DNA of 64,000 nucleotides. Source: Chloroflexota bacterium. GTDB taxonomy: Bacteria > Chloroflexota > Anaerolineae > Anaerolineales > UBA4823. The notes beneath the pieces are model-generated. The model saw only the letters and a program-made list of their open reading frames with translations, ran no database searches and was not told the origin of the DNA. Positions 1 through 64,000 of this stretch are shown piece after piece. The translations under genes were made by a program, and so were the position numbers. The DNA is taken from positions 62,001 to 126,000 of the forward strand of contig JAJUJL010000002.1 of NCBI GenBank assembly GCA_029265355.1, written 5' to 3'. Position 1 is the stretch's first letter, and each line of letters starts with the position of its first letter.

Positions 1-1
1 C

Positions 2-469
2 CTGCTGGCCCACGTACCGGTATCATCACAGCACATTTTTCCGATGCCGGGTGAACTTTTGCCAGCCCTGGGCTCAGCGCGCTATGAGGAAACATTGCGC
101 ATACTGTTCGATGGGCAAGATCTACCCGATTTCGACCTGGCGCTGCTGGGCGTGGGCGAAGATGGGCATGTTGCTTCTTTGTTTCCAGGCAGCCTGGCTT
201 TGGATGAGGCTCGGCGTTGGGTGGTGGATGTGCCCCACGACCAGCCGCCGCCTCCGCTGGTGCCGCGACTGAGTGTGACACTGCCGGTGCTCAACGCTGC
301 ACGTCACGTGCTATTTCTGGTCTCGGGAGAGACTAAGGCTCCCATTTTGGAGCGTGTTTTCCTTGCCCAGCATGAAAACTCCAACCTGCTGCCAGCCCAA
401 AGGGTGCGCCCAAGCTCCGGTTTTCTTACCTGGATGGTGGATGCCGCTGCTGGAAAATTCTTGAGCTGA
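2..469 (+). CDS. pgl: 6-phosphogluconolactonase, 5'-truncated by the window edge
   Basis: The frame is open from the first bases, so the real start lies outside the window; 155 codons plus the stop remain. The product would hydrolyse 6-phosphoglucono-1,5-lactone to 6-phosphogluconate in the oxidative pentose phosphate pathway, in the cytosol. The visible part holds the typical family signatures: HIFPMPGE near the start, the loop LLGVGEDGHVASLFPG, and the C-terminal stretch LSVTLPVLNAARHVLFLVSG followed by GETKAPILERVF. These match the NagB/SugarP-isomerase-fold lactonases (DevB type), not the seven-bladed Pgl type. The next gene starts 73 bases after the stop. Neighbours upstream, perhaps zwf or gnd, cannot be seen. 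Confidence 0.93.
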   Translation: MLAHVPVSSQHIFPMPGELLPALGSARYEETLRILFDGQDLPDFDLALLGVGEDGHVASLFPGSLALDEARRWVVDVPHDQPPPPLVPRLSVTLPVLNAARHVLFLVSGETKAPILERVFLAQHENSNLLPAQRVRPSSGFLTWMVDAAAGKFLS

Positions 470-542
470 GTTCTTGGGAGAGTTGTTTTTTGCAGGGCAA
501 TTCAGTTGTGGTATATTTGCGATCGTCATCAGGAGGCCGATC

Positions 543-1094
543 ATGACACTCAAATCATCCCCCAAAACCACCCGAGAAAAACGCCGAGAGGCGCGCTCTG
601 CCCGGCGAAGAAATCTCATCCTGTTCATCAGCCTGGCAGCATTGATTATCATCGGTGTGTTAGCCGCTTTCGTCTATTTCAGCCAGCCGCAGGCGGGCGA
701 AACAAACATGGACAGTGGCGAGGCGGTCACTGGCGCTGATCCCAATTTTGAGGTGATCAAGATGGATTCGGGCCTAGAATACCAGGATCTGGTGGTTGGG
801 AACGGTGAAACCGCCGACTCTGGCGATACCGTGGCGGTGCACTACACCGGTTGGCTCACGGATGGAACGAAATTCGACTCTTCGCTGGACCGGGGCAGCC
901 CGTTTACTTTTACGATCGATCGCGGCTCGGTGATCCAGGGCTGGCATGAAGGGATCAGAGGCATGAAAGTGGGCGGCAAGCGGCGCTTGATCATCCCCTC
1001 CGACCTGGCCTACGGGGATGACGGCTATGCGGGGGTGATTCCTCCCAAAGCCACATTGATTTTCGATGTCGAGCTGGTGGAGATGGTCAAGTAA
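543..1094 (+). CDS. Membrane-anchored FKBP-type peptidyl-prolyl cis-trans isomerase
   Basis: 183 residues. A start at 474 is open in frame, but ATG 543 is preceded by a clear AGGAGG at 531-536, and from there the protein begins with a basic stretch (KTTREKRREARSARRR) and one membrane segment at about residues 22-44. A short linker leads to a single FKBP domain at about residues 75-183, with VAVHYTGWLTDGTKFDSS, FTFTIDRGSVIQGWHEG, the loop GMKVGGKRRLIIP and the end ATLIFDVELVEM. It should catalyse proline isomerisation outside the cytoplasmic membrane, helping folding of exported proteins. Its last 8 bases overlap the end of the convergent LysR gene. Confidence 0.9.
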   Translation: MTLKSSPKTTREKRREARSARRRNLILFISLAALIIIGVLAAFVYFSQPQAGETNMDSGEAVTGADPNFEVIKMDSGLEYQDLVVGNGETADSGDTVAVHYTGWLTDGTKFDSSLDRGSPFTFTIDRGSVIQGWHEGIRGMKVGGKRRLIIPSDLAYGDDGYAGVIPPKATLIFDVELVEMVK

Positions 1095-2034
1095 GCTCGA
1101 GAATGCGCTCCCGTTGAGCCACGTCCACGCAGTACAGGGGATTGTCTTTGCTGTGGACGAATTCCCAAAAGGCGTTCTGTGCGATCGTGGCTGGACGGCG
1201 TAAATTCCGGCTGAGATAGATATCGCGGGATATCTGCAGCCCGTCGATTTGAATGCGCGCCACCCGGTCTGGTCCGAGGCGCTCGATCACCATCTCGGAG
1301 ATAAAACCCACACCTAATCCTTCCTGAACCGCCATGGCAATGGCCTCAGCGTTGCCCAGGGTGAGCAGGGTGCTGAGGTGGTGGATCGAAATGCCGACCT
1401 GCGCCAACGCGTCGCGCACGGCAGCGTACGTGCCTGCGCTTTCCTCACGCATGATAAAGGTGGCCTGGGTTAATTCTTCGGGCGCGATGTGCCCTTTCTC
1501 TGCCCAGGGATGACTCTGAGGGGCAATCAAGATCACTTTGTCGCACAAAAATCGGCTCATTTCCAGCTCTGGATCGGCGCTTTCTACCAGGCTGGTCAAG
1601 GCGAAGTGCACGCCCCCCTCCATCAACAATTGCATGGTAATTTGCTGGGAAGATACCTGGCAAGTAACCCTGACCTGTGGATAGCGCTGGTGAAAACGCG
1701 CCAGTAACTGGGGCAGGACATACTTTCCGGGGGTGGTGCTGCAGCCCACCATCAGGTGGCCGACCACATCGCCCTTTACCGAACGCATAGCCTCTTCTGT
1801 GCGCACAGAGAGCGCTACAGCCTCGCGCGCTAAGGGTACCAGCGCCAGCCCTGCATCGGTCAGCTCCAGGCTGCGCCCGTTGCGAATAAACAGCTCTGTA
1901 CCAAATCGCCGCTCCAAAGCCTGGATATGCTGGCTGACGCTGGGCTGAGTCAGGTGAAGCTTTTGCGCTGCCTGGGTGAAGCTCAAGGTTTCGGCTGCAG
2001 TCAGGAATATGTTGAGTTGGTGGATGTCGAGCAT
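1087..2034 (-). CDS. LysR-family transcriptional regulator
   Basis: 315 residues, normal length for the family. The N-terminal winged helix-turn-helix (residues 1-65) contains SFTQAAQKLHLTQPSVSQHI and GTELFIRNGRSLELTDAG. The rest is a periplasmic-binding-protein-like effector domain of the CysB/CysL/CbbR type (VGCSTTPGKYVLPQLLARF). The gene lies divergent to the 13-heme cytochrome and four-rhodanese lipoprotein genes, across a 192-base gap with inverted repeats, so it probably controls them and itself. The effector cannot be deduced; a sulfur or redox metabolite is a guess from context. Confidence 0.93.
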   Translation of the reverse strand: MLDIHQLNIFLTAAETLSFTQAAQKLHLTQPSVSQHIQALERRFGTELFIRNGRSLELTDAGLALVPLAREAVALSVRTEEAMRSVKGDVVGHLMVGCSTTPGKYVLPQLLARFHQRYPQVRVTCQVSSQQITMQLLMEGGVHFALTSLVESADPELEMSRFLCDKVILIAPQSHPWAEKGHIAPEELTQATFIMREESAGTYAAVRDALAQVGISIHHLSTLLTLGNAEAIAMAVQEGLGVGFISEMVIERLGPDRVARIQIDGLQISRDIYLSRNLRRPATIAQNAFWEFVHSKDNPLYCVDVAQRERILELT

Positions 2035-2110
2035 AGGAGGCCTTCTATGTGAATTCTAGCACAAAATCAATAAGCTAAGTACCTGTCTGAATTTATTTTA
2101 CTATATGATT

Positions 2111-2189
2111 TGCTTATGGATAAAATAAGCATAACCTATAAGTAAATGTTATCTTTGTCGCTTGTTAGCATGACATTTTCTTTTATAAT
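2111..2189 (+). promoter_or_regulatory. Promoter and candidate LysR operator upstream of the multiheme cytochrome
   Basis: A sigma-70-like promoter can be read: TTGTTA at 2162-2167, 16 bases, TATAAT at 2184-2189, about 37 bases before ATG 2227. Upstream of its -35 lies a perfect inverted repeat, TGCTTAT (2111-2117), 7 bases, ATAAGCA (2125-2131), which has the T-N11-A layout of LysR boxes. A second, weaker repeat follows: ATAAC (2131-2135) and GTTAT (2148-2152). The position suits an activator bound just upstream of the polymerase. The assignment to the adjacent LysR protein is inferred. Confidence 0.5.
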
Positions 2190-2226
2190 ATATTCGTGAA
2201 TTATGACACAAACGAAAGGTGTGCCA

Positions 2227-2511
2227 ATGGGACCAAATTTTCGCCGTCTTTTCCTGTTGTTGGCTTGCTTGTTCTTGACAGCTTGTGCTCAAGCTACACC
2301 CAGCTCCACACAAGAGCCCACCCTGGTTGCCGTTCAAACCTCACCCACTGCGGTGAGCGTAGCTATCGAACAGCCTACCCTGGCGCCCACTCCACTTCCC
2401 ACGGAAGCGCCACAAGATGAATGCCTGAACTGCCATACCGATAAGCAACGGTTGATTGATACGGCTGCCCCTGAACCTCCCAAGGAATCCGAATCCAAAG
2501 GCGTTGGCTGA
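2227..2511 (+). CDS. N-terminal part of a multiheme c-type cytochrome lipoprotein, ended by an in-frame TGA
   Basis: 94 codons from ATG 2227, preceded by AAAGGTG. The product begins with a lipoprotein signal (LLLACLFLTAC, lipobox Cys about residue 19), a Thr/Pro-rich tether and one heme-binding motif, CLNCH, followed by TDKQRLIDTA. The frame stops at TGA 2509-2511 after ESKGVG. The downstream frame at 2521 is the same frame and continues as a multiheme cytochrome without its own export signal. The two pieces therefore look like one gene of about 523 codons. The TGA could be a nonsense mutation (TGG to TGA), a sequence error, or a recoded codon. As read, this fragment would be a small one-heme lipoprotein. 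Confidence 0.75.
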   Translation: MGPNFRRLFLLLACLFLTACAQATPSSTQEPTLVAVQTSPTAVSVAIEQPTLAPTPLPTEAPQDECLNCHTDKQRLIDTAAPEPPKESESKGVG

Positions 2512-2520
2512 GGGGGTGAA

Positions 2521-3798
2521 GTGGCTCCGTTGGAGCCATGGGAAAAGGTGCTCGTAGATGGTGAAAAGTTCCTGCAGAGTGTGCATGGCGAGAATAAAAC
2601 CTGCATCGACTGCCACGGCGGCATGCAATCTCCTGATAAGGCAACTGCCCACACCAACCTGAACCCGGATCCAAGCACCGGCGAGAACAGTGTGTGCAGC
2701 GCATGCCATGCAGAGGTAAGCAGCGTTTTTTCCAGCAGCCTGCACGCGACACAAGAAGGCTATTGGACAGTCCTGGATGCCCGCAGCGCACCAGAGTCGC
2801 ATGCACAGTTGGAGACAATGTTTGGTAATCACTGCGCCAGTTGCCACACGACCTGTGGTAGCTGTCATATCTCTCAACCGAAGAACGTCGGTGGGGGCCT
2901 GTTCAGCGGGCATGTTTTCGAAAAATCTCCGCCCATGACTCGCTCCTGCACGGCTTGCCACGGCAGCCGGGTTGGCAATGAGTTCCTGGGAAAGAACGAA
3001 GGATTTCCCGGTGATGTTCATTTCCGAGAAGCGCGCATGAGCTGCATCAAATGCCACGAGGCAGTGGAGTTGCATGGCGCGGTGGATGACGCTGCGGAGA
3101 GCAGCGAGTCCCCTCACCGTTACGCTGGCGAGGAGATGCCTGCCTGTATCAATTGCCACCCGGAGGCCGGCCCGGGTCAGACAGACAACATGATGCACAA
3201 TGCCCACGGCGACCGCCTATCCTGCCAGGTTTGCCACTCGATCACCTACACCAGTTGTGATGGCTGCCATGTGGCGGTGAGTGAAACATCCGGCAATCCC
3301 TTTTTCGAGACGGAGGCGACCTATCCCACTTTCTTCATTGGTCGTAATCCGCGACAGAGCGAAACACGCCCCTATGATTATGTCTTAGTGCGGCATGTGC
3401 CGGTCTCGCCAGACAGCTTCGCTTTCTACGGTGAAAACCTGCTCTCGAACTTCGACGCACTGCCCACCTGGGCCTATACCACACCGCATAATATCCAACT
3501 CAAGACGCCGCAGAACGCTTCCTGCGAGGGCTGTCATGCCAATGTCGAAATCTTCCTGACCGCGGACAAGGTGAAGGAGAGCGAGTTGGCAGCAAATGCT
3601 GGCGTGATCGTCGAGTTCATGCCGCCGACGATGGACCAAATTTTCAATGCGCCCACGATGACGCCTCGCCTGCACGAAGGCGCTACCCAATGCAGGCTGT
3701 GCCATGATCGCGGCGTGGCTGATGCACCGCCCAATCCACCGGATCACGCCGGACGAGAGGACTGGGGCTGCCTGACCTGCCATAAAGTTGTGAAGTAA
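2521..3798 (+). CDS. C-terminal part of the multiheme cytochrome, 12 heme motifs, no signal peptide of its own
   Basis: 425 codons, first possible start GTG 2521, 9 bases after the in-frame TGA and in the same frame as the preceding lipoprotein piece. I count 12 CXXCH motifs: CIDCH, CSACH, CASCH, CGSCH, CTACH, CIKCH, CINCH, CQVCH, CDGCH, CEGCH, CRLCH, CLTCH; with the upstream CLNCH there are 13. Such proteins carry electrons outside the membrane, and heme attachment needs Sec export, which this piece alone lacks. An AGGGGG sits 4 bases before the GTG, so reinitiation is possible but would give an unexported apoprotein. Substrate unknown. It is followed by the four-rhodanese lipoprotein, which hints at sulfur-compound redox chemistry. 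Confidence 0.82.
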   Translation: MAPLEPWEKVLVDGEKFLQSVHGENKTCIDCHGGMQSPDKATAHTNLNPDPSTGENSVCSACHAEVSSVFSSSLHATQEGYWTVLDARSAPESHAQLETMFGNHCASCHTTCGSCHISQPKNVGGGLFSGHVFEKSPPMTRSCTACHGSRVGNEFLGKNEGFPGDVHFREARMSCIKCHEAVELHGAVDDAAESSESPHRYAGEEMPACINCHPEAGPGQTDNMMHNAHGDRLSCQVCHSITYTSCDGCHVAVSETSGNPFFETEATYPTFFIGRNPRQSETRPYDYVLVRHVPVSPDSFAFYGENLLSNFDALPTWAYTTPHNIQLKTPQNASCEGCHANVEIFLTADKVKESELAANAGVIVEFMPPTMDQIFNAPTMTPRLHEGATQCRLCHDRGVADAPPNPPDHAGREDWGCLTCHKVVK

Positions 3799-3878
3799 GG
3801 GTTAAGCCTGGGCGTCCAGCCACAGCGTACTGGAATCGCCAGGTGCCCTATGAATAGAAATCAAAAGAGGAGATGAAT

Positions 3879-5630
3879 ATGTCGAAGAAAATGTACCTGC
3901 CAGTGATTTTGTTGATCATGCTCAGCATGATCCTGGGAGCTTGTGCTCCGGCGCCTGCTGAACCAGCGGTGACTGAAGCTCCCGTGGTTGTGGCGACCGA
4001 GGCTCCAACCGCGGCGCCGCCCACCGAGGTGCCGCCCACACCGGTGCCGCCCACACCGACCCCAGAACCACCCGATGTGGAAGCGCTTGTCTCGGCGCTG
4101 TTCGACAACCTGCCTGCCGATAAGGGCTTTGACGCGGTATCGGCTGCCAAGCTGAATGAAGAGCTAGTGGATAAACCGCCCTTCCTGGTAGACGTGCGCG
4201 AAGCTGCTGAGATTGAGAAAGATGGCTACATCGAAGGCGCGGTCAATATTCCTATTCGTGAGTTGCTCAAGAATCTGGATAAACTGCCAGGCCTGGATGA
4301 GCCGATCGTCATCTACTGTGCTTCGGGACATCGCGGCGGGATCGGCATGGCTGCCCTGCGCCTGCTGGGTTACACCAACGTGCGCAACCTGGGCGGTGGC
4401 TTGGGCGCCTGGAAGAAGGCGAACCTCGAAGTGGTCACCGGTTCAAAGCCAGAAGCGCCCCAGGCCATCAGCACGGCGATCATCGAGGATCAGCCTCTGT
4501 ACGAGATGTTGGATGGTTTCCTGAGCAACCTGCCGGATAATTTCTACACAGTTAAGTCTGACGCGTTGGCTGAGGAGTTGACCGGCACACCGCCCGTGAT
4601 TATCGATGTGCGCACAACCGGCGAGTGGGATTCCCAGGGCTATATCGAGGGCTCAGTCAATATACCGTTTTCGGAGTTCTTTACCCGCCTGGGCGAGCTG
4701 CCTGCTAAGGATACCCCGATTGTCGTGCTCTGCGCCTCGGGCCATCGCGGCGGCATGGTAATGATGGCGATGCGGCTGATGGGGTATGAGAATGTCCGCA
4801 ATCTCAACGGCGGCCTCAATGCCTGGAAAGCAGCCAATCTACCCGTGTTGGGATGGGTCGATTGGCCAACCGTGTGGGCTGAGTATCTGGCGGCGATGCC
4901 GGATAATTACTTCGTCATCACCGCCCAAAAATTGAGCGAGTCGCTTGTGGATACCCCACCATTCCTGCTGGATGTACGTGAGGTCTCTGAATTCGAAGCC
5001 GAACACATCCAGGGTGCGGTGAACATCCCAGTGCGCGATCTGCTCAAAAATCTGGATAAGCTGCCTGGTAAAGATGAAGCGATTGTGATCTACTGCGGCT
5101 CTGGTCACCGTGGGGGTATGGCGATGGCGGCCTTGCAGCTTTTGGGCTACACGAACGTGCAGAATCTGGGTGGCGGTTTGGGTGCCTGGAAAAAGGCTGA
5201 ACTGCCGGTTGAAGCTGGCGCGCCGCCGGAGCTGGTGGCTGGAACGGCCCCAGAAGTTGACGCCACTCGTTTGCGCGACCTGGACGCCTTCCTGACTGCT
5301 CTCCCTGAGGGTTGGTTCCTGGTGAAACCAGCTGACTTGAATGTAGAATTGGCTGGCGATCCAGCGCCATTTGTCCTGGATGTGCGCTCGGCTGAAGAAT
5401 TTGCGGGCGGTTACATCGAAGGCGCTACCAACGTTGCGCTGCGCGACCTGCCTGCAAACCTGGCCTCGCTGCCGACCGATAAGGCCGCGCCAATCGTGGT
5501 GCTGTGCGCTTCCGGGCACCGTGGTGCGATCGGTATGATGTACCTGCGTATGACGGGCTATAGTGAGGTTCGCAACTTGAATGGCGGCATGAATGCCTGG
5601 GTGGCGGCGGAACTGCCGGTTGTCAAGTAA
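3879..5630 (+). CDS. Lipoprotein with four tandem rhodanese domains
   Basis: 583 residues from ATG 3879, which has AGAGGAG six bases upstream; ATG 3873 is too close to that site. A lipoprotein signal ends at MILGAC. After a Pro/Thr-rich tether come four rhodanese homology domains of about 110-130 residues each. Every one keeps the catalytic cysteine loop: CASGHRGG, CASGHRGG, CGSGHRGG and CASGHRGA, followed by the family's LLGY..V.NL.GG..AW end. The protein should sit on the outer face of the membrane and move sulfane sulfur or bind persulfides. It probably forms an operon with the multiheme cytochrome 80 bases upstream. Natural substrate and partner are not evident. A strong terminator follows. 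Confidence 0.9.
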   Translation: MSKKMYLPVILLIMLSMILGACAPAPAEPAVTEAPVVVATEAPTAAPPTEVPPTPVPPTPTPEPPDVEALVSALFDNLPADKGFDAVSAAKLNEELVDKPPFLVDVREAAEIEKDGYIEGAVNIPIRELLKNLDKLPGLDEPIVIYCASGHRGGIGMAALRLLGYTNVRNLGGGLGAWKKANLEVVTGSKPEAPQAISTAIIEDQPLYEMLDGFLSNLPDNFYTVKSDALAEELTGTPPVIIDVRTTGEWDSQGYIEGSVNIPFSEFFTRLGELPAKDTPIVVLCASGHRGGMVMMAMRLMGYENVRNLNGGLNAWKAANLPVLGWVDWPTVWAEYLAAMPDNYFVITAQKLSESLVDTPPFLLDVREVSEFEAEHIQGAVNIPVRDLLKNLDKLPGKDEAIVIYCGSGHRGGMAMAALQLLGYTNVQNLGGGLGAWKKAELPVEAGAPPELVAGTAPEVDATRLRDLDAFLTALPEGWFLVKPADLNVELAGDPAPFVLDVRSAEEFAGGYIEGATNVALRDLPANLASLPTDKAAPIVVLCASGHRGAIGMMYLRMTGYSEVRNLNGGMNAWVAAELPVVK

Positions 5631-5671
5631 GGCGCTTGCCTCACCTGCTCTTTAGTCGCTTGTTTAAGAAT

Positions 5672-5709
5672 AACTGCGGGGCTGGAATTTACCAGCCCCG
5701 CAGTTTTTA
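5672..5709 (+). terminator. Rho-independent terminator after the rhodanese gene
   Basis: A perfect 14-base stem, AACTGCGGGGCTGG (5672-5685) with CCAGCCCCGCAGTT (5692-5705), 6-base loop, then a T run. It lies between two convergent genes and may also stop transcription of the minus-strand aminotransferase gene. Confidence 0.9.
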
Positions 5710-5723
5710 TCGAGAGGTGGTTA

Positions 5724-6971
5724 TTATGGGTGGATTGCGAGACGTTCCGCCTGGGAAATTTGCTCGCTGAGCACCTGGCCTAAACGGGCGATGCCCTCCT
5801 GGATATTTTCGGGCGAGGCATTGGAAAAGTTCAACCGCATAGTATTCAAACCACCGCCGTTGGGAAAGAACGGCGCCCCCGGCACGAAGGCGACCTTCCG
5901 GGCGACCGCGGCCGTGAGCACTTCAGCGGCATCCAGGTGCTCCGGCAGTGTGCCCCATAAGAATAAGCCTCCCTGCGGTTGGGTCCAATCCACCTGAGGG
6001 GGAAAGCTGCGATCCATGGCAGCCAGCATCACATTTCTGCGCTCTGAATACACTTTTCGGATCAGCCTGACATGTTGGTCGAGAAAGCCGTCTTTAGACA
6101 CTTGATGGGCCACCATCTGGTTGAAGGTGGCGGTGTGCAAGTCGGCGCCTTGCTTGGCTTGCACCAGTTTACGAACCACCTCTGGTGGTGCAATGACCCA
6201 GGCCAGGCGAAGGCCAGGAGCCAGGATCTTTGAAAAGGTGCTCAGGTAGATGACGTTGCCGTGGTAGCAGTTCGTGGAATTGTTGCGATATTGATCATCC
6301 AACACCACCACCGATTTCAGGTGATCTCCTTCATAGCGAAGCTGCCCATAAGGGTCATCTTCGATGATGGGCACGCCGTAGTGGTCGGCCAGTTCGATCA
6401 AACGCTGGCGCCGTTCGATGGATAAGGTCACGCCGGTGGGATTCTGGAAGTTGGGTAACACATAGATAAACTTCGGGCCGGTGCGCAGGGCTTCCTCGAG
6501 AAAATCGGTGTTCATGCCCTGTTTGTCCATTGGCACGGAGACGTACTCAGCGCCGTAGGCATTCCAGGCTTGCAAAGCTCCCAAATAGGTGGGCGATTCG
6601 ACCAGGATGCGGTCGCCCGGGTTGATGAACACTTTGCCGATCAGATCCAATGCCTGCTGCGAGCCAGAGGTGATCAGCACATTGTCTGGGGTCACCTGGA
6701 TGCCATAGCGTTCGGTATGCCGGCAAATCTGTTCGCGCAGCGGCAAATATCCCTCGGTGGTGCTGTATTGCAAGGCCTGTGCACCGTGATTCTTCAGCAC
6801 GATCTGGCAAGCTTCGGTGAAAGCCTCAGTGGGGAAAACTTCTGGAGCGGGTAGACCTCCAGCAAACGATATGATATCGGGCTTTTCTGTCAGTTTGAGC
6901 AGCTCGCGTATGGCAGAGCTTGCCATGCGCTGCGTGCGTTGGGCATAACGATGCTCCCAAGGTGTGTGCAT
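5724..6971 (-). CDS. PLP-dependent aminotransferase, class I/II (LysN / 2-aminoadipate aminotransferase type)
   Basis: 415 residues. Fold-type I aminotransferase features are all present: SGSQQALDLIGKVFINPGD and ESPTYLGALQAW in the N-terminal half, the PNFQNPTGVTLS substrate loop, EDDPYGQLRYEG, and the Schiff-base lysine in YLSTFSKILAPGLRLAW. The C-terminal arginine region NTMRLNFSNA is intact. It belongs to the branch of MocR-related free-standing aminotransferases that includes 2-aminoadipate and branched-chain or aromatic enzymes; the exact substrate cannot be told. The gene starts 9 bases after the stop of glyA-gcvT with GGAGAATT as ribosome site, so the two are co-transcribed, which suggests a role in amino-group traffic around glycine or serine. 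Confidence 0.9.
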   Translation of the reverse strand: MHTPWEHRYAQRTQRMASSAIRELLKLTEKPDIISFAGGLPAPEVFPTEAFTEACQIVLKNHGAQALQYSTTEGYLPLREQICRHTERYGIQVTPDNVLITSGSQQALDLIGKVFINPGDRILVESPTYLGALQAWNAYGAEYVSVPMDKQGMNTDFLEEALRTGPKFIYVLPNFQNPTGVTLSIERRQRLIELADHYGVPIIEDDPYGQLRYEGDHLKSVVVLDDQYRNNSTNCYHGNVIYLSTFSKILAPGLRLAWVIAPPEVVRKLVQAKQGADLHTATFNQMVAHQVSKDGFLDQHVRLIRKVYSERRNVMLAAMDRSFPPQVDWTQPQGGLFLWGTLPEHLDAAEVLTAAVARKVAFVPGAPFFPNGGGLNTMRLNFSNASPENIQEGIARLGQVLSEQISQAERLAIHP

Positions 6972-6980
6972 CCAATTCTC

Positions 6981-9900
6981 CTATGGAAACCGGCTTAGGA
7001 CAATCGCTGGGGTAGGCAAGGAGGCTTTTTCACCGAGCTGAAACTCTGCCGGTGCTTTGCCAGTCTTTTCAGGGGCGCTCTGGTAGATATACAACTGTGT
7101 GCCTTCTTCTGCATTTTTGAAATCGACAAACGCCTGGCCAGTCAGCAGACCATCACTGTCCACTGCGCAGCTCGTGACCCAACCGATGACTTTACCGCGC
7201 TTATCGAGTACCGGATCGCCGTTGTGCGCCATGCGCACGCCTTTTTCAGGGAAGCGGAAGCGCACCACCACACCCTTGCGCTGCTGCTCGCGCTGTATAA
7301 AGGCTTCTCGCCCAATGAACCAGGGCTTGTAGGTTTTGACATAGGTGCCAAAACCGCCTTCTGCAACGCCGAGATCGGCATGGCCGCGCTGGCCTGAGCC
7401 AGCGCCCATCTCGTGGCCATAGAGCGGCAGCCCGGCTTCGGTGCGCAGCGAATCGCGCGCCCCCAGGCCAATGGGTTTCAATCCCGCCATGCCACCAACC
7501 TGGAGCAGCGTCTCGAATAGCTCCGCAGCCCGGTCGGGATGCACAAACAATTCGAAGGCCATCTTCTCGCCCGTGTAGCCCGTGCGGGAAACCACCAGGT
7601 CGAATCCACCGACGACCGCATCACACAATTGGGTGCGCTTGAGCGCCATGATGCGCTTGCGCGTCGCAGCGTCGCAACCCAATGCCAGCAGTATTTCGCG
7701 AGATTTTGGCCCTTGCAGGGCGATATCGACGCGCATGTCGGGGCCTTCCTTGGGATCGCGCAGGTTGCGCAGCACGACACCGCTGCCATAGGCGCGCGAG
7801 CAGGGACGGCGATTGTCGATCAGCACGCGGCCTTCCTTGACAGCATTGAGCCAGGCCCAGTCTTTATCATCGTTGGAAGCGTTGACCACCACCAGGAATT
7901 TTTCAGGGCCGCGCCGGTATACCAGGGTATCATCGATGACTTCCGCTTCTGGAGTGAGGAAGTGCGTGTAGCAAGATTCTCCGACGCCCAATCCACCGAT
8001 ATCGTTGCCGCATACGCTGTCCAGGAAAGCAGCCGCCTGTGGCCCTTCAGCCTGGTAGACGCCCATGTGCGCCACATCGAATAATCCCGCTGCCTGGCGC
8101 GTCGCCAGGTGTTCCTCCATCACACCGCTGTACCAGACTGGCATTTCCCAGCCCGCGAAGGGGATCAATTTTGCGCCCAGCTTTTTGTGCACCTCGTAGA
8201 CCGGTGTACGGCGCAGGGCTGCTTCTTTCTCTTGCCACTCAAAGCGGGGCAACGGTTCACCGGCGCCGGTTGGCATGCCAACATAGTAAGGCTTGACTGC
8301 TGCCGGTTTACCCACGACAGGCGCATCCTTGCAAGTCTTCTGGACAGGCTCCGCCTGAGAAGCCTTGACAACCACGGGCCCGGGCAACTTACGCTGGGCG
8401 TCGTCATCGAAGGCGACGTAGCCATCGGAAAGGTCGCGCAGCCATGCGGCTGCCAGCGAGGCCTGGAAGGCAGGTACGCTCAAGCGGTAGTGCTCCGCAG
8501 ACAAGAAGGTGATTGCGCCCTCCACGGTGCCTTTTGGCGTGTGCAGGCAGGTGGGTACGCTTTCTCCGGATTGCAGCGCAGAGAGATCGGCGCTGAGCGC
8601 GTAATCCAGGAATTGGCTGACACGATCCCCCATAAGATCGAATACCGACCAGCCAGCTTGCTGCTCGGGCTGGTCGTCCAGGTAATAGAAGTGTGGGTAA
8701 CCGTGCCGGGCGGGTTCGTAATCGATGCCAGCCTGGGCTGCCATATCCCGTATCTTGAGCTTGGCTTGTTCTAGCGCCTCAAAATCGACCCGCGCCCGAC
8801 GCAGTTCGCCGCGCCGCCCCTCCAGGCTGACCGGCGTGCAGGCTTGCAGCACATCGGCGATCACATCCGCCAGGGCGATCATTTCCGGCTCTTTGAAGCC
8901 TCGCTGTGTGACCCACGGCGTGCCCATGCGAATACCAGAGGGGTCCAGGGCGGATGTGTCGCCTGGAATGGTATTGCGATTGACCACTACACCGGCGATA
9001 TCCAGGATGCGAGCCGCTTGGTCGCCAGAGAGCGTGGCGCCGTCTGGTCCTTTGATGGTGCTGGTGTCAAGGTTCATCAGATGAGTGTTTGTGCCGCCGT
9101 AAGGTATGCGGAAGCCGCGTTCCTGGAAGCGCTGGGTGAAGGCGGCGCAGTTCTTGACGATTTGGGATTGGAGCTGGCGGAACTGCTCGGTGCGGGCGAG
9201 CTTAAAGGCGACTGCGATGCCGGCAAAGGTGCTGACATGCGGGCCGCCTTGCTCCCCCGGGAACACTGCCCGGTCGATCTTGCGCGCCAGGGCGGGGTCG
9301 GTGGTCAAAATGCAGGCGCCGCGTGGACCGCACAGCGATTTATGTGTGGTGAAGGTGATCACATGCGCATAACCGACAGGGGATGGGTACACGCCCGCGG
9401 CAACCAGGCCGGCGACATGGGCAATGTCGGCGAAGAGATAAGCGCCAACAGCATCTGCGATCTGTCGGAAGCGCGCCCAATCGACTGCCCACGGATAGGA
9501 AGAATAGCCGGCGATGATGAACTTGGGATTGTGCTGCCGGGCGAGCGCTTCCACCGCGTTGTAATCGATTTGCTCGGTGACGGGATCGACGGTGTAATGG
9601 ACAGCGTTGAAGTATTTTCCTGAGCGGTTCACCGACGATCCATGTGTCAAATGTCCGCCGTGCAGCAGGTTCATTCCCATGATCGTGTCGCCAGGATTGA
9701 CCAGCGCCTGGTAGACGGCGTTGTTGGCGGGTGCGCCGGAGAGCGCCTGCACGTTGACGAAGATCTGGTCTGCGCTGACGCCATTGGCAGCCATCGCTTC
9801 AGCGCAGCGGCGACGCGCCAGGGCTTCCACTGCATCGGCGTATTCCACACCTTTATAGTAGCGGGGGTCGGAGTAGCGCCGGAAGTGCGCCAGGCGCCGG

Positions 9901-10133
9901 TCATAGTCCAGGATTTCTTCCTGGGTCATCAGGCGGGTTTCTTCGTCTGGATATCCTTCGGCGTAAATATTTTGGAAAGTGGAGCTGAGCGTTTCGCGCA
10001 CTGCCTGAGGTGCGGCGCTCTCGCTGGGAATCAAGATCAATTTTCGAGCCTGGCGTTCCGCTTCGATTTGGGTGAGCTGGAAAACATCTGCGTCTAGATC
10101 GGCTAATGAGCCGCGGAAGAGAAAATCAGACAT
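6981..10133 (-). CDS. glyA-gcvT: Fused serine hydroxymethyltransferase and glycine cleavage T-protein
   Basis: 1050 residues from ATG 10133, preceded by AGGAG at good spacing; a TTG 15 bases further upstream is less likely. Residues 1-430 are a full SHMT: LILIPSESA, QALSGAPANNAV, and the PLP lysine K265 in TFTTHKSLCGPRG. Residues 636-1040 are a full aminomethyltransferase: RTPVYEVHKKLGAKLIPFAG, AGLFDVAHMG, RTGYTGE, LRTEAGLPLYGHE. Between them, residues 470-630 form an extra region whose middle (about 498-575) resembles the N-terminal part of the GcvT/YgfZ fold. SHMT interconverts serine and glycine with THF; GcvT releases ammonia and makes methylene-THF from the aminomethyl H-protein. Joining them could pass methylene-THF between sites. 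The separate gcvH-PA-PB operon has no gcvT, so this fusion is probably the only T-protein. Confidence 0.95.
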   Translation of the reverse strand: MSDFLFRGSLADLDADVFQLTQIEAERQARKLILIPSESAAPQAVRETLSSTFQNIYAEGYPDEETRLMTQEEILDYDRRLAHFRRYSDPRYYKGVEYADAVEALARRRCAEAMAANGVSADQIFVNVQALSGAPANNAVYQALVNPGDTIMGMNLLHGGHLTHGSSVNRSGKYFNAVHYTVDPVTEQIDYNAVEALARQHNPKFIIAGYSSYPWAVDWARFRQIADAVGAYLFADIAHVAGLVAAGVYPSPVGYAHVITFTTHKSLCGPRGACILTTDPALARKIDRAVFPGEQGGPHVSTFAGIAVAFKLARTEQFRQLQSQIVKNCAAFTQRFQERGFRIPYGGTNTHLMNLDTSTIKGPDGATLSGDQAARILDIAGVVVNRNTIPGDTSALDPSGIRMGTPWVTQRGFKEPEMIALADVIADVLQACTPVSLEGRRGELRRARVDFEALEQAKLKIRDMAAQAGIDYEPARHGYPHFYYLDDQPEQQAGWSVFDLMGDRVSQFLDYALSADLSALQSGESVPTCLHTPKGTVEGAITFLSAEHYRLSVPAFQASLAAAWLRDLSDGYVAFDDDAQRKLPGPVVVKASQAEPVQKTCKDAPVVGKPAAVKPYYVGMPTGAGEPLPRFEWQEKEAALRRTPVYEVHKKLGAKLIPFAGWEMPVWYSGVMEEHLATRQAAGLFDVAHMGVYQAEGPQAAAFLDSVCGNDIGGLGVGESCYTHFLTPEAEVIDDTLVYRRGPEKFLVVVNASNDDKDWAWLNAVKEGRVLIDNRRPCSRAYGSGVVLRNLRDPKEGPDMRVDIALQGPKSREILLALGCDAATRKRIMALKRTQLCDAVVGGFDLVVSRTGYTGEKMAFELFVHPDRAAELFETLLQVGGMAGLKPIGLGARDSLRTEAGLPLYGHEMGAGSGQRGHADLGVAEGGFGTYVKTYKPWFIGREAFIQREQQRKGVVVRFRFPEKGVRMAHNGDPVLDKRGKVIGWVTSCAVDSDGLLTGQAFVDFKNAEEGTQLYIYQSAPEKTGKAPAEFQLGEKASLPTPAIVLSRFP

Positions 10134-10515
10134 GGAGGTCTCCTGCAAAACATAGTGTGAGAATGATGAGTTAAGAAGGACTGCGTGTACTATATAGGAA
10201 ATCGCAGCGCTTCTTTCATCATCATTGTAGTACGGCTAAGAATATGGGTCAAGTAGGATACCGCCGGTTGGGCGTCCTGTGTACCGCGCGTGGCAACGCT
10301 TGTGGAAAATCGCGCGACTCGCTCTCCGTACACCGCATGCCCTTAACTTGAGCCCCCCTTTCTTTTTGAATAGTGCTACAATAGTAGAATAAGATCAGAA
10401 TTTAATGATTTTAATATTAGGACATACGCGGTTGACGGGGAATTGGGAATGTTTTGGCAGGCAAGGCCCACCAAAACACTCTCGAACCCAACTGAAGTGT
10501 ATAACGCCTAAATAG
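10134..10515. other. Non-coding region between divergent glyA-gcvT and a histidine kinase gene
   Basis: No credible gene is seen in these 382 bases. On the plus strand an extended -10, TGCTACAAT at 10374-10382, may serve the kinase gene; no convincing -35 accompanies it. In the predicted leader a small hairpin, GTTTTGG (10451-10457) with CCAAAAC (10471-10477), resembles two other hairpins in the window at 40271-40304 and 51194-51255. On the minus strand the glyA-gcvT promoter was not identified with confidence. Confidence 0.4.
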
Positions 10516-12309
10516 ATGTGCGCTGGCTCTTTGATCCCCGACTTTGAATCTACGGAACAAAACTCCGTGAAAGCTGACTACTTAAGTGCGCGCCTGGATG
10601 TCATTCACCGGCTGGGACAACTCGTCACCGCCAGCCTGGATCTTTCGGTTGTGCTGCAGCGAGTCACCCACGAGCTGCGCACCATCGTGAACGCTGATCG
10701 CGTCTCGGTGCTGCTCCTGGAGGGCGATCAGCTTCGCTTTGCTGCCACCAGCGGTGAAGATGCGGATATCCTGGTGGGTGTCTGCATTCCGGCCACTGCC
10801 GGAGTGGCTGGTGAGGTCATCCAGACGGCGCAACCAGTATGGGTAGGGGATGATTTAAGTCGCAGCAAGATCTACAAGGCAATTGACCAGGTATCCGGTT
10901 ATGAGACCTTCTCGATGCTGGCTGCGCCTTTGATACTGAATGCTGAAGTGATTGGAGTGATCGAAGCTGTTCACACCAATCCATACATATTTCACCCTGA
11001 AGAGCTGCAAGTCCTGCAGGCCGCGGCGCAGTGGGCGGCGATTGCTATCCGGAATGCACAACAGCACGATAACCTGACACGCCGATTGCGCGAAACTCAG
11101 ACCATCTCCGAAATCAACCAGGCGATTGCCTCCACATTGGAGATCCCGAGAGTATTGCAGTTGATCGTGGATGCTGCCCACCAGTTATTGCCCGGCGCGC
11201 AGCGCGCAGTAATCCATTTACTCGATGAAGAGCGCCAGGCGCTTTCGCCGGTGGCGATGACTGGCCTGGTTGATCCAGACTCTGAAAACTACCACATGCG
11301 CCCCGGAGAGGGTGTGGCTGGCAAGGTCATCTCAGAAGGCATCACGATTAATATTCGCGATGCGAGCAGTGACGAGCGATTTCTACCATTGGCAAACCCG
11401 GGCGAGATACGCTCGCTGCTGGTTGTGCCAGTGCAGTCTGGGCAGAAGCGGCTGGGTACTATCAGTGTACAGAGTGAAAAAGCCAGCGCTTTTTATCCAG
11501 AAGATGAGCGATTGCTGACCACGCTGGGTGTGCAGGCGGCGCTGGCGATCGAGAATGCGCGCCTTTACCATGACCTGGAACGCGCTCTGCAGCAGGAGAA
11601 ATCGGTGCGCGCCCAACTGGTGCAACATGAAAAGCTGGCGGCCATGGGAAAGATGATCGCGTCTGTGGCGCATGAACTGAATAACCCACTTCAGGCAATC
11701 CACAACGCGCTTTATTTGCTCATGCTCGATGAAAATCAAAGTGAGCAGGCACGCGAGGATATTCAAGTTGCTCTCGTCGAAGCAGAGCGCATGGGTGATC
11801 TGATCGCTCGACTGCGCACGGTGTACCGACCCGTAAGCAGCGACGAACTGGTACCTGCTGACCTGAATCCTTTGGTGGATGAAGTGTATCGGCTGGTCGC
11901 AACCCACCTGCGTCACAGCAATATCCTCTACGATTTTCAGCCAGATGGAGATCTGCCCAAAGCCTCTATTGTCCCCGCTTACATCAAACAAGTCATCTTG
12001 AACCTTTTCATGAATGCGGTGGAAGCTATGCCGGATGGGGGTGCTCTGATCGTCCAGACAGGTTCAACCAGCGACCACCGCGAAGTCTACCTGCGCATTG
12101 CGGATACTGGACACGGCATACCGGCGGAGGTTTTGCCCTCCATTTTTGAACCGTTCGTAACGACCAAGGAGAGCGGCACCGGTCTTGGCTTGACCATCAC
12201 TCATGATATCATCGCCCAACACGGGGGACGCATCGATGTCAGCAGCGAGGTTGGCCATGGCACAGAATTCGTCGTCTGGCTTCCGGTCGCGGCTAACCCT
12301 CCTTCCTGA
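10516..12309 (+). CDS. Soluble sensor histidine kinase, two GAF domains (NtrB-like kinase core)
   Basis: 597 residues, no membrane segment. GAF 1 spans about residues 25-190 and GAF 2 about 200-355, each ending in the usual AIAIRNAQ or ALAIENARLYHDL helix. A coiled stretch leads to a HisKA domain with the phospho-acceptor H386 in SVAHELNNPLQAI, the NtrB/atoS type of H-box. The ATPase domain follows: NLFMNAVEAMPDGG (N box), DTGHGIPAEVLPSIFEPF (G1/F box) and TGLGLTITHDI (G2). It would autophosphorylate on a cytosolic signal and pass phosphate to the response regulator encoded 15 bases downstream. The ligand is unknown. Confidence 0.92.
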   Translation: MCAGSLIPDFESTEQNSVKADYLSARLDVIHRLGQLVTASLDLSVVLQRVTHELRTIVNADRVSVLLLEGDQLRFAATSGEDADILVGVCIPATAGVAGEVIQTAQPVWVGDDLSRSKIYKAIDQVSGYETFSMLAAPLILNAEVIGVIEAVHTNPYIFHPEELQVLQAAAQWAAIAIRNAQQHDNLTRRLRETQTISEINQAIASTLEIPRVLQLIVDAAHQLLPGAQRAVIHLLDEERQALSPVAMTGLVDPDSENYHMRPGEGVAGKVISEGITINIRDASSDERFLPLANPGEIRSLLVVPVQSGQKRLGTISVQSEKASAFYPEDERLLTTLGVQAALAIENARLYHDLERALQQEKSVRAQLVQHEKLAAMGKMIASVAHELNNPLQAIHNALYLLMLDENQSEQAREDIQVALVEAERMGDLIARLRTVYRPVSSDELVPADLNPLVDEVYRLVATHLRHSNILYDFQPDGDLPKASIVPAYIKQVILNLFMNAVEAMPDGGALIVQTGSTSDHREVYLRIADTGHGIPAEVLPSIFEPFVTTKESGTGLGLTITHDIIAQHGGRIDVSSEVGHGTEFVVWLPVAANPPS

Positions 12310-12324
12310 ATCGAACAGATCGTG

Positions 12325-13131
12325 ATGAAATCCCTGGGCGGAAATATCCTGCTGATCGATGATGAAGCCAACTTACGGCAAACATTGACGCGCATCTTGC
12401 AACGCAGCGGATTCGAAGTGACGACTGCGGCGAATGGCGAGGAGGCATTACACCGGCTGGCCAACAATCCCTTCGATCTGGTCTTGCTGGACATTCGCTT
12501 ACCCGGTTTGAGTGGATTGGAAGTGCTGGAGCGCATCCGCAAGCAGGATGTTCGGATACCGGTCATACTGCTCACCGCGCATGGTTCCTTGCAATCCGCC
12601 TTGGATGCGATTCGCCTCGGGGCGACCGATTACATCCTCAAACCGGTCAATCCTGAACTGCTGGTGAATCGCACACAAGCGCTGGTGCGCGAACAGGTGC
12701 TACACCGCCGCAGGCTGGAGATACAAAACCAGATCGAAGCGCTCCAGGCTGAGTTAAAGGCGATCGAGCAGGGAATGGTGGAAAGAGCAGCTCCGGATGC
12801 GGGTGTACCTGCATCTAAAGATCGTTACTTGATCCGTGGACGGTTGGTTATTGACCTGCAAGCCCGCCGCGCCTCATTGGCTGAGCGATCGTTGGAGTTG
12901 GCCCCTTCGACGTTTGATTACCTGGTAGTGTTGGCTCGTCATGCGCCGGATGTGGTCAGCTACCAGACACTGGTAGCCGAAGCGCAGAATTACCTGGTGA
13001 CTCCCAATGAAGCGCGTGAGCTGGCAAAATGGCATATTCATGGGCTGCGCCAGGCTCTGGAAATTGATCCCCAAATGCCGCAGCTCATCCTCAATGTGCG
13101 CGGGGCAGGCTATCGGTTAATCGTGGATTGA
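12325..13131 (+). CDS. Response regulator, receiver plus winged-helix DNA-binding domain
   Basis: 268 residues from ATG 12325; a GTG three bases earlier is an equal alternative. The receiver (about residues 5-125) has acidic pocket DDE, phospho-acceptor D56 in LVLLDIRLPGLSG, the switch threonine in ILLTAHG and the lysine in YILKPVNPE. A coiled linker (about 130-165) leads to an OmpR/PhoB-like winged helix with LELAPSTFDYLVVLARHA and VRGAGYRLI. It should control transcription when phosphorylated by the kinase just upstream. The long coiled linker between the domains is unusual for OmpR regulators and may serve dimerisation. Target genes are not known; the five-heme lipoprotein gene 3 kb downstream is one candidate. 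Confidence 0.9.
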   Translation: MKSLGGNILLIDDEANLRQTLTRILQRSGFEVTTAANGEEALHRLANNPFDLVLLDIRLPGLSGLEVLERIRKQDVRIPVILLTAHGSLQSALDAIRLGATDYILKPVNPELLVNRTQALVREQVLHRRRLEIQNQIEALQAELKAIEQGMVERAAPDAGVPASKDRYLIRGRLVIDLQARRASLAERSLELAPSTFDYLVVLARHAPDVVSYQTLVAEAQNYLVTPNEARELAKWHIHGLRQALEIDPQMPQLILNVRGAGYRLIVD

Positions 13132-13215
13132 GCTGCCAACTTTTGCAAACTTATCTTTCCTGAAAGCAAACTAAATATTCATTAATTTCTGCGGATAATA
13201 GGGTTGGTGCAAATT

Positions 13216-16041
13216 ATGAATCAAACCAACCATTCTGCGCGTATTCTCATTGTCGATGACCATCCCAATACCGCTGCCATGCTGGCGCGCGTGCTGCAAA
13301 AGATCGCCCTCGATATCAACGTGTTGACTGCTCGCAGTGGTGAGGAGGCGCTTGAAAAAGCCGGAGATCAAGCGGTTGATGTATTGATCACCGATTTTAT
13401 GATGCCAGGAATGAATGGGCTGGAGTTGATCGAGCGCTTCAGCGGGGAGCTCAAGCCAGCCCACACGATCCTGATGACGGCTTATGATACGCCTGGCCTG
13501 GCAATCAGCGCCCGCCGCCTGGGGATTCAGGATTACATGGTGAAGCCCGTGCAACCGGATCGCATCCAGGAAATTGTCCTGAACACCTTGCGCGAGTTGA
13601 ATGTCGCTCGCAGTGCGGTGACCGCTCAAAAGAGCGACGTCGCCCGGATTTTGATCGCTGATGATTACCCCGACAATGTCCGGCTGCTGGCAGTGCGCCT
13701 GAAGGCTGAAGGGTATGAATACATCACCGCTGCAGACGGTGAAGAAACCCTGGCAAAGGTGCGCTCCGAGCAGCCGGACCTGGTTCTGTTAGATGTCGAC
13801 ATGCCCAAAAAGAATGGTTTCCAGGTGCTGGCGGAGATGCGCGCCGATCCAGAACTGGCCTGCATGCCGGTGATCATCGTCAGCGCGGCGAGGATCGGAC
13901 CGGCAGATGTGCGCGAAGGCTTGACCCTGGGAGCAGATGATTATGTAACCAAACCCGTCGATTGGCGAGAGCTGATCGCCCGCATTCGTACCAAACTGCG
14001 GGTAAAGCAAGCCGAAGATGAGTTGCGCCGCAAAAACAAGGAATTGAGCGCTCTACCCGGGATCAGCCAGGGCATCAGCTTGCACCTGGATTTGGAAGAG
14101 CTGGTGGAGCAAACCTTGCTGCGCACGATGGAAGCCCTGGATGCTTCGGACGCCTACGCAGCCATCATCCAACCGGACGGAAAATTATTCGAGAGGGCTG
14201 TGCGCAGCAAAATCCAGCACAAGCCCGAGAATTCAGCCGAGCACAGCCTGAGTGTGCACGTCGCCACGACTCGGCAAGGGATCATCATTTCGGATGCCGC
14301 GGTGGAGACCCAATGGGATCTGCCATTGAATGGCAAGACTCGCTCGCTGATCGCCGCGCCATTGCTCGGGCGGAAGGATGTCATCGGCGTGTTGACCCTC
14401 ACCCATGAGCGCCCCGGGTATTTTCGACCCGAGCACCTGGTGCTTTTGCAGGCTATCAGTTCGCAGGCAGCGATGGCGATTGAAAACGCCCAGCTCTACA
14501 ACAACGAGCACAAACGTGTTCAGGAACTAGTGGCGCTCAATATGCTCTCTCGGCAGATCAGCAGTTTCACCAACTCAACCACGCTGCTGGATACCTTCCC
14601 AGCCTTGATGCAGTCCACCCTGGGATACCCCATGGTGACTTTATGGCTGAATCAATCCGAAAAGGAGCCAACCATCCAGCTCAAGCTGCGCAGCCACGCA
14701 AGCGCAGCCGATATCGAGCTGGGTGATGAGGGTTCGCTGTCGTTGGCTCCGCAGCAGGCAGCAACCAACAACCGCGCCGTACTGGTCTCTGGGCTGGTGT
14801 CGAATAGCCCGGCTGGAAAGCTTAAGACCGGGCAATTGAAGCAAAATTCCCACGCGTTCCGCTCCGTGGCAGCAGCGCCATTTTTATTGCATGGCAGCCT
14901 GGCAGGTGTTCTGGCCGTGTACAGTCCAAATCCGGGACAGATACAGGACTCCGATCGGGTGGTGTTGGAAACCTTGGCGTCACAGGTGGCTTCTGCATTG
15001 GAACGCATCCACTTGTTCGAATCGGTCAACCGCGAGCAACGCCGCCTGGCGGCGGTATTGGACAGCGCTGCCGATGCCATCTTGATGTTCGATCAAGATG
15101 AGCGCCTCCAGATTACCAACCCGGCAGGTATGCGGCTGTTCACGGATATAGACGCAGCGGTCGGCCAACCGCTGCCCAGGGGCAAAGGCTATGATGAACT
15201 CATTGACATGCTCAAACAGGCTAAAGAGGAAGAGTCTGGATTGAGCGGTGAGGCCAGTTGGCCGGATGGGCGCACCTTTATGATCTCGATTGCGCCTGTG
15301 AAGCAAGAGGGTTGGGTGGTGGTCCTGAGCGATGTGAGCCATTTCAAAGCTCTCGACAAGCTCAAGAACGAATTCATCGCCACTGCTTCTCATGATTTAA
15401 AGAATCCTCTCACCACGGTGATGGGTTTTAGCGACCTGATTGGCAAGGCTGGTCCGCTAAATGAAATGCAGTCGGATTTTCTCAAGCGCATCCAACACGC
15501 CGCACAGCACATGCACGAATTGGTCATCAACCTCTTAGAGATGGCGCGCATGGAGATGGGCATTGAGCTGGACCTCGAGGATGTGGATATCGGGCAGTTG
15601 CTCACAGCCATAGAGGATGAATTCCAGCCGCAGGCGGCGATGAAGGGGCACCAGCTCGTACTCAACCTCGCGCCTGTCAGCCAGATAGTGCGCGGCGACC
15701 TGAAACGATTACAGCAAGTTGCTCGCAACCTGGTGGGCAACGCCATCAAATATACTCCGGATGGAGGGGTGGTGACCATCTCCAGCCGGGTCGAAAATGG
15801 CGAGGTGTGCGTGGCAATCCAGGATACCGGTATCGGCATACCAGCCGAGGCGCTCCCCAACCTGTTTCAAAAGTTCTATCGCGTGCGCTGCGAGCAAACC
15901 GAAAATATCGAAGGCAATGGGCTGGGTCTGGCAATTGTCAAATCCATCGTGGAACGGCACAACGGCCAGATTACGGTCGACAGCACGCTCGGTAAGGGTA
16001 GCACGTTTACGGTTCATTTGCCACAGATCATACCTGCCTGA
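13216..16041 (+). CDS. Hybrid sensor kinase: two receivers, two GAF domains, PAS-like domain, kinase
   Basis: 941 residues from ATG 13216; a TTG at 13204 is open but lacks a better ribosome site. Order: receiver 1 (about 8-125, D60 in LITDFMMPGMNG), receiver 2 (about 138-260, D193 in LVLLDVDMPKKNG), a coiled segment, GAF 1 (about 275-435), GAF 2 (about 445-600), a PAS-like domain (about 605-710, VLDSAADAILMFDQDERL), HisKA with H726 in ATASHDLKNPLTTVMGF, and an ATPase domain ending GNGLGLAIVKSIVE. Receivers placed before the kinase core suggest that it takes phosphate or output from another kinase, possibly the one encoded at 10516. No membrane segment is seen. Confidence 0.92.
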   Translation: MNQTNHSARILIVDDHPNTAAMLARVLQKIALDINVLTARSGEEALEKAGDQAVDVLITDFMMPGMNGLELIERFSGELKPAHTILMTAYDTPGLAISARRLGIQDYMVKPVQPDRIQEIVLNTLRELNVARSAVTAQKSDVARILIADDYPDNVRLLAVRLKAEGYEYITAADGEETLAKVRSEQPDLVLLDVDMPKKNGFQVLAEMRADPELACMPVIIVSAARIGPADVREGLTLGADDYVTKPVDWRELIARIRTKLRVKQAEDELRRKNKELSALPGISQGISLHLDLEELVEQTLLRTMEALDASDAYAAIIQPDGKLFERAVRSKIQHKPENSAEHSLSVHVATTRQGIIISDAAVETQWDLPLNGKTRSLIAAPLLGRKDVIGVLTLTHERPGYFRPEHLVLLQAISSQAAMAIENAQLYNNEHKRVQELVALNMLSRQISSFTNSTTLLDTFPALMQSTLGYPMVTLWLNQSEKEPTIQLKLRSHASAADIELGDEGSLSLAPQQAATNNRAVLVSGLVSNSPAGKLKTGQLKQNSHAFRSVAAAPFLLHGSLAGVLAVYSPNPGQIQDSDRVVLETLASQVASALERIHLFESVNREQRRLAAVLDSAADAILMFDQDERLQITNPAGMRLFTDIDAAVGQPLPRGKGYDELIDMLKQAKEEESGLSGEASWPDGRTFMISIAPVKQEGWVVVLSDVSHFKALDKLKNEFIATASHDLKNPLTTVMGFSDLIGKAGPLNEMQSDFLKRIQHAAQHMHELVINLLEMARMEMGIELDLEDVDIGQLLTAIEDEFQPQAAMKGHQLVLNLAPVSQIVRGDLKRLQQVARNLVGNAIKYTPDGGVVTISSRVENGEVCVAIQDTGIGIPAEALPNLFQKFYRVRCEQTENIEGNGLGLAIVKSIVERHNGQITVDSTLGKGSTFTVHLPQIIPA

Positions 16042-16111
16042 ACTGTATCGAACGCATCGTTGTGTCAGGGTTAGAAGAATGGGATGTAAAAGTATGCGAA
16101 GGAGAGAAAAT

Positions 16112-17275
16112 ATGGAAAGTGAGACAATTTCTGGAAGATCGCGCATCTGGTTGATGGTTGCCATGATGCTTGGGGCGAGTCTGGCCTTATCGGCTTGTGT
16201 ATCGATGGCGGGAGCCGGCGTGGCTCCGGTAATCGCACCTGTTGCGGATTGCCCGACCGTCGAAGCCCCTCGGGTGGTCAGCTTTAATGAGCAATGGGCG
16301 TCTTCCCCCCATGCTGATGAAGATGCAGAAGCATTCCGGCACTGGGACGCTGAAACTCCTCAGGAGATACCGGTGGATTGCGCTCGCTGCCATAGTCGGA
16401 CTGGCTTCCTGGATTACCTGGGGGTCGATGGCACAGCGGTGGGTGTGGTGGATAGCCCAGCGAAAATTGGCACGACCATCACCTGCTATGTTTGCCACAA
16501 CGAAGCGACGTATACGCTGGATAGCGCTGTTTTCCCTTCAGGAAAGCGCATCGGTGGGCTTGGTCCGGAAGCTCGCTGCATCACCTGCCACATGGGACGC
16601 GCCTCGACGATGACGCTCAACATCCGCATCACCGAAGCCAACCTGATCGGCGATGACACCCCCAGTCCTGACCTGAAATTCTTGAACAGCCACTCCACTT
16701 CGGCCGCGACTTCATTTGGCTCCGAAGTGCAGGGGGCGTATGAGTACAATGGGAAATCCTATCGTGGCCGGTATACACGCGGGGATGATTTCTTTGCCTG
16801 CACACGCTGTCACGATCAGCACACGCTGGAAATCAAAATTGACACCTGTGTTGAGTGTCACACCTTCACCGGAGAAGATGTCAAAGCCATCCGCGTGTAT
16901 ACCAATGACATCGATGGCGACGGCGATACCACCGAAGGGATTGCCTTTGAGATCAATCAACTGCAAGCCGATCTCCTGGAGGCGATCCAGGTGTACGCTC
17001 GTGATCGGATGGGGGTACCCATTGCGTATGATCTGGCTCACCATCCCTATTTCTACATAGACACCAATCAAAACGGGTCGGTGGATGCGGAAGAAGTCTC
17101 TAAGGAGAATGTCTACAATAGCTGGTCGCCTCGACTGTTGCGGGCGGCGTACAACTACAATTATGTTGCACATGACGCAGGCGCTTATGCGCATAACAGC
17201 ACCTATATCATCCAGGTCTTATTCGATAGCCTGGTAGACCTTGGTGGAGATGTGGCTGGCAAGACGAGACCCTAG
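16112..17275 (+). CDS. Five-heme c-type cytochrome lipoprotein
   Basis: 387 residues. The frame is open far upstream inside the preceding kinase gene, but ATG 16112 has AAGGAGAG at 16099-16106 and gives a proper lipoprotein signal ending ASLALSAC. Five heme motifs follow: CARCH, CYVCH, CITCH, CTRCH, CVECH. Near the middle and end are two calcium-loop-like sequences, DIDGDGDTTEG and DTNQNGSVDAEE, the second close to an EF-hand or dockerin loop. The protein should be anchored outside the membrane and carry electrons. It sits 70 bases after the hybrid kinase and ahead of a heme-containing sensor, which hints that the signalling genes around it respond to extracytoplasmic redox state. Confidence 0.88.
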   Translation: MESETISGRSRIWLMVAMMLGASLALSACVSMAGAGVAPVIAPVADCPTVEAPRVVSFNEQWASSPHADEDAEAFRHWDAETPQEIPVDCARCHSRTGFLDYLGVDGTAVGVVDSPAKIGTTITCYVCHNEATYTLDSAVFPSGKRIGGLGPEARCITCHMGRASTMTLNIRITEANLIGDDTPSPDLKFLNSHSTSAATSFGSEVQGAYEYNGKSYRGRYTRGDDFFACTRCHDQHTLEIKIDTCVECHTFTGEDVKAIRVYTNDIDGDGDTTEGIAFEINQLQADLLEAIQVYARDRMGVPIAYDLAHHPYFYIDTNQNGSVDAEEVSKENVYNSWSPRLLRAAYNYNYVAHDAGAYAHNSTYIIQVLFDSLVDLGGDVAGKTRP

Positions 17276-17307
17276 AGGTGGTCGTTTTGTGCAGACCATG
17301 CTTCATG

Positions 17308-17410
17308 ATGTCATGCTGAACGGAGCGAAGCAACCAGATTCTTAGGCTTTGGCGATTTTCTTGGGCGCCAGGCCGCGGGTTGGTCAGCGAAGGGCTCCCT
17401 CGGAATGACC
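17308..17410. repeat. Intergenic dispersed-repeat-like element
   Basis: The stretch begins TGTCATGCTGAACGGAGCG and ends, read from the other strand, GTCATTCCGAGGGAGCCC. Both ends start with GTCAT and face each other as imperfect inverted ends. Sequences of this style (GTCATGCTGAACGGAGCGAAGC) recur between genes in many bacterial genomes, including Chloroflexota; recognition here is from memory, not from a search. It occupies nearly all of the gap between the five-heme lipoprotein gene and the diheme sensor gene. Confidence 0.6.
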
Positions 17411-17430
17411 CATCAAAAAGGATGTGTGGC

Positions 17431-18915
17431 ATGAGATGGTGGCAGAAACTGGGACTCAACTTCAAGGCAGCATTCGGTATCTCGGCGACAATGGTCATCG
17501 CACTGGGAATCGTATTTATCACCCTTTCTCAGTACTTTCGATCGTTGTTGTGGCAAAGCGAGATCCAAAAGACCGAGAATATCAACTCGATTGCAGAAAG
17601 CCTGCTGATCGAAGCCATGATGGCCGGGCGCAAGGATCAGATCCAGGAAACACTGCAGCAGTTGGGTCAAAGCGTGAGTAACCAGCAGCTTTACAGCATC
17701 GCGGTCTACGACGATGATTATCGGCTGACTTCGTTTGCCAGCGGTTTTCCTGGCACTCCATCGGTGCAGAAGAGCAGCATGCCAACCAGCGTCGAAGACC
17801 CATCCTGCTGGGGGTGCCACCAATTGCCCCCTGAAGAACGACCGTCCCATCTGGTCGTCACTGTGGAGGGGCGGCAAGTGATTCGCAACTCCATCCCCCT
17901 GTATAACGAAGAGCGCTGCCAATCCTGCCATGGCACGGAAAAACAGATCCTGGGCGACATCATGGTGGATTTCAGCCAGGAACAGTTTCAGCAGGGTTAT
18001 TCGATGCTCCTGGTCAGGTTAGGTGGTGGTTTTGCAGCGGCGATCTTGTTGGTAGCGGTTGTGCTTTACCAGGTACTCCGACAAATTGTGTTGAAACCCA
18101 TTGAGAAGGTGGTTGAGGTAGCAGATGCGGTATCCCACGGCGATTTGAACCGCGAAATTGTGGGTATGGGGGGAGACGAGATTGGCGCTCTGGCAAGGGC
18201 TTTCAACAGTATGATCTCCCAATTGCGCGAGCTCATTGGCACACTTGAAAGTCGGGTGGCAGAACGCACCAAAGCGCTGCAAACCAGCGTAGAGGTCAGC
18301 CGGCGACTATCGACGATGATCGAGCAAGATCAACTTGTGCGAGAGGTGGTAGAGCAAATCCAAGCAGCATTCGGATTTTACCACGCCCATATCTACCTGT
18401 TTGACGATCATCGAGAGCATCTGGTCTTAGTGGGCGGCACCGGGGAGGCTGGGCGACTGATGCTCGAGCGCGGCCACCGTGTCCAGAGAGGGAGAGGCCT
18501 GGTGGGACGCGCTGCGGACACCAATATGCCCGTGGTGGTAGCAGATGTCTCTTTAGATGCAAACTGGCTGCCCAACCCATTGTTGCCAGAGACACGCTCT
18601 GAAGCAGCGGTCCCCGTGGCGTTGGGCGAAGAGGTACTGGGCGTGTTGGATGTACAGCACAACGTGGTTAATGCCTTCCAGCCCACAGAAATTAAGCTCC
18701 TCGAGTCCCTGGCTAACCAAGTCGCCATTGCCATCCAGAATGCCCGGGCTTACGAAGCCTCCCGGCGTAAAGCGCAGCGCGAAGCGATGGTGGCCTCCAT
18801 TGGTCAGCAAATATTTGCGACTACCTCGGTAGAGGATGCTTTGAAGGTTGCGGTACGCGAGCTGGGTCGAGCAACTGGCGCTCCAGAGACCGTTGTTCGG
18901 ATCAATGTGGAGTGA
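17431..18915 (+). CDS. Membrane sensor with periplasmic diheme domain, HAMP and GAF, no kinase domain
   Basis: 494 residues from ATG 17431; AAAAAGG lies 9 bases upstream, while the nearer ATG 17422 would abut it. Membrane segments at about residues 11-33 and 192-213 enclose an extracytoplasmic domain carrying two c-type heme motifs, CWGCH (126-130) and CQSCH (163-167). A HAMP linker (about 210-270), a coiled segment and a GAF domain (about 305-460) follow. The protein then ends with a short tail, SVEDALKVAVRELGRATGA, also found at the ends of the next two sensors. There is no HisKA, ATPase, cyclase or chemotaxis signalling domain. It is probably a redox or gas sensor that acts through the kinase encoded third downstream. 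Confidence 0.9.
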   Translation: MRWWQKLGLNFKAAFGISATMVIALGIVFITLSQYFRSLLWQSEIQKTENINSIAESLLIEAMMAGRKDQIQETLQQLGQSVSNQQLYSIAVYDDDYRLTSFASGFPGTPSVQKSSMPTSVEDPSCWGCHQLPPEERPSHLVVTVEGRQVIRNSIPLYNEERCQSCHGTEKQILGDIMVDFSQEQFQQGYSMLLVRLGGGFAAAILLVAVVLYQVLRQIVLKPIEKVVEVADAVSHGDLNREIVGMGGDEIGALARAFNSMISQLRELIGTLESRVAERTKALQTSVEVSRRLSTMIEQDQLVREVVEQIQAAFGFYHAHIYLFDDHREHLVLVGGTGEAGRLMLERGHRVQRGRGLVGRAADTNMPVVVADVSLDANWLPNPLLPETRSEAAVPVALGEEVLGVLDVQHNVVNAFQPTEIKLLESLANQVAIAIQNARAYEASRRKAQREAMVASIGQQIFATTSVEDALKVAVRELGRATGAPETVVRINVE

Positions 18916-18958
18916 GAATTACTGGTACATGGCGATCAATGACACAGGAGTGTGAAAG

Positions 18959-21040
18959 ATGAAAAAAAACAAGCAGATGTCCCGCACCCCAATCCTCAGT
19001 ATCCGCACCCGCTTGTTGGTATTGCTGGTGGGCATCACTGCCGTCGCCATCATTTCATTGGCGGCGGTGGCGTTAGTGATCACTCAAAAAGCGAGCCAGG
19101 ATGCTACCCGGATCAGCAGGGATGCCCTGCTTCAACAAGCAGAAGACTACCTGACCCAAACGAACAATCAGAGCATAAGCGAGATTGACCTGATCCTCGA
19201 GAATGTGACTCAACAAGCCAGGAATTTGGCTGAATACATGGGCCAGTTGTATGATCATCAGGGGGCCTTCAACAACCAGGTGTATTGGTCGGCGGATCAG
19301 AAGATGGTGCGGCTTCCGGATGGTCAATACGCCAACCATCCGGAAGAGATCTCCAGTGTATTCGTACCGAATTTCCAGGAATTGAACGCTGAAGTCAAGC
19401 AAGATGCCGAGTTATCGGCTTTCTTAGATTTGACCTTCGAGAACAGTTTCAAAAGCGCACCCAATATCGCGGCGATTTATTACGCCTCGCCAAGGAATGT
19501 CGTTCGATATTATCCTAATATCGACCTTGGCTCGGCTTTACCGGCGGATTTTAAGGCAACCGAGCGCATCTGGTTCACGGGAAGCACCCCTGAAAAGAAT
19601 CCCGAACGCGCGCCCTGGTGGACTCCGACCTATACCGATGCAACCGGAAGAGGGTTGGTCACCACTGTGGCTGTGCCAGTCTACACCAGTGCGAATGAGT
19701 TCCTGGGTGTGGTTGGCTTTGATTATGAATTGGCTGGACTCAAAGATATCATCGAGAGATCAAATTTCTTGAAAGTAGGCTATGGATTTCTACTGGATGA
19801 ACAAGGGCAAGCGATTGCTCTGCCAGAGCAGGGTTATCTGGATTTCTTCGGAAAACCGGGCGCCGAATTTGAGGCTGTTCCAGATATGAAGCAATCTCAG
19901 GCGGCGTTTTCCGATCTGGTCGCCAGCATGCTATCAGGTTCAAGCGGGGTGATGGCGGTGAATATACCAGGCAGTAACCTGTTCGTTGCTTATGCGCCTT
20001 TAGGAACTACGGGCTGGAGCATGGGCAGCGTCGTGCGCGAAGAAGAGATTCTTCAGAGTATCACCAGCCTGGAGATTGAGCTTGCCAGGACCTATGAAAA
20101 TGTTGTGTTGAGCCGCGCCTTGCCTGCCGTGCTCTTGATCCTGGTCACCGGTATCCTGCTGGGCATGTATTTGATCAACCGAACCGTCAAACCCCTGCAG
20201 AAGTTGGCAGAGCAGGCAATACAGGTGGGAAATGGGGTGTGGGAAGTTGAGCTGCCAGTGGGGCGCAGGGATGAAATTGGTTACCTGGCGCAATCGCTCC
20301 AAACGATGGTCAATCAACTGCGCGGTTCAATGCAACAATTGGAACAAAAAGTTGATGAGCGCACGCGTTCGCTCCAGGCGAACATCGAGGTCAGCCGACG
20401 CATCTCAACGGTCCTGAACAAGAAAGAGCTTGTGAGGGAAGTGGTTGAGCTACTGAAAGCGACCTTTGGTTATTATCACGCCCACATCTACCTGTATGAT
20501 GAGTCTCAGGAATACTTGATCATGGCTGGAGGCACGGGTGAGGCGGGTCTCAAGTTGCTGGAGAGCGGCCATAAAATTACCCGAGGCAAGGGATTGGTCG
20601 GTAAGGCAGCCGAAGCTAAATCTGCAGTTCTCGTGGGAGACGTAGCCAAAGATCCTGACTGGCTGCCCAATCCATTGCTGCCGGAAACACGCAGCGAGCT
20701 GGCTGTTCCCATTCTCCTGGGCGATCAAGTGCTGGGCGTGTTGGATGTGCAGCACGACTCTGCTGGGGGGTTGTCGGAAAACGATGCCAGCTTGCTGCAA
20801 TCGATCGCCAACCAGGTAGCAATCGCCTTGCAGAATGCCCGTTCGTATGAGCGCATCGAGCGACAGGCGCAGCGCCAGGAACAGGCAGCGGTGATTTTCC
20901 GCAAGATCCAAAGCGGTGCGTCAATCGAAGCTGTATTAAGCACCGCGGTGCGCGAGCTGGGGCAGGCGCTTGGCGCCCGGCAAACCCGGGTTGAAGTAGG
21001 CTTGGCAAGCCAGCAATCCAGTGGGATCAACCAGGGCTAA
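18959..21040 (+). CDS. Membrane sensor with Cache-type ligand domain, HAMP and GAF, no kinase domain
   Basis: 693 residues; ATG 18959 is preceded by AGGAGTG. A first membrane segment (about 17-40) and a second (about 380-400) flank a large extracytoplasmic domain of double-Cache type, with WWTPTYTDATGRGLVTTVAV and FLGVVGFDYELAGLKDII. HAMP (about 400-460), a coiled segment with VDERTRSLQANIEVSRRIS, and a GAF domain (about 490-640) follow. It ends in the same tail as its neighbours, SIEAVLSTAVRELGQALGA. The GAF region is closely similar to that of the diheme sensor (DWLPNPLLPETRSE in both), so the cytoplasmic halves are paralogous and only the sensing heads differ. dCache domains usually bind amino acids or other small organic ligands; the ligand here is unknown. 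Confidence 0.9.
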   Translation: MKKNKQMSRTPILSIRTRLLVLLVGITAVAIISLAAVALVITQKASQDATRISRDALLQQAEDYLTQTNNQSISEIDLILENVTQQARNLAEYMGQLYDHQGAFNNQVYWSADQKMVRLPDGQYANHPEEISSVFVPNFQELNAEVKQDAELSAFLDLTFENSFKSAPNIAAIYYASPRNVVRYYPNIDLGSALPADFKATERIWFTGSTPEKNPERAPWWTPTYTDATGRGLVTTVAVPVYTSANEFLGVVGFDYELAGLKDIIERSNFLKVGYGFLLDEQGQAIALPEQGYLDFFGKPGAEFEAVPDMKQSQAAFSDLVASMLSGSSGVMAVNIPGSNLFVAYAPLGTTGWSMGSVVREEEILQSITSLEIELARTYENVVLSRALPAVLLILVTGILLGMYLINRTVKPLQKLAEQAIQVGNGVWEVELPVGRRDEIGYLAQSLQTMVNQLRGSMQQLEQKVDERTRSLQANIEVSRRISTVLNKKELVREVVELLKATFGYYHAHIYLYDESQEYLIMAGGTGEAGLKLLESGHKITRGKGLVGKAAEAKSAVLVGDVAKDPDWLPNPLLPETRSELAVPILLGDQVLGVLDVQHDSAGGLSENDASLLQSIANQVAIALQNARSYERIERQAQRQEQAAVIFRKIQSGASIEAVLSTAVRELGQALGARQTRVEVGLASQQSSGINQG

Positions 21041-21064
21041 CAGGCTGCCTTTGGAGGTGATGCG

Positions 21065-24000
21065 ATGAAAATTACTCGGAAAGCCCTTATCCCGATTGTT
21101 TTTGCGATTTTGCTGGTAGGCATAGTGCGTGCATTGTTTGATTATTCCACCAGCAACAGGCAGGCAGAGCAGCAAGAAACCGAACAACTAGCCCTCTTAT
21201 CTCAGGTATTCACCGGTCGGCTGGACTCCTTGGAAGAATTTGCAGTTGGAATGGCAATGGAGTGGGCTAACACCCCAGAGGTTCAAGCAGCTTTTGCCGC
21301 CTACGACCGCGAGCGGCTGATCGAGCTGACTTTGCCGGCTTACCTAAAAGTTAATGAGGCTTTTGATGTGCCTCAGGCTCAGTTTCACCTGCCTCCGGCA
21401 ACCTCTTTTTTGCGCCTTCATCAGTTGGACAAATTTGACGACGATCTTTCATCGTTCCGGTTCACGGTGATCGACGCCAACATCCACAAGCAGCCTGTAG
21501 GCGGAACAGAGATCGGTCGCGGAGGATTGGGCATGCGCGGAGTTGTGCCCGTGGAGTATCAGGGCAGGCATATTGGTACAGTCGAGGTCGGCTTGAATAT
21601 TGACCAGACCTTGATCGATTCCTTAAAGCAGCAGTTCAAAGCAGATTGGCAGATATTGCTCAGCCGGGGCCCGGCGGAGATTGCCACATTCGAGGGTTCG
21701 ACGTCCGAGATTCAAGGGCCGAATGCTGACCTGCTCTTGCAAGCCAGCACCCTGGCTGAGCCTTTCTTCGCCACACCGGAAGCGTATCAAAAAGCGCTGA
21801 GTGGTGAACCGCAAGTAACGCGAATGCAATCTGCTGGGATATCCTATGCGGTTTACTCTACTCCTCTGGTAGATTTCCGCGGGCAAACGATCGGCGTGCT
21901 GGATATTATCTATGATCGCACCGCGCTGGTGCAGCAGCAAAATAGACGCAATATGATGTCGATAGGCTCCATCTTGATGTCAGTTCTGTTCACTGCATCT
22001 ACAGTCGGTTGGGTGCTTACCCGCTCCCTGAGACCGATTGGCAGCCTGACAGAGGCGGCTCAAGCGATCTCATCCGGCGACTTGGGCCGTACGGTAATCG
22101 TGAAAGGCAAGGATGAGCTGGCGATCCTGGCAAGCGCGTTCAACAGCATGACTACCCAGTTGCGCAATCTGATAGGCTCGCTGGAACAGAAAGTAAGCGA
22201 GAGGATGCGGGATGTGCAGCTGGCAGCCGAAGTTAGCCAGAGCATCTCTCAGGTGAAAGACCTGGACGTGCTGTTGTCAGAAGCGGTTGAGATGATCCGC
22301 TCGCACTTCAATCTCTACTATGTCCAGGTGTACCTGGTGGATATAGTTGGGCGAAGCCTGGTTCTGCGAGCAGGCACAGGGTCAGTCGGCCAAGAGCTGC
22401 TGAGTCGGGGCCACCGCCTCGCCCTGGATGCGACTTCGATCAACGGCAAGGCAGGCATGGAAAAGCGACCAGTGCTGGTTACGGATACCGCCAGCAGCGG
22501 TGTACACCGGCCTAACCCACTGCTGCCTGATACGCGCTCCGAGGTGGCGGTGCCGCTGGTTGTCGGTGAGAAAGTGTTGGGTGTGCTCGACCTTCAAGCA
22601 GACCAGCCAGGTACCTTCCAGGCAGAAAACCTGTTTGCCTTCCAGGCGCTGGCGAACCAGCTAGCTGTCGCTCTCCAAAATGCCACCCTGTTCGAGCAAG
22701 CTGAACAGGCGCGCTTCGAAGTAGAGGCCCAAATGAAATGGCAGACGCGCAAAGGATGGCAGGAATTCCTCGATGCAGTGCAGCGTAGCGAGCGCATTGG
22801 ATTTGCCTTCAATATGGCTGGCGTCACACCATTGGAAGAGCCACTCTCAGAACCCGCTTCTGCGCAGGAACTTGAAGTGCCCATTACCATTGCTGGGGAG
22901 CCGGTGGGTCGCTTCCGCATCGAGCCAGAGAGAGCCCTGGATGCGGCAGATGCAGAATTCGTCAGCCAGGTCGCCCGCCAGGTTGGCGAGCAGATTCAGA
23001 ACTTGCGCCTGCTGGCCCAAGCGGAGCAGTACCGCCAGGAAGCTGAACAGGTGGTTCAGCGCCTGACCCGCGAAGGCTGGGAGTCCTACCAGCACTCGCA
23101 GGATGAAGAGCGCCTTGGTTATGTCTATGACCGACAGATGGTTTCTCCGCTAGTATCTGAGCTCAATGACTACCCTGAGCGCGCCAGCCTGTTGCCGTTG
23201 CAGGTGCGCGGTGAGCAGATTGGCGAACTGGGCGTGGTGAGTGAGAATGGCCTGGATGAGGAAAGTCAGGAGCTGATGCAAGCAGTGGCGCGGCAGCTCA
23301 GCACTCACCTTGAGAACCTGCGCCTGTTGGAAGAAACCCGCCGCACCGAAGCTGAACTAGCAACCCGCGCCGCTGAAATGATGAAGGTTGCGGAGTTAGC
23401 CACCCAGGTGACGACCCAGACCGAGGTGGATGAGCTGCTGCAAAGCCTGGTCGACCAGGTCAAGGAAAGTTTCGGTCTCTATCACGCCCATATCTACCTG
23501 ATGGATGGAACAGGTGAACGCTTGAACCTGGCAGCAGGCGCTGGCGAGGTGGGGCGCAAGATGGTGATGGCTGGCTGGCAGATCTCCGCAACCTCCGAAA
23601 AATCGCTTGTGGCTCGCGCTGCTCGCACTCGCCAGGCAGTGATAGTGAACGATGTACGCGCTGATCCCGAGTTCCTGCCCAACGAGCTGCTGCCGGAGAC
23701 GCGTTCCGAAATGGCGGTGCCGCTGGTGGTCGGCAACCGCGTGGTGGGGGTGCTGGATGTTCAGTCTGACCAGGTGGAGCACTTCACCGCCGAGGATGCC
23801 AGTATCCAGACCACGCTGGCCTCTCAGGTGGCGGTCGCCTTGCAGAACGCCCAGCAGTACCGCGAGACCCAGGCAGCCCTGGAAAAGTCAGAAACTTTGT
23901 ACGCAATTACCCGCACCGCCACTCGTTCGCTCGAACTGAATGAAATTCTGAGCGAGATGCTCACGCAGGTGCTGCGAGCCACACATCTGGATATGGGCTT

Positions 24001-24604
24001 GATCAGCATGGTGGATCCTGACACTGGCGACCTGGCGCTGGCAGTACACCACGCCATGCCAGAACCGCTGGTCAGGAAGCTCTCCATTCAGGGTTTGAAG
24101 GGCACGCTGTGCGCCATGGTTTACAACGAGCAGAGAGCTATCAGCATCAACGACCTGGAGAAAGACTCGCCCATCGATGCCAGCGGCCTGGTTGGGCTGG
24201 GCATCCACGCTTACCAGGGTGTGCCGCTGGAGGCGCGCGGCAAGGTGCTCGGCACGCTTTGCGCGTTCAGCAAAGAGTCTCAAACCGACTTGAGCCAGTC
24301 GCTCGAATTGATGCAGATCGTTGGACAGCAGGTGGGTATCGCAATCGAGAATGCTCAGCTCTTCCAACGCACCCAGCAGCAGGCGGAGCGCGAAGCGTCC
24401 ATCAACATGATCAGCCAGCGCATCCAGGCGACGACCAGCGTGGAGGAAGCCTTGCAGGTGGCGGTGCGGGAACTGGGTCGGACGCTGGGCGCTCAGCGGA
24501 CGACCATTCAACTGGGTGTGCCAAAGCGCGAGCCCCAGGCAGCAGCGGTGGGAACCGGGAATGGTTCCAACGGCAACAATGGGAAGAGCAAGACCAGCCA
24601 GTAG
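21065..24604 (+). CDS. Large membrane sensor: extracytoplasmic domain, HAMP, repeated GAF and GAF-like modules, no kinase
   Basis: 1179 residues; ATG 21065 follows GGAGGTGA. Membrane segments at about 7-24 and 295-320 enclose a sensory domain with FHLPPATSFLRLHQLDKFDD and GVVPVEYQGRHIGTVEVGL, as in some Cache-type chemoreceptor heads. After HAMP (about 320-375) come a GAF domain (about 395-545), two degenerate GAF-like modules introduced by GW..F/Y (about 560-665 and 675-765, each ending IQNLRLL or LENLRLL), a GAF domain with LPNELLPETRSEMAVPLVVG (about 790-940), a further GAF (about 945-1110), and the tail SVEEALQVAVRELGRTLGA shared with the two upstream sensors. The extreme end is Gly/Asn/Lys-rich. 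It likely acts as a scaffold and signal integrator for the following kinase. Confidence 0.88.
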   Translation: MKITRKALIPIVFAILLVGIVRALFDYSTSNRQAEQQETEQLALLSQVFTGRLDSLEEFAVGMAMEWANTPEVQAAFAAYDRERLIELTLPAYLKVNEAFDVPQAQFHLPPATSFLRLHQLDKFDDDLSSFRFTVIDANIHKQPVGGTEIGRGGLGMRGVVPVEYQGRHIGTVEVGLNIDQTLIDSLKQQFKADWQILLSRGPAEIATFEGSTSEIQGPNADLLLQASTLAEPFFATPEAYQKALSGEPQVTRMQSAGISYAVYSTPLVDFRGQTIGVLDIIYDRTALVQQQNRRNMMSIGSILMSVLFTASTVGWVLTRSLRPIGSLTEAAQAISSGDLGRTVIVKGKDELAILASAFNSMTTQLRNLIGSLEQKVSERMRDVQLAAEVSQSISQVKDLDVLLSEAVEMIRSHFNLYYVQVYLVDIVGRSLVLRAGTGSVGQELLSRGHRLALDATSINGKAGMEKRPVLVTDTASSGVHRPNPLLPDTRSEVAVPLVVGEKVLGVLDLQADQPGTFQAENLFAFQALANQLAVALQNATLFEQAEQARFEVEAQMKWQTRKGWQEFLDAVQRSERIGFAFNMAGVTPLEEPLSEPASAQELEVPITIAGEPVGRFRIEPERALDAADAEFVSQVARQVGEQIQNLRLLAQAEQYRQEAEQVVQRLTREGWESYQHSQDEERLGYVYDRQMVSPLVSELNDYPERASLLPLQVRGEQIGELGVVSENGLDEESQELMQAVARQLSTHLENLRLLEETRRTEAELATRAAEMMKVAELATQVTTQTEVDELLQSLVDQVKESFGLYHAHIYLMDGTGERLNLAAGAGEVGRKMVMAGWQISATSEKSLVARAARTRQAVIVNDVRADPEFLPNELLPETRSEMAVPLVVGNRVVGVLDVQSDQVEHFTAEDASIQTTLASQVAVALQNAQQYRETQAALEKSETLYAITRTATRSLELNEILSEMLTQVLRATHLDMGLISMVDPDTGDLALAVHHAMPEPLVRKLSIQGLKGTLCAMVYNEQRAISINDLEKDSPIDASGLVGLGIHAYQGVPLEARGKVLGTLCAFSKESQTDLSQSLELMQIVGQQVGIAIENAQLFQRTQQQAEREASINMISQRIQATTSVEEALQVAVRELGRTLGAQRTTIQLGVPKREPQAAAVGTGNGSNGNNGKSKTSQ

Positions 24605-24636
24605 CAGCTTATCTCAGAGATCACGGGAGCGTGCGC

Positions 24637-26775
24637 ATGGCAAAACGCAAAGACATACAAGTGCGGATTGATGAGCTGTTTGGCCGGTTGGGGATTGAGG
24701 CGAATGAGGGCGGTGTGCCTTCCAAGGAACTAGCCCCTGTACGGCGCATTTCCTCGCCGTATTCGCCATCTGCCCCTGGAAACGGGAAAAAAGCGGAGAA
24801 GCCATCCAACGGCAACGGCAGGAAAGCAGGGGAGATTGACAATCCGGGCTCTGGCATAGGCTTAGCAATGCCAACCTCGGACTCCAAGGACCACTCGCTT
24901 CAGGCAGAGCCAGCCCGCCCAAGTGCTGTAGATTCCCTTGGATGGGAAGATTACCTGGATGCAATCGAGCGCAGCGACCAGATTTGCATCAGTTATGAAG
25001 ATCATCGAACTTCAACCAGCGAGAAAGAGCAGGCGGCCAAGCTATTCGAATTGCCTCTGGAAATTGGCAGCGAGCGCCTGGGCGCCTTGCAGTTGGAGAT
25101 TGGGGAGCATCAATCGCTCTCCCCTGAAGAAACCGCTATGCTGTCTGCGGTTTCTCAGCAGGTGTTGCAGCACATCGAGAACCTGCGACTATTGGAACAA
25201 GCTGAAAAATATCGCCGTGAAGCAGAAGAAGCCTCCCGTCGGTTGACACACGCGGCGTGGGACGAATACCTGCGCTCGCCTGCCGCGCCAATCCACGCCT
25301 ATCAATATGGCGATCACCGGGTCGAGGCAGTCGAGCCAGAAAGCATCGCGCTGGCCGAGGCAGGCACCCTGGTGTGCGAGCTGAAAGTGCGAGAGGAAAC
25401 CATTGGCAAACTGGCAGTTATCCAACCGCAGAGTAATCCTGAGGCCTCAGCGGCGTTCCTGGCAGAGATCGCCAGCCGCCTGTCCACTCACATCGAGAAC
25501 CTGCGATTGCTGGATGAAACCGAACGCAGCCGCCAGCAGTTGGATAAACGCGCCACTGAACTGGAAACTGTTGCCAAAGTCAGCACCACAGCCGCCTCCA
25601 CCTTGGATCCGGATGTGCTGCTGCAATCGGTGGTCAACTTGACCAGTCACAGCTTTCACCTGTACCATGCGCAGGTATTTATTTTCGATGAGGCGACAAA
25701 TTTGTTGGAGCTCAAAGCAGCCTCGGGCAAAATTGGCGATAGCAGTGCGTTGGAAAAGCAAGTGATATCGCTGGATAATCTGCGCTCTCCTGTCGGGAGA
25801 GCCGCCAATAGTCGCCAGGGTGTGATCGTTAGCGATGTTGTTGCAGACAATGATGATTGGGAAGTGCCCTCGCTTCCGGGTGTTCGATCAGAGATGGCGA
25901 TACCCATGCTGCTCGGTGAGCGCCTGGTGGGTGTATTCCATGTGCTCAGCGATTCGCCTGGGCGCTTTAGCAGCGAAGACTTGCTGACATATTCTACCCT
26001 GGCCGCTCAGGTAGCGGTTGCCTTGCGCAACGCAGAGTTGTATGCCGAGCAGTTGGTCACCGTGGAGCGCTTGCGCGAGCTGGATCATCTAAAATCGTCG
26101 TTTCTTGCGAACATGAGCCACGAGTTGCGCACGCCTTTGAATTCCATCCTGGGCTTCACCCAGGTAATCCAGGAGGGACTGGACGGACCTGTTACCGAGG
26201 ACATGTCCAGCGATTTACAGCTTATCGAGAAGAATGGGCGACACTTGCTCAACCTGATCAACGATGTGTTGGATATGGCAAAGATCGAGGCTGGACGAGT
26301 CAACCTGTCACTGGAGACAGTGGACCTGGCAGAGCTGCTGCAGGATGTATTGCAGACGACCGCGGCGTTGGCGCGTGATCGCAAGCTCTTCTTGCGCCTG
26401 GAGCAGCACACGGAAGTGGCGGTGCAATTGGAGCTGGATCGTACTCGCATCCGCCAGGTGCTGATTAACCTGGTGGGCAATGCCATCAAGTTTACCGAGT
26501 CGGGAGGGATCACTGTGCATCTCTTCCAGGACGAAGAGCGCGTGCGCATCGAAATTCACGATACCGGCATAGGCATCCCGCCAGAAAAGCTGGAAACGAT
26601 CTTCGAGGCTTTCAGCCAGGTTGACACTTCTACGACCCGCAAGGTGGGTGGCACTGGCCTGGGCTTACCCATCAGCCGCAAGTTGGTGGAACTGCACAAT
26701 GGGCGATTATGGGCGGAAAGCAGCGGCGTGTATGGAGAGGGCTCGATCTTCTATCTGGAATTTCCCCGAGGATGA
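24637..26775 (+). CDS. Soluble histidine kinase serving the sensor operon
   Basis: 712 residues from ATG 24637 with CGGGAG upstream; the frame stays open for 500 bases further up inside the previous gene, which is coincidental. A low-complexity N-terminus (about 20-95) precedes two degenerate GAF-like modules, each starting W.DYL or WDEYL and ending IENLRLLE or IENLRLLD, like those in the large sensor. A GAF domain (about 310-465) follows, then HisKA with H495 in NMSHELRTPLNSILGF and an ATPase domain (NLVGNAIKFTESGG, DTGIGIPPEKLETIFEAF, TGLGLPISRKLVE). It is the only kinase in this transcription unit. Likely phosphate acceptors are the two receiver domains encoded immediately downstream. Confidence 0.92.
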   Translation: MAKRKDIQVRIDELFGRLGIEANEGGVPSKELAPVRRISSPYSPSAPGNGKKAEKPSNGNGRKAGEIDNPGSGIGLAMPTSDSKDHSLQAEPARPSAVDSLGWEDYLDAIERSDQICISYEDHRTSTSEKEQAAKLFELPLEIGSERLGALQLEIGEHQSLSPEETAMLSAVSQQVLQHIENLRLLEQAEKYRREAEEASRRLTHAAWDEYLRSPAAPIHAYQYGDHRVEAVEPESIALAEAGTLVCELKVREETIGKLAVIQPQSNPEASAAFLAEIASRLSTHIENLRLLDETERSRQQLDKRATELETVAKVSTTAASTLDPDVLLQSVVNLTSHSFHLYHAQVFIFDEATNLLELKAASGKIGDSSALEKQVISLDNLRSPVGRAANSRQGVIVSDVVADNDDWEVPSLPGVRSEMAIPMLLGERLVGVFHVLSDSPGRFSSEDLLTYSTLAAQVAVALRNAELYAEQLVTVERLRELDHLKSSFLANMSHELRTPLNSILGFTQVIQEGLDGPVTEDMSSDLQLIEKNGRHLLNLINDVLDMAKIEAGRVNLSLETVDLAELLQDVLQTTAALARDRKLFLRLEQHTEVAVQLELDRTRIRQVLINLVGNAIKFTESGGITVHLFQDEERVRIEIHDTGIGIPPEKLETIFEAFSQVDTSTTRKVGGTGLGLPISRKLVELHNGRLWAESSGVYGEGSIFYLEFPRG

Positions 26776-26781
26776 TGACCG

Positions 26782-28449
26782 ATGGCGAAACCTATATCAT
26801 TGTACTGTGTTCATTGTGGAAATATCCAGCCATACCAACCTTTAGCGCCCACGCTTTGCGAGCGCTGCCAGTCCACCTGGTTGGAGGCGCGCTACGATTA
26901 CCCAAATTTCAAGCGCCTATTGCTGCAAGGATTGCCAGGCAGGTCTTTCGACCTGTGGCGCTACCACGAAGTATTACCGGTTGAGAAAGCTGGGTGCAGC
27001 GAGAATTCGAGATTAATTTGTGCAGGTGGAACGCCGCTGCGCCAGGCTTATCGTTACGGTGATTATTTGCGCCATTCCAAAATATTCATCAAAGATGAGC
27101 GCTATGGGCCGACCAACTCATTCAAAGATCGCCAGGCGGCAGTCGCAGTAGCTGCCATGGCGGATGCTGGTATCCAGGAAGCGGTGATCGCCTCCACCGG
27201 CAATGCCGCGGTCGCCTACGCTTCAGCATGCGCCCGCTCGGGCATTAAGCTGTGGGCGTTCATGACCAGTATGGTGCCGGCAGAGAAGCTGCGCGAGGTG
27301 GCTCTGTTCGGGGCGGAAGTGATCAAGGTCAGCGGTACGTATGACGATACGAAGAAGATCGCCGCCCAGTTCGCACAGCGGCGCGGCTTGTTGTACGATC
27401 GCGGCGCTTCCAGCTTGCCGGCGCGCGAGTCGATGAAGACCATCGCCTATGAAATCGTCGAACAATTGGGCTGGCGCGCCCCGGATTGGTACGTGCAGGC
27501 AGTCAGCGGCGGTCTTGGCCCGCTGGGTGTGTACCATGGCTTCCAGGAGCTGTATGAGATGGGTTTGATCGAGCGCATACCTGCCCTGGCGGTTATCCAG
27601 GCCGAGGGGTGCGCCCCAATGGTGCAAGCCTTCAAAGCTGGAAAATCGAAAGCCGACCCGGTTGTGCCCGAAACTCGCATAGCGATCCTGTCCACTGGCG
27701 ATCCAGGGAGCACGTACACCTACCTGTGGGAGCTGGTGCAGCGTCACGGTGGTACAATGGAAAGCGTCAGTGATGAACAGGCCTTTCATGCCATGCGTAC
27801 ACTAGCCAAATCGGATGGCATGGCGGTCGAACCAGCCACGGCTGTGGCATTTGCTGGCCTGGAGAAATTGATCCGCCATGGACAGGTGAAGGATGACGAG
27901 CTGGTGGTCGTGAACTGCACAGGGCACACATTCCCGGTGGAGAAGCATATCCTGGGTGATCGCTGGGAAGTCGATTTGCCGCTGGCACGCAGCCATGCCA
28001 ACGATGCGGTGCATGAAGGCTTGCAGGCTGCCCTGGAGCGGCTGGACGAGCGCACGACAACTATCTTGCTCATCGACGACAATCCCGATGATGCCCGCCT
28101 GGTGGGCAAATTTCTACAAGCCCGTAAACCGTACCGCATCTTCCACGCGGCAGATGGATGGGACGGCTTATCCCAGGCGCGCCAGCGATTGCCCGACCTG
28201 ATTGTTACCGACTTAATGATGCCGGAAATGGATGGGATCAGCCTGTTAGAAGAGCTGAAGTTGGACGCCCGCACTCGCAACATCCCGGTCATCGTGGTCA
28301 GCGCCAAGGACCTGGATGAGCTGGACAAGTCTCGCCTGAATGGAAAGACCGAAGCAATTTATCAAAAAGGGTCGCTGCCCCCGCGCGAATTTGCCAATCA
28401 GGTGGTAGAGGTGATCGAACAGCGCGCCAGCGCACGCAAGGAGAGCTAG
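26782..28449 (+). CDS. Threonine synthase-like PLP enzyme fused to a C-terminal receiver domain
   Basis: 555 residues. Residues 9-29 hold a zinc-ribbon-like C-X2-C / C-X2-C (C9, C12, C26, C29). Residues about 75-400 are a fold-type II PLP enzyme of the threonine synthase family, with the Schiff-base lysine K115 in PTNSFKDRQAAV and the phosphate-binding region in AVSGGLGPLGVYHG. Residues 426-555 are a complete receiver: acidic pair D432/D433, phospho-acceptor D477 in LIVTDLMMPEMDG, S507 at the switch position and K529. Threonine synthase converts O-phosphohomoserine to threonine and phosphate. A receiver on this enzyme implies control by phosphorylation. The gene starts 6 bases after the kinase stop. 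Activity on another beta- or gamma-elimination substrate cannot be excluded. Confidence 0.92.
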   Translation: MAKPISLYCVHCGNIQPYQPLAPTLCERCQSTWLEARYDYPNFKRLLLQGLPGRSFDLWRYHEVLPVEKAGCSENSRLICAGGTPLRQAYRYGDYLRHSKIFIKDERYGPTNSFKDRQAAVAVAAMADAGIQEAVIASTGNAAVAYASACARSGIKLWAFMTSMVPAEKLREVALFGAEVIKVSGTYDDTKKIAAQFAQRRGLLYDRGASSLPARESMKTIAYEIVEQLGWRAPDWYVQAVSGGLGPLGVYHGFQELYEMGLIERIPALAVIQAEGCAPMVQAFKAGKSKADPVVPETRIAILSTGDPGSTYTYLWELVQRHGGTMESVSDEQAFHAMRTLAKSDGMAVEPATAVAFAGLEKLIRHGQVKDDELVVVNCTGHTFPVEKHILGDRWEVDLPLARSHANDAVHEGLQAALERLDERTTTILLIDDNPDDARLVGKFLQARKPYRIFHAADGWDGLSQARQRLPDLIVTDLMMPEMDGISLLEELKLDARTRNIPVIVVSAKDLDELDKSRLNGKTEAIYQKGSLPPREFANQVVEVIEQRASARKES

Positions 28450-28833
28450 ATGGCTTTTAAGATATTGTATATTGAGGATAATCCCGATAATATGCGGCTG
28501 GTGCAGCGCGCGTTAGAGTCGCGTGGCTACCAGTTCTTCCCGGCGGAGAATGGAATGTTGGGATTGGAGAGGGCAGCCTCCATTTACCCAGATTTGATCT
28601 TGCTGGACATCAATCTTCCGGATATCGATGGCTATGAAGTGGCGCGCCGGTTGCGGGGAAGCGGCAACAGCAGGCTGGTATACACACCGATCATTGCGAT
28701 CACGGCAAACGCATTGAAAGGCGATGCTGAGAAAGCCCTGGCGGCTGGCTGCGATGTTTACATGTCTAAACCGATCAATATCCGTGAGCTTTGGGCGCGC
28801 GTCGAAGCTTTCTTGCCAATGAACAATGATTGA
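28450..28833 (+). CDS. Single-domain response regulator (receiver only, DivK/CheY-like)
   Basis: 127 residues made of one receiver domain: acidic pair in YIEDNPDN, phospho-acceptor D53 in LILLDINLPDIDG, switch threonine in IIAITANA and conserved lysine in VYMSKPINI. The ALKGDAEKALAAGCDVYMSKP end is typical of DivK-like receivers. There is no output domain, so it must act by binding another protein or by passing phosphate on. The start codon directly follows the stop of the threonine synthase-receiver gene, and the end overlaps the second threonine synthase gene by 8 bases, so its expression is tied to both enzymes. Confidence 0.93.
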   Translation: MAFKILYIEDNPDNMRLVQRALESRGYQFFPAENGMLGLERAASIYPDLILLDINLPDIDGYEVARRLRGSGNSRLVYTPIIAITANALKGDAEKALAAGCDVYMSKPINIRELWARVEAFLPMNND

Positions 28834-29995
28834 AATTCATTCCTATATCAAGCACTTAACTTGCTCGGATTGTGGTCGCATTTTTAATGTCGATCAAATC
28901 CAGACCTATTGTCCAGACTGCCAGGCGGCGCTGGTGGCAATCTATGATTTAGATGCCGCGCGCCGGCACGTGGATCGGGATCGGATCAGCCGCCGACCGA
29001 AAGGGATGTGGCGGTGGGGAGAGCTGCTGCCGGTGCGCAGCGCAGAGAATGTGATCACGCTGGGGGAGGGAGATGCGCCGCTCTTGCGTGTAGACCATCT
29101 CGGCTCACAACTGGGGCTAAAACAGCTTTTCGTCAAAGACGAAAGCGTCAACCCGACCGGCTCGTTCAAGGCGCGCGGTCTGTCGGCGGCTGTTTCCAAG
29201 GCCAAAGAGTTGGGTGTCGATAAAGTGATCATCCCGACTGCCGGCAACGCCGGCAGCGCCATGGCGGCCTATGCGGCGCGTGCCGGGCTGCGCTCACACA
29301 TTTTCATGCCCAAAGACACGCCCTTTGCCAACATGCGCGAGTGCCAGATTGCCGGTTCCGCCGTTGACCTGATCGATGGCTTGATCTCCGAGGCGGCAGG
29401 CATGGCGGGGGTAAAAGCGCGCGCGGAGGGTTGGTTTGATGTCTCGACCTTCAAAGAGCCCTACCGCATGGAAGGCAAGAAGGTGATGGGGTATGAGCTG
29501 GCAGAAGCTTTCGACTGGGAGCTTCCGGAAGTGATCATCTATCCGACTGGCGGCGGCACCGGGTTGGTGGGCATGTGGAAGGCATTCAACGAACTGGAAC
29601 AACTGGGGTGGTTGAAGAACGGCGCCCGGCCGCGCATGGTCTCGGTGCAGGCCTCTGGCTGCGCACCGGTGGTCAAAGCTTTCGAATCGGGAGCCAGTTA
29701 CTGCGACTTCTGGGTTGGGGCGGAAACGGTGGCCTCCGGCTTGCGTGTGCCGAAGAGCTTTGCCGATCGCATGATCCTGGAGTCGATTCGCGCATCCTGC
29801 GGCACAGCCGTGGCGGTGAGCGATGAAGCCATTGGCGAAGCGCAAAAGCAGCTCGGTGCGGCTGAGGGCATTTTTGCCTGCCCGGAAGGCGCTGCGACGC
29901 TGGCCGCGCTCAAAGAGCTGGTGCGCCGTGGTTGGGTGCACCCGGATGAACGGATCATTCTGTTCAATACAGGTACGGTTTTGAAATACCTGTAG
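28826..29995 (+). CDS. thrC: Threonine synthase
   Basis: 389 residues, normal length for the short bacterial threonine synthases. A zinc-ribbon-like N-terminus has C13, C16, C29 and C32. The PLP lysine is K115 in NPTGSFKARGLSAAVSKA, and the phosphate-binding glycine loop is YPTGGGTGLVGMWKAFNEL. Further family signatures are TAGNAGSAMAAYAARAG and the C-terminal CPEGAATLAAL. It makes threonine from O-phosphohomoserine. The receiver-tagged paralogue two genes upstream shares the zinc ribbon but not its glycine loop sequence, so the two proteins are not recent duplicates. It is the last gene of the sensor-kinase operon. Confidence 0.92.
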   Translation: MIEIHSYIKHLTCSDCGRIFNVDQIQTYCPDCQAALVAIYDLDAARRHVDRDRISRRPKGMWRWGELLPVRSAENVITLGEGDAPLLRVDHLGSQLGLKQLFVKDESVNPTGSFKARGLSAAVSKAKELGVDKVIIPTAGNAGSAMAAYAARAGLRSHIFMPKDTPFANMRECQIAGSAVDLIDGLISEAAGMAGVKARAEGWFDVSTFKEPYRMEGKKVMGYELAEAFDWELPEVIIYPTGGGTGLVGMWKAFNELEQLGWLKNGARPRMVSVQASGCAPVVKAFESGASYCDFWVGAETVASGLRVPKSFADRMILESIRASCGTAVAVSDEAIGEAQKQLGAAEGIFACPEGAATLAALKELVRRGWVHPDERIILFNTGTVLKYL

Positions 29996-30330
29996 ATCAC
30001 CCAATTCGAATCGTTTGATTAACCCAAGGCAATTTTTAGGGGGGCTTCGAGGGTGAGCTTCCGCCCGCGGCTGGAGGCGTGGTCTGCCTGCCGAGGGTCG
30101 AGTGAGGCTTGAGCTTCGGCTTTCAGGTGCGAGGCCAGCCGGGGCTTTGGGTGTATTTACCGGTGATCACCCGGTGAGCGAGCAGAGGCGCATCACGCGG
30201 GTAGGGTGAAAAATTCTGATCTGATGCCGGTATTCATACGCAGAGGCGCAGAGATTGCGACAGGCGCTCTGCGCCTCTGCAAGTGGTCTGGCAAGCGAAG
30301 GCGGAAGCCAGAATCATGATCGCATTGCGG
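29996..30330. repeat. Intergenic region with a 14-base perfect inverted repeat (30240-30280)
   Basis: No gene is seen in this 335-base gap between convergent genes. It contains GCAGAGGCGCAGAG (30240-30253) and its exact complement CTCTGCGCCTCTGC (30267-30280), separated by 13 bases. A third partial copy, GCAGAGGCGCA, lies at 30182-30192. No T run follows the hairpin, so it is not a standard terminator, though it may act as one for both convergent transcripts or be a dispersed repeat. Confidence 0.6.
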
Positions 30331-31029
30331 TTACCAGATGCCGGGCAGCAAACGGTAACGCACGTGTTGCGCGTATTCCGGGTAGCCTTCCAACCGCTGT
30401 TGCAAGGTTCGATCTTCCAGAGCGGTGCGGATTACCAGGGCAATCACAGAGAAGATCGCCGGGAGCACAGCCCATAGAGAGTCGAGGAAGAAGGGCATCC
30501 CGATGTAGGCCAATAGCACACCGGCATAGCCAGGGTGGCGCACCCAGGCGTACGGTCCGCTGGATACCACCACCTGCCCCCGGTCGTTCTGGATGCGAAC
30601 CACGCCAGAAAAGAACCGATTTTCCATGAGCGCGTAGGTGCCAATTGCATAACCGGCAAGTATCAGCAACAAAGAAACGAGCTCTAGCGCAAGATTGTTA
30701 TCCAGCGACCAGGCGTAGAGTTTATCGAATCCAGCGACCACTACAATAAATCCGCTGCCCAATGCAACCAGGGGAGCTAAAAGCCGGTCCCAGGGCTCGA
30801 TATTTTTCTGCTGCATGGATTGAGCGCGCTCGCGCAGCAAGCCTGGATGGCGGCGAGCTGCCAGCGCTCGGCTGATGATGAAGCCACCAATGTTGATGAA
30901 GGCATAGATCCAGGCTTGCCACCAGTCCCAGCGCTGGGAAATCAGCAGCGGCAGGAATGGCATCACCAACAGAACGACGAGTATCTGGATAATGACACTT
31001 GGGGTGATTGTTTTTGGGGAGGCTGCCAT
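30331..31029 (-). CDS. Isoprenylcysteine carboxyl methyltransferase / phospholipid methyltransferase family membrane protein
   Basis: 232 residues from ATG 31029, which has GGGAGGAA at good spacing; an upstream start at 31065 lacks one. About five membrane segments are visible. The catalytic C-terminal signature of the ICMT/PEMT family is present: GPYAWVRHPGYAGVLL, then the pair in ALEDRTLQQRLEGYPEYAQHV. These enzymes use S-adenosylmethionine to methylate a lipid or a lipid-linked carboxyl group within the membrane. Bacterial members are mostly uncharacterised, and no prenyl-protein substrate is known to me here. The amidase gene ends 11 bases upstream on the same strand, so the two may be co-transcribed. 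Confidence 0.85.
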   Translation of the reverse strand: MAASPKTITPSVIIQILVVLLVMPFLPLLISQRWDWWQAWIYAFINIGGFIISRALAARRHPGLLRERAQSMQQKNIEPWDRLLAPLVALGSGFIVVVAGFDKLYAWSLDNNLALELVSLLLILAGYAIGTYALMENRFFSGVVRIQNDRGQVVVSSGPYAWVRHPGYAGVLLAYIGMPFFLDSLWAVLPAIFSVIALVIRTALEDRTLQQRLEGYPEYAQHVRYRLLPGIW

Positions 31030-31040
31030 CAGGTTCCTCC

Positions 31041-32348
31041 CTAATTCAAGCTGGGGGGCTGCCATCCACCAAGCGCATCTTGCAAATGGTGAGCGACCGC
31101 CAGGGCGACATCATCGCGCCAGGGGCGGGCAACCACCTGCACGCCAATGGGCATGCCCTCCGGAGAAGCGCCGCAACGCACGACCACGCAAGGCCAGCCC
31201 ACCAGGCTGTAGGGCAGGGTGTATGGAATACGCCCAGGGTAGGCGCCGTGAGGTGTGGCGGGCAGTTCTGCGGCTGGCGTCAGGATCACATCGTAATCTG
31301 CCATGAAGGAGGTCAATGCCCGGCGGAAGCGATCCCATGTAAAGAGGTGCTTCTCGACCTCTTCGCTGCTTAGCTTAAACTCGCCGTCTGGCATCCACTC
31401 CTGAGCGGATGCAGACTCGGGTCGCTGCCAGTACTGGCGTGTGATGGTGTAAGCCTCTTCGACACGCGGTGGAACGGCCTCGACGACTCGAGTGCAAATC
31501 TCTTGCAGGACGCTGACAGCCTCCAGGCAGGTCTTCACCGTTTCGATGGAGGGTTCGGCTTCTGCGTGCTGCGTATAGTGGGCGACGCGCAGGGAACGCA
31601 AATCAACCGCCTGCCAATCGCTGAGCGGCATGGGGATCACACTGGCATCTTTCCAGTCCACACCCGAGATAACCGGCAGCACCAGCGCCAGGTCCTCCAC
31701 AAAGCGCGCCAGCGGCCCGATAACCGTGCGCGGGTCATTCATGGCGCTGATGAACGGGAAGTGACCAGTCAGCGGCACGCGACCATTGGTGGGTTTTAGT
31801 CCGGCGATGCCGCAGGCGTGAGCTGGTTGGCGAATGCTGCCCCCCGAATCGGAACCCAACCCAACTGGCGAACCTCCCGCAGCAATCAGCGCCGCCTCGC
31901 CACTGCTGCTGCCGGTGGTGCTGAACGCCAGGTTGTATGGATTATTGGTGCGCCCATAGACCGGGTTGTCTTCCATCACGTTGGTCTTGCCCAGCAGAAT
32001 TGCGCCTGCCTGGCGCATGCGAGCGACCACGGTGGCGTCCTCAGAGGGAATGCGCTCCCGGAAGGCCGGGTCTCCCCCTGTGCAAGGCAGCCCAGCAGCG
32101 TCGATCCAATCCTTAACGGTGAAAGGCACGCCATGCAAAGGACCAATGTTCTCGCCCCGCTGCAGCGCTTCATCAGCGTGATGCGCTTGCTCCAAGGCCT
32201 GAGGATTGATCGTTACTAATGCATTCAGGCGTGGATTGATACTTTCAATGCGCTGCAGATGTAACTGGAGCAGCTCTTGTGCAGAAATATCCCGCTTGCG
32301 AATCATGCTTGCCAGTGTGCTTGCCGAAGTATAAAATAGCGTCTCCAT
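31041..32348 (-). CDS. Amidase, amidase signature family
   Basis: 435 residues from ATG 32348, supported by CGGAGATGA about 7 bases upstream; longer starts (32387, 32594) lack a site and would run into the divergent promoter region. The Ser-cisSer-Lys triad is present: lysine in GVPFTVKDWID, the cis-serine in TTGSSSGEAALIAAG and the nucleophile in GLGSDSGGSIRQPAHACG. The family hydrolyses carboxamides and includes GatA; this gene has no gatB or gatC neighbours, and the sequence looks like a free-standing amidase. The C-terminus with YTLPYSLVGWPCVVVRCG and GVQVVARPWRDDVAL is typical. Substrate unknown. Confidence 0.9.
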   Translation of the reverse strand: METLFYTSASTLASMIRKRDISAQELLQLHLQRIESINPRLNALVTINPQALEQAHHADEALQRGENIGPLHGVPFTVKDWIDAAGLPCTGGDPAFRERIPSEDATVVARMRQAGAILLGKTNVMEDNPVYGRTNNPYNLAFSTTGSSSGEAALIAAGGSPVGLGSDSGGSIRQPAHACGIAGLKPTNGRVPLTGHFPFISAMNDPRTVIGPLARFVEDLALVLPVISGVDWKDASVIPMPLSDWQAVDLRSLRVAHYTQHAEAEPSIETVKTCLEAVSVLQEICTRVVEAVPPRVEEAYTITRQYWQRPESASAQEWMPDGEFKLSSEEVEKHLFTWDRFRRALTSFMADYDVILTPAAELPATPHGAYPGRIPYTLPYSLVGWPCVVVRCGASPEGMPIGVQVVARPWRDDVALAVAHHLQDALGGWQPPSLN

Positions 32349-32504
32349 ACGTTGATCATCTCCGAATGACTGGATCGTCACTTTCATTGGTTGTGGGTGC
32401 CGGACAATGTCCAACAGTGGTATGATAAACCTCAACCCACGGGTGGGAAAGGGGGAACTGAGAGCGGGTGCGGTTTGTTTCTGATAGCCAAAGGAGGAGC
32501 GGTG

Positions 32505-35500
32505 ATGAACACAATCCCGCAGGAGCAGGGGGCGCTGTTCTTCGAAGATGTGGTTGCCAGCTACGTGAAACAACCGCGCTTCCGGCCGCGTCAATGGCTG
32601 GAAAAGCGCGTTCAGGATTTATTGGATGAGGCGGACTGTCGTTTTGTGCTAATCACGGGTGAACCCGGTGCAGGCAAGACGGCCTTTATGGCGCAGCTTG
32701 CCCACAACCATGCCAGTTGGCTGCGCTATTTTATCCGCCGCACTTCAACCCAACCGCTCAGCTCAGGAGATGCACGCTCATTCCTGTTTGCCATTGGACA
32801 CCAGTTGGCAGCATCGCAACCTGAGCTATTCGATCCCGATAAACTGAAGGTGGAGGTCGAGCAAGATATCCAAGAGAATGCCGCCAGCGGCAGAGCGACT
32901 GGCATCGAGATAGACGATTTGCAAGTTTCCCCATTCTTCCAGACCTCCTTGAAAGTGAAACAGAAGGTCGGCATCCAGGCGGGTGAGTTGGTGGGTATTT
33001 CTATCCGCCGGGCAGTGGTTGAAGAACGCTTTTTAGAGCTGGATAATCTGCAGATGCTGGCTTTGTTTCACCCAGCCAGGGCGTTGCGACGCGCTGGCAG
33101 CCAGGAGAAGATTGTCATCCTGGTGGATGCCCTGGACGAGCTGCGCTATCAACCAGGCGGTGATCATATCTTAAAATGGCTGGCGAGCTGCCCGGAGCTG
33201 CCCGCCAATGTGCGCTTGGTGCTCAGCAGCCGCCCAGATGATGAGCTACTGGCGGTCTTCCGAGGAGCGCAAGCCTCCTGGCTTCGCGAGCTGCCGTTGC
33301 CCACCGATAAGGTGCAGCAAGCCCAGGATCCACAGGGGTATGCTGCGGTGCAAGCAGACGTGCAAGCTTACGCCGCAGCCCTGGCAGAGCAACCGCCCGT
33401 GGCAACCGCTCTGGCTGCCCTGGGAGCAGAGCAAAAATGGAATTTTGTGCGCCGCTCTGTTCAGAAAGCGGACGGAAACCTGGGGTACCTGGATGCATTG
33501 GGGCGCACAATCGATGCAGCCCTCGAAGCTGGTGATCAGGAGATGCTCGCGCGCGCCCTCAACCTCGAAGAGGTGCCCGATACGCTGAATGGCATCCATG
33601 CTTTTTTCTTGCAGCAAATCCAGGCGCGCGTGCAAAACGAAAGCATCGAGGTGGTGGATGCGAATACGGGCGAAAGCCATTATCTGAAGGCCTGGCCAGC
33701 GGTGTACCGGCGCATCCTGGGGGTATTGAGCGTTGCACGCCAACCGCTATCAATGGCGCAGGTGCGCCGGTTGGGTGGGATTCCTGCTGATGAAGCATAC
33801 GTCAGCGACGCCCTGGGAGCATTGCGCCAGATCTTGAATCCAACACCAGGAGTGTTCAGCTTTTACCACGCCAGCCTCCCGGAATTCCTGGCGGCGCCAG
33901 AAACGCAGGCTAACCCGGCATACCAGCAGTTGGCGGTGAATGCTCAGGAAGCGCACCGCAGGATTGTGCAGGCCTACCGCAAGGGCGCCGAGAGCTGGGA
34001 TGCGGTGGACTTCGAACAGGTGGATGATTACGGTCTGTTGCAACTTCCGGCTCACTTGCAAGCCAGTGGCGCGGAACTGGCTGCCCAGGTTGTGGAGCTG
34101 GTGAATTGGCCGGTGCGCAAGGCGATGCTGACGCGCTTTCAGACAGACGTTGCCTTCCAGTCTCTGGTCGATCGCGCGGCAGGGCAAGTGTTGCGAGAGC
34201 TGGACATAGCCAAAGCTTTGCCGCAGGTGTTCTTCCTGGCGCTGGCGCGCGCCCAGACAGCGCGCTCGGGCAACTGGTTCTCTCCCAAGACGCTGGGATT
34301 GATGACCCGCCTGGGACGGGTGGATCAGGCGCTGATGTACCTGGTATTGAAGAATCCTGGATTGCAGCGCTTTCGCAGTGCGGTGGAAATCTACATCCAG
34401 GCCAATGCTCGCCAACGCCAGCACATGGGTGACCAATTGGATATTGAAAGGTTGCTCGAACTGGCGGAGGAGGTGGGCAACGAGTGGAACAAGCGCGAAC
34501 ACGCCATTGCCGAAGTTGCCAGGCTCGCCGCTGAACAGGATTACCCACGGGCGTTGCAAATCCTCCAGCGCGTCAAAACGGACTACCTCATCATCTCGGC
34601 GCATAAAGACGCCCTGGCAGCCGCGCTCCAGGCACGAACGCCTGAGGAAGCGCTCGCGCTGCTGCGCCAGGAACTGGCTCAGAATAAGAATCTTCAACCG
34701 CAGACCGAGCTTGAAAATGGAAATGGAAGCGACGGTCAGGAGAAAAAGCCTTCTCCCGCCGTGGATTTATATAAAACGCTCATTCGCCGGCTTATGAATC
34801 TGGAGGAAGAGGAAGAAACGCTGCGCCAGGCGCTTAACGACCTATCGGCGCTGCCGGACTACCCCTCGCAAGCAGCCAAAGATGGTGAACTGGCTGCCTT
34901 GTTCACCGCGGCCTGGTATGGCTTGGATCTGTCACGTGGCCAACCGTTGCTCGACGAGCTGCGGCAAATGCTCTTTGCACCACTGCCCCCGCAGCCTGAT
35001 GCTGATGAAGCGCGCTACGCCTGGCAAGATCTGGTGAGCGCCCGCCTCTTGGCCCTTTGGGAGAGCGCTTGCCTGTTTGAGAGGCGCGACCCACAGTTTT
35101 CGCGGACTTGCCTGGAAGCATTGGAACCCAACAGCGCAGTTTTCCATGTGGACGAAGAGGTGCTTTATTTGTTGGACGAGTGGCACAAATATTCGATCCT
35201 GGCAGCGGAAGAGTGGCTGCGGTTGGGCGAGCGCGATAAAGCGCGAGAGTGGATCGAAGCCATAATCGCCAGCGCTCTGCAGCGCACCAACCGCTACCGT
35301 TGGCGCCTGCTGGAGCGCGCTGCGCAAGCCATGCAGCCCATCGATCCTGCACGCAGTACGGAGATCATCCAACTGGCGGTGGAAGCGGCGCGCCCTGAAC
35401 CAGGCTCGCTGCTGGAAGATTTCGATCTTGCTGAGCTGGTTGGCGGCCTGGCGCGGTTCAATCCCCTGCAGGCAGAGACTTACGCCCGGCAAATCCAAAG

Positions 35501-37094
35501 GCTGACCTGGGATGAAACCGAGGGCGACCGCCTGTCACTGCTGGCAAAGGCAGCCCTGGGATGGCTGGATGTGGAAGACGAGTTGGCGCAAACGAAAGCT
35601 CAGGCGCTGTTGGATGAGATTTTGACCCAGGTGCGTGAAGGGTTGCAGCAGGCCGCCCGCGAGTTCGGCAGGCGGACCACGCCGAGCTGGGCGGCGGGAG
35701 ATGCTTTTGAACGCATTTCGCCGGATCAAAGGCTATTCAACACAATGGGTATGTTGAATGGCTACAATGACTGGATTGCGATGCGGAATTGGCGCATCTT
35801 TGACGACCCGGTGGAAGTGATCCGGTCCTATAACGATTGGCAGCTCTACTCGATTGCCAGCCCGTTCTGCCTGGGTCGCACGCTGCGCTGCCTGAGCGAG
35901 AGCATCGCCGGTCAGGATGCGAGCCTGGCTCTGGAGCTGGCAGAACAAATCGATGATCCCCTGGAAGCAGCCATCGCCTTTGCAGGTTTCTTCGAAGCCC
36001 AGGCGTTGCTGCAGCCGGATTTGGCTGACCAGGCGCTGCATAAGGCTGCGGAATGGTTGAATCAGCTCCAGCCGCCGGGCAAATCATTCCTGAACATGGT
36101 TTCCGCAGGCGAATATCCTCAACAGGTGCGGGCTTATATGCACCTTTGGGTGCAGGGGTTAGTCGAAGTGGCCGCGCGCTGTGTCCGATTCCATCCCCAG
36201 TACAACGCACAGTTGTTGCAGGCAATTCCGGTGGATTACCTCAAGCACAGCATCCTGGCAAAGAGTGCAGACTCGCTGCTGGACGGTTCATTGGAAAACT
36301 TTGTAGCACAGGCGCAGCAGCTTGTGGCGCAGTCTGGGAGGGCGAATGATGACGCCGTGCGCACCTTTCATGTGATGATGGCCAATGTGTGGCTCAATCA
36401 AATTGAAGATCCGTTCCTGGTTTCGCTGGCGTTGATGCGCGCCGCGTGCAGCCTGGCGCGTTTTTCACTGCAGCAAGCGGAAGAGTTTGCCCGGGCGATT
36501 CCCGACCCACTGTACCAGGGTTTGGCGTGGGGAAGGATGGCGGATTTTCTCTCGTCGGCTGAACGCACGCCAGAGAACATCCGGCATCTCGCCGTCCAGG
36601 CGCAAGCCTGCCTGAAGGAGGATATGCCGGTCAACCTGCGGGCTGCGATACTCCTGCAGGCCGCACAGGCGCTGGCGGGCATCGAGGATGTTACCTGCAA
36701 GGATTTGCTTAACCGGGCGTTGCAGGAGATCCAGGGCAGCTCGTTCGATTACTACACTTTGCTGGCAGTGTGTGAGCTGGTTGACAGAGAGAGGCTTCTG
36801 GGGCTGTTGGAGCATGAAGCGGTGCACCAGATGGTGTTAGCAGCGTTGCCTGCTGAAACTGCCCAAAATCAATATCTCAAAGAGCTCCTGCTGGTGTTGC
36901 CCAGGCTGGCGTTTTACCTGCCGGAGACGATCCTGCCGCGCCTATACCAGGCTTCCAGGGCAGGGCTGTACGCTGTGCTGGCGCTGATGGACCACAGCGC
37001 TGGCCTGGCTGCCAGGCATGGCGGCGCCGACTTGATAAGAGGTCTGGCAAACGCTATCGAGAGGGCGCGCGCCTGCCAGGGAGAGGGTCTGTGA
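32505..37094 (+). CDS. STAND/NACHT-type NTPase with a long helical-repeat C-terminus
   Basis: 1529 residues from ATG 32505 with a very strong AAGGAGGAG; open frame further upstream is ignored. The NTPase core lies at about residues 25-300: Walker A GEPGAGKT at 52-59, Walker B KIVILVDALDEL with D208/D211 and E212, and an arginine sensor in LVLSSRPDD. A winged-helix-like part follows (about 430-510, VYRRILGVLSVARQPLSM). The remaining 1000 residues are alpha-helical repeats rich in Leu, Ala and Gln, with no WD or clear TPR consensus. No N-terminal effector domain is seen. Such proteins are signal-responsive switches that assemble on a ligand; some serve in antiviral defence, others in regulation. 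The function here is unknown and the gene is not in an obvious operon. Confidence 0.82.
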   Translation: MNTIPQEQGALFFEDVVASYVKQPRFRPRQWLEKRVQDLLDEADCRFVLITGEPGAGKTAFMAQLAHNHASWLRYFIRRTSTQPLSSGDARSFLFAIGHQLAASQPELFDPDKLKVEVEQDIQENAASGRATGIEIDDLQVSPFFQTSLKVKQKVGIQAGELVGISIRRAVVEERFLELDNLQMLALFHPARALRRAGSQEKIVILVDALDELRYQPGGDHILKWLASCPELPANVRLVLSSRPDDELLAVFRGAQASWLRELPLPTDKVQQAQDPQGYAAVQADVQAYAAALAEQPPVATALAALGAEQKWNFVRRSVQKADGNLGYLDALGRTIDAALEAGDQEMLARALNLEEVPDTLNGIHAFFLQQIQARVQNESIEVVDANTGESHYLKAWPAVYRRILGVLSVARQPLSMAQVRRLGGIPADEAYVSDALGALRQILNPTPGVFSFYHASLPEFLAAPETQANPAYQQLAVNAQEAHRRIVQAYRKGAESWDAVDFEQVDDYGLLQLPAHLQASGAELAAQVVELVNWPVRKAMLTRFQTDVAFQSLVDRAAGQVLRELDIAKALPQVFFLALARAQTARSGNWFSPKTLGLMTRLGRVDQALMYLVLKNPGLQRFRSAVEIYIQANARQRQHMGDQLDIERLLELAEEVGNEWNKREHAIAEVARLAAEQDYPRALQILQRVKTDYLIISAHKDALAAALQARTPEEALALLRQELAQNKNLQPQTELENGNGSDGQEKKPSPAVDLYKTLIRRLMNLEEEEETLRQALNDLSALPDYPSQAAKDGELAALFTAAWYGLDLSRGQPLLDELRQMLFAPLPPQPDADEARYAWQDLVSARLLALWESACLFERRDPQFSRTCLEALEPNSAVFHVDEEVLYLLDEWHKYSILAAEEWLRLGERDKAREWIEAIIASALQRTNRYRWRLLERAAQAMQPIDPARSTEIIQLAVEAARPEPGSLLEDFDLAELVGGLARFNPLQAETYARQIQRLTWDETEGDRLSLLAKAALGWLDVEDELAQTKAQALLDEILTQVREGLQQAAREFGRRTTPSWAAGDAFERISPDQRLFNTMGMLNGYNDWIAMRNWRIFDDPVEVIRSYNDWQLYSIASPFCLGRTLRCLSESIAGQDASLALELAEQIDDPLEAAIAFAGFFEAQALLQPDLADQALHKAAEWLNQLQPPGKSFLNMVSAGEYPQQVRAYMHLWVQGLVEVAARCVRFHPQYNAQLLQAIPVDYLKHSILAKSADSLLDGSLENFVAQAQQLVAQSGRANDDAVRTFHVMMANVWLNQIEDPFLVSLALMRAACSLARFSLQQAEEFARAIPDPLYQGLAWGRMADFLSSAERTPENIRHLAVQAQACLKEDMPVNLRAAILLQAAQALAGIEDVTCKDLLNRALQEIQGSSFDYYTLLAVCELVDRERLLGLLEHEAVHQMVLAALPAETAQNQYLKELLLVLPRLAFYLPETILPRLYQASRAGLYAVLALMDHSAGLAARHGGADLIRGLANAIERARACQGEGL

Positions 37095-37099
37095 CCACT

Positions 37100-37570
37100 T
37101 TATTTCCAGAAACCAAGGTGCACCAGGCGGGCTTCCTCTTCGAATAGGGGTCCAATCACCTGGATCGGCTTTTTGCCGCGCGCAAATAGCTCCCGGCATG
37201 GCAGGGCGAGCACCTCTGTAGCGCTCTCGCCAACCATTGTGTAGAGCTCGTTCTCGCTCAAGCCATAAACCACCTGGCGAATATTCGCCCAGAAGATTGC
37301 GCCCGCGCACATCGGGCAAGGCTCTGTGCTGGTGTAGAGGGTGCACTGCGCCAGGAAATCGGCGTCGAACAATGCATAAGCTTGCCTGACAAGATTAAGC
37401 TCGGCGTGGCCGGTGCAATCCCTGGCTGTCATGACCGTGTTTTCAGCTTCCAGCAGCACTTGCCCGTGCGGGTCTACCAACAAAGCCCCGAAGGGATGGT
37501 TGCCGTGCTCCCTGGCTCGTTGCGCGATCTGGATCGCGCGGCGAATGAAGGCCTGGTGAAAGTCTTCCAT
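37100..37570 (-). CDS. Nucleoside/guanine deaminase, cytidine deaminase fold
   Basis: 156 residues. The zinc site is complete: H55-A-E57 in DCTGHAELNLVRQ and C85/C88 in EPCPMCAGAIFWANI. The proton-shuttle glutamate is E57. Length and the C-terminal end HLGFWK resemble bacterial guanine deaminases (GuaD) rather than TadA, which normally lacks this tail and recognises tRNA-Arg. It would then convert guanine to xanthine and ammonia. The ribosome site CAGGAAA precedes ATG 37570. It is convergent to the STAND NTPase gene with a 5-base gap and lies 3 bases from the DinB-like gene upstream, so those two are co-transcribed. Confidence 0.85.
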   Translation of the reverse strand: MEDFHQAFIRRAIQIAQRAREHGNHPFGALLVDPHGQVLLEAENTVMTARDCTGHAELNLVRQAYALFDADFLAQCTLYTSTEPCPMCAGAIFWANIRQVVYGLSENELYTMVGESATEVLALPCRELFARGKKPIQVIGPLFEEEARLVHLGFWK

Positions 37571-37573
37571 AGG

Positions 37574-38257
37574 CTAATTTCCTGAGAGGAGACGGTCTTC
37601 GATCTCCCAGGCATGGTCAAGCATGTGCCAGGCGGCATAGCGCACGTAGAAGCGCGCTGACCAGCGTTTGCCGCCGCGCGGGCCCACCAGGGGCAGCGCG
37701 CCGCGCGCTGCCGGGTCGAGCGTCTCCAGGATGACCTGGCGCAGGGGAGCGAAACTCAGGCGCGGGTCAGCTTGCAGCTCGCCTGGCTTGAACTTGCCCC
37801 CCAGGCGATTGAGGTAAGCCAGATCAGCCTCGAACGCGTGCTGGACGATCTTTTCCAGGCTACGCCCGCCGCCGCGCGGACCGGTGCGCAACGGTTTGCC
37901 CTGGGCAGCGAGCACAGCTTCGTCGAAGGTGTCCCAGACCGCTCCGAGCAGCGAATGGAGGCGTTGTAAATCTGCCTCGCTAACGGGCAAATCGTCCGCT
38001 GCTGGTGAAACTGATGGCGCTCCGAAGTCGGTGCCAGCGTTGCCCTTTAGCCGTTCGACGATTGTAAGGCGGGCAGTGTCCCGAGGTAACTCAGCCTCGA
38101 TCCCGGCCCGCGCAACGACGCGGGCGTAGCGCGGCGCGTAATCCAGGAGCGTTTGCAGGGCAGAACTTTCATCGCTCCCGCTGCGACTCCAGCCGGGCCA
38201 GTCCACGGCGCAGGCAAAGGTGCGCTTATTCCCAATCTCCAAATAAACGTTCATCAT
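37574..38257 (-). CDS. DinB-like four-helix protein, function unknown
   Basis: 227 residues; start at ATG 38257 or the adjacent ATG 38254, with GCGAGGT upstream. The first 60 residues (MNVYLEIGNKRTFACAVDWPG and following) look like a small beta domain. The C-terminal part carries the histidine pattern of DinB/YfiT-like metal-binding bundles: HAFEADLAYL and RYAAWHMLDHAWEIEDR. Members of that superfamily include thiol-dependent transferases and detoxifying enzymes. No substrate can be inferred. The gene is directly followed by the deaminase gene on the same strand. Confidence 0.65.
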   Translation of the reverse strand: MMNVYLEIGNKRTFACAVDWPGWSRSGSDESSALQTLLDYAPRYARVVARAGIEAELPRDTARLTIVERLKGNAGTDFGAPSVSPAADDLPVSEADLQRLHSLLGAVWDTFDEAVLAAQGKPLRTGPRGGGRSLEKIVQHAFEADLAYLNRLGGKFKPGELQADPRLSFAPLRQVILETLDPAARGALPLVGPRGGKRWSARFYVRYAAWHMLDHAWEIEDRLLSGN

Positions 38258-38333
38258 TTACCTCGCCATAGAGATGTTCCCATCTTGATTAACCGGTTGG
38301 CTTGGGATTATTGCGCAACCAGGAGAAAATCAG

Positions 38334-38370
38334 GATGCGCCACAACCAGGCAAGCCCGCTGTGGCGCATC
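38334..38370 (-). terminator. Hairpin terminator after arsM
   Basis: On the minus strand GATGCGCCACA (38370-38360) pairs with TGTGGCGCATC (38344-38334), 11 base pairs and a 15-base loop, 20 bases after the arsM stop. It is followed by CTGATTTTCT, a modest T run. Confidence 0.6.
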
Positions 38371-38389
38371 GATCCTCTCGAAATGTCTC

Positions 38390-39319
38390 TTACGGCTTGC
38401 GCGCCGTTACCTTGGCGCTGAAAACGGCTTTAGCAGCCCAATCATCATCGCTTCCCTGCGCTTCACCCAGGTCGACGATCTTAACCTCAGCGCCATCTTG
38501 ATAGATGATCAAGCGGCGACCCTGCTTCACCTCGCTGCGGATGTCAAGCTGGTGAAGCGCTTCAGCGACAATGGATTTGTCCCAATAATCAGGGGTGAGC
38601 GAGATATCGACGAAACCTGCGGCCTGGATGGCGGCGATATACTCCCTCTGGTCTAACGCGCCGGATATGCAGCCAGCCCAGGCGCTCATATTCTGCTTGA
38701 CAACCTCTGGCAAGGGGCCATCCGTGACGATATCGGAGACAGCCAGACGCCCTCCGGATTTAAGCACTCGAAAGGCTTCCCGGAATACCTGGGGTTTATC
38801 CGGGCTGAGGTTGATCACGCAGTTCGAGAGGATGACATCCACGCTGTTATCTGCCACTGGCAGGTGCTCGATCTCGCCCAGGCGGAATTCGACATTGTCT
38901 GCGCCGAGCTTTTCTTTGTTGGCGCGCGCCCGATCGATCATCTGCGGGGTCATATCCACACCGATCACTTTGCCTGAGGGTCCGACGCGCTTTGCTGCCA
39001 GGAAACAATCAATACCCCCACCGGAGCCCAGGTCAAGCACGGTCTGGCCTGGCTGCAAGGAGGCCAGCGTCACAGGATCGCCGCAGCCCAAGGAGAGATT
39101 GGTGACCTCGCCGGGCAGCTCGCCGACATCCTCAGCTTGGTAAAGCCCAGACAATTTGACGACAGTCTCTTGGGCAAGATCGCCCCCGCAGCAGCTCGAA
39201 GCGCTGCTGCTGGTTGGGCCGCAGCATCCGCTGGCTTGCTTCTCAGCAATCCCGGCATAACGCTCCCGCACCTGGAGGTGGATGTCATCTGGAGAGATCA
39301 ATTTATTCACGTTGTTCAT
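38390..39319 (-). CDS. arsM: Arsenite methyltransferase
   Basis: 309 residues. An S-adenosylmethionine-dependent class I methyltransferase: motif [21 protein letters not shown] (about 94-113), followed by [15 protein letters not shown], and the ArsM-type stretch [20 protein letters not shown]. The conserved arsenic-binding cysteines are those in IDCFLAA, SNCVINL and WAGCISGAL; the N-terminus also has paired cysteines (C32/C33, C43/C44) as in many bacterial ArsM proteins. It methylates As(III) to mono-, di- and trimethylated species in the cytosol, an arsenic detoxification step. It is encoded downstream of arsR, and the gap contains an ArsR-like palindrome, so arsenite-induced expression is expected. 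Confidence 0.93.
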
Positions 39320-39385
39320 TGTAGCCTTCCTTGTCTAACAGAATGATACGGCGCGATGACCGAGCGAGCGCCTATCCGGTATCCA

Positions 39386-39419
39386 TGACATAGATATATT
39401 TACATATTTCGATATGTTC
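39386..39419 (-). promoter_or_regulatory. Candidate ArsR operator upstream of arsM
   Basis: An AT-rich dyad, ACATAT (39402-39407), TTCG, ATATGT (39412-39417), is preceded by TGACATAGATATAT at 39386-39399. It resembles the ATATGTCA elements upstream of arsR. It lies 67 bases before the arsM start. Binding by the neighbouring ArsR is inferred. Confidence 0.45.
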
Positions 39420-39439
39420 ACTCAAAAATAAAGCGCGAC

Positions 39440-39754
39440 TTACGCTTCAAGCTTTACTGGCACCTCTGGCGCAAAACTCTCAGCCACCTGGCAGCAGGCG
39501 CTCGCCAATTGGGCCTGGTTGAGGGTGTAATAAATCTCTTTGCCTCGCCTCCTGGTGATCACCAGTCCGGCGTCTCTGAGAATTTTCAGGTGGTGGGAGA
39601 CGGTGGGCTGGGCGACACCGGTGGCTTCTGCCAGGGCATTCACGCTCATTGCACTGCAACAGCACAGCGCCATGATCTTTTGGCGCGTTTCATCTGCCAA
39701 AGCTTTGGCGAAGGTAACAGTGTCCATCTTGGTGAGCACGGGTTTGTGTGACAT
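39440..39754 (-). CDS. arsR: ArsR/SmtB-family metalloregulator
   Basis: 104 residues. The winged helix-turn-helix is complete: LADETRQKIMALCCCSAMSV leads into LAEATGVAQPTVSHHLKIL and the wing RRGKEIYYTLN. The three consecutive cysteines C31-C33 sit where ELCVC binds As(III) in ArsR proteins, and another pair occurs in ASACCQVAESF. The protein should repress arsR and arsM until arsenite or antimonite binds. The start codon lies inside one of three copies of a TGACATATA/TATATGTCA element, so autorepression is likely. Confidence 0.92.
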   Translation of the reverse strand: MSHKPVLTKMDTVTFAKALADETRQKIMALCCCSAMSVNALAEATGVAQPTVSHHLKILRDAGLVITRRRGKEIYYTLNQAQLASACCQVAESFAPEVPVKLEA

Positions 39755-39802
39755 ATAGACAGCCTTCTATATGTCATTATATCGACATTTGTCTATATGT
39801 CA
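39749..39802 (-). promoter_or_regulatory. Candidate ArsR operator cluster at the arsR promoter
   Basis: Three related elements: TGACATATAGAC (39749-39760), CTATATGTCA (39767-39776) and GTCTATATGTCA (39791-39802). The first and third are exact 12-base inverted copies; the middle one repeats 10 bases of the third. The first overlaps the arsR start codon. This spacing suits a dimeric winged-helix repressor. Confidence 0.5.
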
Positions 39803-39937
39803 AGGCCGATTCAATGGTGCGCAGATAATCAATATCGGGTGAGATCTGGACACCACCCAACACGCTCAAGGATATAATCAGGTAGGGCAGGCTCCTGGCA
39901 CTTTGAAGAATGCCCACAAGCTGTTGGTGGAGGCCCA

Positions 39938-40087
39938 ATGCGGATTACGATGCTCGCTCTTGGCACGCGCGGCGATGCTGATCCCGCTATGATTCAGCGC
40001 GCACGTGAACTGGGGGAGAAAATCCGCGCTGAGGATGGCCTCGGCGCGGCTGTGACCGTCATCGAAGCATACATCAGCGGGCGGTGA
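39938..40087 (+). pseudogene. Remnant of a GT1 (sterol/UDP-type) glycosyltransferase gene with its middle deleted
   Basis: A 49-codon frame with a good site (GGTGGAGG) before ATG 39938. It starts MRITMLALGTRGDADPAM, which is the family opening MRIT.LALGTRGDVQP of GT1 glycosyltransferases. It ends ARELGEKIRAEDGLGAAVTV plus a few residues, which matches the last helix of the same family. About 350 residues between the two are missing, joined near DPAM. It therefore looks like an internal deletion that kept the reading frame. A short protein could still be made but would have no active site. Confidence 0.65.
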
Positions 40088-40088
40088 A

Positions 40089-40115
40089 ATAAAAAAAATC
40101 CCCTCACCTGGGGAT
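40089..40115 (-). terminator. Terminator of the tRNA-Val transcript
   Basis: Read on the minus strand: ATCCCC (40115-40110), 6-base loop, GGGGAT (40103-40098), then TTTTTTTATTT. It begins 6 bases after the tRNA 3' end. It may also affect the plus-strand remnant that ends at 40087. Confidence 0.8.
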
Positions 40116-40120
40116 ATGTG

Positions 40121-40194
40121 TGGGCGCTGAGGGACTCGAACCCCCGACCCCTTCTGTGTAAGAGAAGTGCTCTAACCAACTGAGCTAAGCGCCC
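40121..40194 (-). tRNA. tRNA-Val (anticodon TAC)
   Basis: 74 bases on the minus strand, cloverleaf complete. The acceptor stem is GGGCGCT with AGCGCCC, discriminator A; the D arm contains TTAGCTCAGTTGGTTAGAGC; the anticodon arm CTTCTCTTACACAGAAG has TAC, which reads GUA valine codons; the T arm has GGTTCGAGTCC. The CCA end is not encoded. Confidence 0.97.
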
Positions 40195-40204
40195 GAGTGG
40201 GCGT

Positions 40205-40210
40205 ATTATA
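40205..40210 (-). promoter_or_regulatory. -10 element of the tRNA-Val promoter
   Basis: A perfect TATAAT on the minus strand (GGTATAATACGCC context), 11 bases before the mature tRNA 5' end. No clear -35 is seen 16-18 bases further upstream. Confidence 0.5.
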
Positions 40211-40261
40211 CCGCTTTTCCTGACATCAGGTACAATAGAATCAGTCAGGACTTATGCAGTG

Positions 40262-40334
40262 GAGAGGAGCGGTTTTTTGGGCGAGTGAAGCCCGCCAAAA
40301 AACCTGAGCCGACCTCGGGTGCGTAACTCCTCTC
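40262..40334. repeat. Nested inverted repeat between tRNA-Val and the helix-hairpin-helix gene
   Basis: Outer arms GAGAGGAG (40262-40269) and CTCCTCTC (40327-40334) enclose inner arms GGTTTTTTGG (40271-40280) and CCAAAAAACC (40295-40304), both perfect. The inner loop has GGGC...GCCC. It resembles the hairpins at 10451-10477 and 51194-51255 and is probably a dispersed intergenic repeat. Confidence 0.6.
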
Positions 40335-40422
40335 AGTATTTATTTGTCTTTCCATGGGTAGCAGCGCATCTGGGGGGTGCGATTCTACTCGACCCCGATA
40401 CTGACTGACAGCGGAGGGAAGC

Positions 40423-40971
40423 ATGGGCCCGATACCTGCATTTGTGCTTGGTTTACTCATTGGATGGCTGGTCGAGTGGTTGATCGATTGGACCTATTGG
40501 CGGCGACGTTACACGCGCCTGGAACGCTCGTGGAAACAAAGCGCTCAGCGATCACAGGCGCAGGAGGATGAGTTGCTGGCGCAAACCCGGCGGGCAGCAG
40601 AAGCGGTAGAGAAAGCCACCCGGCTGGATGTGGAGCTTGTAGCGCTGCGCGCTGAGCTGGATCACTGCCGGTCGCAAATGCAGGAGCTGGAGACACAAGC
40701 CAGGCGCCTGACGCCAGTCGAGATCGATGCTGGTGGTACGGCGCCAGCTCCACCACCCCCGGATGATTTGAAGGTGATCAAAGGCATAGGTCCGGTGATT
40801 TCCAAGATGTTGAACGATGCTGGTATCACCACTTTCGAGCAATTGGGGGCGTTGGATGTGAGCCAATTGCGCGCCATCCTGGGAGAGATGATCGAGCGAC
40901 TCTCGGATGAGGAGTCGCTTTTGGAGCAAGCGCGCCGCCTGGCTCAGCGCAAGCAGGAGGGCAAGCGGTGA
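40423..40971 (+). CDS. Membrane-anchored coiled-coil protein with a helix-hairpin-helix domain
   Basis: 182 residues; ATG 40423 follows CGGAGGGAAGC. A hydrophobic N-terminal segment (about 4-22, [21 protein letters not shown]) is followed by a coiled coil (about 30-95) and, after a Pro-rich spacer, a helix-hairpin-helix domain (about 112-165) with [21 protein letters not shown] and [18 protein letters not shown]. This HhH type occurs at the ends of many bacterial proteins next to 50S ribosomal L21-like or Pol X-like sequences and is thought to bind DNA or proteins non-specifically. Role unknown. The next gene starts on its stop codon. Confidence 0.75.
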
Positions 40972-41669
40972 ACGCCGGCGAGTCGCACCGCAGCTATGAC
41001 CTGTTTAAATTGTTGGTGGCGCTGGCCTTGCTGGTGATCTGGATTATTCTGATGCTGCGTCCCGCCCAGCTCAACCCTCCGGCTGCGGTAGCGCCGGCAA
41101 CGGCGATGACGCTTACGCCCGGCAAAACGCCAACCGACCTGCCCCAGCCAAGCGCCACGTTGACCAGTACCAGCACGGCCACGGTTCAACCTTCGGCAAC
41201 TCGCGCGCCGACATCAACCGCTACCATCGCGCTGACTGCCACAGAGGCGTTCATTGGATCCCTCACCGCGACACCAACGAGCGCAACCGCAGCCGTGACC
41301 GAAACGGTCGCTGCTCCCAGTCCGATGCCTGCCGCCACCAACACGGCGCAGGTTACCCCAACAGCAACCGCGGTTGTGGTCACCGGGGTGGTGGACTGTC
41401 CATTGGCGCTTCCCACCCGCTTGGAAGTTGGTGATAATGTGCTGACGACCGATAACGTCAACATGCGTTCGGCGCCGGAAGTCGCTACGAACATCATCTT
41501 GACCAATGTGCGCAATACCCAATTGGAGATCATCGGCGGACCGGTGTGTGGACCATACCAGGACGGGGCGTACTTATGGTGGCAGGTGCGTCGGGCTGAT
41601 GGGCAGGTGGGTTGGAGTGCAGAAGCGGCATTGACCGGGCGCTTGTATTTGCTCCAGCCAGTGCCCTGA
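40968..41669 (+). CDS. Membrane-anchored protein with Thr/Ala-rich tether and SH3b-like domain
   Basis: 233 residues; start GTG 40968 overlaps the previous TGA (GTGA), so translation is coupled. One N-terminal membrane segment (about 14-31, [18 protein letters not shown]) anchors it with the rest outside. Residues about 35-140 are a long Thr/Ala/Pro tether. The C-terminal domain (about 145-230) is a bacterial SH3-like domain: [19 protein letters not shown] and [19 protein letters not shown]. Such domains bind cell-wall peptides or other extracellular ligands. Pairing with the upstream coiled-coil protein suggests a small membrane-associated unit of unknown function. Confidence 0.75.
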
Positions 41670-41741
41670 GCCACAAGCTGCTCCTGTGGATGACTTTTAT
41701 CACCAATCTGGTATGACATCATTCCACGATTTGAAAAAAAC

Positions 41742-41771
41742 TTGCTCATGTGACGTGAATTTTGCTATAAT
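41742..41771 (+). promoter_or_regulatory. Promoter of the cobalamin-uptake operon
   Basis: TTGCTC at 41742-41747, 18 bases, TATAAT at 41766-41771, with an extended -10 TGC just before it. The expected transcript start is about 20 bases ahead of the riboswitch P1 stem. Confidence 0.65.
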
Positions 41772-41799
41772 GGTTCTATCACCTTAACAATTGCATAAC

Positions 41800-41975
41800 G
41801 GATCCAGGTGCCTTTGCCCCCGGATGGGTAGGCTCAAAGGCGAAGCCGGTGATGATCGATCATTGGGTTGAAGAACACATGCCAATGATTATTTCAGCAG
41901 TCCGGCGCTGTCCCGCAACTGTAGGGCGCGAGCAAGTTACCAGGCCGCGCCAAGCCAGGTCGCCCGCCTGGATCC
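41800..41975 (+). ncRNA. Cobalamin (adenosylcobalamin) riboswitch
   Basis: The closing stem is a perfect 9 base pairs, GGATCCAGG (41800-41808) with CCTGGATCC (41967-41975). Inside are the conserved parts of the class: AGGTGCC near the 5' end, GGCGAAGCCGGTGATGAT, the core GGCGCTGTCCCGCAACTGT and the B12-box region CCAAGCCAGGTCGCC. It lies directly upstream of btuF-btuC-btuD. It is followed by a terminator (42048-42079) and by a sequence able to form a competing antiterminator, so control is by premature termination when cobalamin binds. Confidence 0.93.
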
Positions 41976-42047
41976 AGGTTTCCACAAGCCTCGCGGCAAG
42001 GAGGTGGAGCAGTGTACGATAGCAGTTGATACCCGAAAATCATCACC

Positions 42048-42079
42048 TCCCCTGACCAGATGGCAGGGGATTTTTATTT
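42048..42079 (+). terminator. Riboswitch-controlled terminator
   Basis: TCCCCTG (42048-42054) pairs with CAGGGGA (42064-42070), followed by TTTTTATTT. The alternative pairing GGAGGTG (42000-42006) with CACCTCC (42044-42050) takes part of the 5' arm and would prevent the terminator from forming. Confidence 0.85.
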
Positions 42080-42161
42080 CCAGGGGATACCTTTTTAGCA
42101 GGCACAATTAAAGACACTCTATCCGGAAATACGTTCTGGATGCTACGACGAGGAGAAAGCC

Positions 42162-43121
42162 ATGTTATTACAACGCCGCATGATCATTGGGACATTGATC
42201 CTGATTTTGGCCGCTCTGGTCTCAGCCTGTGCGCAGGCAACCCCCGAGCCGCAAGCGACCGCACCGGAACCGACGGCTGGACCGGTTGAACTGATTGATG
42301 GCCTGGGCAGGGAGATCACCCTGCCGCAGCCGGCGCAGCGAGTGGTATCGCTGGCGCCTTCCAACACTGAGATCCTGTTTTTTATCGGCGCTGGTGGGCA
42401 AGTGGTTGGACGCGATGCGTTTTCGGATTACCCGGCTGAAGCCGCTTCTATCCCAGACGTCGGAGGCGGCTTTGGCGAATACGATGTGGAGAAGATTGTC
42501 TCGCTGAAGCCTGATCTCCTGTTGGCTTCGCAGCTTATGCCTGCTGAGCAGGTAAAAGCGCTCGAAGACCTCGGTTTGAAAGTGTATTACCTGAGCAACC
42601 CGACTGACCTGGAAGGTATGTTCGAGAACCTGCGCCTGGTTGCGAAGTTGACCGGGCGCACCGCCGGGCTGGAGGAAAAGATTCAGGGTTTAGAGGCGCG
42701 CATCCAGGCGGTGCAGGAAAAACTGGTCGATCTTCCCGAGCGGGTGAGCGTCTTTTATGAACTGGATGCCACCGATCCCAACGCGCCCTGGACCGCTGGC
42801 AAGGGCACCTTTGTCTCAAACCTGATTGCAATGGCAGGCGGGGATAACCTGGGCGATCAGTTGGAAGGCGAATGGGTGCAGTTGAGCATCGAAAAATTGG
42901 TCGAGCAGGATCCGGACATCATCTTGCTGGGTGACGCCGTATGGGGCGGCATCACCGTGGAGTCGGTGGCGGCGCGCAGCGGGTGGGGTGAACTGCGGGC
43001 GGTGAAAGAAAGCCGAGTGTATCCTTTCGATGACAATCTCGCCAGCCGACCCGGGCCGCGCATGGTCGATGGCCTGGAAACGCTGGCAAAACTGCTCTAT
43101 CCCGAGCGATTTGAGGAATGA
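42162..43121 (+). CDS. btuF: Cobalamin ABC transporter substrate-binding lipoprotein
   Basis: 319 residues; ATG 42162 after GAGGAGAAAG. A lipoprotein signal ends ALVSAC, then a short Pro/Thr tether. The rest is a class III periplasmic binding protein (TroA-like/BtuF fold): GREITLPQPAQRVVSLAPSN, TEILFFIGAGGQVVGRD, the EYDVEKIVSLKPDLLLAS stretch and the long connecting helix around LTGRTAGLEEKIQGLEARIQ. It captures cobalamin or a related corrinoid outside the membrane and delivers it to BtuC2D2. The cobalamin riboswitch upstream makes corrinoid the likely ligand rather than an iron siderophore, which the fold alone would not decide. The end overlaps btuC by 4 bases (ATGA). Confidence 0.9.
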   Translation: MLLQRRMIIGTLILILAALVSACAQATPEPQATAPEPTAGPVELIDGLGREITLPQPAQRVVSLAPSNTEILFFIGAGGQVVGRDAFSDYPAEAASIPDVGGGFGEYDVEKIVSLKPDLLLASQLMPAEQVKALEDLGLKVYYLSNPTDLEGMFENLRLVAKLTGRTAGLEEKIQGLEARIQAVQEKLVDLPERVSVFYELDATDPNAPWTAGKGTFVSNLIAMAGGDNLGDQLEGEWVQLSIEKLVEQDPDIILLGDAVWGGITVESVAARSGWGELRAVKESRVYPFDDNLASRPGPRMVDGLETLAKLLYPERFEE

Positions 43122-44170
43122 AGCGCTCTGCAGGGTTGCACCCTTACCTGATTTCTGTCGCCTTACTCCTGATGGCATTGCTGGCAAGCGTGGCTTTGGG
43201 GCCGGTGTTTGTATCACCTGGCGATGTGCTCCGCGTGTTGCTGGCGCAGATCCCAGGATTGCCCGTGAAAGCGGATTGGCAAGAATTCGCGCCCACCATC
43301 GTGCTCAGCATCCGGCTGCCGCACGCCATGCTGATGGCGTTGACCGGCGCAGCTCTGGCGGGCAGTGGGGCGGCATTTCAGGGACTTTTTCGCAACCCGT
43401 TGGCAGATCCCTACTTGATTGGCGTGGCTTCGGGGGCGGGCCTGGGCGCTGTGTTCGCTCTGGCTGTGAAATGGCCGAGCAACCTGCTGGGCATGTACAG
43501 CGTTCCGGCGGCTGCTTTCCTGGGAGCGATTGCGACGATTGCGCTGGTTTACTCGCTGGCGCGCGTTGGCCGCACGCTGCCGACGACAACCTTGATCCTG
43601 GCGGGTGTTGCGGTGAGCGCTTTTGCCAGTTCGCTCACCTCCTTCTTGATGCTGCGCTCCAATCAGGAACTGCGCCGGGCGCTCTCCTGGCTGTTGGGTG
43701 GCAGCGTGATGGATGGCTGGGATCCTTTTTGGGCAGCGTTGCCCTATGTACTGGTTGGGCTGGGATTTCTTTCGTTCTCCGGGCACAGCTTGAATCTGCT
43801 GCAGTTCGGAGAGGAGCAAGCGCAGCAGCTTGGCTTGAACACTGAACGCGCCAAGCTGCTGCTCATCCTGGCAGCTTCTCTGGCAACCGCGGCCGCAGTG
43901 GCCTTTTCTGGCGTGATTGGGTTCATCGGTCTGGTGGTGCCGCACACGATTCGCCTGGTGTGGGGCGGCGCGCCTCACAGCGCCCACGATTATCGCCGCT
44001 TATTACCGTTGTCTATTCTGGGGGGCAGCAGCGCTTTGCTGGCTGCGGATCTGTTGGCGCGTATGCTTCTGGCGCCGCAGGTGTTACCGGTGGGTATCGT
44101 AACTGCTCTGGCGGGAGCTCCGTTTTTCTTGTATCTGTTGCGACGCGCTAAAGACCAGGCGTTTTGGTAG
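43118..44170 (+). CDS. btuC: Cobalamin ABC transporter permease (FecCD family)
   Basis: 350 residues, about ten membrane helices, the usual BtuC architecture. Family signatures are RLPHAMLMALTGAALAGSGA, FRNPLADPYLIGVASGAGLG, SWLLGGSVMDGWDPFW, and the ATPase-contact loop GVIGFIGLVVPHTIRLVWG followed by DYRRLLPLSILGGSSALLAA. It forms the dimeric translocation channel for corrinoid import. Its start overlaps the btuF stop, so translation is coupled, and btuD follows after 12 bases. Confidence 0.93.
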   Translation: MKRSAGLHPYLISVALLLMALLASVALGPVFVSPGDVLRVLLAQIPGLPVKADWQEFAPTIVLSIRLPHAMLMALTGAALAGSGAAFQGLFRNPLADPYLIGVASGAGLGAVFALAVKWPSNLLGMYSVPAAAFLGAIATIALVYSLARVGRTLPTTTLILAGVAVSAFASSLTSFLMLRSNQELRRALSWLLGGSVMDGWDPFWAALPYVLVGLGFLSFSGHSLNLLQFGEEQAQQLGLNTERAKLLLILAASLATAAAVAFSGVIGFIGLVVPHTIRLVWGGAPHSAHDYRRLLPLSILGGSSALLAADLLARMLLAPQVLPVGIVTALAGAPFFLYLLRRAKDQAFW

Positions 44171-44182
44171 AAAGAGTGGCGT

Positions 44183-44965
44183 ATGCTGGAAGTGGAATCG
44201 CTCTATTTTCGTTATAACGGCCACGATGTGCTGCAGAACGTGTCGTTGCGCATCCAAGCAGGAGAAGTGTTGGCTTTGATCGGTCCCAATGGGGCCGGCA
44301 AATCGACTTTAATTCGCACGATCAGCGGCGTGCTGAAGGCTCGCCTGGGTGCGGTGATGGTGTATGGCAGGGAGATCAGCAGCCTGTCTCCGATGCAGCG
44401 GGCGCGCTACATGGCCGTTGTGCCGCAGGCGCGCCAACTCCCTGGGGCCTTCAGCGTTTACCAGACGGTGGCTTTGGGCCGCACACCCTATCTGGGCTGG
44501 TTGGGGAAGACGGGCAAGAGCGACGACCTGGCAGTGCAGCGCGCATTGGAACAAACCCAGCTTTCGCACCTGGCTGAGCGCATGGTCGGGTCGCTCTCCG
44601 GCGGCGAACAGCAACGCGTGCTGTTGGCGCGCGCCCTGGCGCAGGAAACCCCAATCTTGCTGATGGACGAACCCACCACGCACCTGGATTTGGAGCACCA
44701 AACGGTTCTGCTCAACTTGGTGCGCTCGTTGACTGTGGAACGCGGCCTGGCCGTATTGGCAGCGCTGCACGATCTCAACCTGGCAAGCCTGTACGCAGAT
44801 CGGGTGGCGCTGATCGCTGCCGGGCGCATCCACGCAATGGGCGCGCCGCAACAGGTGCTGACCAGCGAGCAGCTCAGCCATGTCTACCACGTGCCGGTGC
44901 AAGTGGTACCGCATCCCCAGTATGGCAGCCCCCTGGTGCTGCCAGATGGTCGCCGCACGCGTTGA
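44183..44965 (+). CDS. btuD: Cobalamin ABC transporter ATP-binding protein
   Basis: 260 residues. ABC ATPase with Walker A IGPNGAGKST, Q-loop in AVVPQARQLPG, signature LSGGEQQRVLLARALAQ, Walker B ILLMDEPTTHLD and the switch histidine in AALHDLNLASLYADRVAL. It belongs to the FepC/BtuD/HmuV group that works with FecCD permeases. ATP binding and hydrolysis by its dimer open BtuC for uptake. Its stop directly abuts the stop of the convergent carboxypeptidase gene (TGATCA), with no room for a separate terminator. Confidence 0.93.
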   Translation: MLEVESLYFRYNGHDVLQNVSLRIQAGEVLALIGPNGAGKSTLIRTISGVLKARLGAVMVYGREISSLSPMQRARYMAVVPQARQLPGAFSVYQTVALGRTPYLGWLGKTGKSDDLAVQRALEQTQLSHLAERMVGSLSGGEQQRVLLARALAQETPILLMDEPTTHLDLEHQTVLLNLVRSLTVERGLAVLAALHDLNLASLYADRVALIAAGRIHAMGAPQQVLTSEQLSHVYHVPVQVVPHPQYGSPLVLPDGRRTR

Positions 44966-47704
44966 TCAGTCGGCTGGCGCAGACAGGTAAATTCCTCCCA
45001 AATAAATGAATTCTGTGGGCAGGAATGGTTCCACCAGCACTGGCTGATAGTAGATCGAATTGCCCAGAGTGTTGCTGACACTCAGGGTAACGGTAAATAT
45101 TCCAGGCAGCACATAGCTGTGCTGAGGCTCGAAGCTGGCAACTGTGCTCGAGCTATCTCCGAAATCCCATTGATAGCTCAATGGATTAGTTCCGGTGCTC
45201 AGATTGATGAACTGCAGCACTTGCCCGGTGATCGCAGTGGGATCCGCCATGAACTGGGCTGTTGGCGCCATTGGGGGGGCGCAATTCATCTGCCCCGCGC
45301 TGATCTGCACATCATCCACATGCCAGCCATCTTCAACCACCGTGCTATCGGTCACCAGGTGAAAACGAATCTGGGCGGTGGCAACCCCATCCAGAGCGGG
45401 CAAAGAAAGCGTCACCTGGCTCCAGGTGGTTTGGTTGACGCCATTATAGGTGGCGGCAACCGTCCAATTGCCGCCGCCATCTGTTGAATACTCCACATAC
45501 CCGTAGTCATAACCTGCTTCGAGATCGTAAATGTGCCAAAAGCTGAGCTGCGTATTGATGGCGCCGGTCAGGTCGATCACTGGCGAGGTGAGCGAGATAT
45601 TGCGGTTGTTGCCATACGTCCCTCCAGGACTGTCGCTCCAGGCGTGCATGGGAGAATGGAAGGCTTCGGTAGAAATCGCCCAGCTCCCGCCTGCGTCCCA
45701 GCCAGGATTGCCGGACTCGATATCATCGAAGAACAGAGGGCAGGTGGGGAGCAGGTAGAAATCCTGGCGCATGGACTGGCCGTTTTTCAGAAAGGCGTTG
45801 TTGACTGTCAGCGTTGCATGGTCAGGCGCGCTGGCGGTGAGTGTGTATTCGCCCTCTAAGAGATAGATCTCGTAATAACCCGACAGTGGTTGACTGTGGA
45901 TAGAGAAGTTACCTGCGCTCACCAGCGCGTCCAGCGGGATATTGTTGCTGGCATCGCGCACATATCCGTAGAGGCGCGGCGCGATAGCAGGGTCGATGAC
46001 CGCGAAAAAGAAAGCTGAGACTGGACCCCAGTTGCCAGACGCGTCTCGACCGCGCAGGTACAGGGTATGTTTTCCGTGGGCGATTGTGGAGGTATCGAGA
46101 GTCGCCTGAACACTCTCGGTCTTTTCATCGAAAAAACCATCGGTGGCTTGCAGCGGATAAGTGATGGCGGCGCTGGACCAGGTCGGTTGGTCGATGCTGT
46201 ACTCTGCCGCGCTGATGATTTGGGTCGGCTCCCCGCCCAAAACTAGTTGGTCATCCACGGTTGCCTGTACCAGGATACTCTCTCCTGGAGCTGCGCTGGA
46301 TGGCAGCATTTGCAAATCGAATGCATCTGGACCGGAGGGACTCTGGTAAGGCGCCTGAGAAACTTTGGCAGCGTACAGCAGCGCCTGGATATTATCGGGA
46401 ACAATGACGTTTCGAAAGGAATTACAATCCTGGAAAAATGCAGTACCCAGCTCGATGGTATAAGCTGGAAGACCGAGCCGTCCGTAGGCGAAATCGTCCG
46501 TTGTGCCATCCGTGGGATACAAATAGATCGATTGCTCAGGGGTGTAGCCGTTGAAATAAGCGAGTTTGCGCCCAAGCGTCTGCAAGGCGCTGCTGTTGGG
46601 GGGCTGGGAACTGGTAAAGCCCCAGGGCCAGAGCACCAGTTTGCCATAGCTGTGAACATCCAGGAAGATGCCGCTGGCATTGGTATCTGCCGGCGTGGTC
46701 AGGTCATCATTCAAGCGCCAGTCAGGATAGATGCTGCTGACATAGGCTTGAACGGCCTGCACCTCCGGCTCGGAGGCGATGGATGAGCCGCGGAAGGTTT
46801 CATCGCACGCGTAAGAACTGGAGCCCCCGCAGCAGCCCCAGGCGAAATCGAAGTTGCGGTTAAGGTCCACGCCGCGAGAATTGGTGTTGGAGCAGAAGTT
46901 GTTGTTGGTGTTCTTGCGCCATGCCAGGCCGGTTTCGGCTTTTTTGCGCCCATCGGGGTTAGCCATCAAGAGCAGGTGGATCTCGAAGTAATCCAGCAGG
47001 TATGTGATATCGGGATCGGCGCCGTAGCGCGAAACCAGGTGTTCGGCGAAGCGGGTGCTCAACTCAGCGGGGGCGTACTCGCGGGCGTGCAAAGAAGACA
47101 TCACGAACAGCTTCGGCTTGGGGCCTGGAACCAGGCTGTTGGTCAGGCGCAGCACCATCAGATCATAGCCCGCGCTGCCTCCAGGTGTGATTTTCTCCCA
47201 GGTATCGCCAATGTCCAGCCAGGTTGCCAGGTTTGGATAGGCAGTCGCGATCCCTTCAGCGGCGGCGTAGGTCTCCTCGACCGTTCGGTAACAGGGATAA
47301 GAGGGGATACCCTCCGTTTGGTCAGGGAGGAAAACAGCCGGGCGGTTGACCAGATAAGTGAGCTTTTGGTCAATTTCCACGGCGAAACCGGAAGCGCGCA
47401 GGTATTCAATTCCAGATGCGTCGACCTCCAATACCAGGTAGCCGGCCTGGTAATTCACTTCCCATGGTTCCCAACGGGAAGTCACCAGGCGAACCATCTC
47501 TGGGTTGGTGAAATAGGCGCGCACCACATAGCTGTTCTGAATGGGATCCGAAGCGCCTGTGAAGGGTTGCGGAGTGGGCTGCGCCTGCTCGAGTCTCGCC
47601 GGGTTGGCGGGATACAGCAGGCGCGAGGCGCGGGTGAAGGAGGCCTGCTGAAGCAGCACGGCTGCCAGGAGCAAAAGCGTTGAGAATGGTCTGAATATTT
47701 TCAC
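44966..47704 (-). CDS. Secreted M14 zinc carboxypeptidase with C-terminal accessory and PKD domains
   Basis: 912 residues. The start is a GTG at 47704 placed directly after the malic enzyme stop; it gives a signal peptide (LLLLAAVLLQQASFTRA). The catalytic domain (about 150-450) has the zinc ligands H and E in SSLHAREYAPAE, the substrate arginine region in GVDLNRNFDFAWG, the third zinc histidine in FLDVHSYGKLVLWPWGF and the catalytic glutamate in YTIELGTAF. Ig-like and carboxypeptidase-regulatory-like regions follow, then a MAM-like or jelly-roll domain (about 650-810) and a PKD domain (about 815-895; SYQWDFGDSSSTV). It should trim peptides outside the cell. No sorting signal is obvious after the PKD domain. 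Confidence 0.9.
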   Translation of the reverse strand: MKIFRPFSTLLLLAAVLLQQASFTRASRLLYPANPARLEQAQPTPQPFTGASDPIQNSYVVRAYFTNPEMVRLVTSRWEPWEVNYQAGYLVLEVDASGIEYLRASGFAVEIDQKLTYLVNRPAVFLPDQTEGIPSYPCYRTVEETYAAAEGIATAYPNLATWLDIGDTWEKITPGGSAGYDLMVLRLTNSLVPGPKPKLFVMSSLHAREYAPAELSTRFAEHLVSRYGADPDITYLLDYFEIHLLLMANPDGRKKAETGLAWRKNTNNNFCSNTNSRGVDLNRNFDFAWGCCGGSSSYACDETFRGSSIASEPEVQAVQAYVSSIYPDWRLNDDLTTPADTNASGIFLDVHSYGKLVLWPWGFTSSQPPNSSALQTLGRKLAYFNGYTPEQSIYLYPTDGTTDDFAYGRLGLPAYTIELGTAFFQDCNSFRNVIVPDNIQALLYAAKVSQAPYQSPSGPDAFDLQMLPSSAAPGESILVQATVDDQLVLGGEPTQIISAAEYSIDQPTWSSAAITYPLQATDGFFDEKTESVQATLDTSTIAHGKHTLYLRGRDASGNWGPVSAFFFAVIDPAIAPRLYGYVRDASNNIPLDALVSAGNFSIHSQPLSGYYEIYLLEGEYTLTASAPDHATLTVNNAFLKNGQSMRQDFYLLPTCPLFFDDIESGNPGWDAGGSWAISTEAFHSPMHAWSDSPGGTYGNNRNISLTSPVIDLTGAINTQLSFWHIYDLEAGYDYGYVEYSTDGGGNWTVAATYNGVNQTTWSQVTLSLPALDGVATAQIRFHLVTDSTVVEDGWHVDDVQISAGQMNCAPPMAPTAQFMADPTAITGQVLQFINLSTGTNPLSYQWDFGDSSSTVASFEPQHSYVLPGIFTVTLSVSNTLGNSIYYQPVLVEPFLPTEFIYLGGIYLSAPAD

Positions 47705-49051
47705 TCAAGACTCTGCATAGGGCACAAACTCGTTGCCTGCCAGGCCTTGCTGAATGGCGGTGCGCGCCACGGCGCGCGCCACGGCCTGGTGAACCTTTTT
47801 ATCCAGAGGGTTAGGTACCAGTTCATCATTTGGCGCCAGGTCGGCGATGGCCTGGGCGGCTGCCAGGTACATCTCCCGTGAGATGCGCAGCGCCTGCGCA
47901 TCCACTGCGCCGCGCAGAATACCAGGGAAACCCAGCACATTGTTCACCGATTTGCCATCCGCTGCAAAGGCCGCGCCAGCAGCCACTGCAACCTCCGGGT
48001 CGATTTCGGGAACCGGGTTCGAGAGCGCCAGGATGATTTGTCCAGGGCGCACCATCTCTGGCTTGATCAGGCCAGGCACACCAGTGGTGGCGATGACGAT
48101 GTCAGCATTCGCCATGATCTCCTGCAGTGTGGAGCGCTGGTTGCCATCGGCCTCGAATCGTCGCAGCGCGTCCTCAGAAAGATCAGCTCCCAGGACAGGG
48201 TTTCCGGTGTGCTTGACCAACATCCTTCCGATGGCATTTCCGGCAGCGCCCAGGCCGATTTGTCCAATGCGAGCCGAGAAAAGATCAATTCCGGATTGGC
48301 GGCAGGCATTGGTCAGCGCGGCGATGGTCACCACGGCAGTGCCGTGTTGGTCGTCGTGCATGACTGGAATTTTCAATCTCGTCTGCAAGCGGCGTTCGAT
48401 CTCAAAGCAGCGCGGGGCGGAGATATCTTCCAGTTGGATGGCGGCAAAGGTTGGCGCAATCGCCGCAACCGTTTCAACGATGGTGTCGACATCTTGGGTG
48501 TCCAACAAGATAGGCACGCCAGAAAGACCGACCAGGGTTTCCATCAGCATGGCTTTGCCTTCCATCACCGGCATGCCAGCAACCGGTCCAATATCACCCA
48601 AGCCTAAAACCGCGCTGCCATCGGTGACAATGGCTACCAGGTGACCGATGGCGGTGTATTGGCGAGCTAATTCCGGCTCGGCGGCGATACGCAGGCACAC
48701 TTCCGCTACGCCGGGAGTGTAGACTCGGCGCAGGGTGTACAAATTATCCACCTGGTACCTGCTGCGGATAGCGATCTTGCCTTTTTGATGCAATTCCAGC
48801 ACCTCATCGCGCACCGCCATCACGCTGGTGCCCGGATTGGCATGCATGGCCTGCAAAATCTGCTCCAACTGCTCCTGGTCATCGGCATAGATGGTGATGT
48901 CTCGCACGATGTGGCGAGGTGTCTCTTGAATCAGGCGAATCTCACCGATTTCTGCGCCAAAATGAGCGATGGACATCAACAATTGAGCCAGGGTGCCTGG
49001 CTGGTGATCATTGCGGCACCTCACCGTGCGCATGATTTTGTCTTCGCGCAT
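47705..49051 (-). CDS. NAD(P)-dependent malic enzyme with N-terminal ACT domain
   Basis: 448 residues; GGAGGGTGAG precedes ATG 49051. Residues 7-80 form an ACT domain (RCRNDHQPGTLAQLLMSIAH), probably an amino-acid-binding control module. The catalytic part has the malic signature YTPGVAEVCLRIA, VTDGSAVLGLGDIGPVAGMP, the metal-binding EDISAPRCFEIE, and the dinucleotide fold with QIGLGAAGNAIGRML. It decarboxylates malate to pyruvate oxidatively. The length is that of the short bacterial malic enzymes, without a phosphotransacetylase tail. With PEP carboxylase nearby in the window it could form part of a C4 anaplerotic loop. The M14 peptidase gene follows without a gap; the kinase gene is 15 bases upstream. 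Confidence 0.93.
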   Translation of the reverse strand: MREDKIMRTVRCRNDHQPGTLAQLLMSIAHFGAEIGEIRLIQETPRHIVRDITIYADDQEQLEQILQAMHANPGTSVMAVRDEVLELHQKGKIAIRSRYQVDNLYTLRRVYTPGVAEVCLRIAAEPELARQYTAIGHLVAIVTDGSAVLGLGDIGPVAGMPVMEGKAMLMETLVGLSGVPILLDTQDVDTIVETVAAIAPTFAAIQLEDISAPRCFEIERRLQTRLKIPVMHDDQHGTAVVTIAALTNACRQSGIDLFSARIGQIGLGAAGNAIGRMLVKHTGNPVLGADLSEDALRRFEADGNQRSTLQEIMANADIVIATTGVPGLIKPEMVRPGQIILALSNPVPEIDPEVAVAAGAAFAADGKSVNNVLGFPGILRGAVDAQALRISREMYLAAAQAIADLAPNDELVPNPLDKKVHQAVARAVARTAIQQGLAGNEFVPYAES

Positions 49052-49066
49052 CTCACCCTCCGTGGA

Positions 49067-50788
49067 TCAATGGTGATTATGCCACAATTTGAATTCCCGC
49101 AAGATGGAGCCGCCAATGAATTCGCGCAGGATTGAGTTGTCTGGGATCAGGTCGCTTTCGAGAGGTAAGAACCAATCCAGGAAAGCCAGCAGCCGCTTGG
49201 CTTCCACATACTCGGGCTGTCCAAACTGCACCTGGCGGAGCAGGGGTTCGGCAAGCGGTTTCAACGCCGAGAGCTCATACACCAGGGCAGAATTGAACAT
49301 CACATCAGAATTTTCCTGGTAGGGGAAGATATAACGCTTCTCGCCGCGGCGCACAGATTCCCAGCGTTGGATGGTGGCAGCGGCGGAGTAACCGCGCTCA
49401 CGCGCGTCGCGAACGATACGACGGATGAGGCGTGTGTCTGTGGTGGAGACGCGATTGTGATGATCGAGGTTCAATTGTGTCAGCGCCGAGGCAAAGATGC
49501 GAAAGGTCTGCTCAATGGGAAATCCAGGCAGCAGTTCAGGGTTTAAGCCATGAATGCCTTCCAGGATGATCATATCTTCCGGAGAGAGCTTGATGGTATC
49601 ACCGGTTGTGCTCTTTCCGGTCAGAAAGTCATAGTGGGGGAGCGTGACTTCCTCTCCAGCGATCAGACGGCTTAAATCTTCGCTGAGGCGTTGGCGGTTG
49701 AGAGCTCTGACGGATTCAAAGTCGTAATCGCCGTTCTCGTCGCGAGGCGTTTGTTCACGATCCACAAAGTAGCTATCCAGCTCCAATGGAAAAGGCGACA
49801 GGCCTCGCGCCAGGAGCTGTATTGATAAGCGTTTCGAGAATGTGGTTTTCCCGGAAGAAGAAGGACCGGCGATCATGATCACACGGATGTCTTTGCTGCG
49901 CGCGGCAATCAGGGCAGCAATTTCGTTGACACGCTGTTCGTGCAGGGCCTCGGTGACCAGGATCACTTCCCGAGAGCGATTGCTTTGAATGGCTTCATTC
50001 AGGGCGCCCACATTATCGATCCCCAGGCGATTTAACCACTCGCCGTACTGCAAGAAAGTGTTCAACAACTTAGGATACTCCGGAGGTGGGAGCAGGGTTG
50101 TGGGCGCATGCCGGCGTGGGAAGCGCAAGGTAAAACCGTTGCCGGTGACCATCAGACCGAACCAGCGCAGGTAGCCGGTGGAAGGCACCATATATCCATG
50201 ATGATAATCTCGATGCCCATCGAGCTGGTAGACGGTCAAATAATCCTTTTTGCGATACATCAATAATCGGACTTTGTCGAGCGCGCCTTCCTTGCGAAAG
50301 ATTTCGATGGCTTCTGCCAGGGGGATTTCCTTGCGCAAGAAAGGTTTATCGGCTCTCACCAGCGCGTGCATGTGGGCTTCCAGCTTTGCCAGGTCGTCCT
50401 CGTTGAGCGGATTTCTTCCGGTCACATGGCAGTAATATCCACCGGATGCGACGGAGTGGTCGACGATCAAACCAGCATCGGGAAACACCTGCTCGAAAGC
50501 CGTCTCCAATAAAAAGGTCAACGAACGACGATAGATACGCATGCCATCAGCCTCGCCCATAGTGACCGGCGTGACGCGCGAATCGATCTTGATGGGAAAA
50601 GTAAGCTCGCGCAGCTCGCCGTTGACGATCGCGCCAACGATGGGTGGCATGTCATCCGTCTGCACCAGCTTGAGGAAGTCGCCAACCGGCGCGCAGCGGG
50701 GGCCGCGGATGGTGCGTTTATCGGGAAGCTCAATCTCTACATTTGACCTGGGATGGACAAATTTAAATTCTTTGCCTTGTGCAACCAT
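49067..50788 (-). CDS. Uridine kinase-like nucleoside kinase with N-terminal ThrRS-like region
   Basis: 573 residues. The N-terminal half (about 1-250) resembles the TGS and second additional domain of threonyl-tRNA synthetases: IELPDKRTIRGPRCA, and the HVTGRNPLNEDDLAKLEAHM region. The C-terminal half is a phosphoribulokinase/uridine kinase domain: P-loop MIAGPSSSGKTTFSKRLSIQ, LELDSYFVDREQTPRDENG, LPHYDFLTGKS and the ILEGIHGLNPEL strand. Proteins with this fusion are known in Firmicutes and Thermotogae and are annotated as nucleoside kinases; the purpose of the tRNA-synthetase-like part is unclear. Its His pair HVTGR could suggest an editing-domain relic. Co-directional with the malic enzyme gene 15 bases downstream. 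Confidence 0.87.
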   Translation of the reverse strand: MVAQGKEFKFVHPRSNVEIELPDKRTIRGPRCAPVGDFLKLVQTDDMPPIVGAIVNGELRELTFPIKIDSRVTPVTMGEADGMRIYRRSLTFLLETAFEQVFPDAGLIVDHSVASGGYYCHVTGRNPLNEDDLAKLEAHMHALVRADKPFLRKEIPLAEAIEIFRKEGALDKVRLLMYRKKDYLTVYQLDGHRDYHHGYMVPSTGYLRWFGLMVTGNGFTLRFPRRHAPTTLLPPPEYPKLLNTFLQYGEWLNRLGIDNVGALNEAIQSNRSREVILVTEALHEQRVNEIAALIAARSKDIRVIMIAGPSSSGKTTFSKRLSIQLLARGLSPFPLELDSYFVDREQTPRDENGDYDFESVRALNRQRLSEDLSRLIAGEEVTLPHYDFLTGKSTTGDTIKLSPEDMIILEGIHGLNPELLPGFPIEQTFRIFASALTQLNLDHHNRVSTTDTRLIRRIVRDARERGYSAAATIQRWESVRRGEKRYIFPYQENSDVMFNSALVYELSALKPLAEPLLRQVQFGQPEYVEAKRLLAFLDWFLPLESDLIPDNSILREFIGGSILREFKLWHNHH

Positions 50789-50825
50789 AGTCTATCCAGA
50801 ACCGGGTAAATTTTAGCCCACTTGA

Positions 50826-51083
50826 TCAAAACGGCACTTTATTGGGGTGGGGGGAAACTGGTCTTGGAAAAGGTTTCGCGGATGTGGATGTATTCAAATC
50901 CTGCAACAGCGTCCGCGTGGCTGTGGCTACCGCCTCAACTGCTGTTTCGAATGCTGCCTGGTTTGCCCGAGATGGCTTTCGGTAACCGCTAATTTTGCGA
51001 ACATATTGCAAGGCCGCGGCGTGGATTTCTTCGTCGCTAACGGGATGATCAAGTTGTCGCAGTTGAATGATACTCCGGCACAT
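50826..51083 (-). CDS. DUF2277 family protein
   Basis: 85 residues; GAGGAGAT precedes ATG 51083. It starts MCRSIIQLRQLDHPVSDEEI and continues HAAALQYVRKISGYRKPS, the signature of DUF2277, a small helical family common in actinobacteria and Chloroflexota. The usual core then ends near TATRTLLQDL; the last 20 residues (Ser/Pro/Lys-rich) are not conserved as far as I can tell. Function unknown. The gene ends 38 bases before the start of the kinase gene on the same strand. Confidence 0.85.
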   Translation of the reverse strand: MCRSIIQLRQLDHPVSDEEIHAAALQYVRKISGYRKPSRANQAAFETAVEAVATATRTLLQDLNTSTSAKPFPRPVSPHPNKVPF

Positions 51084-51193
51084 ATCGGTATCTCCTCACG
51101 AACACAGAGTGAATGGCTGGCGCTGTCTGAGCATACACCCTGCGCCATATGATCAGAAGACCGATCTCTGACTATTGAGGCGTTACACACTTC

Positions 51194-51255
51194 AGGTGGG
51201 TGTGGGGGTATGGGTGGCGGGCATTGCCCGCCACCCATACCCCCACTTCCCACCT
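51194..51255. repeat. Long perfect hairpin upstream of the formate dehydrogenase operon
   Basis: Two 22-base arms, beginning GTGGGGGTATGGGTGGCGGG (51202-51223) and complementary at 51225-51246, meet with a single base between them. Outer arms AGGTGGG (51194-51200) and CCCACCT (51249-51255) extend the stem. It sits between the divergent DUF2277 and nuoEF genes. No T run follows. The core GGCGGGC.TTGCCCGCC resembles two other hairpins in the window. The rest of the 322-base gap (51084-51405) shows only the -10 element noted separately. Confidence 0.75.
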
Positions 51256-51323
51256 ACTGCCTAAGTTCTAATATTATCGGTCAGAATGGTAGAAATTGAA
51301 TGTACATGACAGACTGCCTATTA

Positions 51324-51329
51324 TATAAT
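51324..51329 (+). promoter_or_regulatory. Candidate -10 element for the formate dehydrogenase operon
   Basis: A perfect TATAAT inside CTATTATATAATGTCC, 77 bases before the nuoEF start. The hexamer 17 bases upstream, TGTACA, is a poor -35, and TTGAAT at 51296 is too far. An activator may be needed. Confidence 0.4.
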
Positions 51330-51405
51330 GTCCTTACCAATTTCGTAATGCCATTTACTGATGGGTGCACCAAAATATCGATCTACCCGCCTGGAGGTGA
51401 ACCTG

Positions 51406-53151
51406 ATGCCAGAAGAAGATCTGAAACCTTTGCTCTCTACGCTGGCGAGGCTGGCGCCCGAAGGACGTGCAGCGCTCTTGCCAGCGCTGCACGCTGCGCA
51501 AGCCATGTATGGCTATATCTCAGAGAGGGTTGCCCAGGCGGTGGCTCAAGCACTGGGTGTGCCGCTGGCGGACGTGTATGGCGTGATTGAGTTTTATTCC
51601 ATGTTCTATGATCGGCCGGTTGGTCGCAGCATTTTGCGCATCTGCACAGATGCGGCGTGCCAGTTACGCGGCTCCGAAAAAGCCCTGGATGAGGCTTGCC
51701 AGCGTTATGGCGTGGTCGAGGGCCAGATGAGCGCAGACGGTGAGTGGACGGTCGAACGCGCGCCTTGTTTGGGTTTGTGCAACCGCGCTCCAGCCGTGAA
51801 CCTGGGCTTGCCACCGCAGTATATAGGCGAGCCTGAGCAGCACGTTTTTGCGCCGCGCAGCTACGCCTATGGCTTACGCGATCCTGAAGGTGGGGCGGCC
51901 GCAGATCATATTGCCGGCAATCCTCGCCTGATTACGGTCTTATGCAATGGTGTGAAAGCAGCCTCGCTGGAAACCTATATCTCTGCGGGTGGTATGCGGG
52001 CGGTGCACAAGTGGATCGGTGAGAGAAGAAGCCCTGCAGAGCTGATTTCGGAGATCAAAGCCTCGGGATTGGTGGGAATGGGCGGGGCGGCGTTCCCAAC
52101 TGGAATTAAGTGGGAGGGAGCTGCGAATGCCGTCGGAGAAACCAAATTCCTGGTCATCAATGCGGATGAGTCAGAGCCAGGAACTTTCAAAGATCGTGTC
52201 TTATTAGAGGGCGACCCTTGCCGTGTGCTGGAAGGCGCCATGTTGGGAGCCTACGCCATTGGGGCGCACAAGATTTACTGTTATATGCGCGGCGAATACT
52301 CACTGGCTATCGGGCGAGTGAACGATGCGATAGGGCAACTACGGGAGGCAGGTTACCTGGGGAAAAACATCGTCGGCTCGGATTATTCGCTGGATGTGGA
52401 AATCCGCGCTGGAGCAGGGGCTTATATCTGCGGCGAGGAGACGGCTCTGTTCGAATCGATCGAGGGTAAACGCGGATTTCCTCGCATCAAACCGCCTTTT
52501 CCAACCACCCACGGTCTATTTGGTCAGCCAACGGTGATCAATAATGTGGAGACGCTGGCTAAGGTACCTCTCATACTGTCAGATGGTGTTGCCGCCTTCA
52601 GAAGCCTGGGCACGGAGAAATCACCGGGGACGAAATTGTTCTGTCTTTCAGGGGATGTGATCCAGCCCGGGCTGTACGAAGTGCCCTTCGGTGTGACCTT
52701 GCGCCATTTGCTATTCGACCTGGCTGGCGGCGTCGAGGGGGGCGAGTTGCAGGCGGTGCTGCTGGGTGGGGCGGCGGGGGCGTTTGCGACAGCCCAGCAC
52801 CTGGATGTGCGCCTGAGCTTCGAAGACCTGCGCGCAGCGGGTTTACCATTGGGCTCTGGTGTGGTGATGGTCTTCAACCAGCAGCGCAGCATGGGGAGCG
52901 TCATGGCGAGCCTGGCGCGCTTTTTTGCACACGAATCGTGTGGCAAGTGCTATCCCTGTCAGATGGGTACCCAGCGCCAGTACGAGATCCTGCAGCGTGT
53001 GGCTGCGGGTCGGAGCCAACCCGGGGATGCCGAACGGTTGCAGGATGTCGGCTGGACGATGACCGACTCATCGCTGTGCGGTTTGGGGCAAACTGCGGCT
53101 AGCGCCGTGCTGAGTGCGCTGCGCCTGTGGCCCGAACTCGTCGCCCAATAG
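51406..53151 (+). CDS. NADH dehydrogenase/diaphorase fusion NuoE-NuoF, formate dehydrogenase NAD-reducing subunit
   Basis: 581 residues from ATG 51406, with GGAGGTGAA upstream; the start at 51361 lacks a site. Residues 1-155 are NuoE-like: a thioredoxin-fold [2Fe-2S] domain with C80, C85, C121 and C125. Residues about 165-581 are NuoF-like: FMN site [17 protein letters not shown] site [20 protein letters not shown], and [4Fe-4S] cysteines C512, C515, C518 and C558 (ESCGKCYPC and SSLCGLG). Such fusions carry electrons between NAD and a hydrogenase or formate dehydrogenase. The downstream genes, a HoxU-like ferredoxin subunit and FdhA, point to a soluble NAD-dependent formate dehydrogenase. Complex I itself is excluded because no other nuo genes are present. 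Confidence 0.92.
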
Positions 53152-53187
53152 CCAACTGATGAGAAAATTGGAAGAGGACATGATGCC

Positions 53188-53922
53188 ATGGAAGACTCGC
53201 AACCACGAATGATTCACCTGGTCATCGATGGACAGCCAGTCGATGTTAACGAAGGCGCAACACTCCTCGACGCCGCTCGCCAGGCGGGCAAAGAGGTACC
53301 CACGATTTGCTATCACGACCATTGCACTGCCAATGGATTATGCCGCATGTGCGTGGTGGAAGTGGAAGGGGCGCGCCTGCTTTCACCTGCCTGTGTGGCG
53401 CAGGCTGCGGAAGGTATGACGGTGCACACTCGCACAGCGCGAGTTGAGCGCAGCCGGCGCACCATCCTGGAGATGCTGGCGTCGTCTGTCGACCTTTCGG
53501 ATGCGCCTGAGATCCAGGGATTGATGGCGCTGTACTCGGCCGATGCGCAGCGTTTTCCGGATGCGTCTCGGCGCAGCCACCCGGTCATCGATGATAACCC
53601 GATGTATATACGCGACTATAGCAAGTGCGTGCTGTGCTGGCGGTGCGTGCAGGTGTGCGCCGAGGATGCGCAATACACCTTTGCCCTCAATTTCTCGAAG
53701 CGAGGCTATGAAACCAGTATCGCAACTTTTTATGACAAAGGCATGATGGAAACGAGCTGTGTTTTTTGCGGGCAGTGTGTTGGTGTGTGCCCCACTGGGG
53801 CATTGAAGCCGAAGCGGCAATGGCTCTTGGAGACTGGAATGGGCGCTGAGGATGTCTTGAGCCAGACCCGTTCAAAGGCGAGGCGCAAGCGGCGCTCTGA
53901 GCATACCCCAGGGAATGACTAG
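53188..53922 (+). CDS. HoxU/NuoG-N-like iron-sulfur subunit of formate dehydrogenase
   Basis: 244 residues from ATG 53188. The N-terminus is a plant-type [2Fe-2S] domain with C41, C52, C55 and C69 ([20 protein letters not shown]). The His-Cys3 [4Fe-4S] loop seen in NuoG and HoxU is not recognisable. The C-terminal half has two ferredoxin-like [4Fe-4S] motifs, [11 protein letters not shown] and [16 protein letters not shown]. The end is Arg/Lys-rich. It should relay electrons between the FMN-containing NuoEF subunit and the molybdopterin subunit. Genes lie 36 bases after nuoEF and 9 bases before fdhA, so all three form one operon. Confidence 0.9.
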
Positions 53923-53931
53923 GAGGCAGGC

Positions 53932-56094
53932 ATGATCCACCCAGATCGCATCACCTCAACCACCTGCCCATACTGCGGTGTGGGTTGCAACCTGGAACTG
54001 CATGTCAAGGACGATTTCATCTATTCGGTGACCTCACCGTTCGATGCGGTTGTCAACCAGGGGAATTTATGCGTCAAAGGGCGCTTTGGCTACGATTTTA
54101 TCTATAGTCCGCAGCGTGTAACCACCCCGATGCTGCGCAAGTCGCTGCAAAAGCCAGGCATGCGCACGGCAGCGTTCGACCTGAACGAATGGCGGCAAGT
54201 GTCTTGGGATGTGGCGTTAGATTACACAGCCGATCGGCTGGTAGAAATCTACCAGCGCGATGGCTCAGACGCCCTGGCCGTTTATTGCTGCGCTAAAGCG
54301 ACGAACGAGGACAACTACCTGCTGCAGAAAATGTTCCGGGCGTTGTTCCGCAGCAACAACGTCGATCATTGCACCCGCCTGTGCCATGCTGGCTCTGTCG
54401 TGGCTTTGCTCAAATCGCTGGGCTCCTCGGCGATGAGCAATACCGCTTCTGAAGTGATCCATAGCGATTGCTTCATCGTCACCGGTTCGAACACCACCGA
54501 GAATCACCCGATCATCGCCCTGCAGATGAAAGCGGCAGTCCGCAAGCATGGCGCCAGGTTGATCGTGATCGACCCCCGGCGCATCGAGCTGTGCGATTAT
54601 GCCACGCTGTGGTTGCCGCTCAAGCCAGGCACCAATGTGGCGGTATTTGCTGCGATGGCGCACGTTATCATTAAGGAAGGACTGGTCAACCGAGACTTTG
54701 TAGCTGCCAGGACATTCGGATATGAAGAATTCGCGCGCTCTATCGAGAAATTTACTCCAGAATATGCAGAGATGGTATCGGGAGTAGATAGAAACCTGAT
54801 CGTGGAGGCTGCCCGGATGTATGCCCGTGCGGAACGAGGCGCTATTTACTGGGGCATGGGCATCTCTCAACTTTCGCAGGGAACCGCCAGTGCGCTGGGG
54901 CTGATCCACCTGGCGTTGCTCACCGGCCACATCGGCCGTAAAGGCACCGGGTTGAACCCGCTGCGCGGACAAAACAATGTTCAGGGAGCTTCGGATGCCG
55001 GAGCGATGCCATTCCACTACCCCGGGTACATGGAGGTGGACAACGAAGCCAACGCCCGAGCCTGGGAAGCAGCCTGGAATGTGGAGCCGGGTGGGCTGAG
55101 CCGTAAGCGAGGATTGACGACCACCGAGATACTCTCCCACGCTCACCCGGGCGGCGTTCGCGCCCTGTATATCATGGGCGAAAACCCGATGATGACCGAA
55201 CCCAATCTGAACCTGACCCGCCAGCACATGCAAGAGCTCGAATTTTTAGTTGCGCAGGATATTTTTATCAACGAATCTGGCGCATTTGCCGACGTTTTCT
55301 TACCGGCAACCTCTTGGGCTGAGAAGGAGGGCACTTTTACCAACACCGACCGGCGGGTGCAGCGCGTGCGCCCTGCAATAGCGCCGCGCGGCGAGTCGCG
55401 CCCGGACTGGCAGATCATTTGCGACCTGGCGCGGCGCATCGAGCGCCGCCTGGGACGCCCAAATTCGGCTGGGTGGGATTACACCTCGCCTGAACAAGTC
55501 TTTCGCGAGATGGCTAACACAGCCACAATGCTCAAGGGGGTGACCTATGCGCGGATCGAGAAGGTTGGATTGCAGTACCCGGTGCCAGATGAAAACCACC
55601 CAGGAACACCTTTCCTGTTTTCGGAGAATTTTCCTTCCGGGCGCGGGCGTTTCTTTACCGTAGAATATATTCCAGTGGCTGAACCACCCGATGATGAGTA
55701 TCCGTTGATCCTGACGACGGGCAGATTGCTGGAGCATTGGCATGGCGGTTCGATGACGCGCAACTCCCTCCTGGATGAACTGTATCCTGAGGCGCAATTA
55801 GAACTGCACGAAGTCGATGCCGCCCATTTCGGTATCCAGGATGGTAGCCCGGTCAGGGTTTACTCGCGGCGCGGCAGCGTGGTGGTGCGGGCGCGCATCT
55901 CGCCAAAGGCAAACCCTGGGGTTGTTTTCTTGCCGATGCATTTTGCTGAAGCGGCAGCCAACCTGCTGACCATTGATGTATTGGATAAAGAGGCCAAGAT
56001 ACCCGAGTTCAAGGCTTGCGCGGTAGGTGTGCAGATTGCCCAGGAAGAGGAATTGCACAACCCGGCTGTTCGTACAGAGCGGGGCCGCTACTGA
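53932..56094 (+). CDS. fdhA: Formate dehydrogenase catalytic (molybdopterin) subunit, Cys type
   Basis: 720 residues; AGGAGGCAGG precedes ATG 53932. The N-terminal [4Fe-4S] cluster is formed by C12, C15, C19 and C47 (TTCPYCGVGCNLEL, NLCVKGRFG). The metal ligand that is selenocysteine in E. coli FdhF is here cysteine, C151 in VDHCTRLCHAGSVVALL, next to the catalytic histidine H152. The bis-MGD-binding domains follow (ITGS-like VTGSNTTENHPI, IGRKGTGLNPLRGQNNVQGA, and the C-terminal YPLILTTGRLLEHWHGGSMT). It oxidises formate to CO2, or reduces CO2, with electrons passed through the HoxU-like and NuoEF subunits to NAD. No membrane anchor or Tat signal is present, so it acts in the cytosol. Confidence 0.93.
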   Translation: MIHPDRITSTTCPYCGVGCNLELHVKDDFIYSVTSPFDAVVNQGNLCVKGRFGYDFIYSPQRVTTPMLRKSLQKPGMRTAAFDLNEWRQVSWDVALDYTADRLVEIYQRDGSDALAVYCCAKATNEDNYLLQKMFRALFRSNNVDHCTRLCHAGSVVALLKSLGSSAMSNTASEVIHSDCFIVTGSNTTENHPIIALQMKAAVRKHGARLIVIDPRRIELCDYATLWLPLKPGTNVAVFAAMAHVIIKEGLVNRDFVAARTFGYEEFARSIEKFTPEYAEMVSGVDRNLIVEAARMYARAERGAIYWGMGISQLSQGTASALGLIHLALLTGHIGRKGTGLNPLRGQNNVQGASDAGAMPFHYPGYMEVDNEANARAWEAAWNVEPGGLSRKRGLTTTEILSHAHPGGVRALYIMGENPMMTEPNLNLTRQHMQELEFLVAQDIFINESGAFADVFLPATSWAEKEGTFTNTDRRVQRVRPAIAPRGESRPDWQIICDLARRIERRLGRPNSAGWDYTSPEQVFREMANTATMLKGVTYARIEKVGLQYPVPDENHPGTPFLFSENFPSGRGRFFTVEYIPVAEPPDDEYPLILTTGRLLEHWHGGSMTRNSLLDELYPEAQLELHEVDAAHFGIQDGSPVRVYSRRGSVVVRARISPKANPGVVFLPMHFAEAAANLLTIDVLDKEAKIPEFKACAVGVQIAQEEELHNPAVRTERGRY

Positions 56095-56118
56095 TCATCA
56101 CTCCAGTGCATCTCATCT

Positions 56119-58824
56119 ATGGATTTATCTGACACCATCCATGCCCTGGGTGGGCTACTTGGCGAGGTGCTCACCGAGCAAGAATCGGCAGAGATCTTCG
56201 AGCTCGAGGAGCGCATCCGCCAGGCTGCAAAAGCCAGGCGTACCGGCGAACCAGGCGCAGAGCAATTTCTCCTACGGGAGGTTGCGAACCTGGATTACAA
56301 TGCTGCGCGAGCAGTGGCGGCCGCCTTCACCATTTACTTTGACCTGGTGAACCTGGCAGAAGAAGCTTATCGAGCTGCATCGCTGCGCCAGCGGGAGGCG
56401 GAACGCTTTCCGGAGCCGGTGGGCGAATCGATCGCAGATGCTGTGCAACAGCTCAAGCAGCGCGGCGTTTCCCCGGATCAATTGCAAACTGTGCTGAAAG
56501 ATTTTTGCATCGAGCTGGTGCTGACCGCGCATCCCACAGAAGCCCGGCGACGCACGATACTGTCGAAACTGCAACGCATCGCAAGACTGATTAACAGCTT
56601 GCAATCCCTGGATCTGCTGCCCCGCGAGCGCCTCGAGCACCAGTTTTCTCTAAAGGCTGAGATAACCAGTTTATGGTTGACCGAGCGGGCGCGCACCACG
56701 CGTCCCAGCGTGACCGATGAGGTGCGAATCGGCTTATATTTTGTGGATGAAGTGTTCTGGTCATTGTTCACGCGCATGTACACTGAATTGGATGCGGCTT
56801 TGAAGCAGTATTATCCAGGCGTAAAGTGCACCTCGACCTGGCTGCGCCTGGCTTCCTGGATCGGTGGAGATCGAGATGGAAATCCAAATGTGACAGCTGC
56901 CGTGACGGCCGAGACACTGCGATTGCATCGCGGCCTGGCAGTTGAACATTACCGCAGCGAGATGCAAACCCTGGCGCGGCGTTACAGCATCAGTTCGCGG
57001 CGCATTCCAGCGCCGCCTGAGCTGCAAGCCTGGTTGAGCACCCGCTACCCCCTCCCGCCGCACGCTGCTTACCTTGAGCGACGGTACACGAATGAGCCAT
57101 TTCGCCTGGCGCTCTCCCTGCTGAGTGCAGACCTGGAGATGGCTTCCAGGGATGATATGACCGGGCGTTTGATGGATCACCGCGCTCAGTCCCCAATGGC
57201 GCGCGCCGAAGATTTTGCCATCCCGCTGGAGATCATCAGCCAGGCTTTGCCCCCCATACTGGCGCAGGAAAAGCTGCGAGAAACGCGCTGGCAGTTAGCC
57301 AGCTTCGGACTGCACACAGCTCGCCTGGATCTGCGCGAGGATTCAGGCCAGATCATGAGCACACTGTTGGAAACGCTGCGCGGCTTGGGCTTAGAGGTGG
57401 GCAACATCGATGAGCGACAGGGTATCCCATCCCACGTGCTGGTCGAGCTGTTGTCACAGCCCACCCCTCAAATGGCGGCTAACCCCGGAATTACGAGAGA
57501 AACTGCTGAAACCTGGGCTTTATTTCACTTGATAGGGCGGGTGAAATCTATCTATGGTCCAGATTTGTTGGGACCCTTCATTGTGTCGATGACGCGCAGC
57601 CCAGCAGACATTCTGGGAGTGCTTTTGATGGCGCGGTGGAGCGGGTGTGCTGAGGGCATGGGGATTGTTCCCCTGTTCGAGACATTGGATGACCTGGCGG
57701 CTGCACCGCACATATTAGAAGAGCTTTTCTCCCTACCCGTTTACCAGAAACACCTGGTGAGCTGCGGTAACGAACAGATGGTCATGATTGGCTACTCAGA
57801 CAGCAACAAGGACGGCGGCTACCTGGCGGCCAACTGGTCCCTGTACCAGGCGCAAGAGAACATCGCCAGGGTTTGCCGGCAGGCGGGTGTGCGCTTAACC
57901 CTGTTCCATGGGCGAGGGGGCACGGTGGCGCGCGGCGGCGGGCCAGCCAATCGGGCTATCCTGGCGCAGCCGCCGGGCACCATCGGTGGGCGCTTTCGGG
58001 TCACCGAGCAGGGAGAAACGATCGCTGGGCGCTATTCGAATCCGATCCTGGCGCGCCGCCACCTGGAGCAGATCATCAGCGCTACATTGTTGGCATCCTT
58101 TCCAAAGGAAATCCATGTGCCGGAAACCTGGCGTCAGTTGATGAACCAGATGTCTCAGGTGGCTTGCCAAGCCTACCGTGGATTGGTTTATGAGACGCCG
58201 GGTTTTATGGATTTTTGGTACGCTGCCACGCCGATCGAAGAGATCAGCCGCCTGTACATTGGTTCCAGACCGCCGGCGCGCGGCGGCGGCAGCGGCAGCG
58301 GAATCAGGAAGATACGCGCAATACCATGGGTATTTTCATGGATGCAAAGCCGTTTTAATTTACCAGGCTGGTATGGGTTGGGATCCGCGCTGACCGAAAA
58401 CGGCAGTTTTGGCGAATTGAGAGAAATGTACCAGCGCTGGCCCTTCTTTCGCACTCTGCTGGATAACGCCGAGATGTCGCTGCTCAAGGCAGACTTGGGG
58501 ATTGCTGAGATCTATGCCGAGTTGGTGCCGGATGAAACCTTGCGGGCGACAATTTTCGAGCGCATCCGTGAGGAATATCGCTTGAGCTTGGAAGCCATCT
58601 TGAAGATCAGCGGGCATCGTGAGTTGATGGACTCCGACCCGGTGATCCAGCGCTCAGTCAGGCTGCGCAACCCATACGTGGACCCGCTGAACTTCATTCA
58701 GGTTGAAATGCTGCGCCGTTTGCGTCAGCTCGAGGATGCTGAAGGGGCAGAAGCGCAAGCCTACCGAGATGTGATCGTGTTGACGATCAATGGGATTGCA
58801 GCCGGCTTAAGGAATACAGGTTAG
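56119..58824 (+). CDS. ppc: Phosphoenolpyruvate carboxylase
   Basis: 901 residues, the usual bacterial length. Catalytic signatures are complete: H138 in VLTAHPTEARRR, GGDRDGNPNVTA, the second-lysine region GYSDSNKDGGYLAANW, FHGRGGTVARGGGPANRAIL and the allosteric/catalytic loop RFRVTEQGETIAGRYSNP. The protein ends LRNTG, the conserved C-terminal carboxylate motif. It carboxylates PEP to oxaloacetate to refill the TCA cycle. The gene starts 24 bases after fdhA and may belong to that transcript, which would couple bicarbonate from formate oxidation to carboxylation, though this link is only inferred from position. Confidence 0.96.
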   Translation: MDLSDTIHALGGLLGEVLTEQESAEIFELEERIRQAAKARRTGEPGAEQFLLREVANLDYNAARAVAAAFTIYFDLVNLAEEAYRAASLRQREAERFPEPVGESIADAVQQLKQRGVSPDQLQTVLKDFCIELVLTAHPTEARRRTILSKLQRIARLINSLQSLDLLPRERLEHQFSLKAEITSLWLTERARTTRPSVTDEVRIGLYFVDEVFWSLFTRMYTELDAALKQYYPGVKCTSTWLRLASWIGGDRDGNPNVTAAVTAETLRLHRGLAVEHYRSEMQTLARRYSISSRRIPAPPELQAWLSTRYPLPPHAAYLERRYTNEPFRLALSLLSADLEMASRDDMTGRLMDHRAQSPMARAEDFAIPLEIISQALPPILAQEKLRETRWQLASFGLHTARLDLREDSGQIMSTLLETLRGLGLEVGNIDERQGIPSHVLVELLSQPTPQMAANPGITRETAETWALFHLIGRVKSIYGPDLLGPFIVSMTRSPADILGVLLMARWSGCAEGMGIVPLFETLDDLAAAPHILEELFSLPVYQKHLVSCGNEQMVMIGYSDSNKDGGYLAANWSLYQAQENIARVCRQAGVRLTLFHGRGGTVARGGGPANRAILAQPPGTIGGRFRVTEQGETIAGRYSNPILARRHLEQIISATLLASFPKEIHVPETWRQLMNQMSQVACQAYRGLVYETPGFMDFWYAATPIEEISRLYIGSRPPARGGGSGSGIRKIRAIPWVFSWMQSRFNLPGWYGLGSALTENGSFGELREMYQRWPFFRTLLDNAEMSLLKADLGIAEIYAELVPDETLRATIFERIREEYRLSLEAILKISGHRELMDSDPVIQRSVRLRNPYVDPLNFIQVEMLRRLRQLEDAEGAEAQAYRDVIVLTINGIAAGLRNTG

Positions 58825-58839
58825 CCAGGCGAGCTTTGA

Positions 58840-59223
58840 TTAACCGCTGCGTCGAGCGATCATTTCTATTTCGATTCTGGCGCCCAGCGGTAAGGCAGCG
58901 ACTCCGATGGTCGTCCTGGCGGGATAAGGCCTGTTGAACTGTTGCGCATAGATTGTATTCATTTCGGCAAAATCCCCCATGTCGGTCAAATAGACATTGA
59001 CTTTAATCACATCATCTGGTGAAAGGCCAGATTCTGCCAACACCGCAAACAGGTTGCGAAAACACTGCTGTGTTTGGGCAGAGATGCCGCCTTCAACCAG
59101 TTTGCCGGTTGTTGGATCGATGGGCGTCTGGCCTGAAAAGTACACGAAATCTTCGCTACGTATGGCGTGTGAGTAGGGACCAATGGCCGCGGCGTCTGGC
59201 GAGGCAATGGCTTGTCGGGTCAT
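58840..59223 (-). CDS. ridA: RidA family enamine/imine deaminase
   Basis: 127 residues, normal RidA length. The signature AAIGPYSHAIRSEDFVYFSG, the NLFAVLAESGLSPDDVIKVN helix and the catalytic arginine in PARTTIGVAALPLGARIEIE are present, as is the final E of IEMIAR. RidA hydrolyses reactive 2-aminoacrylate made by PLP enzymes such as serine/threonine dehydratase, protecting other PLP enzymes. It lies downstream of gcvPB on the same strand with an 87-base gap, and may be part of the glycine cleavage transcript, which would fit protection of the PLP-bearing P-protein. Confidence 0.95.
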   Translation of the reverse strand: MTRQAIASPDAAAIGPYSHAIRSEDFVYFSGQTPIDPTTGKLVEGGISAQTQQCFRNLFAVLAESGLSPDDVIKVNVYLTDMGDFAEMNTIYAQQFNRPYPARTTIGVAALPLGARIEIEMIARRSG

Positions 59224-59310
59224 GGAATAGAACCTCTTGAGTTGTGTGGTCAGTTAAAATCACATCCGCCCGGATTTATGGCGCATGCACACCGGGCGGA
59301 TGCTCACGGA

Positions 59311-60786
59311 TCACTTGCTGCTCAGATCAGTAGAGCGAAATCCACAGCACAGTACCAGTTCCTTGGCAGCCTTGACCTCATCCACGCGACCCACAGGCGT
59401 GTTGTGCGGGGCTGTCTTGAGAAGTTCTGGATTGCTGCGCGCTTCCTCGGCGATTTTGATCATTGCGTCGGCAAATGCATCCAGGTTTTGCAGGCTCTCC
59501 GTTTCGGTGGGCTCGATCATCAGCGCATCGTGAACGATGAGCGGGAAGTAGTTCGTCGGTGGATGGAAACCGAAGTCCATCAATCGTTTGGCGATGTCCA
59601 GGGCCTGGATGTCGGGGATATCTGGCCAGCGACCTTCGGCAACGAACTCGTGCATGCAGATGCGATCATAGGGCACATGGTACACATCGCGCAGGCGAGC
59701 GCGCAGGTAGTTGGCGTTCAGTACGGCGTACTCAGAGATCATGCGCATGCCTTCTTTGCCATGCATGCGCATATAGGTGTAGGCGCGCGCCATCATACCG
59801 AAGTGACCATGGAAGGCTTTCACACGGCCGATGCTCTTCTTAGGATAGACGAACCCATAGAGTGGGGGTTCTTCATCGTCTCCGGGTTCGATGATGTCCA
59901 CAAGCGGGCCGGGCAGAAAATCGACCAGTTTTTCAGCCACGCCGACAGGTCCAGAGCCGGGTCCACCTCCACCGTGTGGGGTGGAAAAGGTTTTATGTAG
60001 ATTGTAGTGGAGCACATCGATGCCCAGGTCGCCCGGGCGGACAATGCCCAGCAAAGCGTTCAGATTGGCGCCATCGCCGTACACCAGGCCGCCAGCGGCG
60101 TGCACCAGGCGCACCACTTCTTCGACATTCTCATCGAACAGGCCCAGCGTGTTCGGGTTGGTGAGCATCAATCCAGCCAGGCTCTCATCGCACTCAGCGC
60201 GCAGCGCCTCCAGGTCGACATTGCCTCGCCCATCCGATTTGATCTCGACCACGCGCATGCCAGACATGGCAGAAGTGGCAGGGTTGGTGCCATGGGCAGA
60301 GTCGGGGATCAGGATTTTGTTGCGCTGGGATTGCCCATTGGCTTCATGATAGGCTCGGATGATCAACACGCCGGTCAGCTCGCCCTGGGCGCCAGCAGCC
60401 GGTTGCAGGGTGACGCCGGCAAATCCGCCGATCTCTTTCAACCATTCTTGCAATTGGTACATCAGAGCCAGGCTGCCTTGTACGGTTTCTTCGGGCTGCA
60501 AGGGGTGGACGTGTGCAAATCCAGGCAAGCGGGCGACCTCTTCGTTGACCTTGGGGTTGTACTTCATCGTGCAAGAGCCCAAGGGGTAGAAGCCGATATC
60601 AATGCCGTGATTGAGCTGCGATAAGCGGGTGTAGTGACGCACGACGTCCACTTCGTACAGTTCGGGCAAGGGTAACTCCTGGCGGAGCATCCCTTCAGGG
60701 AGAGGGGCCTGGGGGACATCGACCTCGGGAAAACGAAAGCCTACCCGACCCGGCACAGACAATTCGCAAAGCAAAGGCTCACTCAT
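59311..60786 (-). CDS. gcvPB: Glycine dehydrogenase (decarboxylating) subunit 2
   Basis: 491 residues. The PLP lysine is K265 in [20 protein letters not shown], followed by the glycine-rich loop typical of P-protein. Other signatures are [36 protein letters not shown] and [16 protein letters not shown]. With GcvPA it decarboxylates glycine and passes the aminomethyl group to the lipoyl arm of GcvH. Its start overlaps the gcvPA stop by 8 bases, so translation is coupled. Two-subunit P-protein is common in anaerobes, Firmicutes and Chloroflexota. Confidence 0.96.
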
Positions 60787-62140
60787 AAGAAGCCTCCTCT
60801 TCGTAGCTCAACACCGCCAATGCATCCGCCAGGCGATCGATTTCTTCCTTGCTGTTCATCTCGGTCACCGCAATTAACATGTGGTTCTCGAGCTGAGGGT
60901 AATCCTGCCCCAGGTCGTACCCGCCCAGGATATCGTACTCCAGCAGGTGTTCGTTGATTTCGTCGACTGGCAGCGGACAACGCACAACAAATTCATGGAA
61001 GAAGGGCGCGTTGGACCACAACGCATAACCGGGCAACGCAGTGATCTTCTGGGCGGCGTAGTGGGCTTTGTGATAGCATAATTCAGCTACCTGGCGTAAA
61101 CCGTGCTTGCCGAGAAGGCTCATATAGATCGTGGCTGCCAGCGCCATCAAACCCTGATTCGTGCAGATATTGGATGTGGCCTTTTCTCTGCGGATGTGCT
61201 GTTCGCGGGCGGTCAGCGTCAGTACGTAAGCTCGCTGGCCGCGATTGTCGACTGTTTCACCCACCAGGCGCCCCGCCATCTTTCGCACGTATTCCTTGCG
61301 GGTGGCAAATAATCCAAGGTATGGGCCTCCAAAGGAAAGCGGTATTCCCAAGGGTTGGCCCTCACCGGTGACAATATCGGCACCAAACTCCCCCGGGGTT
61401 TTCAGCAGTCCCAGGGCGGTGGGATTCACCGAGACTGCCAGCAGCGCGCCGGCAGCGTGAGCAGCCTGGGCCAGGTGGGTTAAGTCGTAGATGCGCCCGA
61501 AGAAATCGGGGTATTGCACAATCACCAGCGCAGTCTGCGGATCGATCAGCGGAATGAGTGCCTCTGGGCCGGCGGTGAGATCCAGGTCTTCACCGACCAC
61601 CTCGATCGGCGTGCCGTGGTTGTACGTGTGCAGCACCTGGCGATAATGGGGATGCACCGCCGGTGAGAGCACCACCCTGGCGCGTTTGCCACGGAAATTG
61701 GCGTGAGCCATGGTGACGGCCTCAGCAATAGCGGTTGCGCCATCGTAATGGGAAGCGTTCGAGACTTCCATGCCGGTCAGGGCAACAACCAGGCTCTGGT
61801 AATCGAAGATCGATTGCAGCGTTCCTTGGGATATTTCCGGCTGATAAGGGGTATAGGCAGTGTAGAATTCGCCTCTTCGCAGCAGGGAATCGACCGCTGC
61901 GGGTATGTAATGATGATATGCGCCTGCACCCAGAAATGAGGAGAGCTCTTGAATGCTTTCATTGGCTAAAGCATACTCTTGCATTTCGCTAAGCGCTTCC
62001 ATTTCGGTGAGTGCAGGAGGCAGGCGAAGATCAGGGAAGCGATGCGCGGCTGGCACGGCCTGGAATAGATCTTCCAGGCTCTTTACGCCGATGGTGCGCA
62101 ACATCGCCTCCCGCTCTGCGGGTGTGTGCGAGAAATACAT
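60779..62140 (-). CDS. gcvPA: Glycine dehydrogenase (decarboxylating) subunit 1
   Basis: 453 residues from ATG 62140, which has CGGAGG five bases upstream; a start at 62209 would reach into gcvH and has no site. It begins [19 protein letters not shown], the usual GcvPA opening. Further features are [54 protein letters not shown] and [18 protein letters not shown]. GcvPA contributes to the active site of the P-protein heterodimer but lacks the PLP lysine. It follows gcvH after 16 bases. Confidence 0.96.
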
Positions 62141-62156
62141 GGCGCCTCCGAAAAGT

Positions 62157-62546
62157 TTACTCGCTGGCGGCGATTTTTGCCTGGTAAGCGCTGGCATCGA
62201 GCAACCCATTCAGTTCGGAAGGATTGCTCAGCTCAACTTTTACCATCCACGCGCCACCGTACGGATCACTGTTCACCATTTCAGGTGTGTCGGGCAGTTT
62301 TTCATTGATCGCCACGATCTTGCCGCTGACAGGCATATAGACATCTGCGGCGGCTTTTACCGATTCGATCGTTGCGCAGGAATCGCCTTTTGCGACCCTG
62401 TCACCTTCGCTGACTAGGATTTCAACATACACGATGTCAGAGAGCTGCTCCTGGGCGTGATCGGTGATACCGACTGTGCCAATATTGCCTTCCACGCGAA
62501 TCCATTCATCGTTTTCAGTGTATTTGAGTTCGGTCGGGATATTCAT
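62157..62546 (-). CDS. gcvH: Glycine cleavage system H protein
   Basis: 129 residues from ATG 62546, with AGGAGG at good spacing; the longer start at 62606 would lie inside the riboswitch terminator. The lipoylated lysine is K64 in CATIESVKAAADVY, and the family's GITDHAQEQLSDIVYVE and PEMVNSDPYGGAWMVKVELS are present. The lipoyl arm carries the aminomethyl group from P- to T-protein and is reoxidised by the L-protein, which is not encoded in this window. It is the first gene of gcvH-gcvPA-gcvPB, controlled by the glycine riboswitch upstream. Confidence 0.97.
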   Translation of the reverse strand: MNIPTELKYTENDEWIRVEGNIGTVGITDHAQEQLSDIVYVEILVSEGDRVAKGDSCATIESVKAAADVYMPVSGKIVAINEKLPDTPEMVNSDPYGGAWMVKVELSNPSELNGLLDASAYQAKIAASE

Positions 62547-62593
62547 CTTATGGCCTCCTGTTCGGGTATATTGGGGATCAATGGCTGAAACAA

Positions 62594-62624
62594 AGAAAAG
62601 GCGCACGCATACATCGCGTGCGCC
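62594..62624 (-). terminator. Terminator linked to the glycine riboswitch
   Basis: On the minus strand GGCGCACGC (62624-62616) pairs with GCGTGCGCC (62608-62600) around a 7-base loop, followed by TTTTCTTT. It lies between the second aptamer and gcvH, so it is probably the expression platform. Confidence 0.85.
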
Positions 62625-62629
62625 CCTGT

Positions 62630-62818
62630 CGTATACCTGAGAGATTCAGACTGGTTCACAGCCTTTGCCCCTTCGGTGCCTGGCGTTCAACCATCGCCAG
62701 ATGCTTTCCAGAGGTTTACAAAATCCGGGTCCCTGGTACCTGAGAGATTCCACCGGACAGCAGGTCCGGGTTGCCCCTTCGGTGCTCGCCTTGTGCGAGA
62801 CTCTCCCCAGATTTCGCT
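62630..62818 (-). ncRNA. Tandem glycine riboswitch
   Basis: Two similar aptamers read on the minus strand. The first (about 62818-62724) has GGGGAGAGTCTCGC, GCACCGAAGGGGCAA and AATCTCTCAGGTACCAGGG. The second (about 62722-62632) has CTGGAAAGCATCTGG, GCACCGAAGGGGCAAAGG and AATCTCTCAGGTATACGACAG. These CCGAAGGGGCAA and CTCTCAGGTA segments are the conserved core of the class. Glycine binding would prevent the following terminator from forming and switch on gcvH-gcvPA-gcvPB. Confidence 0.96.
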
Positions 62819-62832
62819 AAGTTGTCATACAA

Positions 62833-62861
62833 ATCATAAAGGGCAGTGGTCGAAAAGTCAA
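62833..62861 (-). promoter_or_regulatory. Promoter of the gcv operon
   Basis: On the minus strand TTGACT (62861-62856), 17 bases, TATGAT (62838-62833). Transcription should begin a few bases before the first glycine aptamer. The spacing and both hexamers are close to the sigma-70 consensus. Confidence 0.8.
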
Positions 62862-62876
62862 GTTAAGGAATAGTTG

Positions 62877-63215
62877 CTATGCCCAACCCTGGTTTTTCAT
62901 GAGCTTGGTAATCACGGGCAGTTCCAGGTATTTGCCGTTGTAGGATTCGTACGCTGGCCAAAGCGTGACCAACCAGAACACAGGTGCGCACAGGCTTCCG
63001 AATCCAAAGGTGACAACAGTGAGGATCAAGTACAGCGCCCACAAGGCCACATTGGCGAGCAGAGATTGTACAGCATGATAGCGAACAAAGGGGCGGTTTT
63101 TCTTTTCTTCCATTAGCAGGACGATGATGGCGATAATCGGAATTGGGTAACCCAACGCGGCCCACAATTTATCGTCACTGGTGATTTCGGGGGTGCTGCT
63201 GAATTGACTATCCAT
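62877..63215 (-). CDS. DUF4870/Tic20-like small membrane protein
   Basis: 112 residues from ATG 63215, supported by AAGGAGAAC eight bases upstream; the 63239 start would place that site inside the gene. Three membrane segments are seen (about 18-36, 52-74 and 80-96). The motif RPFVRYHAVQSLLANVALWA is typical of the DUF4870 family (chloroplast Tic20-like small membrane proteins). Function unknown. The stop lies just upstream of the gcv promoter, and no terminator is obvious between them. Confidence 0.8.
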   Translation of the reverse strand: MDSQFSSTPEITSDDKLWAALGYPIPIIAIIVLLMEEKKNRPFVRYHAVQSLLANVALWALYLILTVVTFGFGSLCAPVFWLVTLWPAYESYNGKYLELPVITKLMKNQGWA

Positions 63216-63328
63216 GGATGGTTCTCCTTGTTCTAACATAATGTCAGGGCGTTTTCACAAGATGCTTACAATCAATCATTATACAAGAATTCTTAGAAGA
63301 TGCGCACCTGTTCACCGGATTTGTTGCT

Positions 63329-64000
63329 TTAGAAATGTTGGCCTGACCGCCAAACCAGGATAAAGAGGAGAGTGAACAGCGTGCTGATTGCCAGTTGCCG
63401 GAGTCCGATAGCGGTTGGCTTAGCGCCAATGGCAGGTTTAAGCGTCCCCCAGATCGCCTCGGCGAACTGCAATGCGTATGGCGTGAAGATGTAACGAGGA
63501 AGCGTACCTGAAAACCCTAGCACCAGTGTGAGAAGGAAATTGAAGCCGGTGTACAGCAACGCCCGCCAGGCCATGCTGAATTTTTTGATGTTCGTGGGTT
63601 GCGCCTTCAGCTCTCGCTGCTCCAGACGCAGGTAAGCGTAGACAATCGATGCGGCAGATTGCAACCAACTCAAGGCCAACAACCACCAACCAAGTACGTC
63701 GGGATTCCCCACCCCCACCCAATAGCCCGCTGGCGCAGCCAGCGACAATACCCCGCTTCCCACCAGCTCGATGCCCATCTGGCGGCGCTCGGCGCGGCGG
63801 CTCACCAGGAAAAGGTGCCAGGCGAAGACAGGAATACCGGGAAGTGCCAGGATAAGGATGTAAGCGAATCCATTCAGAACCAGCCCAATGGTGGCCACCA
63901 GCGCGATTGTCCCGTAGACCAGCATCCAAAAACGCGCGGCCGGCAAATCTCGCCGCGAGCGGCGACCACTGTAGGCTTTGATTGCGATCGTGACCGGCTG
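63329..64000 (-). CDS. YwiC-like membrane protein, 5'-truncated by the window edge
   Basis: The frame is open to the end of the window, so the start lies outside; 223 codons plus stop remain. Upstream of the first internal start the frame reads VTIAIKAYSGRRSRRDLPAA, which fits the family and argues against a start at 63946. About five or six membrane helices follow. The C-terminal stretch with KPTAIGLRQLAISTLFTLLF is characteristic of YwiC-like proteins, a poorly known integral membrane family. No function can be assigned. Confidence 0.75.
   Translation of the reverse strand, partial: QPVTIAIKAYSGRRSRRDLPAARFWMLVYGTIALVATIGLVLNGFAYILILALPGIPVFAWHLFLVSRRAERRQMGIELVGSGVLSLAAPAGYWVGVGNPDVLGWWLLALSWLQSAASIVYAYLRLEQRELKAQPTNIKKFSMAWRALLYTGFNFLLTLVLGFSGTLPRYIFTPYALQFAEAIWGTLKPAIGAKPTAIGLRQLAISTLFTLLFILVWRSGQHF

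Follow-up and report, generated by a model that had tools for sequence, protein, structure and literature searches.

Most receiver (REC) domains act through DNA binding or through second-messenger enzymes, and the first-pass annotation of the locus considered here had it that they are rarely tied to biosynthetic enzymes. This was right only in part, as several fusions of REC to standard metabolic enzymes are on record from both bacteria and archaea, those of archaea being mostly narrow in distribution (PMC5847659). The archaeal proteins in which REC is accompanied by KaiC-like or BcsA-like domains (PMC5847659) resemble the protein described below in that a phosphorylatable receiver is covalently attached to an enzyme, whereas here the output is a PLP enzyme of amino-acid type, the receiver is C-terminal, the fusion occurs in several lineages of one phylum and its linkage to a kinase gene is fixed. 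Also pertinent are the extended (winged) AAT-fold arginine, lysine and ornithine decarboxylases, which combine an amino-acid PLP enzyme with a domain derived from REC, and in which that N-terminal domain is required for decamer formation (PMC8503589). Their PLP fold is a different one and their REC-derived domain an N-terminal oligomerizing module, whereas the receiver here is C-terminal, has all its phosphorylation residues and is encoded beside a kinase gene. On the enzyme side the closest relative is threonine synthase (ThrC; PRK08197 and TIGR00260; structures 2ZSJ, 1UIM and 2D1F), with which the fused protein shares a fold-type II PLP domain, the lysine of SFKDR and the STGN loop. In the literature searched, which left out the main censuses of response-regulator outputs, no paper described a fusion of a threonine synthase to a receiver, and an earlier mention is possible.

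The window, that is the whole stretch of 64,000 nucleotides of Chloroflexota DNA that was analyzed, contains such a fusion within a run of signaling genes, the features of which are as follows.

17380-18915, + strand: c-haem (two CxxCH) HAMP-GAF sensor protein without a kinase domain
18959-21040, + strand: Cache-HAMP-GAF sensor protein without a kinase domain (Pfam)
21065-24604, + strand: dCache-HAMP-GAF(x3) sensor protein without a kinase domain (Pfam)
24637-26775, + strand: soluble GAF histidine kinase (GAF, HisKA, HATPase_c; no REC), probable phosphodonor (Pfam, linkage)
26782-28449, + strand: ThrC-like PLP enzyme fused to a receiver domain, 555 aa (frame, Pfam)
26806-26868, + strand: zinc ribbon, Cys 9, 12, 26 and 29 (conserved in 64/64)
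27022-27924, + strand: PALP (fold-type II PLP) domain, residues 81-381, with Schiff-base K115 at 27124-27126 (Pfam, alignment, fold matches)
27934-28050, + strand: disordered tether, residues 385-423 (pLDDT under 50)
28051-28425, + strand: receiver domain, residues about 424-548, with phospho-acceptor D477 at 28210-28212 (Pfam, alignment, model)
28450-28833, + strand: stand-alone receiver, DivK/CheY-like (Pfam; in subfamily A nearly always next after the fusion gene)
28826-29995, + strand: PRK08197-type threonine synthase paralogue without a receiver, ThrC2 (564.6 bits, cut-off 303)

The fusion gene is a single intact open frame in the window's list of frames and their translations, and its product has, in order, a zinc ribbon, a threonine-synthase-like PLP domain, a disordered linker and the C-terminal receiver; Pfam matches it with PALP at residues 81-381 (232 bits) and with Response_reg at 428-512 (60 bits). 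All the residues that the first-pass annotation had singled out (C9/C12/C26/C29, K115 within NSFKDR, D432/D433, D477, S507 and K529) are where it placed them. In an AlphaFold2 model (mean pLDDT 86, pTM 0.71) the PALP and REC parts are each well predicted and the tether between them is not, its residues 385-423 being below 50; with that pTM and a disordered linker, the model gives no sign of REC packing on the enzyme. By fold and sequence together, the closest solved structures are threonine synthases.

How constrained is this arrangement? An alignment of 64 distinct fused proteins, all from Chloroflexota, has C9, C12, C26, C29, K115, D433, D477 and K529 invariant in 64/64, with D or E at 432 and S or T at 507, so that strong constraint must act on the PLP and phosphorylation sites alike. 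The fused REC thus has the full residue set of a response regulator (acidic pair, phospho-acceptor Asp, Ser/Thr and Lys), and it shares one frame with an enzyme domain whose catalytic residues are conserved. It might be supposed that the receiver is a module for oligomerization or docking with no use made of phosphorylation, in the manner of the N-terminal REC-derived domain that the winged AAT-fold decarboxylases need for forming decamers (PMC8503589). With every phosphorylation residue kept in all 64 proteins and a kinase fixed beside the gene, such a role on its own is very improbable.

The fusion is not a peculiarity of this assembly. Of 301 Chloroflexota genomes sampled, 34 have it (counted from the listed matches), and a scan of genome contigs yielded about 36 further near-complete fusions under record titles of Chloroflexi, Anaerolineae, Anaerolineales, Herpetosiphon and Thermoflexales, so that the concern that it might be found only here no longer stands, and an isolated fusion or assembly artefact is ruled out by the homologues in other genomes. 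It has been kept across several Chloroflexota lineages, Herpetosiphon among them, and the source genome carries it twice, with the copy on another contig belonging to what is here termed subfamily B and the one in the window to subfamily A. No fused protein was found in the viral contigs, plasmids or phages searched, and a mobile or viral origin was rejected on that account. Among 146 genomes of the cyanobacterial phylum (that of G303) there were no fusions, and four had a close stand-alone homologue. Two further sets, neither with a positive control, gave no match at E<=1e-75: 297 genomes from the phylum to which G304 belongs (L061, an Acidobacteriota record) and 398 from that of G302 (L057, a Muproteobacteria record). 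One metagenome assembly titled Pleurocapsa minor (G313; L075, L166 and L183) has two fusion copies, and 24 of 25 sampled relatives match too; because a named cyanobacterium's phylum has the fusion in none of its 146 genomes, the title is probably a misnomer. In some members from other lineages (L050, L113 and L183, the last at L183:6576-8642) the PLP domain is followed by two receivers, PALP-REC-REC.

Is the PLP domain a threonine synthase? It qualifies as a fold-type II PLP enzyme (PF00291, with the Schiff-base K115 in 64/64), and its zinc ribbon is as in the PRK08197-type paralogue, whereas it scores under the NCBIfam cut-offs of both threonine synthase models (247.7 bits against PRK08197, cut-off 303; 155.5 against TIGR00260, cut-off 167.1), carries its receiver at the C-terminus and has a clade and a signature of its own. 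In a tree the fused proteins formed a group separate from every other sampled ThrC-like enzyme (SH-aLRT 100); when stand-alone relatives from the cyanobacterial phylum were added, the support was 100 for the combined group and 48 for the fused group alone. The clade signature comprises invariant DER at 105-107, FKDRQA at 114-119, SGGxGP at 242-247, TGxPG at 305-309 and GHT at 381-383, most of which is also in the stand-alone relatives. The NSxNPxRxEGQK motif of the solved threonine synthases, which we take to be what binds the substrate phosphate, is absent throughout the clade, only its E, its K and the T that follows being kept. We infer from these comparisons that the substrate would be changed or relaxed, and since this is a ThrC-like paralogue with a distinct pocket, it is probably not simply O-phosphohomoserine for the housekeeping supply of threonine. 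Cysteate synthase (TIGR03844; 9K3C), a weakly similar ThrC-like PLP enzyme whose model family is without a receiver, was considered as an identity and rejected (125.4 bits, cut-off 324.9).

A housekeeping threonine synthase that has acquired a tail was likewise rejected, and the first-pass proposal of control over threonine synthesis finds no support in the form given, in view of scores under both cut-offs, the separate clade and the other ThrC genes in the genome; its fallback, a related PLP reaction, fits better. There is still the case for a true threonine synthase, taking O-phosphohomoserine to threonine under control by phosphorylation, which can draw on threonine synthases being the nearest solved structures, on two fused members that just exceed the TIGR00260 cut-off of 167.1 (L018 at 184.5 bits and L034 at 170.6), on the ThrC-type gene within the same cluster and on the transporter gene considered below, as threonine and homoserine are exported from Escherichia coli by RhtA, a member of the DMT family, and export of that kind would suit a linkage to EamA. 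That reading is an unlikely one, with the window's protein under both cut-offs, the phosphate motif missing from the clade and another threonine synthase elsewhere in the source genome that clears the TIGR00260 cut-off at 291.5 bits (L014).

The kinase frame ends at 26775, six bases ahead of the ATG of the fusion gene, just as first described, and this juxtaposition turns out to be general. Upstream sequence was long enough to judge at 62 fused loci, and 59 of these have a same-strand histidine kinase gene ahead of the fusion gene, directly adjacent in 58 and in L022 separated by one receiver gene, in contrast to none of 37 control loci for other PALP proteins from nine genomes (flanks of about 1.4 kb). 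The remaining loci are L121 and L122, from one genus, which have no neighboring kinase, and L049, with a receiver-kinase gene downstream only. The gene before the fusion in L121 and L122 (G208 and G276) resembles, by eye, that for methylthioribose-1-phosphate isomerase (MtnA). The linked kinase has both HisKA and HATPase_c, its tie to the fused receiver being one of genomic linkage, and from that linkage the gene directly upstream very probably encodes the cognate kinase, though the true partner of the kinase could be the free receiver or, in subfamily B, the kinase's own REC domains.

Two layouts recur. In subfamily A the order is kinase, enzyme-receiver, free receiver and often ThrC2; in the window the last two genes overlap by 8 bases, and the order with ThrC2 is repeated in at least seven subfamily A loci and in L113/L182. 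In subfamily B a two-receiver kinase precedes the enzyme-receiver, there is no free receiver, and a gene for an EamA transporter follows directly at 38 of 47 loci, the source genome's second copy among them (in L034 and L049 it is one gene further downstream). Many B loci also have genes for Cache-GAF sensors and a ParA-type ATPase upstream, and a ParA/MinD-type ATPase gene directly before the hybrid kinase gene, as at L031:4346-5134, is seen in many of them.

Many related loci have Cache-GAF proteins like those of the window ahead of the kinase. In the window itself the three HAMP-GAF sensors stand in a row upstream of the kinase (17380-24604, + strand), two of them with Cache and none with a kinase or output domain. 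Directly before the c-haem sensor at 17380 is a gene for a multihaem c-type cytochrome (about 16085-17275, + strand; a Cytochrome_C7 match and several CxxCH), possibly a redox input to the signaling cluster. Also near the cluster, a 1055-aa frame at 6981-10148 on the - strand encodes an SHMT domain and, after it, a GcvT aminomethyltransferase domain, so that two one-carbon enzymes of glycine/serine metabolism are joined in one protein.

Such surroundings allow the roles to be turned about, with the PLP domain as a sensor or regulator whose ligand is an amino acid or phospho-amino acid and which modulates the flow of phosphate among kinase, fused receiver and free receiver, the last being the real output. 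The setting within sensory operons with GAF and Cache sensors, the free receiver that follows the fusion gene in subfamily A and the absence of the substrate-phosphate motif of solved threonine synthases all agree with this. A mere sensor, however, would not need the PLP lysine and the surrounding catalytic motifs that are invariant; subfamily B has a transporter in place of the free receiver; and in Cyanobacteriota the stand-alone sister proteins have the same active-site signature with kinase genes absent from their loci, suggesting that the PLP part works as an enzyme alone. Sensing as the primary role is accordingly viewed as unlikely.

The best reading of the comparisons is a two-component system that would have a PLP enzyme as its output, acting on an amino-acid-like substrate, the enzymatic activity being presumed from the conserved residues. 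The upstream GAF histidine kinase would phosphorylate D477 of the C-terminal receiver, a transfer that linkage and residue conservation make likely. The receiver would hang on its disordered tether of some 40 residues, and a change in its dimerization or docking would alter how active the PLP enzyme is or how it assembles. Because the fusion is fixed, this is the most economical reading, and as a whole, from phosphorylation of D477 through to an altered enzyme, it is one towards which the balance tips. In the window's subfamily the partners are the free receiver and the ThrC-type enzyme. In subfamily B, because an EamA gene directly follows, the product may be an amino-acid-like compound released through the transporter, with the proviso that EamA-type proteins transport many compounds. 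As to where the receiver came from, a profile of the fused REC was matched better by the last REC than by the one before it in every one of 32 hybrid kinases with two (medians 105 and 60 bits), and it was probably from the last REC of such a neighboring kinase that the fused receiver was derived.

For annotation, the immediate lesson is a warning against labeling the fused genes as threonine synthase. The fixed order of kinase, enzyme-receiver and transporter means that both phosphotransfer and product are testable, and a named Herpetosiphon strain (DSM 589) carries the fusion gene and is a possible cultivable host. In its widest and most tentative form, the proposal is that a PLP-enzyme clade not described before, whose members in some Cyanobacteriota stand alone, has come in Chloroflexota to serve as a direct catalytic output of two-component signaling, the kinase toggling post-translationally the synthesis, and with EamA possibly the release, of an amino-acid-like compound which may itself be an extracellular signal. 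If the simpler reading holds, a kinase-linked PLP-REC fusion spread across a phylum would represent direct control by a signal over a metabolic reaction, and what has been found suggests that Chloroflexota switch a reaction of amino-acid type in this direct way rather than through gene expression.
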